A stretch of 39,208 bases of DNA from a virus, in IMG/VR virus record IMGVR_UViG_3300049847_000301, positions 1 to 39,208 of that record; one strand, written 5' to 3'. Shown piece by piece: positions 1-39,208 of the stretch. Positions within the stretch are counted from its first letter, which is position 1. Each line of letters opens with the position of its first letter. Both the position numbers and the translations under genes were made by a program. The notes under the pieces were generated by a model. That model ran no database searches and was not told the origin of the DNA. It worked only from the letters and a program-made list of their open reading frames with translations.

Positions 1-24
1 TCTGGGGACTGGTCTGGGGCATGA
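1..24 (+). CDS. 3' end of a glycine-rich repeat protein (continues from the right end)
   Basis: Read in frame 1, the first bases encode SGDWSGA followed by TGA at 22-24. This alternating Gly pattern matches the Gly-Ser/Gly-Tyr repeat that starts at 39125 and runs off the right end, so I infer the two pieces are one gene cut by linearisation. Just downstream is a 12-codon ORF (21-59, start overlapping the stop) and then the next gene's ribosome binding site. The function of such repeat proteins is unknown to me. Confidence 0.45.
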   Translation, partial: SGDWSGA

Positions 25-55
25 AAGAACGCCAAGAGGAGAGGGGGATTAACAA

Positions 56-376
56 ATGAAACTCGAGTATCAAGTTTGTAGTTTGGAGTTGGCGAAGCGT
101 CTCAAGGAATTGGGCGTGAAGCAGGAGAGTGAATTCCAATGGGTGAATAACGATCCATCAAGAACGGATGCCTTAGCGATATATGTTTATCACAACGACT
201 TTATCCAAGAACATGGGGCAGAATCTTCGGTAGTTTGTTCCGCTTTCACCGTGGCCGAGCTGTTAAATATATTGCTCGAGTGTGGCTTAAAAAGTATTTT
301 GTTGCCACTTGCCGGAAAGCATTCCGAAGCAGATTATCTTGCGAGGTATTTAATCAATGAAAAAGCAAAAATTTAA
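56..376 (+). CDS. phage hypothetical protein, 106 aa
   Basis: An intact soluble protein preceded by a purine-rich ribosome binding site (GGAGAGGGGG). The N-terminal half has a pattern often seen in small phage proteins (a Ser-Leu-Glu-Leu-Ala-Lys-Arg-Leu-Lys-Glu-Leu-Gly helix followed by a Gln-Glu-Ser-x-Phe-x-Trp-Val strand, residues 9-30), but I know no function for it. No metal or catalytic motif is visible. Its 3' end overlaps the next reading frame by about 20 nt, as is usual in this operon. On the circular map it lies in the middle of the rightward early operon. Confidence 0.75.
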   Translation: MKLEYQVCSLELAKRLKELGVKQESEFQWVNNDPSRTDALAIYVYHNDFIQEHGAESSVVCSAFTVAELLNILLECGLKSILLPLAGKHSEADYLARYLINEKAKI

Positions 377-679
377 AACACCGTGTTGGGTTTGGCCTTA
401 CGCTGAAAACGTAAATGGATATGGGAATACAAGAAACGACCGCACGGCAAGTTCACCATGGACGGCAAGGACGCCGCGCACCTGCACCGGAAGTTTCGCG
501 TGTACGACGCAAAATTATATTTCCCTACTGTTGCGATAGTATGCGATTTACACAAAAGAATGCTCGATAGGAGCGAAGGTTGGTATGGTGAGAAATGGGA
601 ATGTCCCGAATGTTTATTACAAGGATTGCCTCAACAACAAAATTTAAAATTCCATAAACCACCAAAGGAGAAGAAATGA
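357..679 (+). pseudogene. frameshifted HNH-like / zinc-finger gene remnant
   Basis: The frame starting at 357 gives an N-terminus (TPCWVWPYAENVNGYG) like the beginning of many HNH homing-endonuclease-type proteins, but then becomes implausible and stops at 539. The next frame, open to 679, supplies what should follow: HGKFTMDGKDAAHLHRKF and then a CxxH...CxxC metal site (CDLH and CPEC). The only ATG early in this second frame (458) has no ribosome binding site. I read this as one gene split by a frameshift near 400-450, or as a recombination scar. A patch at about 440-510 is much richer in G+C than its surroundings, which favours recombination. A programmed frameshift is possible, but I see no slippery heptamer. 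Confidence 0.4.
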
Positions 680-710
680 TACGCCAAGACCCCAAGCGGA
701 AGGAAACGTT

Positions 711-782
711 ATGATCATGATCTTGACCGATCAAGTCGCCAACCAAGGGCTGCGTGAGAAGCTGAAAAGGAGAATTAAATGA
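711..782 (+). CDS. tiny ORF, 23 aa, coupled to the next gene
   Basis: The ATG at 711 follows AAGGAA and the frame ends in an ATGA overlap with the gene at 779. It is itself preceded by a 12-codon ORF (676-714) with a strong AAAGGAG site and the same ATGA overlap on both sides. This chain of minimal overlaps could mean coupled micro-ORFs, or remnants of a deleted gene. The C-terminal half is basic and helical (LREKLKRRIK). No function can be assigned. Confidence 0.3.
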   Translation: MIMILTDQVANQGLREKLKRRIK

Positions 783-1057
783 TTCAGGGAACAGATGCAA
801 CAATAGAGCTTAGAATTCGTTCGATGGAACACGCAATTATTCAGGCGTTCACCCTTTATGAAGGAAAGCTGAACGAAGAAATAAAAGACCTGGTTCATTC
901 AGTGGTGGGGGGATTTGATTTTAAGGGAGAGCTGGAAAAAGAACTTCGTTTTGAAATCAGGCAACAGCTTTCTTCTATGTGCAAACGCGCAATCCAAGAT
1001 AAGGTTCATTACTTGTTGGAAGATCGAATCAATAAAGCAGTGGCAGCTTTAAAGTGA
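779..1057 (+). CDS. hypothetical helical protein, 92 aa
   Basis: An intact ORF with an AAGGAG site just upstream. The protein is charged and predicted mostly helical from its heptad-like Leu/Ile spacing, with one Cys and no recognisable motif. Because it ends close to the 17-bp direct repeat at 1072 it may mark the edge of a small mobile segment. I do not recognise the family. Confidence 0.65.
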   Translation: MIQGTDATIELRIRSMEHAIIQAFTLYEGKLNEEIKDLVHSVVGGFDFKGELEKELRFEIRQQLSSMCKRAIQDKVHYLLEDRINKAVAALK

Positions 1058-1071
1058 TCTCCGTGTCCTCA

Positions 1072-1267
1072 GTGAACGAGAGGATGGGAAACAGTGAATA
1101 ATTTTTACTTCTACACGCGAATAGCAATGGTTACCATTGGAACTTCCTTTATTCCTCAACCAAATAGAATAGCGATCGCGGCCCTGATATGGGCGGTTTA
1201 TTTCACCGTTCGCATTTGGGAGGAAAAATATATGGAGAAATAACTTGTGGGTGAACGAGAGGATGGG
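1072..1267 (+). repeat. exact 17-bp direct repeat flanking a small membrane gene
   Basis: GTGAACGAGAGGATGGG occurs at 1072-1088 and again at 1251-1267. Both copies hold the ribosome binding site of the gene that follows: the 49-aa membrane protein at 1094 and the RNA ligase at 1274. A tandem duplication of the leader, or insertion of the small gene by recombination at the RNA ligase leader, would give this arrangement. Confidence 0.75.
1094..1243 (+). CDS. small membrane protein, 49 aa (GTG start)
   Basis: The GTG at 1094 lies about 10 nt after AGGATGGG and opens a 49-residue protein. Its middle (about residues 24-41, IAIAALIWAVYFTVRIW) is one hydrophobic segment, followed by an acidic-basic tail (EEKYMEK). 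A single-pass inner-membrane protein is the simplest reading. It sits between the two copies of the 17-bp direct repeat. No family recognised. Confidence 0.55.
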   Translation: MNNFYFYTRIAMVTIGTSFIPQPNRIAIAALIWAVYFTVRIWEEKYMEK

Positions 1268-1273
1268 GGGAGT

Positions 1274-1900
1274 ATGAAAGAGTATCACAAGATAAATTCG
1301 CTATTTAAGCGTGACCAAAAAACAAACAAATTCATTATGAATGATTGGGCTGATCCAGCTTTTGAATATCTTTCCGGAAATCAATGGCAATTCACCGAGA
1401 AAGTGGACGGAACAAACATTCGCGTTATGTGGAACCATGAAACGAAGGAATTGAAGTTCGGTGGGCGTACCGATTCAGCCTCAATGCCATTGTTTCTTTT
1501 GTACGAGCTTGAGCGTATTTTTCACAAAACGAAATTCATTGAACTTTATCCTGAAGTTTCGATGTGTCTTTACGGCGAAGGCTACGGAGCTAAGATTCAA
1601 AAGGGCGGAGGGAATTATATCTCTGGTGGACAGTCTTTCGTTCTATTCGACGTTTTGATTGGCGATATGTACCTGGAAAGACCCAACATTGAAGACGTTG
1701 GTGGAAAGTTGGGATTGAAAATCGTTCCTATCATTGGAAACGGTACTCTCGAAGAAGCCATTGAAAGATGCAAGTTCGGATTTAATTCTCAATGGGGTAA
1801 TTTTGAGGCGGAGGGAATCGTGGCGCGACCGTTAACAGAATTAAAAGATCGGCGCGGACACAGAATCATCACAAAAGTTAAATGCCGAGATTTCAAGTGA
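1274..1900 (+). CDS. RNA ligase (Rnl2-type nucleotidyltransferase fold)
   Basis: Seals 3'-OH/5'-phosphate RNA ends through a ligase-AMP intermediate. All nucleotidyltransferase motifs are visible: motif I with the adenylated lysine EKVDGTNIR (K43), motif III LYGEGYGAKIQ (about 100-109), motif IIIa FVLFDVLI, motif IV EGIVARP (180-186) and motif V ITKVK (about 199-203). The length (208 aa) fits a ligase without a C-terminal extension. I chose the ATG at 1274 because GGGGGGAG lies just before it; a GTG at 1247 is in frame but unsupported. In phages such enzymes typically repair tRNAs cut by host anticodon nucleases, and that role is an inference here. Confidence 0.9.
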   Translation: MKEYHKINSLFKRDQKTNKFIMNDWADPAFEYLSGNQWQFTEKVDGTNIRVMWNHETKELKFGGRTDSASMPLFLLYELERIFHKTKFIELYPEVSMCLYGEGYGAKIQKGGGNYISGGQSFVLFDVLIGDMYLERPNIEDVGGKLGLKIVPIIGNGTLEEAIERCKFGFNSQWGNFEAEGIVARPLTELKDRRGHRIITKVKCRDFK

Positions 1901-2106
1901 GCAACGGTAAGAGAGCGCGAGAGAAAAACGATTTTGATTATTGTTACTGCGGAGATTTTCGTCGTCAGCACAAAGACGGAAAGGGGTCTTGCGCCTTGAA
2001 CACGTTCGGACATACGATTTCATTTGATCCCGGAGATAAGTGCATGGAATTTAGACTTTCAGAGCGTTACAAATTAAAGGAGAGAATGACATGTCAGAAG
2101 AATTGA
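1882..2106 (+). CDS. small zinc-binding protein, 74 aa
   Basis: Carries CYCGDFRRQH, then GSCALN and a later Cys (DKCMEF), a spacing common in small phage treble-clef or zinc-ribbon proteins. The ATG at 1882 lies inside the end of the RNA ligase gene. A GTG at 1897, overlapping the ligase stop, is an equally possible start (69 aa); neither has a strong ribosome binding site, so coupling to the ligase is likely. Function unknown; nucleic-acid binding is only a guess. Confidence 0.65.
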   Translation: MPRFQVSNGKRAREKNDFDYCYCGDFRRQHKDGKGSCALNTFGHTISFDPGDKCMEFRLSERYKLKERMTCQKN

Positions 2107-2528
2107 AGCCGTGTCCGTTTTTTGGTGTTGACGTTTATAAGACATCTAATATCAATATGGAATTATTCCACGATCCTTCACGTGGAAACGAGTTAAGGGA
2201 ATGCCCACTTGGATATATAAATGTCTCATATGAAGAATGGCAAAACGCCTACTGTTGGAAACAACTCGCCGAGAAAGACAGCCGCATAAAAGAGCTGAAA
2301 TTAAAGGCAGAAGAGGAAGAGGCTAGTGCTATCTCTTGGATGAATGATCGGGATTTGTGGATAAGAAGGTTTGAGAAATTGAAGAAAGAGAATGACCGCC
2401 TGGAACGGATGGCGGAGAAGATGGTGGATGCGTTGGAGTTGGCAGAGGAACACATAGACAATGGCTTGATCAGAGAAGAGCTTAATACTATTCGTGCCGA
2501 ATACCGAGAGATGAGGGGGAAGCCATGA
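2091..2528 (+). CDS. Lar-like N-terminus fused to a coiled coil
   Basis: The first residues, EELKPCPFFGVDVY, resemble the opening of restriction-alleviation (Lar) family zinc ribbons, ELKPCPFCG, but the second Cys is Phe here. Further Cys at RECPLG and NAYCWKQ could complete a different site. From about residue 60 to the end the protein is a long charged coiled coil. AGGAG lies upstream of the ATG at 2091. The stop overlaps the next start. A real Lar activity (modulating host restriction) is doubtful given the lost ligand. Confidence 0.6.
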   Translation: MSEELKPCPFFGVDVYKTSNINMELFHDPSRGNELRECPLGYINVSYEEWQNAYCWKQLAEKDSRIKELKLKAEEEEASAISWMNDRDLWIRRFEKLKKENDRLERMAEKMVDALELAEEHIDNGLIREELNTIRAEYREMRGKP

Positions 2529-2818
2529 TGTTTTTTGTTGGGCTTTGTATCGGACTTATCCCATCGGTGGTGATGATGTGGCTAGTTAAACAAGAATGCG
2601 GAGAATGGCATTGCCCTGATTGTGGTGCTATGGAAGTTAAGGCCAGCTCATCCGCCCGAAAGTCCGTACTGGAATCGAAGGAGGTGGAAACGTTATTGAA
2701 TTATTGCGAACACACTTCTTTCTGTAACGAAAAAGGAACGGTAGGGGTTGATTGCGAATGTGGATATTTTAAGGCCCTCTCAAACTTCACCAAATTCAAG
2801 AATTCGATTAAAGAGTAA
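2525..2818 (+). CDS. membrane-anchored Cys-rich protein, 97 aa
   Basis: The N-terminus (residues about 2-20) is a hydrophobic membrane segment, followed at once by CGEWHCPDCG, a zinc-ribbon half site, and later CEH, C and CEC residues. The layout suggests a cytoplasmic zinc domain tethered to the inner membrane. It starts in an ATGA overlap with the previous gene. No family recognised. Confidence 0.6.
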   Translation: MMFFVGLCIGLIPSVVMMWLVKQECGEWHCPDCGAMEVKASSSARKSVLESKEVETLLNYCEHTSFCNEKGTVGVDCECGYFKALSNFTKFKNSIKE

Positions 2819-2850
2819 AAAGAAAGAAAGCTAAAAAGTAAGGGGAAAAT

Positions 2851-3264
2851 ATGAAAGAAATTAAGTTTAGGGCGTGGGACTTAAAACTCAAAGTGATGTA
2901 TCCGCACGTTCAAGATTGGTACGACACTCTCACGGAAGAAGATGGGGAACCTCAACAGCCGGAACAAAGTTTCGGGCGATTGTTATCAAAATCTAAACGC
3001 TATATCCCAATGCAATACACCGGCCTAAAGGACAGGAACGGGAAGGAGATTTATGAGGGGGATATTTTAAAAACTAATACTGGTGAAAAATTAAAGGTTT
3101 ACTGGCATGAACATTTAACTGGATTTGGAGTTGATTTAGCGACTGATAAAAAATTCATACCAGTTCAACAACTACTTGAAATAAAATTTGTCGAACCTAA
3201 GTTCTGGTATCTTCAAACAGAGGTCATCGGTAATATTTACGAAAATTCGGAGCTGTTAAAATGA
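2851..3264 (+). CDS. YopX-family phage protein
   Basis: The start MKEIKFRAWD and the central MQYTGLKDRNGKEIYEGDI are the hallmarks of the YopX family, a small beta-rich protein widespread in phages and prophages. The C-terminus (EVIGNIYEN) also matches the family ending. The biochemical role of the family is not established. AGGGGAAAAT supplies the ribosome binding site, and the stop overlaps the following ATG. Confidence 0.9.
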   Translation: MKEIKFRAWDLKLKVMYPHVQDWYDTLTEEDGEPQQPEQSFGRLLSKSKRYIPMQYTGLKDRNGKEIYEGDILKTNTGEKLKVYWHEHLTGFGVDLATDKKFIPVQQLLEIKFVEPKFWYLQTEVIGNIYENSELLK

Positions 3265-3518
3265 AAGAAATACACCCATTTATGAACTCAGTTGCCTTAA
3301 TAAACGGATTAACTGAAAGAATTAAGCAACTCGAAGCAGATTACTCTTCTGAGGTTCAGGCGAAAGAGTTGGCGATTGAATCTCTGGATAGTCTTAAGAA
3401 AAAGTTGGACTCCGTTAAAGAACTTTCTGAGCTTCGATTTAAAGCTTTGTGCAAGGAACAAGAAAAAGTTTGGGATCTTAAACAAGAACTTAAAGATTTA
3501 AAGAATGGGAACCTATGA
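3261..3518 (+). CDS. small coiled-coil protein, 85 aa
   Basis: From about residue 14 the sequence is a continuous amphipathic helix with heptad spacing (LTERIKQLEADY and then LKKKLDSVKELSE), indicating a coiled-coil oligomer. It starts in an ATGA overlap with the YopX-family gene. Just after it, at 3515-3559, is a 14-codon ORF with two Cys that I do not count as a gene. No function assigned. Confidence 0.6.
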   Translation: MKEIHPFMNSVALINGLTERIKQLEADYSSEVQAKELAIESLDSLKKKLDSVKELSELRFKALCKEQEKVWDLKQELKDLKNGNL

Positions 3519-3608
3519 CAAAAAATCGTCAATTATGCCCTATTACATGTATAGATTAGGTCAAAAAATAGGCATATTAACGAAAACGTACAAAAAATAG
3601 GGGAATAT

Positions 3609-3848
3609 ATGAATAAACAATCAGCGGTTGTAGGCAAGCTTGAGTTTAACCTACCAGAAGCCCAAGACGAATTCCAGTTGGCAATAGATGGTTCTAAATG
3701 GTTCTCTGTCGTTTCAGATTTAGATGAATTCTTGCGTTCAAAGGTAAAGTACGGTGGATCGGAAGATAAAAATACAGTTTGCTATCAAGAAATAAGAGAT
3801 TGTTTTCATGAGATAATTTCAGGCTATGGGGTAAGTCTTCATGGCTAA
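3609..3848 (+). CDS. conserved phage hypothetical protein, 79 aa
   Basis: The region LEFNLPEAQDEFQLAIDGSK and the DLDEFLRSKVKY segment match a small protein pattern I have seen repeatedly in phage early regions, whose function is unknown. It has its own ribosome binding site (AGGGGAATAT). The 90-bp gap before it holds two copies of CAAAAAATAGG (3562 and 3591), 29 bp apart. Confidence 0.7.
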   Translation: MNKQSAVVGKLEFNLPEAQDEFQLAIDGSKWFSVVSDLDEFLRSKVKYGGSEDKNTVCYQEIRDCFHEIISGYGVSLHG

Positions 3849-3865
3849 TAAACATAAGGATAAAT

Positions 3866-4081
3866 ATGGAAAATCGTAATTTGTCAATTAAAGAAACAGC
3901 GAAAATACTAGGGATAACCAGGAAGACACTCCTTAAATGGATTGACAATGGCAGGATTATGGCTTCTTTCTACCCGATTAGCGGAAGGCAATACACGGCA
4001 TTTGATCCTGTGGAAGTAGCGAAGGTTAAGAAGCGGATGATTGAGAACCCGAAGCCTGGGGTATCTTTATTAAAGAAATAA
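3866..4081 (+). CDS. MerR/excisionase-type helix-turn-helix protein, 71 aa
   Basis: Residues about 6-35 (LSIKETAKILGITRKTLLKWIDNG) form a classic MerR/HTH_17 winged helix-turn-helix, followed by the wing (YPISGRQYTAFDPVEV) and a basic tail. The size fits excisionases or small phage regulators. No integrase is visible in the window, so a transcriptional role is more likely than excision. It is the last gene of the rightward operon, ending at the bidirectional terminator. Confidence 0.8.
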   Translation: MENRNLSIKETAKILGITRKTLLKWIDNGRIMASFYPISGRQYTAFDPVEVAKVKKRMIENPKPGVSLLKK

Positions 4082-4102
4082 ATCCTCCTAACAGGGAGAT
4101 TT
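4080..4102. terminator. bidirectional terminator between convergent operons
   Basis: AAATC...GATTT arms (4080-4084 and 4098-4102) extend, past one bulge, into CTCC/GGGAG with an AACA loop. T-rich runs follow on both sides (TTTCATTTT rightward, ATTTATTTC leftward). It lies exactly between the last rightward gene and the last leftward ORF, where a shared terminator is expected. Confidence 0.5.
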
Positions 4103-4120
4103 CATTTTAATCCACATATC

Positions 4121-4228
4121 CTAATTTTTTATTTTTACGGTTGCCTTGAAATATTTGTCCATTTGGATGGTTTCGAATGGGATATCTGATTGTAAATTTA
4201 GGTGACATTTTGACTCGATCTCTTTCAT
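4121..4228 (-). CDS. possible small ORF, 35 aa
   Basis: Starts with ATG at 4228 shortly after AGAGGGG and ends with TAG at 4121. The residues (for example MDKYFKATVKIKN) look protein-like but match nothing I know. A longer frame through the same DNA has no ribosome binding site and an odd basic composition. It would be the last gene of the leftward transcript from about 5303. Confidence 0.35.
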   Translation of the reverse strand: MKEIESKCHLNLQSDIPFETIQMDKYFKATVKIKN

Positions 4229-4255
4229 ATCCCCTCTTACTTCTTGTTGAGTGTC

Positions 4256-4432
4256 TCAAAGTTCTTCGTTTGAAGACTGTGTGATTACAGGCCATTCTTT
4301 AGAGTTATAAATTTCTGAGGTAATCATAGTTTCTTGTGGTAAGTTGCAAACAGGACAATCTAACCGCCAGACTCCAAGGATATTGCTGCGAAAAATTGAG
4401 CCTTCTTTTATATTTCCACATTTACATTTCAT
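4256..4432 (-). CDS. small zinc-ribbon protein, 58 aa
   Basis: ATG at 4432 lies about ten bases after AAGGA and overlaps the stop of the preceding frame (ATGA). The protein has CKCG near the start and CPVC at about residues 26-29, a two-knuckle zinc ribbon. The C-terminal half is polar with Trp at about 47. Such small zinc ribbons are common in phage accessory regions; the role is unknown. Confidence 0.55.
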   Translation of the reverse strand: MKCKCGNIKEGSIFRSNILGVWRLDCPVCNLPQETMITSEIYNSKEWPVITQSSNEEL

Positions 4433-4611
4433 TTAAAAAGTTCCTTCACAGAAGAAACCATTTTTAATTTTCGAGCATCTTTTAATTTCTGCAATCTTTT
4501 AATTTCTTGATTAATTTCTCTGGAACGTGCCATCGCATTGGTTTTATTAGATGGCGTTCTTCCAGATACCCCATGTTTATGGCTACCAATTCAAAATACA
4601 CCTTCTTTCAT
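4429..4611 (-). pseudogene. small basic protein gene interrupted by in-frame TGA
   Basis: A strong AGGAGG site six bases before the ATG at 4611 initiates a frame that reads six codons, meets TGA at 4591-4593, and then stays open for 53 further codons in the same frame (GSHKHGVSGRTPSN and later a basic helix) before ending in an ATGA overlap with the next gene. The strong site and the clean exit suggest a formerly intact 60-aa gene with one nonsense mutation. An internal start at MARSREIN is possible but has no ribosome binding site. Other genes here end in TGA, so a recoded genome is unlikely. Confidence 0.35.
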
Positions 4612-4645
4612 TTTCATCCTCCTTCAAAGACTTACCTTTAAGGCT

Positions 4646-4816
4646 TTAGACTTCTGACGCTTCATCTATGCAAACAAGATCAAACTCCCGTCCCTTTAGT
4701 CCCGGTGTATGTGGGCTAGTTTTGATTTTTGATAACCGCTTAAAAAACCAAAACAACCATGACGGCATTGAAATATCTATCTGCGTTTCTGCCGTGACGT
4801 AACGAAAAGTTTTCAT
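4646..4816 (-). CDS. hypothetical protein, 56 aa
   Basis: I chose the ATG at 4816 (MKTFRYVTAE) because AAAGGAGA lies six bases upstream; an in-frame TTG further upstream has no support. The middle holds MPSWLFWFFKRL, a short aromatic amphipathic helix that could lie on a membrane. The C-terminus ends in acidic residues. Not recognised. Confidence 0.5.
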   Translation of the reverse strand: MKTFRYVTAETQIDISMPSWLFWFFKRLSKIKTSPHTPGLKGREFDLVCIDEASEV

Positions 4817-4839
4817 ATCTTTCTCCTTTAGAGTCACCT

Positions 4840-5127
4840 TCAAGGCCGTATTTTCTCACAACACAGAACATTTTTTTTGTTTATTACCCACTCGATACCG
4901 CTCTTGGTCATAATGTGGATACATTCATTTTCCCAAACAGAAACAATCTCTCGAATGGTTCTTTTGTAGCCGCCGACAAAATGGATGATTTGAGTATGTG
5001 TCATGGGAGCCAATGGAAGTGGAAATCCATTCCCCGAACAATCAGGACACGTACGATCTGGTTGGAATGATTCAAATAATTTTCCAGCACCACCACATCG
5101 TTTACATTTAGCTAGTTCTGATTTCAC
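4840..5127 (-). CDS. DnaJ-type zinc-finger protein, 95 aa (GTG start)
   Basis: CKRCGGAG and CPDCSGNG, 15 residues apart, form one half of a DnaJ-type zinc finger. A beta-rich C-terminal part follows with further Cys (VLCCEK). I place the start at GTG 5127, because AAAGGAG sits five bases before it. The in-frame ATG at 5160 directly follows the terminator T-tract and has no ribosome binding site. It is the first gene after the structured leader at 5161-5303, so readthrough of that leader should control it. It is probably a standalone zinc protein rather than a co-chaperone, as no J domain is present. Confidence 0.65.
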   Translation of the reverse strand: MKSELAKCKRCGGAGKLFESFQPDRTCPDCSGNGFPLPLAPMTHTQIIHFVGGYKRTIREIVSVWENECIHIMTKSGIEWVINKKNVLCCEKIRP

Positions 5128-5160
5128 TTTTTCTCCTTTAATTTTAACTATCCTTTGCAT

Positions 5161-5303
5161 TAAAAATAAAAAGCCCTACGTCCGTTCGATGGTAAATCTG
5201 TTCAAGGGATTTGCCCTCACGGTGGACGTAGAGCTAAATTGGTCGTGATTGGTATACGCTATAACGTTCCGCTCACATTTTGCCCGAACCGTGCCTTGAA
5301 CGT
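5161..5303 (-). ncRNA. structured leader or small RNA ending in an intrinsic terminator
   Basis: Transcription leftward from the promoter at 5308-5337 would give about 140 nt of RNA. Its 3' part folds into a 12-bp stem (5172-5183 with 5224-5235) followed by TTTTTATTTTT, a textbook intrinsic terminator. The only non-Watson-Crick pair in that stem is G-U in the leftward RNA but would be C-A in the other strand, supporting the leftward direction. Inside the loop GGTAAATC (5191-5198) can pair with GATTTGCC (5208-5215). The 5' end, GTTCAAGG then CACGG in RNA sense, is complementary to CCTTGAAC and CCGTG within the loop, an alternative or pseudoknot pairing. The zinc-finger gene starts about 35 nt beyond the terminator. 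This could be a small RNA or an attenuator-type leader. No known riboswitch motif recognised. Confidence 0.55.
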
Positions 5304-5307
5304 GTTA

Positions 5308-5337
5308 ATTATAATCGATTGTATTTTTATTTGTCAA
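5308..5337 (-). promoter_or_regulatory. strong sigma-70-type promoter, leftward
   Basis: On the minus strand TTGACA (5332-5337) and TATAAT (5308-5313) are separated by 18 bp, both hexamers exact. The predicted start is at about 5301-5303. It drives the structured leader and the small genes at 5127 to 4121. Confidence 0.7.
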
Positions 5338-5396
5338 CAAAAAAATACCCCCCACCTGTGGGGAGATGGGAGGTAAAATTTAAACACTTGGGAGTG

Positions 5397-5597
5397 TTAT
5401 TTCGGCGGTTCTGTTGGGGCGGTTGTTTCGCCTGTCTTGGCCACAGTTCTAAGGGTGGTGTAAAGACCATTCAAGACAGCCATGATTATAGCCGCTGTTT
5501 TGGGGTCTAGGACGCCGTTTAAGGCCCCTGCAATGGCAATAAGGTTAGATAGCACGGTTAAATAAAACTCCGATGTTTTCCAGCCAGGTTTTTGCAT
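5397..5597 (-). CDS. holin, 66 aa, with possible 90-aa long form from 5669
   Basis: The start MQKPGWKTSEFYLTV is typical of a widespread class of small phage holins. Two hydrophobic segments (about residues 11-30 and 35-50) and a polar Pro/Thr tail fit an inner-membrane hole-former that releases the endolysin. AGGAGG lies seven bases before the ATG at 5597. The frame is open further upstream to an ATG at 5669 that has its own GAGGAA site. This gives a long form with a very basic 24-residue extension (MNFIKKIKFLFKIRRP), the arrangement known from dual-start holin/antiholin genes. Endolysin lies two genes upstream. Confidence 0.7.
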   Translation of the reverse strand: MQKPGWKTSEFYLTVLSNLIAIAGALNGVLDPKTAAIIMAVLNGLYTTLRTVAKTGETTAPTEPPK

Positions 5598-5665
5598 AAT
5601 TATTCCTCCTATGTTTTTTATCGGTCTGCGTATTTTAAATAGAAACTTGATTTTTTTTATGAAAT

Positions 5666-6121
5666 TCATATAGTTCCTCTTTGGTTTGCAATTTTTAATT
5701 GTTCATGAATTTCATTCCGTCTTTTTATTTCTTTATCAGCCACATCTTGATTCCGTCCATATCCCATCCCCCTCGGTAGTGGACGCCAATTTTTTCTTAA
5801 TAGTAAAGCCAATCGGCATTGTTCTATTTTCACTAACAGATAGGGCTGTAAACTTTCTAAAAATATACCGGCTTTTTTACAGTCTATACGCCAATTGTAA
5901 ATATTTTTATGGTTGAGACCTCTTTTGTAGGGCCCTGCGATAGTTCCGCCAAATATGCTCTTAATAAAGATTAACGGGGACAAACAAGTATTCATCACTT
6001 GGATGGTCAACGTGTAGGCATTGTCCCGTTTATTGCAATTTTTCCTTATATGAATTGAACCTTCACCATCAAAAAATCCGGCGATATAAGAAAGATTTGA
6101 AGGAGTCTTTAAATTTTCCAT
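5666..6121 (-). CDS. LAGLIDADG homing endonuclease (free-standing)
   Basis: YIAGFFDGEGSI (residues 12-23) is a clear LAGLIDADG helix ending in the acidic metal ligand. AGIFLESLQPYL near residue 84 is a weaker second helix, and the 151-aa length fits a single-domain LAGLIDADG_3-type enzyme. It makes a double-strand break at a cognate site so that recombination copies it. It starts from GGAGG at the end of one copy of a repeated leader and its stop overlaps the start in the second copy, so it appears inserted just before the holin gene. No intron or intein boundary is seen. Confidence 0.8.
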   Translation of the reverse strand: MENLKTPSNLSYIAGFFDGEGSIHIRKNCNKRDNAYTLTIQVMNTCLSPLIFIKSIFGGTIAGPYKRGLNHKNIYNWRIDCKKAGIFLESLQPYLLVKIEQCRLALLLRKNWRPLPRGMGYGRNQDVADKEIKRRNEIHEQLKIANQRGTI

Positions 6122-6198
6122 TTAGATACCTCCTGAACTAGATTTTCTGTCGGTTTTCTTATTTTTAAGAGAATCTTCACTTTTTGTAAAAACCCCAT
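6109..6198 (-). CDS. 29-aa ORF, diverged copy of the holin leader
   Basis: ATG at 6198 follows GGAGG by five bases. The peptide begins MGFLQKVKILLKIRKPTENL and is clearly related to the holin's N-terminal extension MNFIKKIKFLFKIRRPIKNI. The DNA of the two copies (about 6130-6198 and 5600-5669) aligns over about 70 bp with scattered differences, and each ends in GGAGG that serves the next gene. It overlaps the 57-aa frame at 6122-6295. Confidence 0.45.
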   Translation of the reverse strand: MGFLQKVKILLKIRKPTENLVQEVSKWKI

Positions 6199-6295
6199 AT
6201 TTCCTCCGTAAGACTTTATTCGGCTTTGAAAAGGTGGGCAAGAACCAACTAAAAGATATCTTAAAACCTTCTTTTAACTGGTTTATAAGCTTCAT
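6122..6295 (-). CDS. possible small protein, 57 aa, after the endolysin
   Basis: ATG at 6295 overlaps the endolysin stop (ATGA), which favours coupled translation. The N-terminus (LKEGFKISFSWFLPTF) is an aromatic, possibly membrane-associated helix, and the C-terminus is highly charged (about 40 per cent Lys/Asp/Ser). Its second half overlaps the 29-aa ORF in another frame, so at most one of the two may be functional there. Not recognised. Confidence 0.4.
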   Translation of the reverse strand: MKLINQLKEGFKISFSWFLPTFSKPNKVLRRKYGVFTKSEDSLKNKKTDRKSSSGGI

Positions 6296-6648
6296 GCGGT
6301 GGCCTTGTACTCACCAAACCAAGCTACATTCATTGGCTTTTCAATATCAACATCAATATGAATATGGCGTTCGTATATGCCAATCCGTCTAAATCCTGCT
6401 GATCCCAACGCCCAGCAAAGCTTCTCACGGAACTTACGGTCTTGAGGGGCGGCTATATCCACAGCCATCCCTTTCGTATGGGCAGAGTCTTTGACCCCAC
6501 CAACAACCTCGTTCTTTTCAGGGTTCCTGAACCCACTGGTTATAACAATGGGCATCCCGTAGTATTCCCTGGCTCGTTCAAGCTTGAATACAAGGTCTGG
6601 CAGTAATCCAACCACTTCTTTCTCTGAGAAATATGTCCATTTTGGCAT
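6292..6648 (-). CDS. M15-family peptidase endolysin, 118 aa
   Basis: A zinc peptidase that cuts peptide crosslinks in peptidoglycan. SAHTKGMAVD (residues 55-64) is the SxHxxGxAxD signature, with zinc ligands H57 and D64, and HIHID (95-99) supplies the third ligand. The upstream VITSGFRNPEKN also fits the M15_3 group. The protein is a bare catalytic domain without signal peptide or wall-binding domain, so it needs the holin encoded nearby to reach the periplasm. It is read in the same leftward unit as the virion genes. Confidence 0.85.
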   Translation of the reverse strand: MPKWTYFSEKEVVGLLPDLVFKLERAREYYGMPIVITSGFRNPEKNEVVGGVKDSAHTKGMAVDIAAPQDRKFREKLCWALGSAGFRRIGIYERHIHIDVDIEKPMNVAWFGEYKATA

Positions 6649-7713
6649 CTATTTATCCTTCTCTTTGTTTAATCTTCTTAAGCCAAGGCTTGCCCCTGCT
6701 CCAAGGGTTCTTGCAATGGCAGGATTTGTTGCACCCCTGTATGCCAATCCTAATCCAGCAGCCCCTACTCCTTGTACCGCAGGAGACAAAAGTGGTGCAG
6801 CTAATAAGCTCAGTCCTCTCCCAACAAGGACTTTAAATGGGCTTGCTCCACCCAGTTTGTTTTGTGGGAATATATTCGTTATTGCCTCAGATTGTAACGC
6901 TCTCTTAAACATGGGATCAGCTTTGGCTATAGCTGGGCTTTGTTTTGCAATTGAGTCGGCTATTTCTCGATCAGCAATGAGGCTGTCCTTTATATATCTG
7001 CCAGATTTAAGCAATTTATCAATTGCTTTTCTTAGGACAAAACCTTCTGCTGGCTCAAGAGTCCCGCCTTTTGATATGTATTGTTTCGCAGAATCCAGTA
7101 TTTCTTCTGGTTTATACATGCCTTCAAATAAACTTGTGCCTTTTGGCATTTCGTTCTTAGCCGAATCGTACAAAGCACTCGCCGCTTTCTTCCCTTTGGT
7201 TAGATACAAACTTGGGTCGTTAAATACAGTTGAAAGTGCACCTTCCCCTTTTGGTGCAATCCCACTCATTTCTTCAAGTTGTCTTGCACCACCCTTGGCA
7301 ATAGGAGCCAATGCTTTACTCCCTTTGCTTATTAATTGTCCTGCCCCAGCAGTTAAGATGGAGCCTCTTGAAATAAAACTAGGAGCCACTTCTGCCATCG
7401 TCTCAGCCACAACCTTTGGAGAATTCAAAGCAACGTCTCTTAATGTGCTGCCAGTTGGTTCAACAGCAGGGACTAAGTCAGCTAATTTATTTAATCCCTC
7501 ACGAGACACCTTTTCAGGAATAGAAAGTCCACCCCATGCCCACTCCAACATCCCTTTATCTTCTCTTTGATCCGACTTATTAATGAATTGCACCTTATCA
7601 GCATATACTGGGTATTTTTCAATTACTTTTCTGGCAAGTGTTTCATCATCCACATGATTATATGCCCCTGGATATTTAGCCCTTATTTTTGATGCGAATT
7701 CAGATTGATTCAT
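6649..7713 (-). CDS. internal virion / ejection-like protein, 354 aa
   Basis: The N-terminus (FASKIRAKYPGAYNHVDD, then LARKVIEKYPVYADKV) is a motif seen at the start of many phage internal or tail-associated proteins. A long Ala/Gly/Ser-rich middle and C-terminus with weakly hydrophobic stretches (GQLISKGSKAL, LLAAPLLSPAVQGVGAAGLG) fits a membrane-active ejection protein. Start and stop are tightly coupled with neighbours. Function inferred from position and composition only. Confidence 0.5.
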   Translation of the reverse strand: MNQSEFASKIRAKYPGAYNHVDDETLARKVIEKYPVYADKVQFINKSDQREDKGMLEWAWGGLSIPEKVSREGLNKLADLVPAVEPTGSTLRDVALNSPKVVAETMAEVAPSFISRGSILTAGAGQLISKGSKALAPIAKGGARQLEEMSGIAPKGEGALSTVFNDPSLYLTKGKKAASALYDSAKNEMPKGTSLFEGMYKPEEILDSAKQYISKGGTLEPAEGFVLRKAIDKLLKSGRYIKDSLIADREIADSIAKQSPAIAKADPMFKRALQSEAITNIFPQNKLGGASPFKVLVGRGLSLLAAPLLSPAVQGVGAAGLGLAYRGATNPAIARTLGAGASLGLRRLNKEKDK

Positions 7714-8789
7714 AATCCAAGATCCATGGGGTCAGATTTTTGGTCAGATTTTAAATTGCGAACAGGTCTATTAACACGTTCAGAAGAAGAAGTAATAGCA
7801 TCTTCCAATTTATTAAACGAAATCTTCATTGCTTGGACTTGTGCTTTAAATGCTGGCATGGACAAGTTTCGATTTGCTGCTATTTCCGAAAATGCTTTTT
7901 GTTCGTTATTCGTTAATGTCGCACCGTAGAAATTATTTCTCATAACAGTGTTGGCCAATTCAATAATAGACCTGAAATAAATTGCGTCTGGATCAGTGGA
8001 ATTATCTATATAAGCACCTATATTCTTATATTGTCTATCTATTAAACCAATTTTGTCGTCTGTTAAATATTTAGAAGCTTCATCAATTAAACCTCTTTGT
8101 TGATAAACATCACGCAATTCTTTTTCAGCCCCAGAAGATGGATTTTGAGATTGTGGATAATTTTTGCCAAAATACGGAATAGATTCTTTTGTTTCTGGAT
8201 CAATTTCCATAAAAGACTCATTTTTAGAATCCCAAAATAAAGGATTCCCATTCTCCGAAACTCTATTCATTGGTCTTTTAAAAGTCGACTCTCTTGCTTG
8301 TATATTTTTACCTACTTCACGAAGGAGAGGCAATTCTTCTTCGGAAGCTTTTGATAATATCCTTAAATATTCGTTTTTTATAATAGAAGGATCAGCTTTA
8401 TTCTTGTGTAGATTAAGAAGGTTATCTAAATCATCATTGGTATCATTACCATCATGTTCAATTGAATCTGGGTTTATTCCAAGTGAATATGTTTTATTTA
8501 ATAGTGGAACGACATGTTGTTTATATAAATCTGTTTTTGTCTCTTTCGCCAAAAATTTAGAATATTTTGGATTTAGCAAATATTCAATTGCTTTGTCAGC
8601 GGCTTGCTGTTCCATCAACTCTTTCTTTTGTGCTCGCTCCTGTTCAAGCATATCCTGCTGCCTCTGCCTAAGGCCAAGCGTTTGCCCTGTCTGGTATCCT
8701 TGCATAATGGCGTCAAGGGGGTTCGCCTGTGGAGTTGGATTAAAATTTACATTTGGAGCAGGTACGTTTGTTCTAAAGTTTTGAGCCAT
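7710..8789 (-). CDS. internal virion-like protein, 359 aa
   Basis: A soluble, Gln/Asn-rich, largely helical protein with an N-terminal coiled coil (LRQRQQDMLEQERAQKKELM). It has no signal peptide and no enzyme motif. It lies between two other candidate ejection proteins and ends in an ATGA overlap with the next gene. CGGAG precedes the ATG. I infer a capsid-internal or tail-associated role; not recognised by name. Confidence 0.5.
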   Translation of the reverse strand: MAQNFRTNVPAPNVNFNPTPQANPLDAIMQGYQTGQTLGLRQRQQDMLEQERAQKKELMEQQAADKAIEYLLNPKYSKFLAKETKTDLYKQHVVPLLNKTYSLGINPDSIEHDGNDTNDDLDNLLNLHKNKADPSIIKNEYLRILSKASEEELPLLREVGKNIQARESTFKRPMNRVSENGNPLFWDSKNESFMEIDPETKESIPYFGKNYPQSQNPSSGAEKELRDVYQQRGLIDEASKYLTDDKIGLIDRQYKNIGAYIDNSTDPDAIYFRSIIELANTVMRNNFYGATLTNNEQKAFSEIAANRNLSMPAFKAQVQAMKISFNKLEDAITSSSERVNRPVRNLKSDQKSDPMDLGL

Positions 8790-8812
8790 ATTTTCTCCGT
8801 TATAATTAATAT

Positions 8813-9664
8813 TTATACAACCGCTGTTTTTTTAGCTCCACCAGCTAGTTTTCCACCATAGATAGTCGCCCCAGCTTGGAGGGCACTGTTAAACAGGCCA
8901 ATCCGATTAGATCTGGTCTGATTCTTTGCATCTGCATTTAAAGTAGCCTGGTTATAAGCTGTATTGTAATTGTTGAGTAAAGCCTGATTCCTTAATTCAA
9001 TATTAGACAAATCACGGTTGTAAATAGCACTTCTTTGACCGCCGTAGACATCCTGTAAGCCACCATAAGCGGTATTTAAATTCAGGCTATTATTAAAATA
9101 GTTCTGCTTGTTTTGATTTGTAAGTCCAAGCCTATTTAAGTTCTGTGATCCACCAAAGGACAAGTCGCCTCTTCGTTGTTCATCGGCCAACAAGGAATAC
9201 CTCTTATTGAACTCAGATAATATCTGGTTCCCAGCAGTAGAATCAGACGTTGCAGAAGAAGGATCGTCTCCAAGAATACGGATACCACGGCGTCCAGCAG
9301 CCTCTACAAGCTTATTAAACTCTTGATTACGAGCTTGCTTCTGGGCAATGCTTAATTCGCCCTGTTGCTGTTTTAAGGCTTGTAAATAGCGTTCGTTCTC
9401 TGCTTGTGCGATTTGGTCATTTGACTGGTCGTAGGCAGTCGGAGCTTCGTTTAAACGCCCTTTGTATTGATCCAGCATGGCTCTTCGTTGCTGTATTAGG
9501 TCAAGTTCTTCTGGTGTGAAGTTTGGAACCTCTGGGTTAAGGATAGGGTCAGGAGCCCCAGGGAGATTAGGAGCCCTTGATCTTGTTACGTCTCCCAAGA
9601 ATCCAGCAGTTAAAGCAGTAACAGGAGCCACCAAGCTCGCTATGTTTTTAAGTTTAAATCCCAT
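8813..9664 (-). CDS. internal virion-like protein, 283 aa
   Basis: The N-terminus is hydrophobic (IASLVAPVTALTAGFLGDV), followed by a Pro-rich stretch (PNLPGAPDPILNPEVPNFTP) and a long Gln/Asn-rich helix region with repeated LNxAY-type motifs. The C-terminus (LQAGATIYGGKLAGG) is glycine-rich. This composition is typical of short-tailed phage ejection proteins stored in the head. AAGGAG precedes the ATG. Assignment is by composition and order. Confidence 0.5.
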   Translation of the reverse strand: MGFKLKNIASLVAPVTALTAGFLGDVTRSRAPNLPGAPDPILNPEVPNFTPEELDLIQQRRAMLDQYKGRLNEAPTAYDQSNDQIAQAENERYLQALKQQQGELSIAQKQARNQEFNKLVEAAGRRGIRILGDDPSSATSDSTAGNQILSEFNKRYSLLADEQRRGDLSFGGSQNLNRLGLTNQNKQNYFNNSLNLNTAYGGLQDVYGGQRSAIYNRDLSNIELRNQALLNNYNTAYNQATLNADAKNQTRSNRIGLFNSALQAGATIYGGKLAGGAKKTAVV

Positions 9665-9676
9665 ATATTCTCCTTA

Positions 9677-10666
9677 TTAGGCCGCTCGCTCATAAATAAT
9701 AACAAGACTACCAAAACCAGCTGACTTGGCTACGACAAGGCTTGTTTTGAATAAAAAGCTAGCAGGAGTTACACCCGCTGTACTAGATCCGGCAACATAT
9801 GGGGAAGCCCCACTAAAAACCATTATTTGATTAATCGTTAATGTCGGCCCTGTAATTGCCACCCCATCAATAGTAACGGTAAATGCATTAACTGTGCCAC
9901 CTTCTGCCGCAATCATTGTCAATCGTCCTTGGCCAGAATAACTAACCAGGGTTGCATTTGAAGAAGAACTAACAATTGTTGTAAGACCTATATTTTGTCC
10001 CAATTTATTCACCACCGCTGTCGCTAACTTGGCTTCTGTTACGCCAGCGTCCTTTATACGAAGAGTGTCTGCATTAATTTCTATTGTCGAAGCGTCTACA
10101 TTTACAGAGAGTGCGGTTCCGGCTCCACCAGCAAGACCATTCCCAGCTACGCTTGAGGCTATTTTGTTTTCGTCCACAGCAGCAGAAGCTATTTTTGCAG
10201 TGGTTACATTGGAATCTGCAATTTTAGCCGTAGTTACATTTAAGTCTGCAATTTTAGCTGTAGTTACATTTGAATCTAAAATCTTGGTTGTGATAACAGC
10301 ATTGTTCGCAATATGCGTTGCTGTGACTTGATCGCCTCCAATATCAGCAGATTGTATTGGGAACCTGGCATAAAGAGCAGCGATAGTCGTAATGGGGTCT
10401 TGATACCAATAGGTTCTCCCACTCACTTGACCAATTACATATCTAATTCGTTCCAGCTCACCTTGCAAGCTGGTAGGTCTGCTTGTGGCACTTGCTGGAT
10501 AGGGATCTGTTTGGTTTTGCATTTCAGCATCTGTGGCTGAATAATCATCCATCCCTGCGGGGATAAAATTTGTGTCTATATTCTCAAACTCATTGTTCCA
10601 AAGAGAAGCTGTTATTGTTTGACCTGGGATGGTCGTGATTAAAGGTATGGTAAAAGTAGCAGACAT
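9677..10666 (-). CDS. tail fibre-like protein with TTAKIAD repeats, 329 aa
   Basis: Residues about 123-165 hold four 10-residue repeats of the type TTAKIADSNV, which form a triple-stranded fibre stalk in many phage fibre proteins. They are encoded at about 10178-10300. The N-terminus is a likely virion-attachment domain, and the C-terminal 100 residues are Gly/Thr/Ser-rich beta structure. I use ATG 10666, since GGAGGTGA lies eight bases upstream; an in-frame GTG at 10678 lies inside that site. It overlaps nothing and is the fibre nearest the ejection-like genes. Confidence 0.65.
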   Translation of the reverse strand: MSATFTIPLITTIPGQTITASLWNNEFENIDTNFIPAGMDDYSATDAEMQNQTDPYPASATSRPTSLQGELERIRYVIGQVSGRTYWYQDPITTIAALYARFPIQSADIGGDQVTATHIANNAVITTKILDSNVTTAKIADLNVTTAKIADSNVTTAKIASAAVDENKIASSVAGNGLAGGAGTALSVNVDASTIEINADTLRIKDAGVTEAKLATAVVNKLGQNIGLTTIVSSSSNATLVSYSGQGRLTMIAAEGGTVNAFTVTIDGVAITGPTLTINQIMVFSGASPYVAGSSTAGVTPASFLFKTSLVVAKSAGFGSLVIIYERAA

Positions 10667-10667
10667 G

Positions 10668-11090
10668 TTATTTGTCACCTCCGAAGCGTTTCCTTATTTC
10701 TTCAAGAGTTAGCCGTCTAATAACCTGCTTTCTTTCTTTGGCGTTGTCAAGTTCTGATTCTATTATATCTTTTGTAAAACCATGCGACTCTAATTCAATT
10801 CTTTTCGCTCTCAATATTTGAGTTGATATCCGCTCTGCTTCTTTTTCACCGATTTCAACATTCTCATATTTATCCGATACCATAATAAAAGCGACTGAAT
10901 CGTCTTTCATGAGAACGGGGAAAGACCTGAATTCTGGATGTTGACCCATAACATAAATTATCTTAGATGGATCTAGTTTACTTACTTCTTCCATTCTGGT
11001 TTTTATAGGTGTACCAGACGCCATACAACGTATTTCTTTTAAGCCGTATTTGTCGTATTCAATATAATCGCAAGTAAATAAATCAATCAT
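10668..11090 (-). CDS. hypothetical virion-region protein, 140 aa
   Basis: A soluble alpha/beta N-terminus with a charged helical C-terminus (RKQVIRRLTLEEIRKRFGG). No signal peptide, no catalytic motif. It overlaps the end of the 511-aa protein by eight bases and its stop carries the ribosome binding site of the fibre gene. A chaperone or assembly role is possible but not shown. Confidence 0.55.
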   Translation of the reverse strand: MIDLFTCDYIEYDKYGLKEIRCMASGTPIKTRMEEVSKLDPSKIIYVMGQHPEFRSFPVLMKDDSVAFIMVSDKYENVEIGEKEAERISTQILRAKRIELESHGFTKDIIESELDNAKERKQVIRRLTLEEIRKRFGGDK

Positions 11091-12618
11091 CGAATCGGAC
11101 TCCTTCTTCTTTGGTAGCCAGAAAAAGTTCTGATAAGAAATAATCTTGGCCAGCCGTATTATTAACCAATTCCAACTGCAAACTAAACCCGTAATGCTTT
11201 ATTTCAAACGGGGAAAAACTAATTAGATCGTCAGCAAATACAGCAGTATCAAAAACAGCACTATCAAAAACAGCACCTGTGCCAGAAATCGATAGAATAA
11301 CATCATCTTTACGAACTCCATTTATCCATATTCTTACAGTGAAGGTTACGTTGCTATCAGAGCGTACTCTTAAAATCCCCTTCCTAAAATATTTCCACAT
11401 AACAGGATTCCCAAATTCAAATGGCTTAAATTTTATCTTTGATTGGTAAGGGTTCCCATTATCACCTCTTGTTACTTCTTCCAATTGCCAGACATTCCCA
11501 ACCTGGTCAATCGTTCTTACTTTCCATACACCAGTACTTTCTCTGAATTCAAATGAACATGAAGCCGAGTAACCAGAATTGTAATCTTCATTATTATGAA
11601 TAGACCATGCGATATCCGCAGGTTTATCTATGAATTGAACCAAGGCCGTATTAACACCAGAACCGCCAACCTGGATAAACCATTTTATGGCCCTCAATTT
11701 CTTGTCATAGGTACAATGCCATTCTTGGATATCGGCGATAGAAGCGTTTTCTCGAATGTAGCGATCAATATAGGCTGGTCTTGAAAGAGAGGCAATCTCA
11801 TAATCAGCAGAAGTAAAGATGGACTTTATATTGTAAATGTTCCCATCTTCAGTCATAACAAATACTTCATTCCCAGCCTTGCATATAAGTCTAAAATGAG
11901 CAGCTCCACCTTCCCAAATAGCCTCTTGATATCCCCAAGTTGTTGAATCGTCACTTGCGTCGTCTATTCGGAAAGCTTGCGTTTTGCTGAATACAAATAT
12001 TTCACCGTTAAACTCGAATCCAGCCACGAGACCCGCTTTTGAGTACACTGGGATGTATTTAACAGTTGCGTCAGCAAAATCATCTCCTACGTTGTTTTTA
12101 GAGGCATATACACCGTACTTGGTTACAGCCCAATTCCTTCTATTCGCACCTTGGCTGTGGGGTATGATTTGGAACGGTTGCCCCGTTGTGGCCCAATCAG
12201 TAGCTGGTATTACGCTTGTTGCAAGACCTATCCCATTCCACTTTTTAGGTACATTCGCACCATCACAGTAATACAAATCATCATCGTACTGCGAAAAATT
12301 AAAATAGTTTGAAGTGGAAAGACCAGAACCAATTACGTTATTGTCATCCGTATGGTACACAGATCCATTTGACTTTGCATAAACAATATATTCAGAACCG
12401 TTCGTTTGCCTAAAATTGAATCCACCTCTCCCGCTGTAAGATACGGAAGCAGTTATGGGGATTGAAGAACCTCCCCTTTTCTCAATACCACCGTTATGAA
12501 GATTGTAATTTGTGCTTGGTGAAATTAAAGCGTTATCTGGCAGCAGTTCATAGTTGCGATTATTTGAAAAACCGGAAGTATCAAAACTTATCTTTGTTAG
12601 GTTTACGTTAGATCCCAT
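11083..12618 (-). CDS. tail hub / DNA-stabilisation-like beta protein, 511 aa
   Basis: Almost entirely beta strand, with repeated motifs such as GIEKRGGSS, YIVYAKSNGSVYHTD and EVFVMTEDGNIYNI spaced like blades of a propeller, plus a C-terminal sandwich with a short internal repeat (VFDSAVFDTAVFADD). The size and fold pattern resemble tail-hub (packaged-DNA stabilisation) proteins that close the portal channel of short-tailed phages, P22 gp10 being the type example. That match is by pattern, not by alignment. Start overlaps the previous stop (TAATG). Confidence 0.5.
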   Translation of the reverse strand: MGSNVNLTKISFDTSGFSNNRNYELLPDNALISPSTNYNLHNGGIEKRGGSSIPITASVSYSGRGGFNFRQTNGSEYIVYAKSNGSVYHTDDNNVIGSGLSTSNYFNFSQYDDDLYYCDGANVPKKWNGIGLATSVIPATDWATTGQPFQIIPHSQGANRRNWAVTKYGVYASKNNVGDDFADATVKYIPVYSKAGLVAGFEFNGEIFVFSKTQAFRIDDASDDSTTWGYQEAIWEGGAAHFRLICKAGNEVFVMTEDGNIYNIKSIFTSADYEIASLSRPAYIDRYIRENASIADIQEWHCTYDKKLRAIKWFIQVGGSGVNTALVQFIDKPADIAWSIHNNEDYNSGYSASCSFEFRESTGVWKVRTIDQVGNVWQLEEVTRGDNGNPYQSKIKFKPFEFGNPVMWKYFRKGILRVRSDSNVTFTVRIWINGVRKDDVILSISGTGAVFDSAVFDTAVFADDLISFSPFEIKHYGFSLQLELVNNTAGQDYFLSELFLATKEEGVRFDD

Positions 12619-12893
12619 TAGGTTGCATCCTTATCTCGAACCCATGTAACCGAAGCGTTCTTGTCTCTTGTCCATGTGTTGGATGAATTTTTATCTCGAA
12701 CCCACGCTTGAGAAGAATTCCTGTCCCTTACCCAATTATTCCTGGTAATAGAAAAAGGCGTTATTGCGTAAGAGTCTGACATTTGACGCCTATTAACAGA
12801 ATCAATTGTTCCGTCTGGTATTGGCAATAAAAATAAGCCTGGCAAGCTAAAATTAAGAACAGACTTTCTTTTATTTGGAGTATCGATAGCCAT
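12618..12893 (-). CDS. small virion protein with WVRDKNSS tandem repeats, 91 aa
   Basis: The last 38 residues are four near-identical 10-residue units, WVRDRNSSQA, WVRDKNSSNT, WTRDKNASVT and WVRDKDAT, with Trp at 54, 64, 74 and 84 (DNA 12621-12734, 30-bp period). The N-terminal half has a short hydrophobic segment (LPGLFLLPIPD). Linked by TAATG overlaps to both neighbours. It may be a tail-associated minor protein. The repeat is the only strong feature. Confidence 0.6.
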   Translation of the reverse strand: MAIDTPNKRKSVLNFSLPGLFLLPIPDGTIDSVNRRQMSDSYAITPFSITRNNWVRDRNSSQAWVRDKNSSNTWTRDKNASVTWVRDKDAT

Positions 12894-13567
12894 TAAGAGA
12901 ATTGTTCCTTTGTATAGATTGACCCACTATCAGAAACAGAGGCGGTTGCAATTGCCGTGCCCGCATTGTTATATATCTTCTCTTCCGTTGTGCTGGCTGT
13001 TCTTTTGTTCTTAAGAGCCATATAAACAATCATGAGAATTTGTCGAATTGTTGGAGTTGAAGCAGGGATACTTGAAAGCTCTGGCACAGTGTCAATGCTT
13101 AAGACATCAATGATTTCGTCGTTGACTTGTGTTCTGGCTGTTGTGCCAATAGAATTAACCGTACCTATTGTAGCCCCAGATTGATTGCTGGCAAGGTAAA
13201 CAAGGTCATTTATAGGGTCGTAACCTGAAATGTCGCCAGAAGGGAGCTTGTCTACAATGACTCCAAGGTAATTCTGGGACGCTCCACTAAAATCTATTGT
13301 CCCTCTGTCAAAAAGTGGATCTCCTGCGGTGGCTGGGGAACCCGTATGGACACCGAAGCTATAAAGGCCCGCAGCTATAGAAGAAGGAAAATTCGCCTTG
13401 TAATAGCCACTTGATGCCTGTTCTGTCATGGTCACAGCGTAAGTTGCCCAGTTGGATACATTGTAAGTTTCAAAAGAAGAACCATTCCATATCTGGCCTG
13501 TTATGTCTCGAATAAAAGCATATAAAGAAAGACCGGAAGTCCCGTATGATTCAAGTATCGCCGCCAT
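12893..13567 (-). CDS. virion-associated beta protein, 224 aa
   Basis: The N-terminal part (about 1-110) looks like a beta-sandwich with YAFIRDITGQIWNG and GYYKANFPSSIAAGLYSFGV. The C-terminus contains RQILMIVYMALKNKRTAST, a pattern common in phage baseplate or tail accessory proteins. AAGGAG lies before the ATG. I infer a structural role near the tail; no specific family. Confidence 0.55.
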   Translation of the reverse strand: MAAILESYGTSGLSLYAFIRDITGQIWNGSSFETYNVSNWATYAVTMTEQASSGYYKANFPSSIAAGLYSFGVHTGSPATAGDPLFDRGTIDFSGASQNYLGVIVDKLPSGDISGYDPINDLVYLASNQSGATIGTVNSIGTTARTQVNDEIIDVLSIDTVPELSSIPASTPTIRQILMIVYMALKNKRTASTTEEKIYNNAGTAIATASVSDSGSIYTKEQFS

Positions 13568-13576
13568 AAATTCTCC

Positions 13577-13975
13577 TTATTTACCTAGCCTTTCAATAAG
13601 ACCATCAATTTTTCTGTCAATTGACATCAACATCGTTTCAAGCTTCTGATCTGCTCCATGCAAATTCGCTATCTTTAATTCCAAATCGTTTCTGTTCTCC
13701 CAGGCTTCTTTATTGTGGGATTCTTCCCACCTTTTCCGTTCATCTAGTTTCTCCCATTGGAGAGCGTTGACTTCTTTTATGCGCTGAACTTCTTTGTCGA
13801 ATACTTCTTTAAATGAATCGAAATCGCTCTCATTATCCTTAATATGGCTATCGATCTTTTGATTTAAGCTCGCCTCTACTTGTTTATCTCTACCTTGGGT
13901 AAAAGCAAAATTCCAAACAATACCACCGACGAGAATAACGAACCCTGCTATTTTGAGTGTTTGCTCTAAATCCAT
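13577..13975 (-). CDS. membrane-anchored coiled-coil protein, 132 aa
   Basis: One transmembrane helix at about residues 8-26 (LKIAGFVILVGGIVWNFAF) is followed by about 100 residues of highly charged coiled coil (WEKLDERKRWEESHNK and LETMLMSIDRKIDGLIERL). The architecture is like i-spanins or XhlA-type lysis accessory proteins, but it lies among tail genes and has no partner lipoprotein next to it. A lysis or membrane-attachment role is possible. Confidence 0.55.
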   Translation of the reverse strand: MDLEQTLKIAGFVILVGGIVWNFAFTQGRDKQVEASLNQKIDSHIKDNESDFDSFKEVFDKEVQRIKEVNALQWEKLDERKRWEESHNKEAWENRNDLELKIANLHGADQKLETMLMSIDRKIDGLIERLGK

Positions 13976-14053
13976 TTAATCCACCCTATGACAGAAACAT
14001 CCGCAGATGTATTCAATATCGAGAGGATGAGTATCTAGACAGTTGTTGCACAT
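13976..14053 (-). CDS. Cys-rich microprotein, 25 aa
   Basis: ATG at 14053 lies a few bases after AGGA; the frame encodes MCNNCLDTHPLDIEYICGCF and then CHRVD, ending in TAAATG directly before the next gene. Five Cys in CxxC...CxCxxxC-like spacing could bind one zinc ion. The perfect fit between the neighbours argues for translation. Confidence 0.45.
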   Translation of the reverse strand: MCNNCLDTHPLDIEYICGCFCHRVD

Positions 14054-14103
14054 TTTATTGTCCTATTCCGAAACCATCAGGAATTTGTTTTTATTTTTAA
14101 TTG

Positions 14104-15234
14104 TCATTGACCAATACCATATGCCCCGCCGGGTATTCCGTAGTCAACATCAGATATCATCAGATTCATGTAAACCCTTGAATCAGTTTGATTAGAAAAG
14201 CTAGATGCGTTTGTTGGATTCGTGGCAGAAGAAAGATATACGCGATCACCGAAACTCGTAAGCTGAGCAAGCGTCGGGCCTGAGAACGCAGATGTTGAAT
14301 ATATTGTCCCATAATTCAATCCGATGCTTGCAGTCGTATTCGGAGCTATCATTACACGGATGTCATCTCCTTTTGAGAATTGGAATTTCTGCGGCAAAAA
14401 GAACTTATGTATTCCGGCTGAAGCGTCTCCATCGCCAGAACTCATTGATACCGTGTAGGAGAGTGTGTTGTTTTTCCATATTTTAACATCGGTAGTCGAA
14501 TCCAAATCGAGGTAAACGCAAAGAGCCTTTATTTTTCCAGAAAAAGGCATATTTTTAAATAGATTCCCAGCCTGATTCGGAGATGACCCACTGTTGAACG
14601 TGAAAGTGTTAGATGTTCCAATCCATGCCGAAGATGAAACTGGGCCAAACGTCCCGTCCGTGTACCTGAGAATTACGCATGGATCCCCGGCTACAGAAGC
14701 GGTATAACCAGCAGCACTTGTCGATGAAACATTATATGGGAAGTCACTTGTGTTAGAGGTGAATGACATTGGAGCTCCGGCGAAAGTTCCGCCTATCCGT
14801 CTCACTCCAACGGCAAAAACATCCCCAGCCGTAACGGCACAGGGAGCTGTTAGGCTTGACCCGGAAACGTATAAATTATCGTCGGTGCTTATTGTGGTGA
14901 AAATACCGCTTGAATTCGTGCAGGTGAATGTTCCTGTTGGGAATGGGTTGGCTGTTCTTGCCACAGTTTCTATCGTGTATTGGAGTGTTGCTCCTGTGGT
15001 GATCGTCGCTGTCCTGAAAATTACACGCTCTATTGTTTTCGTGTCGGGGAAAGTAGAAACAAAATAATAGCGTTCATCGTCTGCGTCAACAGTCCCTCCG
15101 GTCGTGAACGGGTTTGCCCCTGTTGAACTTATTGTATCGTCTGGGTAATAAATTGTAGACCCATTCTGAATTACCTGAGAACCAATAATCGAGGGGAAAA
15201 AGATTAACCCGGCAAGGAGAGCAATCTTTTTCAT
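14104..15234 (-). CDS. exported beta-rich protein, 376 aa
   Basis: A clear Sec signal peptide opens the protein (MKKIALLAGLIFFPSIIGSQ; likely cleaved near residue 19). The mature part is Ser/Thr/Gly-rich beta structure, with DDERYYFVSTFPDT and TTGATLQYTIETV, a repeat type found in phage fibre and carbohydrate-binding proteins. It overlaps the previous gene by ATGA. An exported product in a virion operon is unusual. It could be placed on the host surface during infection, or be a fibre with a host-derived leader. Confidence 0.6.
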   Translation of the reverse strand: MKKIALLAGLIFFPSIIGSQVIQNGSTIYYPDDTISSTGANPFTTGGTVDADDERYYFVSTFPDTKTIERVIFRTATITTGATLQYTIETVARTANPFPTGTFTCTNSSGIFTTISTDDNLYVSGSSLTAPCAVTAGDVFAVGVRRIGGTFAGAPMSFTSNTSDFPYNVSSTSAAGYTASVAGDPCVILRYTDGTFGPVSSSAWIGTSNTFTFNSGSSPNQAGNLFKNMPFSGKIKALCVYLDLDSTTDVKIWKNNTLSYTVSMSSGDGDASAGIHKFFLPQKFQFSKGDDIRVMIAPNTTASIGLNYGTIYSTSAFSGPTLAQLTSFGDRVYLSSATNPTNASSFSNQTDSRVYMNLMISDVDYGIPGGAYGIGQ

Positions 15235-15590
15235 TTTCCATCACCTTTAACATCCGAGGGTCTATCAAACCAGAAGTCCAGTCCTTCTATTTGTAGTTTT
15301 ATCATCGTGAGGTCGGCGGAATCGGTAATGCCTTGTAGCTCTAGCGCACGTCTAACTTGATAGGTGAGCGGATGAATCTTCTTTGAATCTTCGGATAATT
15401 CTTTTTTTAACTTAGGGTTAATAAACAGATCGTCAATTACTGCCACCGGCTCAACATCAATCAGGGTCATGTCTGTCGTGTAGAAAAAAACGTGCTGGCA
15501 GTCAGGCCCATTGGGATGGAAGCTTAGGATAATCGTATCTGCCGAGCAAAGCATGGGTATAAAAAATAATAAAGCCAGTAACTTTTTCAT
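15231..15590 (-). CDS. exported protein, 119 aa
   Basis: Signal peptide MKKLLALLFFIPMLCSADT with likely cleavage after CSA. The mature 100 residues are soluble, mixed alpha/beta, with one further Cys and no known motif. It is linked to both neighbours by overlapping stop/start codons, so it is made together with the large exported fibre-like proteins and may be a periplasmic partner or chaperone for them. Not recognised. Confidence 0.6.
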   Translation of the reverse strand: MKKLLALLFFIPMLCSADTIILSFHPNGPDCQHVFFYTTDMTLIDVEPVAVIDDLFINPKLKKELSEDSKKIHPLTYQVRRALELQGITDSADLTMIKLQIEGLDFWFDRPSDVKGDGK

Positions 15591-17305
15591 CAGTCCCTCG
15601 CCGAAATATTGTCTATCGGGTATGTAATCCTGATCCGCTTGAATATCACATCACTCGTAATCGTGTCAGAAGCACTTACGCCTCTGTATATTCTTACGAA
15701 TAGGCTTGATCCTCCAACCAAAGTACCTGCTGGCGTTATTGACCCGGACTCAGAAGTCATCGAGTTAAAATAAGATCCCAAGTGAGTTCCTGTCGAAGTG
15801 ACATTCGTGCCAAATGGACCATCCATCGTTGTCCCATCTGAAGATACTTTCATTTGGATATTCCAAAGCATATTCCCGCTGGTTGATGTCGAGGTGTATA
15901 TTATCCTTGCGGTTAAAGTCGAACCGGAAACATAGTTCTCTGGGAGCGAAGTCTCTAATTCCCAATAGCTTGTCGTCCCATACGGGAAAATCGCTCCGAC
16001 GAAGTTGGTTGAAGTCGTGTTCGTCACATACTGAGATGGTGTTACGCATCCACTCGAAACCGTACACAAGCCAGCACCAGCGGAATAGATGTCTGTTTTG
16101 AAAACACTACTACTGGTTATTATTATACCTGGGACTAGAATTGCCGAAGTTGAAGGGTAAACAGAAGAGCCGCCACCGGAATTATCTGTTCCAGGGGCCC
16201 AGTTCGTACCATCGTATTTAAGGACTTGGTTCGTTATTGGAGCTATGTTCTGGACACGAACGCCACCGGAAAGAGTCATTGAAGAGGCAAAATAAGCAGG
16301 GATTGTAAAAGAAGAATTCCCGATTGGATCGAATTGAACCATTGATGTTAAACCACTCTGACTGTAAAAATTATGCTTACCATCAACACCTGAAATAATA
16401 TATCTGGTTTTTAAACCGTTTGTTGAATTCGTTGCAACTTGTATTTGGAAAGACCCTGTTAATTGAGGGGGGACATTTATCTTGGCAACATAGTCTCCAA
16501 GATAATTTTGGAACTGGACACCACCATCAATACCAGATAGGTTATATGTTCGCAGATTTAAATTATAAGCACTTGCATCTGGGTTGAAAATCATGGAAGA
16601 ACGATTCGCACCACTCCCAGCAGAAAGGCTTGGCTCATCCACAGTAATAGTCCCATTCAACGATAACTCGCCAGTAACCGTTGCAGATGAACCAACGTAA
16701 ACAAACGATGGATACGCAGTCGATCCGCTTTGTAGTGTATTTGAGTTCTGAATGTAATTCGTATCCCCAGAGGTTAGAGGCAGTCCGCCACCACCTGCGA
16801 TTGTCACCGTGACGCTAGAAGTTCCAAGAAGTGCCGCTGAGACGCCCGCCCCAACAAAATTAATTGTTCCGACATTTGCTAAATAAGAACCTTCGTCTTG
16901 GATGGCAACAGATGCTCCACCTCCACTCGAAGCGATGGTTAAAGTCCCAGCACCAGGTGTTAAAGTTATATTTGAACCAGCAAGAAGTTTACCTTCAACG
17001 GTAACAGATGATTGGTTCAGTGTCATAAAGTTCGTTGTTCCACTGGCCACCGATTTGAACTGAGTCCCAAGAAAACTTATTGCTGCTGTTGGGCTGGTAA
17101 TATTGTTTGTAAAGTTAGATGCTGTTCCTGTTCCGACAGCAAGTGTTGAAGAACCACCACCTCCACTACCTGCGCCCGATCCGGTAGCCTGTTGGATAGT
17201 AACCGTCCCACCTGAACCACCAGACTGGCTAAAGGTAACATCCCCAGCAGCGAATAGACTAACCCAAGACAAAAACAAAACAATAAAAGTTAGAAGTTTC
17301 TTCAT
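15590..17305 (-). CDS. exported tail-fibre-like protein, 571 aa
   Basis: I place the start at ATG 17305 (TAATG overlap with the previous stop), giving MKKLLTFIVLFLSWVSLFAA, a strong signal peptide. The rest is low-complexity Gly/Ser/Thr beta repeats typical of fibres, including AGSNITLTPGAGTLTIASSG, a module also found in the 803-aa protein upstream. The C-terminal 150 residues (from about YVSGSTLTARIIYTSTS) look like a jelly-roll receptor-binding head. A fibre normally has no signal peptide, so surface display or periplasmic assembly must be considered. Confidence 0.65.
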   Translation of the reverse strand: MKKLLTFIVLFLSWVSLFAAGDVTFSQSGGSGGTVTIQQATGSGAGSGGGGSSTLAVGTGTASNFTNNITSPTAAISFLGTQFKSVASGTTNFMTLNQSSVTVEGKLLAGSNITLTPGAGTLTIASSGGGASVAIQDEGSYLANVGTINFVGAGVSAALLGTSSVTVTIAGGGGLPLTSGDTNYIQNSNTLQSGSTAYPSFVYVGSSATVTGELSLNGTITVDEPSLSAGSGANRSSMIFNPDASAYNLNLRTYNLSGIDGGVQFQNYLGDYVAKINVPPQLTGSFQIQVATNSTNGLKTRYIISGVDGKHNFYSQSGLTSMVQFDPIGNSSFTIPAYFASSMTLSGGVRVQNIAPITNQVLKYDGTNWAPGTDNSGGGSSVYPSTSAILVPGIIITSSSVFKTDIYSAGAGLCTVSSGCVTPSQYVTNTTSTNFVGAIFPYGTTSYWELETSLPENYVSGSTLTARIIYTSTSTSGNMLWNIQMKVSSDGTTMDGPFGTNVTSTGTHLGSYFNSMTSESGSITPAGTLVGGSSLFVRIYRGVSASDTITSDVIFKRIRITYPIDNISARD

Positions 17306-19716
17306 TAGAATATTTCCACCGTGTAATTTGTTATGCGAAGGATGTTTGCTGCATTCGCAGCCCCCCAAAGGAAACTGAGGTTGATGTCATTAGATACAGA
17401 TGTATCAATATTTACGGCAGCAGTATTCGCTGCTATTTGTTCCACGATTCCAATACCAGTGGCTGGAATTCCTTCTTGCCTCCAATTTCCTTGAGTCCAA
17501 GAAGATCCTCCTACCGCCGTACTAAGAATGTTCGTGTAAGAGTCAAATTCAAATGCTTTGTTTGTAAGCCCGCCGGTACTCATACTCGTCACCCCTGAGT
17601 CAACAACAGTATTTGTCCCTATTTTTAGAACCAGCCTGAGAGATTGCGTACCTGCTGCGGAGACACCGCCTCGGACGTGCAGCCTAATTTGATGTCCTTG
17701 TCTTAAAAAGTTAGCAGGGATAGTCAATGTACCGATACCTGAGATGGTACTAACCGTAACAGTTGACTGTGCTATCGTATTTTGATGCACCCATGCCCCA
17801 GTTGAAGAGAAAATAACTCCAACCATTTTCATTGAAACATTCTGATTTACTGTTGCAATTTCGCCCTGACCGCCAACTGACAAAGCTACTTGCGGGTCAG
17901 AGACTCCAATACCGACATAGCCATTATTAACTCCACTTGTTGAAATATTTATTGTTAAGTAATCTGTGTTAGACGTAGATAGGTTTGAATTCCCTTTCCC
18001 TATTACAAAATAAGATTTAGTTACTGATATACTGGAAGTTTTAACACCAGCATAAGCATCGCCGGATGAAGCAGACCCATCATTTATAGACGCATGTCTA
18101 AAAGTAACAGCCGTGTATCTTGGGGCTACTGTCCCACGATCCTCATTATTTAAAAGTTGTATTTGACCAACATCAGCGGCAGCTGAAATAACCGAAAGGT
18201 TCCGATCACTTAATGTATTCAAATTCGTTCCACTCGTAGCGACATATCCATCCGAATCAGTAGAAAATCCACCTGTCCCTGTTATGAGCCCTGTTGCCCT
18301 TAAGGTACTGCTGTAAACTCCCGTACTCGCAGAATGCCCGAATGGCATTCCGACAGTTGAAGTCGCATTGTAAATTGAAGACCCACTTCCACCCGACGAT
18401 GCAATCGTTAATATCCCGGATGTTGGCGTGAGCGTTATGTTTGATCCCGCTGTTAAAACCCCCTGGACTGTAATGGATGAACTATTTGTAAGAATCTGGC
18501 CGCTTGGAACTTGAAAATTCGTTGAAGTGGACATGACCAACGCCGAACCATTGCCAAACGTCATTGTTGAAACGCCTTGGAATGTTGTAGTTGATACACT
18601 TGAGAATATGGTTGTGGCTCCAATGGTTAAAGTGTTGCTTCCCACTGAATATGTCATGGTTGAAATACCACCAAAAGAACCAGCGTTATTGTATTGTAAT
18701 TGGGTATCTGAACCACCAGGCGTACCACTACCCCCACCGCCACCTCCACTACCAGAAGAGACCTGGACTGTCCCATCTGCCCACTGAATTCGGTTAAGGC
18801 CAATTATGGTGGTTGATATCTGAACGGCAGATTGGAAAACTTGGGAAGAACTGAATATTTTTGAACCAGATATGGTTTGAGACACATTCGTGTAGCTGAC
18901 ATTCGATGGCAAATTCGCAGACGGGAGTGTACCTGTAACATCCCCAGTTAAGCTTATAAGAGATGAAACAAGCTGCTTGCTGGAATTTGTCTTGACTGGC
19001 ATGGAAGCGGTTAACCCAGTGATAATAACATCTGAGTTAAAAGTTACATCATCGTTTGTACTTATGGAAATCGTATAGACCCCAGTGCCTTTATTGTAAA
19101 GACCAAAATCCATATTGTTTAAAACCTTTGGATCTGCACCGAAACGCCATCTTTCAGTATTTGAGCCAAAGAAAGTCACATAAGCAGACTCAGAAGACTT
19201 GTTCACAATTTTAAAGGCTTCTGTTGAAGAAGAGTTAAAGAACAAATTGTAACGGCTTGTACTTACCAAGAATTGACCGCTTACCGTGGCAGAGCTTACA
19301 TTGAATACACCAGGCGATTGGAGACCAGATTTATTCTGGATATAGAATGTAGAATTCGGGCTTAAACTAACACTTGAAATACCAACCGAAGGGTTTGACC
19401 CTATAAAATTATTGTCAAAACGCAAGCTTGAGGTAGGAGACGATATCTGGACTCCATTTACCATAACCTGCAAGGTAGATGAACCACCGCCACTAACCGC
19501 TGCTGTTACTTGGGTTGTTCCATCGGAAAATTTCAAGGAGTTTGTGTTGAGATTTCGGACAGTCCCGCTGCTAACATAGAAGGTGGCATTTGATTGCAAC
19601 GTGTTCTGGTTGTTTATGAACGAGCCACCAGGCCCAGTGCCTACAGCGGCATTTATAAATTTAGGAACAAGTAAGCATCCTGCTAGAAGAATAGATGAAA
19701 TCAGTTTTTTAAGCAT
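17305..19716 (-). CDS. exported tail-fibre-like protein, 803 aa
   Basis: Starts MLKKLISSILLAGCLLVPKF with a signal peptide; LAGC inside it could serve as a lipobox, but the hydrophobic stretch continues beyond it, so type I cleavage after INA is also plausible. The body is made of fibre-type repeats: KFSDGTTQVTAA, IQWADGTVQVSS, GGSDTQLQYNNAGSFGG and AGSNITLTPTSGILTIASSG. The last 130 residues are a non-repetitive beta domain likely to bind a receptor. No intramolecular chaperone (S74-type) domain is seen. It lies directly after the head-tail adaptor, where a fibre is expected. Confidence 0.65.
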   Translation of the reverse strand: MLKKLISSILLAGCLLVPKFINAAVGTGPGGSFINNQNTLQSNATFYVSSGTVRNLNTNSLKFSDGTTQVTAAVSGGGSSTLQVMVNGVQISSPTSSLRFDNNFIGSNPSVGISSVSLSPNSTFYIQNKSGLQSPGVFNVSSATVSGQFLVSTSRYNLFFNSSSTEAFKIVNKSSESAYVTFFGSNTERWRFGADPKVLNNMDFGLYNKGTGVYTISISTNDDVTFNSDVIITGLTASMPVKTNSSKQLVSSLISLTGDVTGTLPSANLPSNVSYTNVSQTISGSKIFSSSQVFQSAVQISTTIIGLNRIQWADGTVQVSSGSGGGGGGSGTPGGSDTQLQYNNAGSFGGISTMTYSVGSNTLTIGATTIFSSVSTTTFQGVSTMTFGNGSALVMSTSTNFQVPSGQILTNSSSITVQGVLTAGSNITLTPTSGILTIASSGGSGSSIYNATSTVGMPFGHSASTGVYSSTLRATGLITGTGGFSTDSDGYVATSGTNLNTLSDRNLSVISAAADVGQIQLLNNEDRGTVAPRYTAVTFRHASINDGSASSGDAYAGVKTSSISVTKSYFVIGKGNSNLSTSNTDYLTINISTSGVNNGYVGIGVSDPQVALSVGGQGEIATVNQNVSMKMVGVIFSSTGAWVHQNTIAQSTVTVSTISGIGTLTIPANFLRQGHQIRLHVRGGVSAAGTQSLRLVLKIGTNTVVDSGVTSMSTGGLTNKAFEFDSYTNILSTAVGGSSWTQGNWRQEGIPATGIGIVEQIAANTAAVNIDTSVSNDINLSFLWGAANAANILRITNYTVEIF

Positions 19717-20603
19717 TATCTGTAGTCTGACACCCTATCCAGAATATTACTGATATCCATGCCATAAGTCTCTCTTGTAATCAAATCGTAAAGAACCTTT
19801 CGGTATCTCGTGTAAGCGTCATTTGCTCTAACATCATCTTCATCATCCAGCTTCTTAAATCGGATGCCTTCAACAAAAATCTGTCTCCACCGTTGATATA
19901 TCGTGGACATATGGGTGCTGTCGATATCAATAAGCATGATATTGGCGTAATAGCGAAGCCTGGCACCGTAAACACGGTCAGGAGCCTTCTCCAAGATGAA
20001 CTCTCCGAAATCTTCATCTCCAATGGGGTAAAATTTGGTTGCTATCCCGGTTAAGGGTGTCTGGAACACGGTATCTCTTTCGTAAATAGGACGTTGTTCT
20101 ACAGGCCATTCCGTGTCTACAATCATATAGCCAGAGGTTGAATCTGGGGCAGTTGAGAATTCAGGGGTTACGGTTGCTACCTTGGTCGTGGTGTTATAAG
20201 CAATAATTTGGGAATAGCTGCCTTGTCCTGTTCCTGAAATGATTAAGATCTCCCTGCCAAGGATATATACTTCTGCTGATACGTCAGAAGCTGATAAGGT
20301 TATGGAAGACGAAGACCCTGTTTGGGCTGTCCCACGATTAGAACCGTCTAGGATGGTTAAGCTTAAATCGCTTGAGAAATCGTCTGGGTTGGTAAATCTG
20401 GATTGGCCTACTGGGAAGATGCCGTAAGATGTGGCGTGTAGAAGTTTTGGTTTTTTACCCAAATGCCAGATATCATTCTTTATTTCTTCCATCCACACTG
20501 TTTTTGCTCGGTTGGTTGATGCCGTAGTAGGAGAAGACTCGCCGCCTTTGGCAAGTCCTTCGGCCACAATCTCGCTTAGTGTGGGGCTAGATGGGGTTGA
20601 CAC
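19716..20603 (-). CDS. head-tail adaptor-like protein, 295 aa (GTG start)
   Basis: Helices at the N-terminus (about 25-50, TVWMEEIKNDIWHLGKK) and C-terminus (QRWRQIFVEGIRFKKLDDED and the following helix) enclose a beta-rich insertion of about 130 residues with ILISGTGQGSYSQII-type strands. This helix-sandwich-helix layout is that of gp4/gp11-type connectors fixed beneath the portal. GAGGTG precedes the GTG at 20603, which lies inside the end of the glycosyltransferase gene. Assignment by architecture and position. Confidence 0.5.
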   Translation of the reverse strand: MSTPSSPTLSEIVAEGLAKGGESSPTTASTNRAKTVWMEEIKNDIWHLGKKPKLLHATSYGIFPVGQSRFTNPDDFSSDLSLTILDGSNRGTAQTGSSSSITLSASDVSAEVYILGREILIISGTGQGSYSQIIAYNTTTKVATVTPEFSTAPDSTSGYMIVDTEWPVEQRPIYERDTVFQTPLTGIATKFYPIGDEDFGEFILEKAPDRVYGARLRYYANIMLIDIDSTHMSTIYQRWRQIFVEGIRFKKLDDEDDVRANDAYTRYRKVLYDLITRETYGMDISNILDRVSDYR

Positions 20604-21742
20604 GTTAGCACCTCGCTAAACGTGTTTACCCATTGATGGAACTGGGTGTTGACGTTGAAGTTATTTTCTACAACAACATTGGCTTCTTCCGCAATACTTT
20701 TTCTTAAATCTTTATTATCTATTAAAGTTTGTATACCAGAGATCCACCCTTCTTCATTGTTATCTTCTATGTAAATTCCGTTGTCTTTGCCAGACGATAA
20801 ATCAATTAATTCTTTGTATGGAGTTACCAAAGAAGAAACCGATGGAACAGTTAAGGCTCCCATTTCAATCCATTTGATGGGGCTCTTACATATGTTGAAA
20901 TTGGTTTCTTTGAGAGGAATAACTGCCATATCTAAATCAAGTAAAGTCATCCGATACGAATGAGAAGCGACTTCTGTCCAGCCATGATATTCAAATTGGT
21001 CAGGAGGATAATCGTCAGACATACCAAGTGGGAGATATCCACAAACTACAATTTTTACATTCTTATTCTTTTTGACAATTTCTTTTAAGACATTACGAAT
21101 AATAAATAAATCTTCCCAATGGGAATGACCGCCTGACCAGCCGATCCTTATTTCATCTGGATTCGATCTAACGAAGTCACGTTTCTTCCATTCATTCACA
21201 TCCACGCAATTGGGAAGGATGCGAACATTATCATTGTATTGACGGTAAACATTTACGAGAGGTTCACCCGTTACTGTAACCATATCACACAACTCGATAC
21301 CACGTTTTATGTTATCAAGTTTTATTTGGTTCGCTTTCAAATCTATATTAACTCCATCTTTCCATTCAAAAACTGTTTTACCATTCGATTTAATCTTAAA
21401 TTCTTTTGTTCCATAGTCAAGATAATGGTTTGAAAGAGGGCTGACAGAAAAAACATCATCATCTTGATCCATGACTATTTTTCGATTAGAAGAATTTGAT
21501 TTTATTACATTCATCATTTTCATCATGAATTCATATCCAATAATACGCTGGAAAAAGAAAACATCTGATTGCATAGCAAGTTCAAAAGCTTGCTTTCTGT
21601 ATTCGATATCAAAGAGTATGTTTTGTGGCCACAAGCATTTCAAATCAAAAAATCCGGCCATGGTAGCTTTCTCAAGAGGAAGCACAGCTCTGTACCAATC
21701 ACAAGCACCTTTGCTATTTTGGAAATAAGTTACTTTCATCAT
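20576..21742 (-). CDS. GT-B glycosyltransferase, 388 aa
   Basis: Transfers a sugar from a nucleotide donor. The C-terminal half shows the GT-B/GT4 donor domain: RIGWSGGHSHWEDL, then NVKIVVCGYLPLG, MAVIPLKETNFNICKSPIKWIEMGALTVPSV and VVENNFNVN. The N-terminal half carries KGACDWYRAVLPL, like other phage and bacterial GT-B enzymes. It is last in a four-gene modification cassette. It overlaps the radical-SAM gene (ATGA) and the adaptor gene (28 nt), so it is co-translated with virion proteins. Acceptor unknown: capsid, fibre or host surface glycan. Confidence 0.85.
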   Translation of the reverse strand: MMKVTYFQNSKGACDWYRAVLPLEKATMAGFFDLKCLWPQNILFDIEYRKQAFELAMQSDVFFFQRIIGYEFMMKMMNVIKSNSSNRKIVMDQDDDVFSVSPLSNHYLDYGTKEFKIKSNGKTVFEWKDGVNIDLKANQIKLDNIKRGIELCDMVTVTGEPLVNVYRQYNDNVRILPNCVDVNEWKKRDFVRSNPDEIRIGWSGGHSHWEDLFIIRNVLKEIVKKNKNVKIVVCGYLPLGMSDDYPPDQFEYHGWTEVASHSYRMTLLDLDMAVIPLKETNFNICKSPIKWIEMGALTVPSVSSLVTPYKELIDLSSGKDNGIYIEDNNEEGWISGIQTLIDNKDLRKSIAEEANVVVENNFNVNTQFHQWVNTFSEVLTCQPHLAPH

Positions 21743-22809
21743 AGGAGGCTCATTTTCATACTGTCATTTATAAAACCATGCTCAATAATTTCATTATACC
21801 CATTCAATACGCACCTTGGGCAATTACTCAAATCAATAGATTCAATAACTTTTCTATGCTCAGGAGAACCCCATATCTCTTCAAACTTTTGTTCGTTGTA
21901 ATTACCGAATCGAAGATAAGACTCTCTTAAAGATGTCCCTCTGTCCTGGCAGACAATGAAACGGCCATCACCGGAAGTAACAGCCATTAAAGGTGTTGCT
22001 CTGCACTTCCCATAAATCTTCTCAGTCCAGAACCCGTCGAACTTCTCAATTCGGAAGAACACATTCTTGTATTGTTTCTCTAGTCTCTTAGAAGACTCTA
22101 TAAGCTTGGGTATAATTTCATCTTTTACCGCTTTCCCTCCGCCTGGATACTCCCTATCAAGATAATCAGGGTCAAGGTATGCAGGGCGTATCTGGATAAA
22201 ATCAGGGTTGAATTGTTGGCCCCATTCGCAGAACTGTTCTATTTCATGCCAATTTATAGGAGTAATAACAAAGGCAAGCCCAAGTTCGTTCTTCAAGCCT
22301 TCTGATCTTAATTTCGCATGATTCGATATATTCTTATTAACTCTTTCCCAGCCATCACCTTTGGGGACTCGATGTATCTTTTGGTAAGTGTCTGCAGTAG
22401 CGGCATCAACTGAATAACGGACAAAATCGAATGGGGTAGGGTCGTCCAGTAAATACCCTTGGTTGTCAATACCAACAAGGATACCCATATCCTTTACTTT
22501 TCTTGCTGTTTCAAGTGTCCATGGATTTAAGAGTGGGTCTCCACCACCTGTAAATTTAACGCATTTAACGCCAAGCCTTAATGCGTCAACGGGTATTTTT
22601 GACATTGTTTTTTCTGGAAGCATTTGTTTAAAGTCTTTTTGAATCTCAGCCATAATACAATGACCGCACCTATATCCGCATATGTTGGATGGATAAATAA
22701 CCCATTCAATGGGATTGGGGATATCCCCCTTAACAATCTTTTCTATCTGATCTGAATGGCGTAAAACTTTGAACTTTTGGAACCTATTATAATCTGGATG
22801 AGAACTCAT
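21739..22809 (-). CDS. radical SAM enzyme with SPASM/twitch-like C-terminus, 356 aa
   Basis: CGYRCGHC (residues 44-51) is the CxxxCxxC motif that binds the [4Fe-4S] cluster cleaving S-adenosylmethionine. VKFTGGGDPLL is the GGE-like SAM-binding motif. The C-terminus has KCRATPLMAVTSGDGRFIVC, FGNYNEQKFEEIWGS and NCPRC, the pattern of a SPASM or twitch auxiliary-cluster domain. Such enzymes modify peptides or sugars. Coupled genes on both sides are glycosyltransferase and methyltransferase, suggesting a role in making or altering a glycan. No small precursor peptide gene is seen in the cassette. Confidence 0.85.
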   Translation of the reverse strand: MSSHPDYNRFQKFKVLRHSDQIEKIVKGDIPNPIEWVIYPSNICGYRCGHCIMAEIQKDFKQMLPEKTMSKIPVDALRLGVKCVKFTGGGDPLLNPWTLETARKVKDMGILVGIDNQGYLLDDPTPFDFVRYSVDAATADTYQKIHRVPKGDGWERVNKNISNHAKLRSEGLKNELGLAFVITPINWHEIEQFCEWGQQFNPDFIQIRPAYLDPDYLDREYPGGGKAVKDEIIPKLIESSKRLEKQYKNVFFRIEKFDGFWTEKIYGKCRATPLMAVTSGDGRFIVCQDRGTSLRESYLRFGNYNEQKFEEIWGSPEHRKVIESIDLSNCPRCVLNGYNEIIEHGFINDSMKMSLL

Positions 22810-23471
22810 TTAAGAACCCCTTTTAGAACCCACTGACCAAGCATAGGCGTATTGACTTTGTCTATAAAATTATTGCACAAATTATGGTATTCACCTGGGA
22901 TGTCTTGAATAAGAAGACCAGCGTTATCTCCAACTTTTTTTAGATAATCAATGTTGTAGCACATCCGTTCCATGTCGCCTTTGAATGAACCATCGTCTAA
23001 AGGATAGATGGTAAAATAATAAGTCCCATTCGGTTTTAAACATCCAGCGACGCCTCGAAAGAAAGTCTCTATATCGTCAGGTAAAACATGGGTAAGGACA
23101 CTGACACTTAATATATAATCGAATTTTGTTTTTGTTAATTTAAAAAAATCATAATCATTAATAAGGTGAAGGATAGGCTTGTTTTTAACATCGACATACT
23201 TAAGGATAGGGCCACATTGATTGAGTAAAGGTTGGCTTACATCTGCACCATGAAAATTACCTTGATCCAGATAGTCTACAAGGAGGGAAGTGCCTCTTAA
23301 ACAACCGCAACCGAGATCAAGGAACATATGTCTTTTCCGAAGTCCAACACTCATCATAAACGCTGGCTGAGCCCAGGATTCATGGAAATGGTTATCGCCC
23401 ACTTCAAACAAAGCCCCTTTTAGGTCAACTTCTTTTCCGTAACGCTCCTTGTACCGAAGGAGAGAGGTCAA
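22806..23471 (-). CDS. SAM-dependent methyltransferase, 221 aa (TTG start)
   Basis: Class I Rossmann fold: motif I FLDLGCGCLRG (50-60), acidic motif II near HGADVSQP, and motif IV-like YILSVSVLTHVLPDD. The substrate cannot be read from the sequence. The TTG start at 23471 overlaps the previous stop (TTGA) and so depends on coupling. It lies between the GT2 glycosyltransferase and the radical-SAM gene and probably methylates the same glycan or a sugar nucleotide. Confidence 0.8.
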   Translation of the reverse strand: MTSLLRYKERYGKEVDLKGALFEVGDNHFHESWAQPAFMMSVGLRKRHMFLDLGCGCLRGTSLLVDYLDQGNFHGADVSQPLLNQCGPILKYVDVKNKPILHLINDYDFFKLTKTKFDYILSVSVLTHVLPDDIETFFRGVAGCLKPNGTYYFTIYPLDDGSFKGDMERMCYNIDYLKKVGDNAGLLIQDIPGEYHNLCNNFIDKVNTPMLGQWVLKGVLK

Positions 23472-24169
23472 ATAACTTCCAATACTTTAATCATAGGGAT
23501 GGGGTATGATTTTAACTTTGATACAAATTCCGTATCAGACAGATACATACTCTTTATTTCCTGGAAAGCTTCGTTCGTGTTCTCTTGGAAGCCAGGCATC
23601 ATTTTCTTTGTTGCAGATTCAATGTGGACGGCTTCATTGGGTAATTGCAATATTTTTAAACCAGCCTTAATAGCTCTAAAATTAAAGTCAACGTCATCGA
23701 ATTGGGTTCCTGGCATATCTTTCCGTATACCACCAATAAGATTCAAAACAGATCTTTTTATATAAATCAAACTTGTCGTTGCATGGCAAACGTAATAGGG
23801 TTCTTTTGTTATGCTTGAATTGGCTTGTCTGTATCCAATATGTCCTACCAGTTCGCCATCCGTGACACCGCCAGCATGCTGAATGGTTCCGTCTGGGAAA
23901 AGAAGCCTAAAGCCAAAGATGTCTGCCTTTTCGTAATGGTCTAAAAACGAAGTAAAAGTGTTTTCATTTATAAACACATCATCATCCATCAAGACGACAT
24001 CATTTGAACCATCGGTTTGGGAAAGACCTATATTTATAGCTTCACCCCAAGTCTTGCCTTTTGTTACCAACTTTAAATTTATGGGGAATTGGATATGCCT
24101 TAAATTCTCTATGCAGGTGAAAGCGTGTGTCTTTTTTAATGTTGGGATAATGACATCGATGGTTCTCAA
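23468..24169 (-). CDS. GT2-type glycosyltransferase, 233 aa (TTG start)
   Basis: GT-A fold: IDVIIPTLKK at the start, the metal-binding LMDDDVFIN (D62-D64), PDGTIQHAGGV and the C-terminal FDDVDFNFRAIKAGLKI typical of GT2 enzymes. No membrane segment, so it acts in the cytoplasm. GGGAG precedes the TTG at 24169, which overlaps the upstream stop. It is the first gene of the modification cassette and follows a small head-region protein. Confidence 0.85.
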   Translation of the reverse strand: MRTIDVIIPTLKKTHAFTCIENLRHIQFPINLKLVTKGKTWGEAINIGLSQTDGSNDVVLMDDDVFINENTFTSFLDHYEKADIFGFRLLFPDGTIQHAGGVTDGELVGHIGYRQANSSITKEPYYVCHATTSLIYIKRSVLNLIGGIRKDMPGTQFDDVDFNFRAIKAGLKILQLPNEAVHIESATKKMMPGFQENTNEAFQEIKSMYLSDTEFVSKLKSYPIPMIKVLEVI

Positions 24170-24486
24170 CTGGTTCTCCCTGTTATTGTTTTGAATGGGA
24201 CGTTCTCTTCTCTGTCAAGAAGCTCAAGCAAGAACTTGCTGGCTGTTTCCGAGTCGCCGCTTAATTCTGGGTACTGCTTAACCCACTGAGCATAAGTAAT
24301 TTGAGGAATTCTCGCAACGTGCATTAATTCTTTTGTTTTTGGGTCAAGGTAATATTTAGACCCTGCACGTTTATCAGCATAATTCCATTTGAGTAAGTTC
24401 TCAACGTCCTGGGCTTGGAAGACCCTGAACTTGTCTTTCTTATAATCTATTGCGTGATAGTCATCTTTCTTATTTTTAATAATCAT
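24166..24486 (-). CDS. hypothetical head-region protein, 106 aa
   Basis: A charged soluble protein with aromatic-rich LLKWNYADKRAGSKYYLDP and AQWVKQYPELSG. It has no recognised family and no strong ribosome binding site; the ATG at 24486 comes just after a strong hairpin. It lies between the capsid gene and the cassette, so it may be a minor head or completion protein. Confidence 0.55.
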   Translation of the reverse strand: MIIKNKKDDYHAIDYKKDKFRVFQAQDVENLLKWNYADKRAGSKYYLDPKTKELMHVARIPQITYAQWVKQYPELSGDSETASKFLLELLDREENVPFKTITGRTS

Positions 24487-24499
24487 AGTTTAAAGTGTG

Positions 24500-24537
24500 C
24501 CTCCCAGTGGCCACAGGGGGATACAGCCACCAGGAGG
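24500..24537 (-). terminator. strong hairpin after the capsid gene
   Basis: In the leftward RNA CCTCCTGGTGGC pairs with GGCCACTGGGAGG over 12 bp including two G-U pairs, with a C-rich loop of about 14 nt. The sequence after it is not strongly U-rich, so it may act as a weak terminator, processing site or 3' stabiliser that raises capsid mRNA over downstream genes. Confidence 0.5.
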
Positions 24538-24552
24538 ACTTGGTGATACTTA

Positions 24553-25446
24553 TTAGCTTAGGTTCTTAACAACACCCGATGCTTTTTCGTTCAATACTTC
24601 AAGCGTCACTTCCGATACAATCGAGAATTGACGTGCATCTCCAACAGGTGCGATTTCCTCTTTCTTGATCGGACGGAGGAACGCTTTCCGAAGGGTATCG
24701 GTTTGCAAGCAGAAGATCTGAGAATCCAGGTTATTACCCATAACCGTAGATGTCATAACTTTGAGCGCCCCACCAATACCACCTTGATAAACGTCAACAA
24801 ACAACTTGTAGTCTCCAATGGACGCCATGATGTTGCGAGTCATGCCAGGGAAGTTGGTCGTGTTCGTAAACGCAATCTTCTGGGTTCCACCAGTCAAGAT
24901 CATGTCTGGTTTACCGCCAGCCAACCAAACCGTCTTTAGAAGAGCGTCAAGGATGGTGGATGTTAAGGCTCGGTTTGCCGTTGCAGTTGATTGGTTGGTG
25001 GTGATAAATCCAGCCAAACCTTTCAATTGACGAGCAGTTGCCGAAGCACCAGCAACAGCAGCAGAGTTGACAACGAAAGCATATTCGATGTCGTTGGCCA
25101 ATTCTTTGAATGCCAATTCCGTCTGATACGCTTCTTCACTGGGACGGCCAGCAGCTTCAACCGCCATCTGAGTTCCAGAAATCTTGAACTCATTTTTGAT
25201 GATCTGCGTGTAATTGTTTACACGAGTGGTAACGGTAATCGTTTTGTCTGAGAAAGCAGCTCCTTCAATTGATGCAACAGCAGCAGGCGTTTTGAGAGCC
25301 TGAGTTTGCCATTCATGAAGGGTTGCGTTTGCTCTGCTTGTTTTGGAAGACGACAAGACTGGCGTATCAACAGGTGAAATATTGCTGATAATGTCAATCA
25401 AGTCTTCTCGGTTACCAATCGCTTGGTATGTTTGGTATGTAGCCAT
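24553..25446 (-). CDS. major capsid protein (SU10-type, DUF5309), 297 aa
   Basis: The N-terminus ATYQTYQAIGNREDLIDIIS, followed by ISPVDTPVLSS and ATLHEWQTQALKTP, matches the SU10-like major capsid family with the HK97 fold, and KNEFKISGTQMAVEAAGR is likewise typical. Its length fits a capsid protein without fused protease. It follows the scaffold gene and precedes a strong hairpin, as expected for the most abundant virion product. A good AAGGAG site lies before the ATG. Confidence 0.9.
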   Translation of the reverse strand: MATYQTYQAIGNREDLIDIISNISPVDTPVLSSSKTSRANATLHEWQTQALKTPAAVASIEGAAFSDKTITVTTRVNNYTQIIKNEFKISGTQMAVEAAGRPSEEAYQTELAFKELANDIEYAFVVNSAAVAGASATARQLKGLAGFITTNQSTATANRALTSTILDALLKTVWLAGGKPDMILTGGTQKIAFTNTTNFPGMTRNIMASIGDYKLFVDVYQGGIGGALKVMTSTVMGNNLDSQIFCLQTDTLRKAFLRPIKKEEIAPVGDARQFSIVSEVTLEVLNEKASGVVKNLS

Positions 25447-25458
25447 GGTTAAATCTCC

Positions 25459-26475
25459 TTAGGAAATAGCTTTTTGAAACCTCATTAACTTATAGAGGTC
25501 TTCTGAGCTTCTGGTTTCTTTCCATCGAGATAAGAGTTGGTTATATTTTGATGTTGCATCATCAATATCATCCGAGCTTAAAGAAGAAGGCTGCTGTCCG
25601 CTGTCCATCTTGATAACGGGAAGTTCTGGCCGAACCTTAACTTCTGGCACAGGCTGTTTAGCGGGTACGCTTTTATTTGCAATGCCCTCTCTCGCCTTAA
25701 GCCTAAAGAAAAGTTCTTTTGCTCCTTCAATCGTATCGTAATGTTCTTGCATGGCAGGATCGCTGATCTTCGATATGTGTTCTTCTATGGCTGGCAAATA
25801 ATCTAAGAAATCAGAAAAACCTTCTGCTTTCAATTCATTCGCCACCTTATTTCTGTTCGTCTCAAAAACCACAGGGTTTAGTTGTTCTGCCCTGGCTTCC
25901 AGAGCATTGATGCGGTTTAACAATTGACCAATAAAATTATCAGGATTATCCGTTGGAACTTCCGTTCTCGGATTCCGATCAATTTTAACAGGTTCACTGT
26001 TTTGCATCCGTTTTCGCTCTTCTGCCAATTCACGACGTTGACGCCCTATATCTTGAGCCACATTATCGAAATGACTTTTCAATTGGACTCGTTTTTTAAA
26101 CTCGTCAAATGAAACGACTTCTTCTTTCTCGTCTACTTTGATACGTGATTTCAATTTATCAAGAGGGATCTTGTGTTTCTCAAGAATATCCTCAAGAAAA
26201 TACTCTTCGGACTCGACAGGCTCCGCTGGAATCACTTCTTCTTTCTTTTCTTCAACCAATTCAGACTTGATTTTGTCCGTATTCGATGGAGCCTCTTTTT
26301 TGACGCTCTCAGGGAATAATCGTTCAGTCACGCTGATTTTTGGTTCGTCTTGTTTAGGGACTTCACTTACAACTTCTACAGGGACAGGAGGTTTAATGCC
26401 AGCCTTCCGATCCGCTATCTGGGACTCAAGCGACTCTGGTTGAGAGGTAGCTTGTGCTGCTTGTTTTTTAGCCAT
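25459..26475 (-). CDS. scaffolding protein, 338 aa
   Basis: Acidic, Glu/Lys-rich and mostly helical with a Pro-rich N-terminus, a coiled-coil centre (RQRRELAEERKRMQ; LLNRINALEARAEQL) and a C-terminal helix. This composition and its place between portal and capsid are typical of scaffold proteins. I place the start at ATG 26475 (MAKKQAAQAT), six to nine bases after AAGGAGGG; the longer frame from 26538 overlaps the preceding gene. No protease motif is seen. Confidence 0.75.
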   Translation of the reverse strand: MAKKQAAQATSQPESLESQIADRKAGIKPPVPVEVVSEVPKQDEPKISVTERLFPESVKKEAPSNTDKIKSELVEEKKEEVIPAEPVESEEYFLEDILEKHKIPLDKLKSRIKVDEKEEVVSFDEFKKRVQLKSHFDNVAQDIGRQRRELAEERKRMQNSEPVKIDRNPRTEVPTDNPDNFIGQLLNRINALEARAEQLNPVVFETNRNKVANELKAEGFSDFLDYLPAIEEHISKISDPAMQEHYDTIEGAKELFFRLKAREGIANKSVPAKQPVPEVKVRPELPVIKMDSGQQPSSLSSDDIDDATSKYNQLLSRWKETRSSEDLYKLMRFQKAIS

Positions 26476-26491
26476 ACTTAACTCGCCCTCC

Positions 26492-26782
26492 TTAAGGGTT
26501 GGAGATTTCCTGCAAAGCTTTTGCGGCCAATCGGCCATCTTGGATCAAACGGTCAAGAACTTCTTTTGGTTCTTGGGAAGCCAAATACATCTGCTGAGCT
26601 TTCATCCGGTCTTCTTCTGTTTTGGCGTTTTTAAGAGTTATTAGAGCCCGATCATTCAATGCACCAAGCAAATTCTCGGATATCCATTTCCATTGTTCCG
26701 ATGAAGAAACGTCACTCGCCGTGATACCAACAGATATTCTGTGATGCAAATAATCCAATTCTTGGTTTGTTAAATTATCCAT
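26492..26782 (-). CDS. hypothetical protein between portal and scaffold, 96 aa
   Basis: A helical, acidic protein (LTNQELDYLHHRISVGI; AKTEEDRMKAQQMYLASQE) in a TAATG overlap with the portal gene. Small helical proteins at this place often assist head assembly, but I do not recognise the family. Confidence 0.6.
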   Translation of the reverse strand: MDNLTNQELDYLHHRISVGITASDVSSSEQWKWISENLLGALNDRALITLKNAKTEEDRMKAQQMYLASQEPKEVLDRLIQDGRLAAKALQEISNP

Positions 26783-28728
26783 TAAATAACCCCCGGAGCC
26801 ATTGGGCTCATCTGACTTATTGAAGAACCTGCGTCTTGAATATTACCTGTCTGGCTTGCAACGCCTGGAACCCCGCCTTCTTTCGGAACCGGAGGTTGGG
26901 CCTGCAATTTGAATTCTTCTACGTTCTTATGACCCATAATCGGAAGAATCAAATCGAATACCTTGGTTGGGTTTGCAAACATGGCTTCTTGGATAGGGAC
27001 AATTTGAAGTTGTACCAGTTGGGCCATGCTTGCGTTGTACTGGTTCATCCGATCAAGCAAAAGAAGGTACTTGTTCATTTGGGCTTGCTTATTGACACCA
27101 ATATTCACGCTGAGATCGAAGTCGCCTTGGATCAAGTCTTTGGCTGGCATATCATCGTCGCCAGACTCCCACCCCAAAGTTCGCCCTGTCACCATATTTA
27201 TGAACTCATCGGAAGCATAAGTCTGTTCAAGCCTTAGAAGCAATTGCAAGGCGGGTAGGATACCCGTATAAGCAATATTCTTAAGAACAAAGGCAATCTT
27301 CTTATTGGCGTTTGCAAGCTGTTGAGTCTCACCAGTGGCTGTTCCATCATTACTGGAAGATCCAAGCAGGTTTGGCGGCAAACCGTTCTCATAATAATCC
27401 TGATCTGTTCTTGCTTGAGAATGGGCTCCAACCAAAGACGAATTTGAAGATGGTATTTCATGGATTGCTTGATCCGCTGGGCCGTCCCCAATAACATAAC
27501 CACCAATCCGTCTCTGTGTTAAGGACATCAAGTCAACATTGGCTTCACGGTTAATATAGACAGTTTTACGAAGATCTCTTGCAACAGCTTCTCTCTCTTG
27601 GTTACGCTGAGCATTGGTTTCTTGTTGCAAAGATTCCGTGATCTGGGGATACGATTTACCTCTCAAACGATGTGGCTCTGGATAGGCTTCTCCAAGTACG
27701 AAAGGAGGACGGTTGTATTCAAATTCAGAGAATTTGTAAGGGAGGCTGTTCTCTTCCCAACCACGGCCCACCACCGACGGCCCCATCGCATCACCAAGAA
27801 GAATGTAAGAACAAGACTGTAACCCTTCATCCTCATAAGGCAAGAAATCCCATACCTCATAAACCCAGATTTCGTCTTGAGCCCTGACATTACTGGACGT
27901 TTTGAATGGGCTCCCATAATCGATATCACGTTGATACTTGACAGAATCAGAACCAGGAGAGTTTTGAATCTGACCAAAAGAATCAACATTCTTATAGCCC
28001 ATCTTTTTTAGTTGGTCTTTGGTTCGTTTGTATTTATGAATAATGGGATGAGAATAATAATCTTTCCAAGTCGCTTTTGGAGAAAACAAAATATCCTCAG
28101 GAGGAATACATTCAAATCTTGGTTCGTACTTATCAACGACTTCTCTTTCTTTCTCGATGGCGTAATCAACCACTGTCCCATCAAGCAAAACAACTTGTTC
28201 TGGTATCTGCTCTTTAATCTTTTTGGTTTTTATTCTTGGGTAAACCTTGAAAACGCAATAGGTGGTTTTAATGGCGTCTATAACCCCTTCATAAAGCTCT
28301 TTATAGAAATCTATCGGATGGGAATTGAGCCTGTAATTAAGAATGGCCTTTACCGCTTGCTTCGTGTTCTCAGGAAGCGACTTGTAAGACTGGACTCCGC
28401 ATATCTCTTCTGGGTCGAAAAAGAAAGCTTCTATAATATCGACAGCGATCCGCTGAATATTGGTGTAGGTCTTCGGGATAAACAAACGGGGAGCCCCAAG
28501 GTAATCAGACCATTTACGCTCTTCCGCTGAGAACTTACCGTCGTAAAGATCCATATCTTTCGACATTCGGGTGAGCATAATATCATGAAGCGTTCTTGCT
28601 GAATCATACAGAGACTTGCCTTGACCCAGTATAAAATCATCATTTATCGTTATCTTCTGTTCGTCTTTCTTAACTTCTTCTTTTACGTTGGATTTGATCG
28701 TATCGATATCTTCTTTTAGTTCAGACAC
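26782..28728 (-). CDS. portal protein, 648 aa (GTG start)
   Basis: Forms the dodecameric ring at one capsid vertex through which DNA passes. Its position (TerL, portal, scaffold, capsid) and length fit. Supporting stretches are FIPKTYTNIQRIAVDIIEAFF, RFECIPPEDILFSPKATWKDYYS, and NAQRNQEREAVARDLRKTVY followed by the long helical C-terminus, a pattern shared by portals of short-tailed phages. GGGAGG lies six bases before the GTG at 28728, inside the TerL stop region. The Gly/Pro-rich end is probably disordered. Confidence 0.8.
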   Translation of the reverse strand: MSELKEDIDTIKSNVKEEVKKDEQKITINDDFILGQGKSLYDSARTLHDIMLTRMSKDMDLYDGKFSAEERKWSDYLGAPRLFIPKTYTNIQRIAVDIIEAFFFDPEEICGVQSYKSLPENTKQAVKAILNYRLNSHPIDFYKELYEGVIDAIKTTYCVFKVYPRIKTKKIKEQIPEQVVLLDGTVVDYAIEKEREVVDKYEPRFECIPPEDILFSPKATWKDYYSHPIIHKYKRTKDQLKKMGYKNVDSFGQIQNSPGSDSVKYQRDIDYGSPFKTSSNVRAQDEIWVYEVWDFLPYEDEGLQSCSYILLGDAMGPSVVGRGWEENSLPYKFSEFEYNRPPFVLGEAYPEPHRLRGKSYPQITESLQQETNAQRNQEREAVARDLRKTVYINREANVDLMSLTQRRIGGYVIGDGPADQAIHEIPSSNSSLVGAHSQARTDQDYYENGLPPNLLGSSSNDGTATGETQQLANANKKIAFVLKNIAYTGILPALQLLLRLEQTYASDEFINMVTGRTLGWESGDDDMPAKDLIQGDFDLSVNIGVNKQAQMNKYLLLLDRMNQYNASMAQLVQLQIVPIQEAMFANPTKVFDLILPIMGHKNVEEFKLQAQPPVPKEGGVPGVASQTGNIQDAGSSISQMSPMAPGVI

Positions 28729-30388
28729 ACATGGCCTCCCAATCTGGAATTTGCGGTTGCGGGTTATTCTCTACCAGCGGATACCATCGGATCTTGTTCT
28801 GTAAGATATAGCGGACACAAGCGTGATGATCGTGCATCCCTTCTTGTATCTTATCCTTTTGACCACGAATGTCTTCATTAACGTATGTATCGCGTTGCAT
28901 TGTCTTCATGGACTTAATAAGAAGCTGATTCTCAGGTCTGTCCATAATAAAAAATCTGGGCTTGTTCAAAGAACCTGTGACTTTAAGCAAATCTTTAATA
29001 ACTTGAACCCCAGCGGCGATAGATCCTTGGTACTTATCGCCTTTGCGGGCTCGGAAAAATGGGTTCGGATTCTGGGTACACAACTTGAATATATTCAACC
29101 CGGAGAACGCTGTAATACTCGAATCAGAAGATGGGTCGAATACACTAAAACTCATCCGTTTCCCTTTCAACAACTCCTTAACATCGTCTCTCATCTGCTT
29201 TATATCAGAATCCTTTTTGTAGCAAGTGTCAACGTAAAAGTTGCCTTCCCTATCCATAAAACAAAGTGCCATGCAAGAATCTTTGACCATATGCGGGTCT
29301 ACACCCAAGAAACCAAGATACTCCAAATTCGGGCATCCGTCTTTATGGCTCGAAGATCCACCGCAATTACATCCCGTCTCAAACGGAGCGATAACATGCA
29401 AATCTCGCTTAAACAGACCACTGTAAACCAGACCCGACAAAGATATAAATTCACCCAACAGCCGCATCTTCTTCTCTTCGTAAGAACCGATCCCTTTCAT
29501 AATCTCGTTCAAACTCGCTACACTCGAATACGGGTTCGCTACACTCACAAACTGGAAATAATCTATCGTGTCGTCACCAGCCAAAAACTTGCTGTATATC
29601 TCCTCGTAAACCCATGAGATCCCATTCACAGGCGTCATAGATAGAATCACATCAAAATCTTCTGCCGTTACCATCCTCATCAAATTCTCTTTGTAAACTT
29701 CATGGAACGGCTCTTCATCAAATACAACCAAATCTCTTGCAGGGCCACCAAACGATGCCAAATCCTGCTTGTTACTCATAAACTCGATCGTTCCTAACAA
29801 CTGACCTCGTTCCTTGAAATATAGTGTGGACTCACCTGCAACCCACGACTTGCTCCAATCTCCGTCCAACAAGTATTCCTTGGGTGCCAATTCCCTGAAC
29901 TTCGGAAGAAGGTTCTTAACAACATCGTTCTCCCAATCAAACCCAACCACACGGACATGCTGCGGCCTTGTTCGCTTCCATCTCCGTTCCGGTAACTTAT
30001 ACTTATAATAACTTGGCTTCGTTTCATCAAAACAGTAAGGCAACTTGCCCGTCGCCTTGATTATCGCCTCTATAACCGCTGAATAACTCTTACTACTCTG
30101 GTTCCCACCACTCGCTAACCGGATCTTCTTACTCGATAAATGAAAGTTTAAACTACCATCCAACTTCTGCGGTATATCGTCTGGCTTTAACCACCTATGC
30201 AAAAATTCTCGCCGACTTATATCTATCTCACCTGTGATCGGCTGGTAATACCAAAATGGGTTCGACTTAATAACAGACTCAACTACACTCTTCGTCTCTT
30301 CGTAAAGCTTCCTTAACTTCTCACGCTCCTCTATCATCTCGGCCCGACTCATTAACTCGATCTTCTTCCTGGGTCGCCCTGTCTTCAT
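28721..30388 (-). CDS. terL: terminase large subunit, 555 aa
   Basis: The packaging motor and nuclease. The ATPase P-loop is ASGGNQSSKS (residues 92-101), unusual in having Ser before the Lys; Walker B with catalytic Glu is DLVVFDEEP. The RNase H-like nuclease shows GVDPH (D364), FDPSSD (D418) and MHDHHACVRY (D520). A short Cys/His insertion, CNCGG...H...C (C340, C342, H348, C352), lies just before the nuclease and could bind zinc. The start at 30388 follows CGGAG. The usual small subunit is not adjacent; the HTH protein at 31317 is the best candidate. Confidence 0.9.
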   Translation of the reverse strand: MKTGRPRKKIELMSRAEMIEEREKLRKLYEETKSVVESVIKSNPFWYYQPITGEIDISRREFLHRWLKPDDIPQKLDGSLNFHLSSKKIRLASGGNQSSKSYSAVIEAIIKATGKLPYCFDETKPSYYKYKLPERRWKRTRPQHVRVVGFDWENDVVKNLLPKFRELAPKEYLLDGDWSKSWVAGESTLYFKERGQLLGTIEFMSNKQDLASFGGPARDLVVFDEEPFHEVYKENLMRMVTAEDFDVILSMTPVNGISWVYEEIYSKFLAGDDTIDYFQFVSVANPYSSVASLNEIMKGIGSYEEKKMRLLGEFISLSGLVYSGLFKRDLHVIAPFETGCNCGGSSSHKDGCPNLEYLGFLGVDPHMVKDSCMALCFMDREGNFYVDTCYKKDSDIKQMRDDVKELLKGKRMSFSVFDPSSDSSITAFSGLNIFKLCTQNPNPFFRARKGDKYQGSIAAGVQVIKDLLKVTGSLNKPRFFIMDRPENQLLIKSMKTMQRDTYVNEDIRGQKDKIQEGMHDHHACVRYILQNKIRWYPLVENNPQPQIPDWEAMCV

Positions 30389-30410
30389 ATCACTCCGTTA
30401 CCATCAAATC

Positions 30411-30632
30411 TTATTTACCCACATCGTTCCAAACTCTCGTTCCTCTAAAATCTAACATCTTCTTAATCAATATCGAGTTGATCTCTTCCTGCAAACCCAA
30501 ACTAATCACAACCAACAATAAACCCTTCACAGTCTCATTCTTCTCACAGGGGTCGTTCTTAACAATATCCTTCTCCAACCCCAAACTCTTTATAACCCAT
30601 ACCAATGCCCTCACAGTCTCACTACGTTGCAT
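30411..30632 (-). CDS. small protein with internal duplication, 73 aa
   Basis: Two related 24-residue units are visible, ETVRALVWVIKSLGLEKDI and ETVKGLLLVVISLGLQEEI, each an amphipathic or weakly hydrophobic helix. The ATG at 30632 overlaps the lipoprotein stop (TAATG); an upstream in-frame TTG is unsupported. It lies just before TerL. Function unknown; a membrane-associated helical hairpin is possible. Confidence 0.6.
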   Translation of the reverse strand: MQRSETVRALVWVIKSLGLEKDIVKNDPCEKNETVKGLLLVVISLGLQEEINSILIKKMLDFRGTRVWNDVGK

Positions 30633-30883
30633 TATTTCATGAAGTTTGGACAAATACAGCCATCCACCATACTCTTGATCTGGCTACGGGTCTTCTGTAT
30701 CTCGTCCCGAATAGCCTTTACCTGCTCTACTGCCAAATTGTCATGCCGATCAATCATCTCCAATATCTCACTCGGAGTCAGCTCAACCTTGAATTCACCC
30801 GGCTTATCCTCAGGCTTCACAACAGCCATCTTCGCACATCCACCCAGAATAACCACAACCAGTAGCATAACTATATTTTTCAT
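30632..30883 (-). CDS. small outer-membrane-type lipoprotein, 83 aa
   Basis: MKNIVMLLVVVILGGC is a short lipoprotein signal with lipobox LGGC. The remainder is a charged helix (PSEILEMIDRHDNLAVEQVKAI and onward) ending with two Cys (GCICP). It could be an o-spanin-like lysis protein or a superinfection-exclusion lipoprotein. Lysis genes are far away, so neither is certain. AAGGAGGG lies 23 nt before the ATG, with a 16-nt hairpin between, which folding would bring close. Confidence 0.65.
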   Translation of the reverse strand: MKNIVMLLVVVILGGCAKMAVVKPEDKPGEFKVELTPSEILEMIDRHDNLAVEQVKAIRDEIQKTRSQIKSMVDGCICPNFMK

Positions 30884-31316
30884 GTCTATTAGTAGATTAA
30901 AATCTACCCTCCTTGTAAACAACTTTTTGTTTTTTTCGGAAAATTTACCATGGGACTCCTATCGGTTTTCTCACATTTACCAGGGGAATCTTTTTTTTCT
31001 TGTATATATTTGGAAAGAGCTTTTTATATTTTTTGTGGTTATTGGGGGAAGACTTTTTGTTTTTCTCGTGTATATTGGGGGAAGTATATATATATTCATA
31101 GGGGGTATCAGTCCTCCCTCCCCTACCCCTTCTACTCCATAACATTAAAAATATTCAGGCTGAACCGTGTTTGATTTAACTTCTGATAATCTACATTCTG
31201 TTTTATTCACAAAAACGTTCTTATGCTTTGGTATCAACCATTTTCATAGTGGTATTTGAATTTTTGGTGTGTTATTGTTTTGGTAGGTTATAACTAGCAG
31301 TCAAAATAGTTGATAA
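30884..31316. other. intergenic region with 33-bp imperfect repeats and a purine tract
   Basis: No convincing gene. Between about 30944 and 31090 lie four imperfect units of about 33 bp (30, 33 and 33 bp apart) with GGGG(G)AA cores at 30983, 31012, 31044 and 31077 and T-rich remainders. All frames on both strands show an 11-residue periodicity, which is a consequence of the repeat. At 31111-31138 is a nearly pure pyrimidine tract (purine on the minus strand). The hairpin GTAGATTAAAATCTAC is at 30892-30907. The late-operon promoter may lie here, but I see no consensus pair. The palindrome TTGATAATCAA overlaps the HTH gene stop at about 31310-31320. Confidence 0.55.
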
Positions 31317-31847
31317 TCAATCTATCATTTTCTTGTCAAGCTCTTCTAAACGTTTTTGAATATCGTCCATTTTTGTATTCGCAACGTCTATGATATTTTG
31401 ATGGTTGCTATCCTTCCTATTGTCCATCAATGTTGCTTTATCCACGTTAATTGCACTGATCATAGTTAATTGATATGCGTTCATATCGTCTAGTTTTTCA
31501 TCGGAGATTTTATTTTGACTCCTATAGGCATTTCCGAGCATCATTCCCTGCAACGATCTTTTTACCTTATCTACTTGATCTTGTGCGATTATCTCAATCT
31601 TCTCATTCTGAATAATCTGATACACAGTAGACCTTGCAATATGTTCGGATCTTGATATTTCAGAAGGATTTAACCCTGCCTGATGAAGTGATTTAATAGC
31701 TATTTTTTGAGCGTTGGTATATCTGTTTCCTCGTAATTTGGTGATTTTTACGGGTGATATTCTACGTTTATTGATAGGCGGTTTTTCAGGTATTTGAGGA
31801 TTTTGATTATTATCGTTTTGAGTGTTTGACACATTGATTGAGTTCAT
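31317..31847 (-). CDS. helix-turn-helix protein, terminase-small-subunit-like, 176 aa
   Basis: After an Asn/Pro-rich disordered start, residues about 44-80 (NAQKIAIKSLHQAGLNPSEI then ARSTVYQIIQNEK) form a resolvase/IS-type helix-turn-helix. The C-terminal half is a helical oligomer ending in a coiled coil (DIQKRLEELDKKMID). This HTH-plus-helix layout and its place upstream of TerL fit a small terminase subunit. A regulator is equally possible, because repeats of AAAATAGTTG lie on both sides of the gene. There is no ribosome binding site, and the -10 box sits so close to the ATG that the mRNA should be leaderless. Confidence 0.6.
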   Translation of the reverse strand: MNSINVSNTQNDNNQNPQIPEKPPINKRRISPVKITKLRGNRYTNAQKIAIKSLHQAGLNPSEISRSEHIARSTVYQIIQNEKIEIIAQDQVDKVKRSLQGMMLGNAYRSQNKISDEKLDDMNAYQLTMISAINVDKATLMDNRKDSNHQNIIDVANTKMDDIQKRLEELDKKMID

Positions 31848-31854
31848 TGTTTAG

Positions 31855-31883
31855 ATTTTAGGCGTTAAACGGTTAAAAATCAA
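31855..31883 (-). promoter_or_regulatory. promoter giving a leaderless mRNA
   Basis: On the minus strand TTGATT (31878-31883), 17 bp, TAAAAT (31855-31860), then seven bases before the ATG at 31847. The predicted start falls on or next to the A of the start codon. No Shine-Dalgarno is present, consistent with leaderless translation, as known for the lambda cI repressor message. The direct repeat GTTAA-ACG-GTTAA lies in the spacer and could be an operator. Confidence 0.5.
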
Positions 31884-31996
31884 TATCAATTATATAAAGC
31901 AGCGCTTATTGTTAGATATGGGGATGATCCCGTAAAAAACAATTTGGCTTAATTATGATGAATCGAGGCGTGAACTTGTTTATTCCCTGTTTGAGC

Positions 31997-32055
31997 CCCG
32001 CTTTATTATTTTAGCGGGTAAATCTGCCTTTTTACCGTCGGTGACTGAAACGGTA
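31997..32055. promoter_or_regulatory. three overlapping inverted repeats between divergent promoters
   Basis: CCCGCT/AGCGGG (31997-32002 and 32013-32018), GGTAAA/TTTACC (32017-32022 and 32031-32036) and TACCGT/ACGGTA (32033-32038 and 32050-32055) each share bases with the next, so only alternate hairpins can form at once. The block lies between a leftward promoter at 31855 and a rightward one at 32146 and is not covered by either transcript, which suggests a DNA-level role such as operator or origin. The rest of 31848-32145 holds no gene. Confidence 0.45.
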
Positions 32056-32125
32056 CCTTGGCACGGTTTGGGTATCATGGCCTCAATCCTCAATAATCCT
32101 ACCACAACAATTTATGTTCTGTCAA

Positions 32126-32174
32126 AAAATAGTTGAAAATAGTTGTTGACATTATCATGCAAGCATGTTATGCT
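32126..32174 (+). promoter_or_regulatory. strong rightward promoter with tandem operator-like repeat
   Basis: TTGACA (32146-32151), 17 bp, TATGCT (32169-32174). Two exact tandem copies of AAAATAGTTG (32126-32135 and 32136-32145) abut the -35 box. The inverted repeat CATGC-AA-GCATG (32156-32167) fills the spacer. A third AAAATAGTTG lies at 31303-31312 beyond the HTH gene. The leader contains TCTTGGCAGAGGAG (32196-32209), shared with the promoter at 36910. Confidence 0.7.
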
Positions 32175-32217
32175 AAGAGGGTAACAAAACAAAAATCTTG
32201 GCAGAGGAGAAAATCAC

Positions 32218-32547
32218 ATGGATACAAATAAAACCACAACAACGGACTTATCAGACTATGGGCATCTGGAATTGATGGAATTGGAATTATTGTTAAAAGC
32301 GTATCGAGAGCAAGGTTTACCAGATGATTTTAACAATGACGAAGTTGTGCCAATGTTTAACATGAATAGTGGCAACGTGTTCTTTACAAATGCGGATTAT
32401 CAAGTGGCGATGCTAAATGGGGATAAATTGGAGTCCTTCTATTCATGTCCAGAATGTGGGGAAGAAGGTTTTTTGGAAGACATGGAACATGGAGATGACA
32501 ATAAAGAATGCCAAGAATATCTTAAAGAAATTAAAGGGGGAAAATAA
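32218..32547 (+). CDS. zinc-ribbon early protein, 109 aa
   Basis: First gene after the 32146 promoter; ATG 32218 follows GGCAGAGGAG. The N-terminal two thirds are helical and acidic (LELMELELLLKAYREQGLPD); the C-terminal part has CPECGEEGF and a later Cys (NKECQEYL), possibly a zinc site. No family name known to me. Confidence 0.65.
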   Translation: MDTNKTTTTDLSDYGHLELMELELLLKAYREQGLPDDFNNDEVVPMFNMNSGNVFFTNADYQVAMLNGDKLESFYSCPECGEEGFLEDMEHGDDNKECQEYLKEIKGGK

Positions 32548-32548
32548 T

Positions 32549-32752
32549 ATGAAAAATTGCAATTGTCGTTTATTATTTTGGTTCGTAGTGGCCCTACTGT
32601 TAATCTGTACGTTAGAGGGGTTAACTATTATCAAAATCAGAAGAGACGCACAAAACCTAAGCAAACGTGAAAGGGTCGTTGCTCAAAACGCCTATGATTC
32701 GGGGTACGTTAATTGTATCGAAATGAGGGATTATAACGAGGGGGGATTATGA
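32549..32752 (+). CDS. single-pass membrane protein, 67 aa
   Basis: A hydrophobic helix at about residues 8-29 (LFWFVVALLLICTLEGLTII) follows a short Cys-containing N-terminus (KNCNC). The remainder is a charged soluble tail. AGGGGG lies nine bases before ATG 32549. Small inner-membrane early proteins in phages often block superinfection or host functions; that is conjecture here. Confidence 0.6.
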   Translation: MKNCNCRLLFWFVVALLLICTLEGLTIIKIRRDAQNLSKRERVVAQNAYDSGYVNCIEMRDYNEGGL

Positions 32753-33003
32753 TATTCATGCAAATCAGACAAGACTTAAACCAAATTGATGGAATAAAAA
32801 GAGGGAAGCGGGTAGTAGTAGAAAACCTTAACCCATTCAAAAGGGTCATTTTGCAGGGCATGCAATCAAAAATAGGTGATACCGTTAAAGTGTTTCGCCC
32901 ATTCACTTATAAGAATACTGTTATAAATTCGATTGACGTTGATTTTTTGACACTAGAAGAGGTCAAGACGCTACTTAAGGGGGGATATAAAAATGTTGAG
33001 TAA
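32749..33003 (+). CDS. hypothetical protein, 84 aa
   Basis: Starts in an ATGA overlap with the membrane-protein gene. Beta-rich middle (VVVENLNPFKRVILQGM) and a helical C-terminus (LTLEEVKTLLKGGYKNV). No motif or signal peptide. Unrecognised; context is the small early operon. Confidence 0.55.
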   Translation: MIFMQIRQDLNQIDGIKRGKRVVVENLNPFKRVILQGMQSKIGDTVKVFRPFTYKNTVINSIDVDFLTLEEVKTLLKGGYKNVE

Positions 33004-33169
33004 ACCAACCATTGAGGCACTTAAAGACGCCGAAAAAAGTCTCACGTTTGTATTGAGCCAAATAAACACGGTAGAAGGGGATCGGGAATCACACCACAAG
33101 GCTTTATTTGAACTAAGAGAAGATTTTCGGGAGATAACAATTAAATTGATTAAGGGGGAAAAATTATAA
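32993..33169 (+). CDS. small helical protein, 58 aa
   Basis: ATG 32993 lies after GGGGGG and overlaps the previous stop. It encodes a single charged helical protein (IEALKDAEKSLTFVLSQIN; LFELREDFREITIKL) consistent with a coiled-coil dimer. Its stop overlaps the following ATG (TAATG). Confidence 0.55.
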   Translation: MLSKPTIEALKDAEKSLTFVLSQINTVEGDRESHHKALFELREDFREITIKLIKGEKL

Positions 33170-33321
33170 TGAAAAACCTTCATTTGTCACTAATACCAAC
33201 GGTTCTACTATTGGCTGGAATTTACGCCATTGCCAGCGTGTATGTTAAACGAAAAGAAGAAAGCCCTGTCAATTCGGGCTATATCACGTCACAAAATGAA
33301 TTCTACAACGGGGGGAGATAA
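33169..33321 (+). CDS. membrane microprotein, 50 aa
   Basis: Hydrophobic helix at about residues 5-25 (LSLIPTVLLLAGIYAIASVY), then a basic-acidic tail. AGGGGG precedes it and both ends are linked by TAATG overlaps, so it is probably translated. Could be read as a signal anchor; no cleavage site is obvious. Confidence 0.55.
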   Translation: MKNLHLSLIPTVLLLAGIYAIASVYVKRKEESPVNSGYITSQNEFYNGGR

Positions 33322-33395
33322 TGTTTATAAATATATGGTGTTGCTTTGTTGTTTTAGGTGTTTTATTGACGCTGTTTTATGTGGATTCGTTCTAA
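33321..33395 (+). CDS. membrane microprotein, 24 aa
   Basis: MFINIWCCFVVLGVLLTLFY and four further residues form almost one complete transmembrane helix. ATG 33321 overlaps the preceding stop (TAATG) and follows GGGGGGAG; its own stop overlaps the next ATG at 33395. The tight linkage on both sides is the main evidence for a real gene. Confidence 0.5.
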   Translation: MFINIWCCFVVLGVLLTLFYVDSF

Positions 33396-33676
33396 TGAAC
33401 TGCCCCCACTGTCAAAAATGGATTGAAAATACCTATGCCAAAGAGTTTGCTTCTAAGGGAGGGAATGCCCGAAAAGCAAAGCTAAGTAAAGAAAGACTCT
33501 CCGAAATTGGCAAAAAGGCTGTACAGTCTCGAATTTTAAAGGTTAAGACTCAAAAATTGAGACTTCAACCCTTGGACACTTCTTGTCAATCGGAGGGAAA
33601 AAGTGACTTATTGCCTGAACCCATTGACGACTATCATTCGGAAGACGGCCCGACTTTACCAGACCATCAAGAATGA
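33395..33676 (+). CDS. small Cys-His and SKGG-motif protein, 93 aa
   Basis: MNCPHCQKW gives a half zinc knuckle; the next region (SKGGNARKAKLSKERLSEIG then KKAVQSR) is a basic helical motif found in many short prokaryotic DNA-binding-like proteins. The C-terminal 45 residues are low in structure and lie antisense to the 3' end of the RusA gene (33543-33676). It is the last gene of the rightward early unit. Confidence 0.55.
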   Translation: MNCPHCQKWIENTYAKEFASKGGNARKAKLSKERLSEIGKKAVQSRILKVKTQKLRLQPLDTSCQSEGKSDLLPEPIDDYHSEDGPTLPDHQE

Positions 33677-33908
33677 ATTTAATTCCTCCCGACACGTTGT
33701 CAATATCACGGCGGGCATTGGGCTCAACCCAATTAATGGCAATGGAGATAGGGTTTTTAATGGGTTTTAAGGCAAGGGCATGATACGCACATAAATCAGT
33801 AGCGGTTTTTTTCAGTTTACCGCCAGCAAACCGGTTGTACCTATCAGCGGATATCATTTCGTTTGTACCTGGTAAACGGCCGGGGATAACAAAGCTTTGT
33901 TTATTCAC
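33543..33908 (-). CDS. rusA: RusA-type Holliday junction resolvase, 121 aa
   Basis: Cuts four-way junctions made by replication and recombination. FVIPGRLPGTNE near the start, RRDIDNVSGGIKFILDGLV (D68, D70, D81) and GRLPNDSRQWV (D92) give the RusA core with the catalytic acidic residues. The length matches RusA. It is the last gene of the leftward replication unit and its 3' end overlaps an oppositely directed gene by 134 bp. Confidence 0.9.
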   Translation of the reverse strand: MNKQSFVIPGRLPGTNEMISADRYNRFAGGKLKKTATDLCAYHALALKPIKNPISIAINWVEPNARRDIDNVSGGIKFILDGLVKSGRLPNDSRQWVQAISHFFPPIDKKCPRVEVSIFES

Positions 33909-34111
33909 GGCTTTGAATTAAGAAGCTTACTTAGATTCTCAAAAATAGGGGCTAGGACTCGATTTAAGGCCTTATCCCCCGACTTTAGGAGCTTTGCTAT
34001 ATGGCCAAGGTCAACGGGTACATAATACCGTGTAATGTTCCCCGCGATGACACAAGGACTTCCGCAAGTGGGACAAGGCTGGATATCCTTGGAATTTATT
34101 TCGTCTTTCAT
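33905..34111 (-). CDS. small zinc-ribbon protein, 68 aa
   Basis: CPTCGSPC (residues 13-20) offers a compact metal site, followed by a helix-rich remainder (GHIAKLLKSGDKALNRVL). ATGA overlaps on both sides. Likely a replication-unit accessory protein; not recognised. Confidence 0.6.
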   Translation of the reverse strand: MKDEINSKDIQPCPTCGSPCVIAGNITRYYVPVDLGHIAKLLKSGDKALNRVLAPIFENLSKLLNSKP

Positions 34112-34347
34112 TTTTTTCTCCCTTGGTTTACGACTTTTATTTTTTTGATAATTTCCTTTGCGTCAACATGCAAAATCCAATCATCCTGATTTATAGGGTA
34201 TATTTCAACTGTTACATAACGGTCTATAACGTCATCATAAACACGACCTACGACGTATTTTGTTCCGACATCAATAACAACCATATGGCAACATGTCCAA
34301 TTGTCTTTAAATACCTTTAATCCAATATGTTTTTTATTTATTTTCAT
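34108..34347 (-). CDS. hypothetical protein, 79 aa
   Basis: A beta-rich small protein (MVVIDVGTKYVVGRVYDD; RYVTVEIYPINQDDWIL) with a basic N- and C-terminus, and Cys-Cys at about residues 19-20. Overlaps its neighbours by four bases. No family recognised. Confidence 0.6.
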   Translation of the reverse strand: MKINKKHIGLKVFKDNWTCCHMVVIDVGTKYVVGRVYDDVIDRYVTVEIYPINQDDWILHVDAKEIIKKIKVVNQGRKK

Positions 34348-34550
34348 TTTCTTTTATCCTTTGCGATGCCTGTTATTAAAACTTCTTTAACTTGTGGTAA
34401 TTGATACGCTATTCCAGGCCGTTTTCTTAGTTTGAATGAATAATCAGCGTGGCAACTATTACAATATTCAGCGATGATAAAACCATCTTCACACCAAAAA
34501 CAGCGACTGGGTTCTATTTTTCTCTGTCTTTTTTTAGCTTTTTTCTTCAT
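34344..34550 (-). CDS. basic zinc-finger protein, 68 aa
   Basis: A strongly basic start (MKKKAKKRQRKI) precedes CFWCEDGF and CNSCHADYSF, a CxxC...CxxC zinc finger. The charge suggests nucleic-acid binding. ATG 34550 lies inside the preceding 22-aa ORF. Confidence 0.65.
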   Translation of the reverse strand: MKKKAKKRQRKIEPSRCFWCEDGFIIAEYCNSCHADYSFKLRKRPGIAYQLPQVKEVLITGIAKDKRK

Positions 34551-34602
34551 AGAAATTCCAGTCCTCCTCGTAGAAATCCATTGATTCTCTACAGTCTTCC
34601 AT
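34534..34602 (-). CDS. acidic microprotein, 22 aa
   Basis: MEDCRESMDFYEEDWNFYEE and two further residues. ATG 34602 overlaps the previous stop (TAATG) and GGGAGG lies eight bases upstream. Highly acidic and aromatic, a composition seen in DNA-mimic or inhibitor peptides, though that role is not shown. Confidence 0.45.
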   Translation of the reverse strand: MEDCRESMDFYEEDWNFYEEKS

Positions 34603-34724
34603 TAACAACCTCCCAGAAAATCCATCATTTTCCGCATCCGTCTTGCCAACCGTCGCCGTGACAAGATAAAGCCGACCAAAAACCAAACAAAAACAACAAA
34701 AGCAACCGAAAAAAGGTAGATCAT
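34602..34724 (-). CDS. membrane microprotein, 40 aa
   Basis: A hydrophobic helix (MIYLFSVAFVVFVWFLVGFI) is followed by a positively charged tail (SRRRLARRMRKM), the orientation signal of a single-pass inner-membrane protein with cytoplasmic C-terminus. Linked by ATGA and TAATG to both neighbours. Another frame through this DNA gives a less plausible 68-aa protein. Confidence 0.55.
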   Translation of the reverse strand: MIYLFSVAFVVFVWFLVGFILSRRRLARRMRKMMDFLGGC

Positions 34725-34870
34725 AGCTCACACTCTTCAATATCAGCGGTTACGATATTGTGATCAGGATAATTATCCCGATGGATACGGGCTTCGGCTT
34801 CTGATAAAGCCATTCCATGCCCTTCTTTGGTGCAATTGTCGCAAAAACTCACTTTTTTATCACTATTCAT
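34721..34870 (-). CDS. small Cys/His protein, 49 aa
   Basis: ATG 34870 follows AGGGG. VSFCDNCTKEGHGMALSEAE gives a CxxC plus His pattern, then an acidic tail (TADIEECEL). The 154 bases between it and the gene at 35025 are very A+T-rich, contain TATAAT at about 35001-35007 (minus strand) without a clear -35 box, and show no ORF. Confidence 0.55.
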   Translation of the reverse strand: MNSDKKVSFCDNCTKEGHGMALSEAEARIHRDNYPDHNIVTADIEECEL

Positions 34871-35024
34871 AAACAAACCCCTTTTTCTTTATTCGAACAA
34901 CACTTTACTTTTAAAATTTTATCCCTTATTTCTTATTTTAAGCCACTTTTTATGGTTTTATGTAGTTTCATACGTTTTTAGAAAAAACAAGCCTTAAATC
35001 AAATTATAGTAAGTTTTATATTTG

Positions 35025-35195
35025 CTATAATTTTAAAACACCCTTTAAATCTAAATCTCTTAATTTCATCAAGTATTCTTTCGCATCGTCATCCTGCCAC
35101 GTTAAAATCTCTTCAAGGTTCCTTGGATACATTGCGCTGGATCTGCAACACTGGTAAAGATAAAACAACTCATACCGCCATTCTTCGATGGTCAT
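35025..35195 (-). CDS. small hypothetical protein, 56 aa
   Basis: ATG 35195 overlaps the helicase stop (ATGA) with GGAGG just upstream. EEWRYELFYLYQCCRSSAMY and NLEEILTWQDDDAKEYLMKL are two helices. Because it is coupled to the helicase it may act with it, for instance as a loader or regulator; this is inference. Confidence 0.5.
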   Translation of the reverse strand: MTIEEWRYELFYLYQCCRSSAMYPRNLEEILTWQDDDAKEYLMKLRDLDLKGVLKL

Positions 35196-36031
35196 AAGCA
35201 TTCCTCCAAGTAATAGTTTTGCTTTTGATACTTTAACCTCTTTTTAAAAACACCAGTTCGGCGAGCCTTCTCAACCTTTACAACGGCAAGCCCCATCCCA
35301 TAGGAAAGTTCGTACCCTTTTATTTTTGAGTTCCCCATAAGTTCATCTGGAATGGGGTCATGCTCTCGGTAAACAACCAAAACAATGTCAGCCTCTTGAG
35401 CGATGAAACTTGAGTCACGAATATTGTCAATTGATGGTTCCCCTTCTTTCTTCTGCCCTTGATGTGCAATAATAAAAACAATCAAACCCATGGCAACGGC
35501 GATTTCTTGCTTTATTCGTCGCATCACGGCTCCAATGTTTAGGCTCATATTTTGGTTTGTATTCATGTCCACAACAAAATGTAAATGGTCAATGAAAACG
35601 GCCTTACAGTCAAACCGAACAATTGATTCAATACACTTTGCCTTTAACCATTCAAAATTTCCAGCAACCAACTCAAGCGGGACATAAAGCCCAAGGCTTT
35701 CACTATCGTCTGCCTGTTTGTATTTCTTAATCATTTGGATGGTAGGAACCTCGTAAGAGAACCACCCAATATTGATTTTCTCGTTACGCATAAGTCTCTG
35801 ACCGATTGATTCAGCCATCAATGTTTTTCCGCTACCAGTTGGCCCCGTAATAACAATCATTTCCCCGCTGTTAAAACCATCCAGCAAGGTGTCAAGCTGA
35901 TAAAGCCCTGTCGTCAACTTCGTTACCTCGGTTGTCTTTTTATGCTTTTCCCAGTAATCCAAATAACGAACAACCCGCTTCGGGTCTGTTTCGCTGAAAA
36001 TTTCATCAATAACCTGATTCTCTAATCCCAT
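35192..36031 (-). CDS. DnaB-type replicative helicase (RecA-like domain only), 279 aa
   Basis: A 5'-3' helicase core: Walker A GPTGSGKT (63-70), Walker B KAVFIDHLHF (D148), the IIAHQGQ sensor (about 188-194) and RDSSFIAQEADIVLVVYR, the DnaB H4 segment. LTTGLYQLDTLLDGF at about 40-53 matches the usual DnaB C-domain entry. The N-terminal DnaB domain is missing and is replaced by about 35 residues, which some phage helicases also show. It overlaps the DUF4373 initiator gene and probably works with it to open replication. Confidence 0.8.
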   Translation of the reverse strand: MGLENQVIDEIFSETDPKRVVRYLDYWEKHKKTTEVTKLTTGLYQLDTLLDGFNSGEMIVITGPTGSGKTLMAESIGQRLMRNEKINIGWFSYEVPTIQMIKKYKQADDSESLGLYVPLELVAGNFEWLKAKCIESIVRFDCKAVFIDHLHFVVDMNTNQNMSLNIGAVMRRIKQEIAVAMGLIVFIIAHQGQKKEGEPSIDNIRDSSFIAQEADIVLVVYREHDPIPDELMGNSKIKGYELSYGMGLAVVKVEKARRTGVFKKRLKYQKQNYYLEECL

Positions 36032-36690
36032 GGGTTAACCCCTCCCTGTGTTGTTGCTTCTTTTTGGTTTCTGGCCTTCCAGTTACGCACGGCGGCTTTC
36101 CAGTCTTTCATCGGAGACTTGCCAATAAGCCAGCCCTTCGACTCATAGAAATCCAGGAAGGATTGCCCATCTACGTTGTAAAGTATGCTTTTTGCATATT
36201 CGGCAACCTGCTGGGCGGTTGGTTTCTCAAACCGCTTCTTATCTTTTCTTTCCTTTCCTTTACTTTCCTTTGGTTCGTTTGCTTCAAGCGTTGCTTCGTT
36301 TTGCTTCATTTTGCTTCGTTTTTCACCTGAACTTAAGCCTCCAAGTCTACCAGCTTCAACTCTTTTCATTCGTTTATTAAGTCTTTCTACTAGATTTCCC
36401 TGAACACGCTTAGACCATATATATTTATCATCCTCTTGCAGCAGGTAAAACTCGTTAATCGAAGCAAAAATAATTTGCTTCAGCATTGCTTCATCAATGC
36501 TTAATTGGAATGCTAAACCAGCGGTAAGACCTGGGAATTTTTCAAATTTTCCATCTTTCTGCTCGTGCATTAATTCAACAAGTGTCCACCAGATGCCAAC
36601 ACCCTCGAATCCGAACTTGCTTCTCAAGGCGGCAAGCTTAGGATCTCGGCTAGCGTTTGAGTCATGCGGGAAGTAGTATGCGTCTTTCAT
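36022..36690 (-). CDS. DUF4373 / Lin1244-type replication protein, 222 aa
   Basis: The start MKDAYYFPHDSNASRDPKLA, followed by KFGFEGVGIWWTLVELMHE, is diagnostic of the DUF4373 (Lin1244/Lin1753-like) domain found at the N-terminus of phage replication initiators of the DnaD kind. A Lys/Glu-rich linker (about 120-150) leads to a C-terminal module (SFLDFYESKGWLIGKSPMKD and then AAVRNWKARN). It leads the leftward replication unit and overlaps the helicase gene. GGAGGC, the ribosome binding site, can pair with GCCTCC 55 nt upstream. Confidence 0.8.
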   Translation of the reverse strand: MKDAYYFPHDSNASRDPKLAALRSKFGFEGVGIWWTLVELMHEQKDGKFEKFPGLTAGLAFQLSIDEAMLKQIIFASINEFYLLQEDDKYIWSKRVQGNLVERLNKRMKRVEAGRLGGLSSGEKRSKMKQNEATLEANEPKESKGKERKDKKRFEKPTAQQVAEYAKSILYNVDGQSFLDFYESKGWLIGKSPMKDWKAAVRNWKARNQKEATTQGGVNPWD

Positions 36691-36696
36691 TTATAT

Positions 36697-36764
36697 ATGC
36701 CTCCAAAATAAAAAGCCCCCAGAGCCCCTAGTCGGACTCGGCAGAGGACGAAGGGGGTGGAGGC
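36697..36764 (-). promoter_or_regulatory. leader of the replication unit with terminator-like and SD-sequestering hairpins
   Basis: In the leftward RNA GCCGAGTCC-GACTAG-GGGCTC forms a hairpin followed by GGGGGCTTTTTATTTT, like an intrinsic terminator, only about ten bases before the ribosome binding site. Alternatively CCCCC pairs with GGGGG and GCCTCC (36759-36764) pairs exactly with GGAGGC (36699-36704), which would hide the Shine-Dalgarno. Both features suggest post-initiation control. Confidence 0.45.
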
Positions 36765-36843
36765 GAAAAAAAAGCCCGAAAAGAGTTTAGTCTTTACGAG
36801 CGAATATGTTTTTGACATTGCCGAATCTCTTTTTCATATGGCC

Positions 36844-36871
36844 AATTTACAAAATGTGGAACAGATGTCAA
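36844..36871 (-). promoter_or_regulatory. leftward promoter for the replication unit
   Basis: On the minus strand TTGACA (36866-36871) is followed after 16 bp by TAAATT (36844-36849). It is back to back with the rightward promoter at 36910 and would give a leader of about 145 nt before the gene at 36690. Confidence 0.5.
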
Positions 36872-36909
36872 CAAAAAATAATTTATTTTTATTTGTGTGA
36901 AAATAATCC

Positions 36910-36938
36910 TTGACAGGTGTATACATCTTGTGTACACT
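36910..36938 (+). promoter_or_regulatory. strong rightward early promoter with palindromic operators
   Basis: TTGACA (36910-36915), 17 bp, TACACT (36933-36938). Two 8-bp palindromes, TGTATACA (36918-36925) and GTGTACAC (36930-36937), lie 12 bp apart, the second covering the -10 box. ACACT-CACA-AGTGT (36934-36947) follows. The leader contains TCTTGGCAGAGGAG (36960-36973) as at 32196. Confidence 0.7.
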
Positions 36939-36979
36939 CACAAGTGTCACAAACAAAATTCTTGGCAGAGGAGGCTCAC

Positions 36980-37072
36980 ATGTTTCTTGATTGGTTATTC
37001 TTTACAGATTGGGGAAACTTCACATTGCTTGTTTCGTTCGTCGGTGGTCTTAGTATGATTTGGACGTATTGA
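36980..37072 (+). CDS. membrane microprotein, 30 aa
   Basis: ATG 36980 follows GGCAGAGGAGG, the same ribosome binding block used at 32218. MFLDWLFFTDWGNFTLLVSF and the following GGLSMIWTY make one hydrophobic helix with an aromatic start. The promoter, leader and ribosome binding site directly upstream make this the first translated ORF of the early operon. Confidence 0.55.
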   Translation: MFLDWLFFTDWGNFTLLVSFVGGLSMIWTY

Positions 37073-37073
37073 T

Positions 37074-37232
37074 ATGAACAACTACTTACCATGCGATCTT
37101 ATTAAAATGTTTGAAGATGCAAAGAGGGAAGCAAACATACCTGAATTAATAGAAGCACTCGAAGTTGTGCGGCTTGATCTAAAACAAATGGCAGAGGAGT
37201 TTAAAAACTGTGAACATCGAATTAAAATCTGA
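37074..37232 (+). CDS. small helical protein, 52 aa
   Basis: ATG 37074 follows the preceding stop by one base; no strong ribosome binding site, so coupling is likely. The protein is a charged helical hairpin (LIKMFEDAKREANIPELIEA and LEVVRLDLKQMAEEF). Its 3' end overlaps the next gene and contains that gene's GGCAGAGGAG site. Confidence 0.5.
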   Translation: MNNYLPCDLIKMFEDAKREANIPELIEALEVVRLDLKQMAEEFKNCEHRIKI

Positions 37233-37458
37233 TAAAGAACTTAAAGACAGCTTCTTCTATTGTGACTTTTGCGAAGAAAAAGCGAAACGGTATTTAATGA
37301 TAGGAGTTGAATCAGACCCTTTCGGACAAGAATACCTTGTATGTGGTGAGCATGAAGAAAAAGCGTTTGATGCCTATTCCCATTACTTAAAAGAGATCAA
37401 GCTGAACGGGGGAATGTTTATAGATGTATACGACACGGAGGAAGAAAAGTGCAATTAA
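37210..37458 (+). CDS. zinc-finger protein, 82 aa (GTG start)
   Basis: GTG 37210 lies ten bases after GGCAGAGGAG. FFYCDFCEEKAKRYLMIG followed by LVCGEHEEKAFDAY gives CxxC...CxxH, a compact zinc finger. The C-terminus is acidic and overlaps the nuclease gene. Unnamed family. Confidence 0.6.
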   Translation: MNIELKSDKELKDSFFYCDFCEEKAKRYLMIGVESDPFGQEYLVCGEHEEKAFDAYSHYLKEIKLNGGMFIDVYDTEEEKCN

Positions 37459-38222
37459 AGCCACAATACGAAGTAAAACTGGTAGCTGAGAATGGTCAAC
37501 ATTTCTACACGGTTGATAAAGATCCCACATATTATCCGGGGGTTACAGGCATATTGGACATGATATCAAAGCCAGCCCTTGTTCCATGGTCTGCCAAGTG
37601 TACGGCTGAATATTGTAAGAAAATCATACATAGAGTGAATGGGAAACAATTATCAGATAGGTTTCTTGAAACATTGGTTAAGAGAGCAAAGAAACAACCT
37701 AAGTTTATAAAAGAAACGTCCGCTAGTGTCGGTACAGATGGACATTCTTTGTTTGACAAGGCAATAAAAACAGGGGAACCAATGACGGGTAGCCCTTATG
37801 CTGAATCTTTTAATTATTGGAGATCGAAAGAGAAGCTTAAAATTGTAGCAGGAGATCACAAGGTTATGTCAATCCAATTCGGATACGGCGGCAGTTTTGA
37901 TGCGTTGGCTGTGGATGAAAAGGGTGAGTACGTTATTATTGATTTTAAAACGGGCAATAACATTTATGAAACACATGCCCTGCAAGTCGCCGCCTATTCA
38001 CAAGCTTTTATGGAGACATACGCTTCGCATGGAAGGCCCAATGGTGTGATAGTTCGCCTCATAAAAGACAGGGCTCAGTACGAACGCCGTGAAGTAAGAA
38101 ATATTCACGATTCATTTGATGCCTTTTCATCAGCCTTGGATTTAAAAAAATCAATGGATTTGGTTCACTTCACAAACAGAGAACTAATAAAAGATAAAAA
38201 AATAAAGGAGAAAGTAAAATGA
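37449..38222 (+). CDS. PD-(D/E)XK exonuclease (Cas4/RecB-like), 257 aa (GTG start)
   Basis: The nuclease core shows VGTDGHSLFDKA (H99), GGSFDALAV (D151), VIIDFKTGN (D165, K167) and LQVAAYSQAF (Q179, Y183): the full H-D-DxK-QxxxY signature of RecB/Cas4-type exonucleases. No FeS cluster cysteines are present at the C-terminus. GGAGG lies before the GTG at 37449. Its partner downstream may be a single-strand DNA-binding or annealing protein, so the pair could form a phage recombination system. Confidence 0.85.
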   Translation: MQLKPQYEVKLVAENGQHFYTVDKDPTYYPGVTGILDMISKPALVPWSAKCTAEYCKKIIHRVNGKQLSDRFLETLVKRAKKQPKFIKETSASVGTDGHSLFDKAIKTGEPMTGSPYAESFNYWRSKEKLKIVAGDHKVMSIQFGYGGSFDALAVDEKGEYVIIDFKTGNNIYETHALQVAAYSQAFMETYASHGRPNGVIVRLIKDRAQYERREVRNIHDSFDAFSSALDLKKSMDLVHFTNRELIKDKKIKEKVK

Positions 38223-38635
38223 AACCACCAGTAAAAAAAATGGATTATGAAAAAATAGCAACAGATGACTTCGTAACAGGGCATATTGAAGATGTGCTTT
38301 ACGATATGGAGCATAGCTTTAAAGGCTTTGAAGGTAGCCCAGACGAAACAAAGCCAGGGGTTCGTCTTGTGTTCGTCATCGATGGTTACAAGTTCCCTCA
38401 TAAAACAGGATGGATGAAATTTAGCTATTCATCCAAATCAAACCTTTTCAAGAAATACGTTTCTTCTCTTGTTAAAGATGCCAAAGAATATATGGAGTTT
38501 GATTTGGACCAGCTTAAAGGCATGAAGGTTAAGATGCTGTGGGTTGACAAAGATGAATATCAATACATTGAAACAATACGCCCTGTTGGTGAGAAAGTAA
38601 TTGCAGTTAAAGAACCGGATGAATCACCAATATAA
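38219..38635 (+). CDS. possible OB-fold single-strand DNA-binding protein, 138 aa
   Basis: Beta-rich protein with DDFVTGHIEDVLYDMEH, KPGVRLVFVIDGYKFPHKTG and WMKFSYSSKSNLFKKYVSSL, a layout like OB-fold proteins with a helix between strands. It is coupled to the exonuclease gene (ATGA) and has an AAAGGAG site. No acidic C-terminal tip typical of SSB is evident, although it ends in EPDESPI. Alternative: an unrelated accessory factor. Confidence 0.5.
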   Translation: MKPPVKKMDYEKIATDDFVTGHIEDVLYDMEHSFKGFEGSPDETKPGVRLVFVIDGYKFPHKTGWMKFSYSSKSNLFKKYVSSLVKDAKEYMEFDLDQLKGMKVKMLWVDKDEYQYIETIRPVGEKVIAVKEPDESPI

Positions 38636-38765
38636 ATAATTTTAACTGGTTGTTAGAGTGCGAACGTAAAAATATTGGCTCCGTTATTGCAAAACGATGG
38701 CAAGAAGGCACGGTCTTGGCTCCGACATTTTCCAGTTACTTTTTAAAAATACAAAGGAGATTAAA

Positions 38766-39137
38766 ATGGAAACAGAAGTGAAAGAGCTGTCAATAAATGG
38801 CGTAACGTATGTACCAAAAGGAAGTGAAACAAAACCTGCGGAAAGTTTCAACGGTATGCAGTATGCAATCATTAGAACCCGTTCTGCTGGTGTGTTCGCT
38901 GGTTATATTAAGGAAAGAGACGGCATGGAAGCGACTGTTATAAAGGCTCGTAGGCTGTGGTACTGGTCTGGGGCAGCTTCGCTATCTCAATTGGCCGTTG
39001 ATGGGACGGGTAAACCAAAAGAGTGTAAGTTCCCTGTTGCTGTCGATGAAATTTTATTGACAGAAGTTATCGAAATCCTAAGTGTAACAGAAAAAGCAAA
39101 AAAATCCATAGAGAGTGTTGCTGTATGGGAAGCGTAA
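38766..39137 (+). CDS. DUF6948 family protein, 123 aa
   Basis: QYAIIRTRSAGVFAGYI and ARRLWYWSGAASLSQLAVDG with the later GKPKECKFPVAVDEILLTE match the DUF6948 family of phage proteins of unknown function. ATG 38766 has AAAGGAG just upstream; the frame is open further 5' to 38697, without support. The 130 bases before it contain a twofold TTGGCTCCG repeat and no convincing gene. Confidence 0.85.
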   Translation: METEVKELSINGVTYVPKGSETKPAESFNGMQYAIIRTRSAGVFAGYIKERDGMEATVIKARRLWYWSGAASLSQLAVDGTGKPKECKFPVAVDEILLTEVIEILSVTEKAKKSIESVAVWEA

Positions 39138-39208
39138 TAAATTCCGGGTCAGTGTCCGTGTCCGGGTACGGGTCCGGGTACGGGTACGGGTCCGGGTACG
39201 GGTACGGG
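39125..39208 (+). CDS. glycine-rich Gly-Ser/Gly-Tyr repeat protein, 5' part (runs off the right end)
   Basis: ATG 39125 overlaps the DUF6948 stop by 13 bases in another frame. It encodes MGSVINSGSVSVSGYGSGYG and continues in the same pattern to the last base. The DNA has an 18-bp period, GGGTCCGGGTACGGGTAC, repeated about twice before the end. Continued across the junction, it would end as SGDWSGA at base 24. I have seen similar Gly/Ser/Tyr repeat genes directly after DUF6948 genes in phages; their role is unknown to me. Confidence 0.55.
   Translation, partial: MGSVINSGSVSVSGYGSGYGYGSGYGYG

Follow-up and report, generated by a model that had tools for sequence, protein, structure and literature searches.

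The window analysed here is a virus record of 39,208 bp, assigned to an SU10-like podovirus on the basis of Pfam matches to an SU10 portal protein and an SU10 major capsid protein. The viruses most closely related to it are represented by IMG/VR contigs whose terminases are about 52–54% identical to its own; two of these contigs approach full length, namely G010 at 38.8 kb and G004 at 38.2 kb, the capsid gene of the latter being split between both contig ends. The leftward late operon stops at ∼5.4 kb with a strong terminator (5346–5375, minus strand) consisting of a 12-pair hairpin and 7 T, and the RNA locus that is the subject of this analysis (5337–5161, minus strand) lies directly after it. 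The late-operon terminator is separate from that of the RNA and is located upstream of the RNA promoter. Elsewhere in the window, a LAGLIDADG endonuclease gene (5666–6121, minus strand) is a near neighbour of the lysis-region gene for the M15 peptidase, the structural gene block also encodes a radical SAM/SPASM protein and a glycosyltransferase (20576–22809, minus strand), and an RNA ligase gene (1247–1900, plus strand) is followed by a YopX gene (2851–3264). The RNA ligase gene of ctKR88 likewise adjoins a YopX gene.

The locus begins with a sigma70-type promoter, TTGACA-18-TATAAT (5337–5308, minus strand), which is the sole exact match to this pattern in the window compared with a chance expectation of 0.04. 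From the positions of the promoter and the terminator, an RNA of ∼140 nt is predicted (5161–5301, minus strand), starting near 5301 and ending in the U-tract. The intrinsic terminator is formed by a stem, S2, in which the 5′ arm AGCUCUACGUCC (5224–5235) makes 12 pairs, including one U·G, with the 3′ arm GGACGUAGGGCU (5172–5183) around a 40-nt loop, followed by UUUUUAUUUUUA with its U-tract at 5162–5171. Both the exact promoter and the 12-bp stem with a single odd pair had been described in an earlier note on this sequence, and both descriptions are correct. A second helix placed within the loop by the same note, GGTAAATC/GATTTGCC, is a plus-strand reading; the leftward RNA has GGCAAAUC/GAUUUACC with a C·A mismatch. 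Both the MFE and the centroid folds contain an internal hairpin (5245–5276, minus strand) in the interval between the 5′ end and the terminator stem, which is regarded as tentative because its sequence is not conserved. The folding energy of the whole RNA shows a modest gain over shuffled sequences (z=−2.1).

The 5′ end of the predicted RNA can pair with the terminator loop. Its first 14 nt (5288–5301, minus strand), GUUCAAGG and CACGGU, form a helix, S1, with a loop strand, S1′ (5200–5223, minus strand), that provides the complementary CCUUGAAC (5200–5207, 8 bp) and ACCGUG (5218–5223, 6 bp). About 0.07% of upstream dinucleotide shuffles reach the S1 score (p=0.0007), the corresponding value against loop-shuffled sequences is p=0.004, and the 8+6 motif appears in 4 of 5,000 shuffles of the whole RNA. 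The pairing had previously been noticed, although as 8+5 rather than 8+6 bp, and it had been entered together with the terminator stem as two separate features, both of which are real, while the pseudoknot that they form was overlooked. The two helices cross because S1 joins a strand located 5′ of the stem to one located within the stem loop. The window RNA is predicted from this model to be an H-type pseudoknot with an S1 of 8+6 bp, an S2 of 12 bp and a hairpin between them. The loop L3, AGAUUUACCAUCGAAC (5184–5199, minus strand), includes the 11-mer GAUUUACCAUC. When only nested folding is considered, the S1 pairing competes with the full terminator (−29.4 versus −37.5 kcal/mol). The 5′ helix ranks first in stepwise folding from nt 105 to 125, before the terminator 3′ arm has been made, and its overlap with the S2 5′ arm is limited to 4 nt. 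Such an early helix could be used by small RNA and attenuator models alike.

The gene downstream of the RNA (4840–5127, minus strand) encodes a 95-residue zinc-finger-like protein. The ORF tool places its start at an ATG at 5160, within the U-tract; the ribosome-binding site GGAG points to a GTG at 5127, which agrees with the earlier placement of the gene start about 35 nt beyond the T-tract. The term zinc finger is a fair one, given a weak DnaJ CXXCXGXG match below the Pfam cut-off and two CxxC motifs, and the C-terminal QIIHFVGG..KRT domain is common to other phages. No promoter-like site was detected between the U-tract and the GTG, and hence the gene is probably transcribed by read-through from the RNA promoter. 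Relatives of the gene in other phages are found in ordinary operons that do not contain the RNA. They were also considered as a source of further leaders and rejected, one of them (locus L004) being an ordinary DnaJ and the others lacking the RNA.

Related and unrelated contigs totalling 997 kb were searched for units of the same design using a descriptor comprised of a terminator stem, a long loop and an upstream strand that pairs with the loop, with a promoter within reach; a first, loose descriptor based on duplex energy was dropped as it had no specificity. The scan yielded 39 promoter plus long-loop-terminator units, four of which have p≤0.004 (binomial 4e-5). These are the window RNA, two units in G010 at 8.4 kb (plus strand; S1 p=0.0017) and 36.8 kb (minus strand; S1 p=0.0003), and one at 33.7 kb (minus strand) in L065, which is MW202462, the closest capsid protein record within the phage collection. 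A unit at 19.9 kb in G003 is next in rank (p=0.03). S1 scores of at least 30 occur in 5 of the 39 real units versus 2 of 195 swapped loop/upstream pairs (Fisher 0.0017). No RNA of this design was found in the near-full-length G004, and neither BLAST of the RNA against phages and plasmids nor exact motif scans of IMG/VR returned relatives. An 18-nt motif scan of genome contigs gave 11 matches, approximately the number expected by chance, and none of these extended into the RNA.

The window itself contains a second promoter–leader–terminator unit (36675–36871, minus strand; TTGACA-16-TAAATT) preceding a Lin1244_N-type gene, and the terminator 5′ arm of this unit, GCCUCC, is also able to pair with the GGAGGC Shine–Dalgarno sequence of the gene. 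This leader was rejected as a further member of the group, its 9-bp pairing between 5′ end and loop having an S1 p value of 0.10. Two rightward 5′ leaders (32198–32209 and 36962–36973, plus strand) have TTGGCAGAGGAG in common before the start codon, with a near match at 37188–37199 (plus strand); allowing up to two mismatches, this element has 9 matches in the window compared with 2.6 expected.

Only one of the units found by the descriptor, the 8.4-kb RNA of G010 (8402–8526, plus strand), is a homologue of the window RNA by sequence score, with a local alignment score of 40, the mean for shuffled sequences being 17 (p≤0.001). In S2, 9 of 12 pairs are identical, including the U·G wobble, three are changed on both sides and none is broken; in the 8-bp part of S1 (S1a), five of eight pairs are identical, three are double changes and, again, none is broken. 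Compensatory changes among homologues, which the earlier note had asked for, are thus found in both of the crossing helices, in one homologue that was itself selected by the search. Since the descriptor demands complementarity, the covariation counts for the G010 copies are partly selected, and what counts as independent evidence is that L3 and the unchanged pairs are identical. The L3 11-mer is identical in the window RNA and the G010 8.4-kb RNA, and the chance of an 11-nt match between any two of five loops is 15 in 20,000. The 36.8-kb RNA of G010 carries GAUGUACC in L3 and shares five identical pairs with the window RNA in each helix (out of 12 in S2 and out of eight in S1a), together with five and three double changes, respectively; over its whole sequence it resembles the window RNA no more than expected by chance (p=0.46), and it is grouped with the window RNA by architecture only. 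The same applies to the weaker look-alikes in L065 and G003. The L065 unit (33702–33800, minus strand) has a 5′ helix of UUGGCGG/CCGCCAA and CUCAGUA/UACUGAG, its terminator loop contains a GNRA-type hairpin, CACCGAAAGGUG, and a hypothetical protein is annotated across it on the opposite strand. Neither G010 copy directly precedes a co-oriented gene. The 8.4-kb RNA is antisense to leftward late ORFs and lies inside a 235-residue ORF (8371–9078), and the 36.8-kb RNA is followed only after ∼200 nt by a gene, which has its own weak promoter candidate.

The view that the RNA belongs to no recognized class is in agreement with the Rfam searches. The window gave no gathering match to any family, including riboswitches, T-boxes, sRNAs, abiF and type III antitoxins, and believable matches were absent for the window RNA up to E=10 and for the G010 copies. 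The closest analogues in layout are type III toxin–antitoxin and AbiF units, in which one promoter drives an RNA of ∼130 nt that is followed by an intrinsic terminator and a promoterless gene, and the antitoxin RNAs of type III systems fold as H-type pseudoknots (PMC5086642, PMC12373285). The same order of promoter, RNA, terminator and gene is present at the window locus, and the RNA might on this analogy serve as antitoxin in a unit resembling type III or AbiF systems, with the small downstream protein as its toxin. We consider this very improbable. No tandem antitoxin repeats were found at the RNA by TRF, Pfam gave only weak zinc-finger matches in the search for a ToxN, CptN, TenpN or Abi toxin downstream, and PADLOC assigned the downstream protein to no defence family. 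Moreover, unlike in type III RNAs and the AbiF RNA (RCd22), the pseudoknot is built with the terminator hairpin itself and the RNA is not linked to the zinc-finger gene in relatives. An H-type pseudoknot near a terminator is likewise found in pseudoknotted riboswitch attenuators such as preQ1, but the stems of the window RNA are much larger, it matches no Rfam family and it has copies without an adjacent regulated gene.

Among phage RNAs, lambda OOP, P1/P7 c4 and DicF are short, have a promoter and a terminator or terminator-like 3′ end, and act by antisense pairing. The window RNA resembles them in being a short phage RNA with a promoter and a terminator; however, no antisense target stood out for it. 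Complementarity to gene starts gave nothing consistent across the RNA copies, and a 12/13-nt complementarity to the late-operon leader at 32060–32072 was rejected as within chance. In the phi29 packaging RNA, the fold rather than the sequence is kept and the loops have complementary sequences. The window RNA shares these properties, but it has no sequence or topology match to the phi29 RNA and no sign of a packaging role.

The locus could also be an ordinary promoter and terminator with chance complementarity, the terminator being the only functional structure. The modest energy z-score fits this explanation, as does the absence of such an RNA from G004, and further points in its favour are the small number of long-loop terminators and the partly post hoc nature of the test. 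Nevertheless, three loci have S1 p values of 0.0003–0.0017, the swapped-pair control gives few high scores and the homologue retains both helices through double changes, and we regard chance as an improbable explanation. The RNA might instead be a transcription attenuator of the zinc-finger operon, in which co-transcriptional pairing of the 5′ end with the loop, and of GGGC with GUCC at the end of the S2 5′ arm, would delay the terminator so that polymerase passes, and termination would be restored once the 5′ end is sequestered by a ligand, a protein or a competing RNA. The promoterless gene start 35 nt beyond the U-tract and the early 5′ helix of the stepwise folds, which takes part of the S2 5′ arm, are in keeping with such a mechanism. 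On the other hand, S1 pairs mainly with the loop and not with the stem, and the terminator is not excluded as it would be by a classical antiterminator; in addition, no gene directly follows the G010 copies, which have the same architecture, and relatives of the zinc-finger gene have no such leader. Attenuation, while less improbable than chance pairing, is in our judgement unlikely.

The comparative sequence evidence favours a free-standing small RNA over a leader or riboswitch of the zinc-finger gene, and we rank these two readings in this order because the G010 copies do not directly precede a co-oriented gene and the zinc-finger relatives lack the RNA. The earlier alternative of a small regulatory RNA or an attenuator/riboswitch is accordingly retained in its first half and disfavoured in its second. 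Two features of a stand-alone small RNA are present, namely its own promoter and intrinsic terminator and no tie to a downstream gene in relatives. We propose that 5161–5337 is probably the gene of a discrete, pseudoknotted phage small RNA of about 115–140 nt that would act in trans. A dedicated sigma70 promoter would drive its transcription, a dedicated intrinsic terminator would end it, and the pairing of the RNA 5′ end with the long terminator loop would interlock S1 and S2 as an H-type pseudoknot. Counting against this proposal are the single homologue by sequence score, the partly selected covariation counts, the opposite-strand ORF around the 8.4-kb RNA of G010, the lack of such an RNA in G004 and the competition between S1 and the full terminator in nested folds. 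The closed fold may hide the 5′ end and give a long-lived RNA, and the likeliest contacts with a partner in trans, which may be a host or phage protein or an RNA, would be the single-stranded conserved L3 element GAU(U/G)UACC and the S1′ loop. In this phage, the terminator would also restrict the zinc-finger gene, for which no other promoter was detected, to low expression by read-through. We would place the RNA in a small and as yet undescribed family, or architecture, of RNAs in SU10-like podoviruses.

More tentatively, and with somewhat less than even confidence, the window RNA may represent a new family of phage pseudoknotted small RNAs that are kept by their fold and a short L3 motif, are present in at least one copy per genome, and act in trans as stable structured decoys or cofactors. 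Candidate targets would be a host or phage machine such as RNA polymerase, the ribosome, an RNase or a defence protein. Small RNAs described from lytic phages are few, and hardly any of them have a structure that is kept across phages with ∼50% protein identity. A 5′ end locked into the RNA's own terminator loop is a compact route to a stable transcript, and the descriptor can be applied to other phage genomes to gauge how common this design is. If the RNA does target a host machine or a defence protein, it would represent a new class of phage RNA effector.
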